DNA of 8,510 bases, from the NCBI GenBank assembly GCA_001940725.1, contig MDVR01000135.1, positions 1 to 8,510 of the forward strand, in the 5' to 3' direction. Under the pieces are notes generated by a model that was given only the letters and a program-made list of their open reading frames with translations, made no database searches and was not told the DNA's origin. Each line of letters starts with the position of its first letter. Positions within the stretch are counted from its first letter, which is position 1. This document shows positions 1 through 8,510 of the stretch, in pieces. Both the position numbers and the translations under genes were made by a program. Source of the stretch: Candidatus Heimdallarchaeota archaeon LC_2. GTDB lineage: Archaea; Asgardarchaeota; Heimdallarchaeia; Heimdallarchaeales; Kariarchaeaceae.

Positions 1-19
1 TTCCCCCTCTGATTTCATA

Positions 20-442
20 TTGAGGCCTTCTGATGATAAATTATTGAAAATATTAAAAACATCCGAAAAAATTGCAGTCGTTGGAATTTCTCAGATTGAA
101 ACCCAACCCTCAAACTCGATATCAAAATATCTTATAAAGCATGGTTACACCATCATTCCGGTGAATCCCAAATATAGTGAAGTTTTGAATCTGAAGTCAT
201 TCTCTAACCTACTTGAAATACCAGAAACCATAGACGTCGTCCTTGTCTTTAGACAGAGTGAAGCAACTTTGGATATCGTAAAAGAAGTTATTATGTTGAA
301 ACCCAAACCCAAAATTGTTTGGATGCAAGAAGGGATCATAAATGAGGAAGCCGCTCAATTGGCTCTAACTAATGGTATAGATGTGGTTATGGATCAATGC
401 ATGAGACTAAATCATAACCGATTGAAAGAACAATTAGATTAA
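20..442 (+). CDS. CoA-binding domain protein, YccU family (start uncertain)
   Basis: This small single-domain Rossmann protein resembles the CoA-binding (CoA_binding_2, YccU-like) family. Members bind CoA or a nucleotide, but their cellular role is poorly known. Seen in the protein: an N-terminal VVGIS strand-turn at residues 20-24, PVNPKY at 47-52, VFRQSE at 76-81, WMQEG at 101-105 and MDQCM at 124-128. All lie in the order typical of the family, and 140 aa is a normal full length. The start given is a TTG. The reading frame stays open to the left edge of the window, so an upstream start outside the window is possible and the gene may be slightly 5'-truncated. No promoter is visible for it. 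The next gene on the same strand starts 57 bases downstream behind its own TATA box, so the two are probably not an operon. Family assignment is firm; biochemical role is unknown. Confidence 0.85.
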   Translation: MRPSDDKLLKILKTSEKIAVVGISQIETQPSNSISKYLIKHGYTIIPVNPKYSEVLNLKSFSNLLEIPETIDVVLVFRQSEATLDIVKEVIMLKPKPKIVWMQEGIINEEAAQLALTNGIDVVMDQCMRLNHNRLKEQLD

Positions 443-470
443 TTGTAGATCAGATTTTTATTCGCTAAGC

Positions 471-480
471 TATATATAAA
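471..480 (+). promoter_or_regulatory. TATA box of the DUF427 gene
   Basis: A strong archaeal-type TATA element (tatatataaa) is centred about 25 bases before the ATG at 500. That distance puts transcription start at or next to the A of the ATG, which predicts a leaderless mRNA. No Shine-Dalgarno-like sequence lies between the box and the ATG. Confidence 0.65.
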
Positions 481-499
481 ATCCTTCTACCCAATTATT

Positions 500-784
500 A
501 TGGCAAAAGCTGAATGGAATGGACACGTAATTGCAGAAACAGACGATTACGAGATTGTTGAAGGCAATGTATACTTTCCACCACATACAATAAATAGTAA
601 ATATTTCAAAAAGAGTCACACCCTTTCGACCTGTTATTGGAAGGGAGAAGCCTCCTATTATGATTTGGAGGCAAATGGGCAAACCAATGGTGATGCTGCT
701 TGGTATTATCCAGAACCAAGTGATAAAGCCAAGAAGATCAAAGATTATGTCGCCTTCTGGAAAGGTGTAAAAGTTAGTCGTTAA
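500..784 (+). CDS. DUF427 family protein
   Basis: This 94-aa protein belongs to the DUF427 family (Pfam also lists it as NTP_transf_9), which is widespread in bacteria and archaea and has no settled function. The family core is plain: YFPP at residues 25-28, the signature TCYWKGEASYY at 44-54, AAWYYPEP at 66-73 and VAFWKGVKV at 84-92. Length is normal for the single-domain form. There is no signal peptide or membrane segment, so it is probably cytosolic. The ATG is fixed by a TATA box 25 bases upstream, with no room for a ribosome-binding leader. It has a long non-coding stretch downstream and no operon partner, so context gives no clue to its job. The aromatic and glycine-rich core suggests a small-molecule pocket, but that is inference. 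Confidence 0.9.
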   Translation: MAKAEWNGHVIAETDDYEIVEGNVYFPPHTINSKYFKKSHTLSTCYWKGEASYYDLEANGQTNGDAAWYYPEPSDKAKKIKDYVAFWKGVKVSR

Positions 785-1029
785 ATCTACAAAATAAACA
801 ATTCACAATTATTAAATCCATCTGAAATATAATAATTATATAAATATGGTCAATTAAATGAATCGTGGATCACATTAATAGAGAATTTTACATGTTTGTC
901 ATCCTAAATCAGGTGAACTATATCGTTTAAGAAGCTGTTCTGTCCCCAAATAATTAAATTATTTTGTGAATACTTCGAATCGACTACATAAATCATCTTT
1001 ATTCTGTATCAATATCTTGTTAATAATTA

Positions 1030-1046
1030 GAATTGATATGCAATTC
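1030..1046. repeat. Short inverted repeat, 6-bp arms
   Basis: The arms gaattg and caattc are perfect reverse complements around a 5-base centre (atatg). It lies about 200 bases before egtB. It could be a protein-binding site, but a 6-bp palindrome in AT-rich DNA can also arise by chance. Confidence 0.3.
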
Positions 1047-1064
1047 GTTACGTATCTGCGTTAT

Positions 1065-1091
1065 CTAGTATACATTCTATATACAATCTAG
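1065..1091. repeat. Imperfect palindromic element flanked by CTAG
   Basis: The segment begins and ends with ctag and contains gtata (1068-1072) opposed to tatac (1080-1084). The outer and inner symmetric parts are not centred on exactly the same point, so the symmetry is partial. A regulatory role is possible but unsupported beyond the pattern. Confidence 0.25.
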
Positions 1092-1138
1092 TTTCACTTC
1101 AATAATTTTGCATTGTCAACCTTTATATTATCATATTT

Positions 1139-1150
1139 TGTGAAATCACA
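1139..1150. repeat. Palindrome TGTGA-AA-TCACA
   Basis: A perfect 12-base palindrome (tgtgaaatcaca) about 115 bases before the egtB ATG. It uses the same TGTGA/TCACA half-sites as the element at 5554-5567, in the opposite arrangement. It could be an operator for a homodimeric regulator. Evidence is the symmetry only. Confidence 0.3.
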
Positions 1151-1227
1151 TAAAACTATACGCAAAATTGATAATTATTTCCGAATAGAATCTACCCATC
1201 AAAACGAATTCATACAAATCGACGAGT

Positions 1228-1235
1228 TTTAATAT
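1228..1235 (+). promoter_or_regulatory. Candidate TATA box of egtB
   Basis: The sequence tttaatat is centred about 33 bases before the egtB ATG, which would give a leader of only a few bases. No Shine-Dalgarno sequence precedes the ATG. This is the best TATA-like match at a workable distance, but in DNA this AT-rich the call is modest. Confidence 0.4.
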
Positions 1236-1263
1236 CTCATTGAGTAATTGAGCTTGATTATTT

Positions 1264-2562
1264 ATGTTGGAAGAAATTGATATCGCTAATCCCAATTCAA
1301 AATCTGAATTTATTGATTACTACAAGCGAATTAGAAAGAGAACTGAATTTCTTGCAGAACCTCTAGAAACTGAGGATTATGTGATCCAAGCTGTGACGGA
1401 TGCTAGTCCTGCTAAATGGCATCTGGCGCATGTCTCTTGGTTCTATGAAACTTTTATTCTGAAAGATTTTGATTCTTCATACAAACCCTTGAATGAAATG
1501 TATAATTTTATTTTCAATTCATACTACAATGATGTGGGACAGTTCTTCCCAAGACCACGAAGGGGAACTTTATCCCGTCCAACGGTTTCTGCTGTATATG
1601 AATTCAGAAAATATATTGATGATTCCATGTTAAATTTACTAGAAAGTATAGAGGATAATACAACATTGCAAACCTTTACAATTCTTGGTGGTAATCACGA
1701 GCAACAACATCAGGAATTAATGATGACCGATATCAAACATAATTTTGGTTCAAATCCTTTGTTTCCTATATACAAAAAAACCCCTACTCTTTCTGAAAAA
1801 GATGATGAACCCGTTCCTGATATGACCTTTATTTCCTTTAATGGTGGAATTAGTCAGATAGGTAATAAGTCGGGGGGTTTTGCTTTTGATAATGAGATGC
1901 CTGTGAACAAAGTATATCTCACTGATTATAAATTAGCAAATAGATTAGTTACCAATGGAGAATTCCTCAAAATGATTGAAGCAGGAGTATACCAGGATTT
2001 CAAATTTTGGTTGTCCGATGGTTGGGATATTATTCGAAGAGATGAGTGGCAGTCGCCATTGCATTGGCACAAGATAAACGATGAGTGGTACACATTCACA
2101 CTTGCAGGCATGAAAAAATTGAATCTCAATGAACCAGTTACACATGTTTCATATTATGAGGCCGATGCCTATGCTAAATTTGTTGGTAAAAGATTACCTA
2201 TTGAAGCAGAATGGGAAAATGCATCTCTTCAATATAATCTCACCCCATCTGAAGGTAACTTCTTTGAGACTGGCTATCTACATCCAAAAGCGGTGGATTT
2301 AGAAAAAGCAAATGAAGGGGATAAATTATTACAAATGTATGGTGACGTTTGGGAATGGACTGGATCTGCTTATATACCATACCCCGGTTTCTCAGTTCTA
2401 GCTGAAGGGGTATCTGAATATAATGGTAAATTTATGAATGCTCAATGGGTATTGAAGGGAGGTTCATGTGTCACACCAATTGATCACATTAGAAGCAGTT
2501 ACCGTAATTTCTTCCAAAGTGATAAACAATGGCAATTCACAGGTATTAGATTGGCTGAATAA
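1264..2562 (+). CDS. egtB: Ergothioneine biosynthesis protein EgtB (iron-dependent sulfoxide synthase)
   Basis: EgtB is a non-heme iron enzyme that uses O2 to join a thiol donor (gamma-glutamylcysteine or cysteine) to C2 of the imidazole ring of hercynine. The product is a sulfoxide, the sulfur-insertion step of ergothioneine synthesis. The 432-aa protein has the two expected parts. An N-terminal DinB-like four-helix domain (about 15-160) carries the iron ligands: His53 in KWHLAH, and His145 and His149 in a HEQQH motif. The C-terminal formylglycine-generating-enzyme-like (FGE-sulfatase) domain spans about 186-431, with LPIEAEWE at 311-318, GDVWEWT at 360-366, EYNGKF at 385-390, LKGGS at 397-401, YRNFF at 413-417 and TGIRLA at 426-431. 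Between them lie SYY (86-88) and PRPRRG (96-101), typical of the family. There is no methyltransferase tail, so this is not OvoA. egtD follows 157 bases downstream on the same strand. No egtA, egtC or egtE is visible, so the thiol donor cannot be inferred. Confidence 0.93.
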   Translation: MLEEIDIANPNSKSEFIDYYKRIRKRTEFLAEPLETEDYVIQAVTDASPAKWHLAHVSWFYETFILKDFDSSYKPLNEMYNFIFNSYYNDVGQFFPRPRRGTLSRPTVSAVYEFRKYIDDSMLNLLESIEDNTTLQTFTILGGNHEQQHQELMMTDIKHNFGSNPLFPIYKKTPTLSEKDDEPVPDMTFISFNGGISQIGNKSGGFAFDNEMPVNKVYLTDYKLANRLVTNGEFLKMIEAGVYQDFKFWLSDGWDIIRRDEWQSPLHWHKINDEWYTFTLAGMKKLNLNEPVTHVSYYEADAYAKFVGKRLPIEAEWENASLQYNLTPSEGNFFETGYLHPKAVDLEKANEGDKLLQMYGDVWEWTGSAYIPYPGFSVLAEGVSEYNGKFMNAQWVLKGGSCVTPIDHIRSSYRNFFQSDKQWQFTGIRLAE

Positions 2563-2654
2563 ATCATCATTTACACAATTACAGATTCTAATTCATCTCA
2601 AATTACTACTGATATATCTTCTCATTGTCCATAAATTCAATTTCCGAAATGATA

Positions 2655-2660
2655 TTTTTT
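2655..2660 (+). terminator. Possible T-run terminator after egtB
   Basis: A run of six T lies about 93 bases after the egtB stop and before the egtD promoter. Archaeal transcription often ends at such U-tracts without a hairpin. This is the only clean T-run in the gap, but the assignment rests on that alone. Confidence 0.3.
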
Positions 2661-2691
2661 AATACCAGCAATATTTGGCACATAATACTCG

Positions 2692-2700
2692 GATATATCT
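2692..2700 (+). promoter_or_regulatory. TATA box of egtD, fixes the start codon
   Basis: The element gatatatct is centred about 25 bases before the ATG at 2720. It lies inside a longer in-frame extension that would begin at a TTG at 2675. Transcription from this box would start at about the ATG, so the extension would not be in the mRNA. This favours the shorter protein and a leaderless transcript, and gives egtD a promoter separate from egtB. Confidence 0.6.
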
Positions 2701-2719
2701 AATTATTAGTCGTGATATA

Positions 2720-3727
2720 ATGGTTGCAAAATACATCAAATTACAACAAGAAGATAAGGAGACTGCGTTGGCAAGATTTGCAAAGGATGTATTTTTAGGA
2801 TTTATGCGAACCCAAAAAATATTGAAAAGTAAATACATGTATGATGCTATTGGAAGTCGCATTTATGAAGAAATCATGGACCTTGATGAATACTATTTGG
2901 TTAGAGCAGAATATAATTCATTAGAAAATTCAAAAGAGCAATTAGCAGAATTATTTTCAAAAAAGAAAGTAAATTTAATCGAACTAGGTGCTGGTAATGG
3001 ATACAAGACGAAAATCTTTCTTCAAGCAATGCTGGAAAAAAATATCGATTTACGGTATACGCCAGTTGATATTTCAGAAGGCGCAATGATAGAACTTATT
3101 GATTCACTCAATGCTGATTTCCCCAATCTGAAAGCAGAAGGTTTGGTTGCTGATTATTTTGATGCATTGGAATATTTAAAAGGTAATAGAGAACCAGACG
3201 TGCACAATATTGTTTTATTTCTTGGGTCAAATATAGGTAATTTTGATTTTGATGATGCTGTAGATTTCATTTTTTCCTTATGGAGATCATTAAAAATCGG
3301 AGATTTTGTTTTCATGGGTTTTGATTTGAGAAAGGATATAGATATGATGATTGCTGCTTATAATGATTCTAATGGGATTACAAGTAAATTCAATCTGAAT
3401 GTTCTTAGCAGAATTAATCGAGAATTAGGTGGGGATTTTGATCTCTCTAAATTTAAACATTACGAACCTTATAATGTCAATACTGGTGCAATGGAAAGTT
3501 ACCTAATTAGTCTAGAAGATCAAGTTGTTAATATAACAAAAATTGATCGTGCATTTCATTTTAAGAAATGGGAACCAATTTTTATGGAACACAGTTACAA
3601 ATATTCAAAAGATGATATAGTTAACCTAGCCAATATAACTGGTTTTAGAGTTGAAGGATTTTTTTATGACGATAATAAATATTTTGTAAATTCTTTGTGG
3701 TGTGTGAAACCCAAGGATCAAATTTGA
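2720..3727 (+). CDS. egtD: L-histidine N-alpha-methyltransferase EgtD
   Basis: EgtD transfers three methyl groups from S-adenosylmethionine to the alpha-amino group of histidine, making hercynine, the substrate of EgtB. The 335-aa protein has the class I methyltransferase fold with family motifs: YDAIGS at 41-46, DEYY at 56-59, the SAM-binding ELGAGNGYKT at 88-97, PVDIS at 115-119, LGSNIGNF at 168-175, FDLRKD at 201-206 and FNLNVLSRINREL at 224-236. Matching by spacing to the Mycobacterium smegmatis enzyme (from memory), Tyr41 and Tyr58, Asn174, Tyr214, Glu290 and Ser292 sit where the histidine-binding residues Tyr39, Tyr56, Asn166, Tyr206, Glu282 and Ser284 are expected. The position of Met252 appears to be Ser260. 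The ATG is preferred over an upstream in-frame TTG at 2675 because a TATA box lies between them. It follows egtB in the same direction but probably has its own promoter. The 3' end faces the HMA gene with only a 32-base gap. Confidence 0.93.
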   Translation: MVAKYIKLQQEDKETALARFAKDVFLGFMRTQKILKSKYMYDAIGSRIYEEIMDLDEYYLVRAEYNSLENSKEQLAELFSKKKVNLIELGAGNGYKTKIFLQAMLEKNIDLRYTPVDISEGAMIELIDSLNADFPNLKAEGLVADYFDALEYLKGNREPDVHNIVLFLGSNIGNFDFDDAVDFIFSLWRSLKIGDFVFMGFDLRKDIDMMIAAYNDSNGITSKFNLNVLSRINRELGGDFDLSKFKHYEPYNVNTGAMESYLISLEDQVVNITKIDRAFHFKKWEPIFMEHSYKYSKDDIVNLANITGFRVEGFFYDDNKYFVNSLWCVKPKDQI

Positions 3728-3759
3728 GATAACACCATAAGTCGATTTCACTTGTAAAA

Positions 3760-3978
3760 CTATGCTTCTTCCACTTCATATCCCATTTGACCAATGATTT
3801 GTACAACTTTAGCCTTATTTTCTTCAAAATCCTTCATGATTTCCATAGTACCAGAACCAGCCTCCCAATCGACATTAACATGGTCGGTAAATTCAAACTT
3901 TGAAACACGTGCGGTAATGGAATTCGAACAGCTTCCACAGGTCATTCCCTTAATTTTTAATTTTAATTCATTAGACAT
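3760..3978 (-). CDS. Heavy-metal-associated (HMA) domain protein, probable copper chaperone
   Basis: This 72-aa single HMA domain should carry Cu(I) or a similar soft metal in the cytosol, handing it to a P-type ATPase or a sensor. The metal site is GMTCGSC at residues 11-17, with Cys14 and Cys17 as ligands; GYEVEE near the C-terminus (66-71) is the usual end of the fold. Length matches stand-alone chaperones of the CopZ/Atx1 kind. No copper ATPase lies within the window. The gene is divergent from a PadR-TRASH regulator, and a perfect palindrome sits just before its start, which suggests metal-controlled expression. Unlike its neighbours it has a Shine-Dalgarno-like GAGGT 8 bases before the ATG. 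Copper is the likely metal because of the TRASH partner and the GMTCxxC motif; zinc, mercury or silver cannot be excluded. Confidence 0.88.
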   Translation of the reverse strand: MSNELKLKIKGMTCGSCSNSITARVSKFEFTDHVNVDWEAGSGTMEIMKDFEENKAKVVQIIGQMGYEVEEA

Positions 3979-3986
3979 TTTAACTA

Positions 3987-3991
3987 ACCTC
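3987..3991 (-). promoter_or_regulatory. Shine-Dalgarno-like site of the HMA gene
   Basis: On the minus strand GAGGT ends 8 bases before the ATG at 3978. Most other starts in the window have no such motif, so this gene probably has a real 5' leader. That argues for a promoter further upstream (4030-4039) rather than a TATA box inside the palindrome. Confidence 0.5.
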
Positions 3992-3992
3992 T

Positions 3993-4013
3993 ATATATCA
4001 CTAATTGATATAT
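3993..4013. promoter_or_regulatory. Perfect 8-5-8 palindrome, probable operator of the PadR-TRASH regulator
   Basis: The arms atatatca (3993-4000) and tgatatat (4006-4013) are exact reverse complements around ctaat. It lies 14 bases upstream of the HMA ATG, in the divergent gap shared with the PadR-TRASH gene. Size and symmetry suit a dimeric winged-helix repressor. It overlaps either a TATA element or the predicted transcription start of the HMA gene, so bound protein would block transcription. That the neighbouring regulator is the binding protein is inference from position. Confidence 0.6.
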
Positions 4014-4029
4014 CATTTTTTGATCTATT

Positions 4030-4039
4030 GTATAAAAAT
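4030..4039 (-). promoter_or_regulatory. Candidate TATA box of the HMA gene
   Basis: On the minus strand atttttatac lies about 26 bases upstream of position 4008, in the middle of the palindrome. Starting there gives a leader of about 30 bases that contains the GAGGT site. The alternative is the gatatat sequence inside the palindrome itself, which would leave a leader too short to carry the GAGGT. Confidence 0.4.
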
Positions 4040-4137
4040 GATCCTTTTTGTTAAATTGTAATAGGATTTTATCTGCAAATAACTAGTCAAAACATCAAGT
4101 GCTTTAAGCATGGCTTCTTCGAGACCATAGTAGAGAG

Positions 4138-4581
4138 ATGGTTTCTGAATTAAAACTTGATAGCATGTTTCGTATTCAAACTTTGTTACTTTTAAAGAAA
4201 GATGAGGCAATGAGTGGTTATGATATCGCTAAAGAACTAGAAAGAACTACAGGAAAAAAACCGAGTTCTGGAAAACTATATCCTTTCCTTCATGAACTAC
4301 GAGAGAAAAAATACATTGAAGAAATTTCTGATGACTCTCATGGGGCGAGAAGTAAATCTAGCTATCTCTTAACTGATGATGGCTTCGAATTGGTTAGAGA
4401 ATTAATAACGCGAATGAGTAATCTGCTTGAAGCACGATTAGAACAATTACTTGAATCATGCCATCACTGTGGAGTACAACTATATGATTCAAAAGTAACT
4501 AAACAATTTGATGGTAAGGAACTATTATTTTGTTGTGAACATTGTATGAGTGCCTTCATAGAGATGAAAAATAAAAATTAA
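4138..4581 (+). CDS. PadR-family regulator with C-terminal TRASH metal-sensing domain
   Basis: A predicted metal-responsive transcription factor. Residues about 10-92 form a PadR-type winged helix: SGYDIAKELE (26-35) is the helix-turn-helix entry, SSGKLYPFLHEL (43-54) the recognition-helix region, and YLLTDDGFEL (76-85) the wing. A short helix (86-106) leads into a TRASH zinc-finger-like domain: Cys108 and Cys111 in CHHCG, then FCCEHC with Cys132, Cys133 and Cys136. This is the family's C-x2-C ... CC-x2-C pattern. In Sulfolobus, a TRASH-containing regulator governs a copper chaperone and ATPase, so copper sensing is the likely role here, though with a different DNA-binding fold. It is divergent from the HMA gene, with a palindrome between. 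An in-frame stop lies 33 bases upstream of the ATG with no other start between, so the start is well supported. Its own promoter is unclear; tttaag near 4103-4108 is a weak candidate. Confidence 0.87.
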   Translation: MVSELKLDSMFRIQTLLLLKKDEAMSGYDIAKELERTTGKKPSSGKLYPFLHELREKKYIEEISDDSHGARSKSSYLLTDDGFELVRELITRMSNLLEARLEQLLESCHHCGVQLYDSKVTKQFDGKELLFCCEHCMSAFIEMKNKN

Positions 4582-4610
4582 TCTTTTGGACTATGTTCTA
4601 ATATTTTCCT

Positions 4611-4826
4611 TTAATTTTGATGTTTGCTACAATAATTATTATTCCCAGTTGGATTTTCAATTACAACAAAGCAAATTTTACAGTGCAGAAAATCTTCTGA
4701 GCAATCTTCACGGGATACATGATCTCTATTCATACATCTCCATTTTTCAACACCTGCATCTTCATAGCAATGTTCGTCACAATGGGCTAAATCCTGCCCC
4801 CATACTATTGTTATATCTTCTCCCAC
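4611..4826 (-). CDS. Small Cys/His-rich protein of unknown function
   Basis: I do not recognise this 71-aa protein. It is rich in possible metal ligands: AHCDEHC at residues 14-20, WRC at 29-31, Cys42, HCKIC at 48-52 and YCSKH at 65-69. Seven Cys and five nearby His could bind one or two zinc ions. The C-terminal part (C-x2-C ... YC-x2-H) looks like a short zinc finger. The start is a GTG; a TATA-like box lies about 29 bases before it, consistent with a leaderless transcript. That promoter and the density of paired ligands favour this strand over the 82-codon frame opposite it, which is hydrophobic and featureless. It lies tail-to-tail with the PadR-TRASH gene (29-base gap) and downstream of the RING-like gene on the same strand. 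A metal-binding role is inference. Confidence 0.65.
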   Translation of the reverse strand: MGEDITIVWGQDLAHCDEHCYEDAGVEKWRCMNRDHVSREDCSEDFLHCKICFVVIENPTGNNNYCSKHQN

Positions 4827-4850
4827 AGCTTTAATATCATTTTACAGTTT

Positions 4851-4860
4851 AATATAACTT
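4851..4860 (-). promoter_or_regulatory. TATA-like box of the small Cys/His-rich gene
   Basis: On the minus strand aagttatatt is centred about 29 bases before the GTG at 4826, giving a leader of a few bases at most. It supports both the strand and the non-ATG start. Confidence 0.45.
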
Positions 4861-4924
4861 ATCCACTATCTTTGGGTTATGAATCAATTATCATAAATTT
4901 CTTTTCTTAAATTGGATTTAATTG

Positions 4925-5473
4925 TTAATTATTCAAATTTATCTCAATCAAATCTCTTTTTGTTAGGGATTGCCTACACAACGGACAAAACTTCTTTTCT
5001 TCAATCCATCCAAATAAATGATTTTGATGACCTCCACTTCTACAATGTTTACAAATAACCACCGTTTCATTTGATTTTGTCCATTTTTGAAAACACACAA
5101 TACATTTCTCCTCATCCAATCTAGATTGTAAATCGATTAGCCACTGATTGAATTCTTCTGAAATTTCTTCTTGATCTGTACCCAATCTTGATTGAAAACC
5201 AATTAAAGCGTTTCGAATCGATTCTTTTCGATTTTCTGGTATTGTTTTACCTGCTATTCGGACTTCTTCTTGACTATCTATCTTTTCTAGATATTGATTT
5301 ATTTGATTGTCAACACTTGTTTTGACCTTAGAAATTTTCTCCTGAATATTGAATTCTACACGTTTTTTTATTGCAGTGAATTTGGTTTTCAATCCACCAA
5401 GATTTGAACCACACTGGGGACAGAAGTTTATTTCTTTCTCAGATTGAAAACTGCAGTTTTTACATATATTCAA
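4925..5473 (-). CDS. Zinc-ribbon plus RING/PHD-like zinc-finger protein
   Basis: This 182-aa protein has zinc sites at both ends. The N-terminal zinc ribbon is CKNC (4-7) and CPQC (18-21). The middle (about 30-120) is charged and predicted helical, perhaps coiled. The C-terminal cross-brace has ligand pairs Cys124/Cys127, Cys141/Cys144, His149/His152 and Cys163/Cys166, with spacing x2, 13, x2, 4, x2, 10, x2. It also has the GW (155-156) and CPLCR (163-167) features typical of RING fingers. The C4-H2-C2 order is between RING-H2 and PHD/RINGv patterns. RING proteins act as ubiquitin E3 ligases in eukaryotes, and RING-like partners of ubiquitin-like systems are known in some archaea including Asgards. 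E3 function here is inference; protein or nucleic-acid binding is equally possible. The start is a TTG behind a TATA-like box, with no nearby upstream ATG or GTG in frame. It is head-to-head with the membrane-protein gene. Confidence 0.82.
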   Translation of the reverse strand: MNICKNCSFQSEKEINFCPQCGSNLGGLKTKFTAIKKRVEFNIQEKISKVKTSVDNQINQYLEKIDSQEEVRIAGKTIPENRKESIRNALIGFQSRLGTDQEEISEEFNQWLIDLQSRLDEEKCIVCFQKWTKSNETVVICKHCRSGGHQNHLFGWIEEKKFCPLCRQSLTKRDLIEINLNN

Positions 5474-5495
5474 GTTATCACAACTTCTAATTAAT

Positions 5496-5507
5496 AATAT
5501 TTTTATT
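5496..5507 (-). promoter_or_regulatory. TATA-like box of the RING-like gene
   Basis: On the minus strand the A/T element aaaaatattatt is centred about 29 bases before the TTG at 5473, again predicting an almost leaderless mRNA and supporting the TTG start. Confidence 0.45.
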
Positions 5508-5553
5508 ATCTGATTGTATTCTAGAAATTTCAGTATTTTAGAACCTCAGCTAC

Positions 5554-5567
5554 TCACAAATATGTGA
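5554..5567. repeat. Inverted repeat TCACA-AATA-TGTGA
   Basis: Perfect 5-bp arms around a 4-base centre, about 20 bases upstream of the candidate TATA box of the membrane-protein gene and within the divergent gap shared with the RING-like gene. The position suits an activator or repressor site. Short symmetry alone is weak evidence. Confidence 0.35.
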
Positions 5568-5585
5568 TTTAACACTCAACATTTT

Positions 5586-5593
5586 AATTATAA
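5586..5593 (+). promoter_or_regulatory. TATA box of the membrane-protein gene
   Basis: The sequence aattataa is centred about 23 bases before the ATG at 5612 and only about 10 bases before an in-frame TTG at 5600. It therefore favours the ATG as the start of a leaderless mRNA. Confidence 0.5.
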
Positions 5594-5611
5594 ATCAACT
5601 TGGTAATCTGT

Positions 5612-6262
5612 ATGCTTGAAGTGATTGAAGTTCGAGAAGGAAACTTTGAGATCACTGATTTATTTGCATATGAAGATAGAAAAAGAATTATCCTGTATAG
5701 GCAATTGCTTCAAGGATCTGGTTTCATCTTGGTCATTTTGCTTCTATTGGTATTTTTAATGATTAAATTGATAATTCTCAAAATATTATTTATAATTGTC
5801 TTATTTGTTATGATAGGAGGAAGTGGATATATTATTTATCGTTTCTCTCAACAATTAACCGAAGATATTATCGGATTTGTGATAATATTTAATGAAGCTA
5901 AAATCTTACAAACCATTCGTGTTAGACGTTGGATAAAAGGAGAATTAGATGGATTCATTGAGGAAGAAATTCGTTTTAATCAAGCAATTGGTTTTCAAGT
6001 AATATTAGATGATGAGGGTATATTTTTGGTTGAAATCATTGTTGATCCTGATTTTCCAGGAACATCAGTTTTCAAGACATATGATATTTCTACCCTGGTA
6101 GAATTTATTCTTTTGTTTCAAAAAATTGCTCCAAATATGGATAAATGGTTTTACAAAACTATTGAAGGCGAAAATTGGTCAAATGAGCTAGAAGTTGAGT
6201 TAAATAATGAAATAGAAACATCCCGTATTCCTTGGCTTATCCGAAAATATTATGGATTTTAA
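5612..6262 (+). CDS. Two-pass membrane protein of unknown function
   Basis: I do not recognise a family. The 216-aa protein has a short polar N-terminus (about 1-33) and a hydrophobic block with two likely membrane helices: about 35-55 (rich in Leu, Ile, Val) and about 57-76, split by a single Lys. A soluble domain of about 140 residues follows. The hairpin suggests both ends are on the same side. The soluble part alternates beta-like hydrophobic stretches (QAIGFQVILD, IFLVEIIVD) with acidic segments, and ends in SRIPWLIRKYYGF. Charge suggests a cytosolic soluble domain: positive residues (RKR at 23-25, RRW near 105) flank the membrane block. The ATG at 5612 is chosen over a TTG at 5600 because of TATA spacing. 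npdG begins 16 bases after the stop, so the two may be co-transcribed, but no functional link is evident. Confidence 0.75.
   Translation: MLEVIEVREGNFEITDLFAYEDRKRIILYRQLLQGSGFILVILLLLVFLMIKLIILKILFIIVLFVMIGGSGYIIYRFSQQLTEDIIGFVIIFNEAKILQTIRVRRWIKGELDGFIEEEIRFNQAIGFQVILDDEGIFLVEIIVDPDFPGTSVFKTYDISTLVEFILLFQKIAPNMDKWFYKTIEGENWSNELEVELNNEIETSRIPWLIRKYYGF
6243..6252 (+). promoter_or_regulatory. Weak candidate promoter of npdG
   Basis: The sequence aaaatatta, preceded by ccg as in archaeal BRE elements, lies about 31 bases before the npdG ATG, inside the end of the upstream coding region. It would allow independent transcription of npdG, but read-through from the upstream gene explains it as well. 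Confidence 0.25.
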
Positions 6263-6278
6263 TTATTAATAACGATAT

Positions 6279-6950
6279 ATGGAAATCGGAACAATTGGAA
6301 TAATAGGTGGAACAGGTAGTCAAGGATCGGGACTGGCCATTAGATGGTCTATTCAAGGCTATAACATTAGAATCGGTTCAAGATCTGAAGAAAAGGGAAA
6401 TGCAGCTGCGAAAAAGTTTACAGAAATAGCAAAAAAGAATAATGTCTCTGCAGGGTCAATTGAAGGTGGGGATAATGAATTTGCAACAAAAAGTGATATC
6501 GTTGTTTTAGCAATTCCTGCTGATCAAGTGGATCATTTGTTAACTCCCCTCAACCACCATCTTGATGGTAAGGTAATATTGGACGTTACTGTCAATTTGA
6601 AATTTGGTAAATTTCCAAAAGCTGAACTATTTGAGGGTAAGAGTTCTTATGAATATGTTAGAGATCTTTTCCCGATGAGCAAAGTTGTTGCTTGTTTCAA
6701 AACAATATCAGCTGAAATGCTTAACTCGATGGAGGAGATGAATCAAACAGATTTTCAAATTTCACTGGATGAAGCAGCTCTCGAGCTAGCAAGTAAATTG
6801 GCATTAACAATCGGATTGACTCCCTTAAGGATTAAGGGTAAAGTTCATGCTCACACGATTGAACGTATGGTAGCGCTAGCCATTCAAATCAATAAAGGTT
6901 ATCCAGGCTCTCATGCAGGATATTTAATGCAAAATGTTAATATTGAATAG
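6279..6950 (+). CDS. npdG: F420-dependent NADP reductase (F420H2:NADP+ oxidoreductase)
   Basis: The enzyme passes hydride between coenzyme F420 and NADP(H), linking the deazaflavin pool to biosynthetic NADPH. The 223-aa protein matches the NpdG/Fno family in length and motifs: the dinucleotide-binding GIIGGTGSQGSGLA at 7-20, followed by IRW; GSRSEEKG at 33-40, where Ser34 and Arg35 are placed to recognise the 2'-phosphate of NADP; VVLAIP at 75-80; and the C-terminal GYPGSHAG at 207-214. No membrane segment is seen, so it is cytosolic. The start is a plain ATG with no Shine-Dalgarno sequence. It lies 16 bases after the membrane-protein gene and ends 11 bases before the tail of the polyprenyl synthase gene on the other strand. 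It implies the organism makes or imports F420, which fits an archaeon. F420 enzymes also occur in Actinobacteria, but the promoter style and codon use do not fit that group. Confidence 0.93.
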   Translation: MEIGTIGIIGGTGSQGSGLAIRWSIQGYNIRIGSRSEEKGNAAAKKFTEIAKKNNVSAGSIEGGDNEFATKSDIVVLAIPADQVDHLLTPLNHHLDGKVILDVTVNLKFGKFPKAELFEGKSSYEYVRDLFPMSKVVACFKTISAEMLNSMEEMNQTDFQISLDEAALELASKLALTIGLTPLRIKGKVHAHTIERMVALAIQINKGYPGSHAGYLMQNVNIE

Positions 6951-6961
6951 AATTAATTTCT

Positions 6962-8029
6962 TTACAAACCATTGTCTTTTATTTTGTCTAAAGTTTCAGT
7001 AATCTCTTTCACTTTCAATTTCATTAGTTTGAATAATGCTAAAATATATTCTTTAGTTGTGTTATTTGGTATTTGAGCCATGAATTGTTTTGCAGAGTTT
7101 ATATGTTTTTCAGACCAATCTAACACTGTCTTCATTTCATCTTTAAACGATTCTCTAAATTCTTTGATGTCTTGGTCAGATAAATTGTCTCTTCGTTCAC
7201 GATAACTTTGAACTAGTTGGGGATTCTTTTCATATGCTAATATAAGAAAAGGGGTCTTCTTGTCTTCTCTTAAATCCCCTCCAATATCTTTGTCAGATTT
7301 GAAGTAATCATTCAAGTCATCTAATAACTGAAAAGCTTGTCCCAAATGCATACCCATGTCAAACATATCTTCTGATATTTGTTTTGATTGACCCGAAATA
7401 TAAGCTCCAGCTGAGGCTGAAAAAGCAAATAATGGTGCAGTTTTACCTACAGTGGCTTTCATTGCCTCAGAAAGAGTAGGTATTTCATTGGATTCCGAAA
7501 GTCTCATTTCATCAATAACTGCGGATCCTATTGGAATTTCTACATTATATATTAAATCCTGCATGAATTTTAAAGCTAGATCAGGATATTTTATATGCTT
7601 ATTCTCAATTGATCTAAGAATATGTCCATGAATAAGAGTGTGAAGGATATCACCTCCCACAATTGCAGTTGCAGTATTCCATTTTTCGTGAACTGTAGGT
7701 GCTCCTCTTCTTTCTTTCGCATGATCGATTACATCATCATGATAAAGACTCATTGTGTGAATTAACTCCAATGCCAATGCATGGGGCGCAAGATTTTCTT
7801 GAGATTCAAATGCTTGTGCAACTGCTAAAAACAACGCAGGTCGCATTTTCTTTCCACCAAGATCGTAATAATATTTTAGAATTTCTCTAATTGATTCATT
7901 TAATGGTGCGAGAAATTTTTTCATTTCATGGTCAAGGAGTTCATTAATTTGTGATTGAAATGAAACTAGTTTCTGAAGAATAGTTTTAGTCTCTATTTCA
8001 TCCACATCCAAGTAACCTATTTGATTCAA
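6962..8029 (-). CDS. Trans-type polyprenyl (isoprenyl) diphosphate synthase
   Basis: The enzyme adds isopentenyl diphosphate units to an allylic diphosphate, giving geranylgeranyl or longer chains for archaeal lipids or quinones. The 355-aa protein shows GGKKMRP at 58-64, the first Asp-rich motif HDDVID at 97-102 followed by RRGAPTVH at 107-114, KT at 196-197 and the second Asp-rich motif DDLNDYFKSDKDIGGD at 237-252, then KKTP at 257-260. All are the catalytic landmarks of the family. The residue five before the first motif is Met93, which does not clearly block chain growth, so product length cannot be set. Where the family usually has GQ followed by an Asp-rich helix, this protein has GSAVIDE (168-174), a possible divergence. 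The start is TTG; a second TTG at 8011 and a GTG at 8005 lie in frame, so the N-terminus is uncertain by a few residues. No partner isoprenoid gene is adjacent. Confidence 0.92.
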   Translation of the reverse strand: MNQIGYLDVDEIETKTILQKLVSFQSQINELLDHEMKKFLAPLNESIREILKYYYDLGGKKMRPALFLAVAQAFESQENLAPHALALELIHTMSLYHDDVIDHAKERRGAPTVHEKWNTATAIVGGDILHTLIHGHILRSIENKHIKYPDLALKFMQDLIYNVEIPIGSAVIDEMRLSESNEIPTLSEAMKATVGKTAPLFAFSASAGAYISGQSKQISEDMFDMGMHLGQAFQLLDDLNDYFKSDKDIGGDLREDKKTPFLILAYEKNPQLVQSYRERRDNLSDQDIKEFRESFKDEMKTVLDWSEKHINSAKQFMAQIPNNTTKEYILALFKLMKLKVKEITETLDKIKDNGL

Positions 8030-8070
8030 ATACTGATTGATCTTTAAGTATTCTAAACTAACATTATTTT

Positions 8071-8080
8071 TTATTATATT
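8071..8080 (-). promoter_or_regulatory. Candidate TATA box of the polyprenyl synthase gene
   Basis: On the minus strand aatataataa would start transcription about 20 bases before the TTG at 8029. A second weak candidate (cttaaaga, about 8041-8048) would fit a start at 8011 instead. The region is too AT-rich to choose between them. Confidence 0.3.
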
Positions 8081-8150
8081 AAAATTTTAACAATATTTAT
8101 TGAATAGTTTTCACAGAATTATAGAAAAAGATGAATTTAATCGATTTTGA

Positions 8151-8510
8151 TTATTTTACAACCGGAAAGATCCAGCCATGACGGTCTTCTACCTCTCCAT
8201 ATTGGATTCCTGTTAATTCATTATACATTGATTGTGTAACCGGTCCAATTTCATTGTTATTAATTTCAAGAATCTCATCTTTGTACTTAATTTTCCCTAC
8301 AGGGGCAATACTCGCTGCGGTTCCTATACCAAATATTTCAGTTAGATTACCTGATTTAATTGCTTCAACAATATCGTGAATATTCAAAGCTTTTTCTTTA
8401 ATGGGTATACCTAAATCATTAGCGAGGGTGAGTACTGAATTTCTTGTAATTCCAGGTAATATGGTTCCTGTCAATGGAGCTGTATAAATTGTTTCATCTA
8501 AGACAAAAGC
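8151..8510 (-). CDS. ilvE: Branched-chain amino acid aminotransferase, C-terminal part (cut by window edge)
   Basis: A PLP-dependent fold type IV transaminase that swaps amino groups between leucine, isoleucine or valine and 2-oxoglutarate. Only the last 119 residues are in the window; the frame is open to the right edge, so the N-terminus and the catalytic Lys lie outside. Visible motifs in order are APLTGTILPGITRNSV, EIFGIGTAASIAPVG and LTGIQYGEVEDRHGW. They match the C-terminal half of branched-chain aminotransferases, including the GITR turn and the GTAA phosphate/PLP-side loop. The overall pattern resembles the longer, eukaryote-like IlvE subgroup more than D-amino-acid transaminases or aminodeoxychorismate lyase. 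An internal TTG at 8474 is not a start, because conserved family residues continue upstream of it. It is on the same strand as, and upstream of, the polyprenyl synthase, but a 121-base gap with a likely promoter separates them. Confidence 0.9.
   Translation of the reverse strand, partial: AFVLDETIYTAPLTGTILPGITRNSVLTLANDLGIPIKEKALNIHDIVEAIKSGNLTEIFGIGTAASIAPVGKIKYKDEILEINNNEIGPVTQSMYNELTGIQYGEVEDRHGWIFPVVK

Follow-up and report, generated by a model that had tools for sequence, protein, structure and literature searches.

The window, the whole stretch of 8510 bases (G+C 32%) that was analysed, encodes a 147-residue protein (4138..4581, plus strand) in which a PadR winged-helix domain is joined to a TRASH-type metal-binding domain. 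Judged from its sequence, this protein is likely a copper-responsive transcription factor that would derepress chaperone and exporter genes through the binding of Cu(I) by the TRASH domain; we assign this reading a probability of roughly three in four. We infer both copper as the ligand and DNA binding by the regulator. The PadR-TRASH protein is probably a repressing regulator of a cop regulon rather than an isolated two-gene switch, and its relatives, together with the DNA sites that match them, look like an undescribed copper-control system of the Asgard archaea.

The regulator was identified from its open reading frame, Pfam matches, conserved cysteines, and an AlphaFold2 model. The PadR domain spans residues 16–84 (4183..4389, plus strand) and matches PF03551 with an E-value of 1.3e-13 (51.2 bits against a Pfam cut-off of 27); this model is matched by 40 of 40 family members at E ≤ 0.01. 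The AlphaFold2 model has a mean pLDDT of 92.8, and PadR-family structures head its Foldseek and VIA-align results, where the best rows are mostly PadR proteins and the alignments cover residues 2–107. The TRASH-type domain occupies residues 107–142 (4456..4563, plus strand) and is recognized by the conserved cysteines C108, C111, C132, C133, and C136, its Pfam matches in the window protein lying below the cut-offs (YHS, 1.8e-4; TRASH_HVO_1752_C, 2.5e-4; Arc_trans_TRASH, 0.03) and its TRASH model score reaching 21.6 bits against a curated cut-off of 27. Used alone as a query against the PDB, the TRASH part returned weak rows, the best being TA0938 (E = 0.051). Across the family, PF24273 (TRASH_HVO_1752_C) was matched by 33 of the 40 members at E ≤ 0.01, with a best value of 1.2e-9, and it is present in the precomputed domain list for some PadR-TRASH relatives. 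The signature CxxC...CCxxC occurs in 54 of the 56 regulator ORFs, the window included; we take the TRASH domain signature to be the cysteine-rich C-x19-22-C-x3-C. Among 40 diverse members, G27, Y28, Y48, F50, L54, C108, C111, F131, C132, C133, H135, and C136 are invariant or nearly so. These results bear out the preliminary description, which had proposed a fusion of PadR and TRASH with these five cysteines at exactly these positions and with a DNA-binding fold other than that of the known TRASH regulators: in a Pfam search at E ≤ 0.1, the window regulator matched PadR, and Lrp/AsnC was absent from the results. The ten closest proteins are 78–89% identical and belong to Heimdallarchaeota or Kariarchaeaceae wherever the source gives a name.

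Divergent from the regulator gene, across an intergenic region of 159 nt, lies a gene for a 72-residue CopZ-like HMA metallochaperone with a GMTCGSC motif (3760..3978, minus strand; Pfam HMA E = 6.3e-10, 39.7 bits against a cut-off of 24.8). The CxxC is present, and the best NCBIfam match, CopZ_Bs, scores 34.8 bits, below its cut-off of 91. The divergent HMA gene had been noted, as had the absence of an attached P-type ATPase, which holds within the 8.5-kb window. The flanks carry no copper link: homologues of EgtB and EgtD lie upstream, and a zinc-ribbon/RING-like protein, an F420-dependent oxidoreductase, and a polyprenyl synthase lie downstream. EgtB (1264-2562, plus strand; NCBIfam TIGR03440, 528 bits against 360) is followed by an EgtD-like histidine methyltransferase (2675-3727, plus strand; 277.7 against 290.9), which together form an ergothioneine-type pair in an archaeon. 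The zinc-ribbon/RING-like protein (4925-5473, minus strand) has 182 residues, with a zinc ribbon towards the N terminus and a RING-like region towards the C terminus, and its Pfam matches are all sub-threshold. Convergent with the regulator is a cysteine-rich ORF of 71 residues (4611-4826, minus strand) that has no Pfam or NCBIfam match at E ≤ 0.1.

A profile search at E ≤ 1e-15 located PadR-TRASH proteins at 55 places in 53 of the 227 genomes of the phylum, which was taken as Asgard from the names of loci L001–L005 and of the listed proteins. Homologues with both parts also occur under the names Bathyarchaeia and Nitrososphaerota (P0097 and P0123), and the gene is present in a cultured Asgard archaeon, Candidatus Lokiarchaeum ossiferum (P0110). 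Scanning the genome contigs with the window regulator as a single protein yielded no relative, while a scan with an alignment gave seven loci, of which L007 was left out (bacterial, 32% over the PadR part). At two loci, L058 (7001-8062) and L060 (6352-7413), the PadR-TRASH frame continues from a long N-terminal stretch, for a total of 353 residues; this stretch may be fused to the regulator or may represent a separate upstream protein that shares its frame.

The PadR-TRASH genes are closely associated with copper-type transport genes. With the window excluded, a P-type ATPase of the CopA kind lies within 5 kb in 35 of the 55 loci and a small HMA gene in 7, and one or the other is found in 38 of the 55, which answers in the affirmative the suggestion that the fusion might co-occur with HMA genes and copper-type ATPases. 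Neither is found within 5 kb at the remaining 17 loci, 7 of which are less than 0.8 kb from a contig end. The 35 nearest ATPases comprise 30 with CPC, 4 with CPH, and 1 with CAC; the NYN motif is present in 22 of the 30 CPC enzymes and the MxxSS motif in 26, and we take these motifs to mark Cu transport. In a matched control among the 150 PadR matches listed for 30 genomes, with the seven weakest ATPase rows left out, a P1B-type match lies within 5 kb of 14 of 25 PadR-TRASH genes versus 1 of 125 other PadR genes (Fisher p = 3.5e-12). A divergent small HMA gene directly adjoins the regulator in L001, L006, L048, L052, and L053, as in the window. The single CAC enzyme (L006, 5641-7593, plus strand) stands beside the HMA/PadR-TRASH genes and an ArsR-like gene named by eye.

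The intergenic region of the window contains a 21-bp putative operator of the form ATATATCA-CTAAT-TGATATAT (3993..4013, no strand assigned), 15–35 bp upstream of the HMA start, with the core TRTCA-N5-TGAYA at 3996-4010. An exact palindrome had been claimed here; the palindrome is real, and its exactness is not, since only 9 of 10 positions pair in the window sequence ATATATCACTAATTGATATAT, where the 8-bp arms match and one inner pair (C/T) is mismatched. A second, weaker site overlaps it (4011..4025, no strand assigned), with one mismatch to the core and a shift of 15 bp relative to the main site; a 15-bp spacing of sites recurs upstream of copA in genome G002 and copZ in G005. Before G002 copA (L094, 4110-4208), such near-sites replace a single exact palindrome, and the arrangements at 4011-4025 of the window and at G005 copZ are shorter forms of this array. 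Taken alone, the window palindrome is weak evidence, because Markov shuffling of the 159-nt intergenic region produced arms of at least 8 bp in 146 of 2000 copies, and it was rejected as proof of an operator in its own right. Its significance arises, at the level of sequence, only through the promoters of the relatives.

The core was drawn from the window and L001 before any copA promoter was inspected, although the L003 and L005 loci, whose copA promoters were examined later, had already been retrieved. The relatives were sorted by recognition-helix text into groups K, T, and L, of which K denotes the clade of the window. In group K, the core occurs without mismatch upstream of the HMA gene of G001; about 20 bp before copA of the same genome, on another contig and thus in trans; upstream of copA and copZ in G005; upstream of a cupredoxin-ATPase in G006; and at copA in G003, where the longest ORF call would include it and a later start is assumed. 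The copA of G004 is preceded by the core with one mismatch, and upstream of one copA of G006 (L096) no core match was found. The conservation of the core before copA, copZ, and other ATPase genes of the relatives supports, by sequence, the proposal that the palindrome is a conserved operator. The core alone occurs at 55, 23, 37, and 22 places in G001, G003, G005, and G004, versus 12, 5, 13, and 6 for the reversed control, and was rejected as a genome-wide marker for its 22–55 places in each of the four genomes.

An extended pattern, ATRTCANNNNNTGAYAYRT, which was drawn from sites already inspected, was matched at 32 distinct places across six genomes (6, 6, 2, 1, 9, and 8 in G001–G006, respectively), for 41 strand matches in total, against 4 strand matches for the reversed control. 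A P1B/HMA match begins within 1 kb downstream of ten of the 32 places, where 0.034 would be expected (p = 6e-22); without the 7 previously inspected places, the count is 3 of 25 (expected 0.026, p = 2.8e-6). Both places in G003 are at P1B ATPase genes, and G002 has six places, all of them away from cop genes. Places inside ORFs account for 5 of 6 in G002, 2 of 6 in G001, and 3 of 8 in G006. Sites placed in promoters, which lie on the start codon or up to about 60 bp upstream of it, also precede a gene for a YHS protein (G005), one with a weak YHS match (G001), FTR1 and a cysteine-rich protein (G006), a Nitro_FeMo-Co protein (G004), an AMP ligase-like ORF named by eye (G001), and a few unassigned genes. 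Two ATPases of about 1000 residues carry putative operator sites (L137, 472-3534, minus strand; L097, 1613-4657, plus strand); the former comprises cupredoxin, HMA, and E1-E2 ATPase domains by Pfam, and the latter is alike by eye. Operator-like sites also occur at small membrane protein ORFs in two different clades (L143, 1516-1534, and L070, 8143-8162), and the L143 protein shows a weak PLDc_N match with a zinc ribbon.

Two further clades, groups T and L, have their own palindromes at PadR-TRASH/P1B genes. The group T pattern, TATATC-N6-GATATA, occurs at 11 distinct places in six genomes (reversed control, 0), 10 of which are upstream of a PadR-TRASH or P1B match, the remaining, unassigned place being on C82 of G199; 7 of these 10 had already been inspected when the pattern was drawn, and two places on C34 of G065 and one on C28 of G183 were new. 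The sites precede the PadR-TRASH gene itself in four genomes, and the pattern has no place in G181. The group L pattern, TATATAC-N6-GTATATA, occurs at 7 places in 15 genomes (reversed control, 4); 6 are upstream of PadR-TRASH, 2 of them already inspected when the pattern was drawn, and the seventh precedes, by 46 bp, an ORF that encodes a small membrane protein close to the regulator. Neither palindrome is confined to these loci phylum-wide. Among the matches listed, pattern T was found in 112 of the 227 genomes, with a reversed control often equally frequent, and was rejected as a phylum-wide marker; pattern L has 22 places in 21 of the 227 genomes versus 15 reversed, with 6 of the 22 at PadR-TRASH promoters.

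Within the fetched loci, sites of a group's own pattern are concentrated in promoters (promoter versus elsewhere: K, 5 versus 2; T, 22 versus 1; L, 6 versus 1), and the foreign-group patterns give 1 promoter site in all. This comparison, for which patterns T and L were shortened slightly, is partly circular, because the extended, T, and L patterns were read from promoters already inspected. An exact group site is carried by 4 of 7 loci in K, 12 of 18 in T, 6 of 16 in L, and 0 of 15 among the remaining loci. In the PadR-TRASH tree, each group is set apart from all other members by a branch with 100/99 support. The idea of a single palindrome common to the entire family was rejected, as each of the three clades has its own and none of the 15 other loci carries any of the three in its target promoters.

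PadR proteins are mostly dimeric repressors. A dimer of the regulator would bind the palindrome close to where transcription of the HMA gene starts, and likewise at copA and related genes elsewhere, and thereby block transcription; given that the sites lie between the start codon and about 60 bp upstream, such binding would hinder the start of transcription. As cytosolic Cu(I) rises, it would be bound by the TRASH cysteines, and the dimer may release the DNA or be remodelled. Release would allow the chaperone and the exporter to be made, and the HMA protein may then deliver Cu(I) to a CopA whose gene lies elsewhere. Where, as in the window, no ATPase is attached, a copA operator in trans like that of G001 would explain how one regulator serves several places, and the copA of G001, on another contig under the same putative operator, fits the earlier suggestion that the chaperone may serve an ATPase elsewhere. 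The companion claim of a self-contained switch is not supported: among the relatives, the putative operator is also found upstream of copA and further ATPase genes on separate contigs, and 35 of the 55 PadR-TRASH loci have an ATPase no more than 5 kb away. CopR of P. furiosus is both repressor and activator (PMC7830388), so that repression is no more than the probable direction of the response here.

The regulator might control the same genes in response to a natural signal other than copper, either a different soft metal or a thiol stress (Zn, Ag, Hg, Cd, or oxidation). TRASH domains are also found in mercury proteins (MerH, PMC3600143). The structure of the PadR protein Rv3488 was solved with other metals, and putative operator sites occur at an FTR1 permease and at CPH-type ATPases. 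Sites at cupredoxin-fused ATPases speak against such a signal, as does the predominance of CPC enzymes among the nearest ATPases (30 of 35) with their NYN and MxxSS motifs, taken here as marks of Cu transport. We therefore consider another signal unlikely, and copper the more probable ligand.

Doubts of a different kind concern the palindrome. AT-rich palindromes are bound by many regulators, and an ArsR-like gene lies near the L006 locus, so that the PadR-TRASH protein could be merely the neighbour of a site bound by a different regulator. This appears quite improbable, since the three palindrome types track three well-supported PadR-TRASH clades with differing recognition-helix text, foreign-group patterns total a single promoter site, and four group T genomes carry sites upstream of the PadR-TRASH gene itself. 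It is more improbable still that the palindrome belongs to an AT-rich core promoter (TATA region) rather than an operator. Its AT-richness, its distance of 15–35 bp from the HMA start, and the frequency of such arms in shuffled sequence would suit a TATA region; a TATA element, however, is expected at very many promoters, whereas the extended site, in which C/G positions and spacing are specified, is limited to 32 places across the six genomes, and P1B/HMA genes follow 10 of these.

The nearest known systems are CopR/CopT and VNG1197C, in which TRASH is joined to an Lrp-type domain (PMC7830388, PMC3600143). Like them, the PadR-TRASH proteins combine a helix-turn-helix domain with a C-terminal TRASH domain, are linked to a copper ATPase, and have a palindrome-like site near promoters (PMC7830388, PMC3600143). 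The motif given for P. furiosus CopR is TTNNCAWWWTGNNAA (PMC7830388), as opposed to TRTCA-N5-TGAYA here. In contrast to these Lrp/AsnC-type proteins, the DNA-binding domain of the new family is PadR, without an Lrp/AsnC match. By its sequence features the family seems to work like CopR, and it is not a CopR member because its DNA-binding domain differs. Compared with PadR, LmrR, RosR of Halobacterium, and Rv3488, the PadR-TRASH proteins add the C-terminal TRASH domain with its five conserved cysteines and are linked to copper-type ATPases. The window HMA protein resembles CopZ/HMA chaperones in its GMTCxxC motif, and the HMA gene stands beside copA in some relatives (G004 and G005); unlike the genes of these and the CopM (TRASH) chaperones, that of the window is divergent from PadR-TRASH, with no ATPase in the window. 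The bacterial copper regulators CueR, CsoR, and CopY exert a metal-responsive control of copA/copZ like that proposed here, but their DNA-binding folds and metal sites are unrelated. In the open-access literature, we found no paper that combines PadR with a TRASH or YHS domain, or a TRASH domain with a winged helix; a paper on PadR in Asgard archaea concerns membrane stress, with no copper or TRASH in the portion available. The PadR-TRASH family is a new combination of known parts, with a putative operator and a predicted regulon.

On a broader reading, which we favour somewhat over its negation, PadR-TRASH would be a widespread copper master regulator of the Asgard archaea, a parallel invention to the Lrp-type CopR, with a multi-gene regulon and with operator half-site and spacing changing clade by clade together with the recognition helix, in a code readable from genomes. 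Such a regulon would contain several P1B ATPases, ATPases fused to a cupredoxin, chaperones of the HMA and YHS types, and perhaps also FTR1 and small membrane proteins. To our knowledge, little is known about the targets of Asgard transcription factors. If the proposal is true, the Asgard archaea, to which eukaryotes are more closely related than to any other known archaea, would gain a specific copper sensor whose operator and regulon are defined and in which the TRASH sensor is joined to a second, unrelated DNA-binding fold, and the three clades with their three operators would make a protein–DNA recognition code testable.
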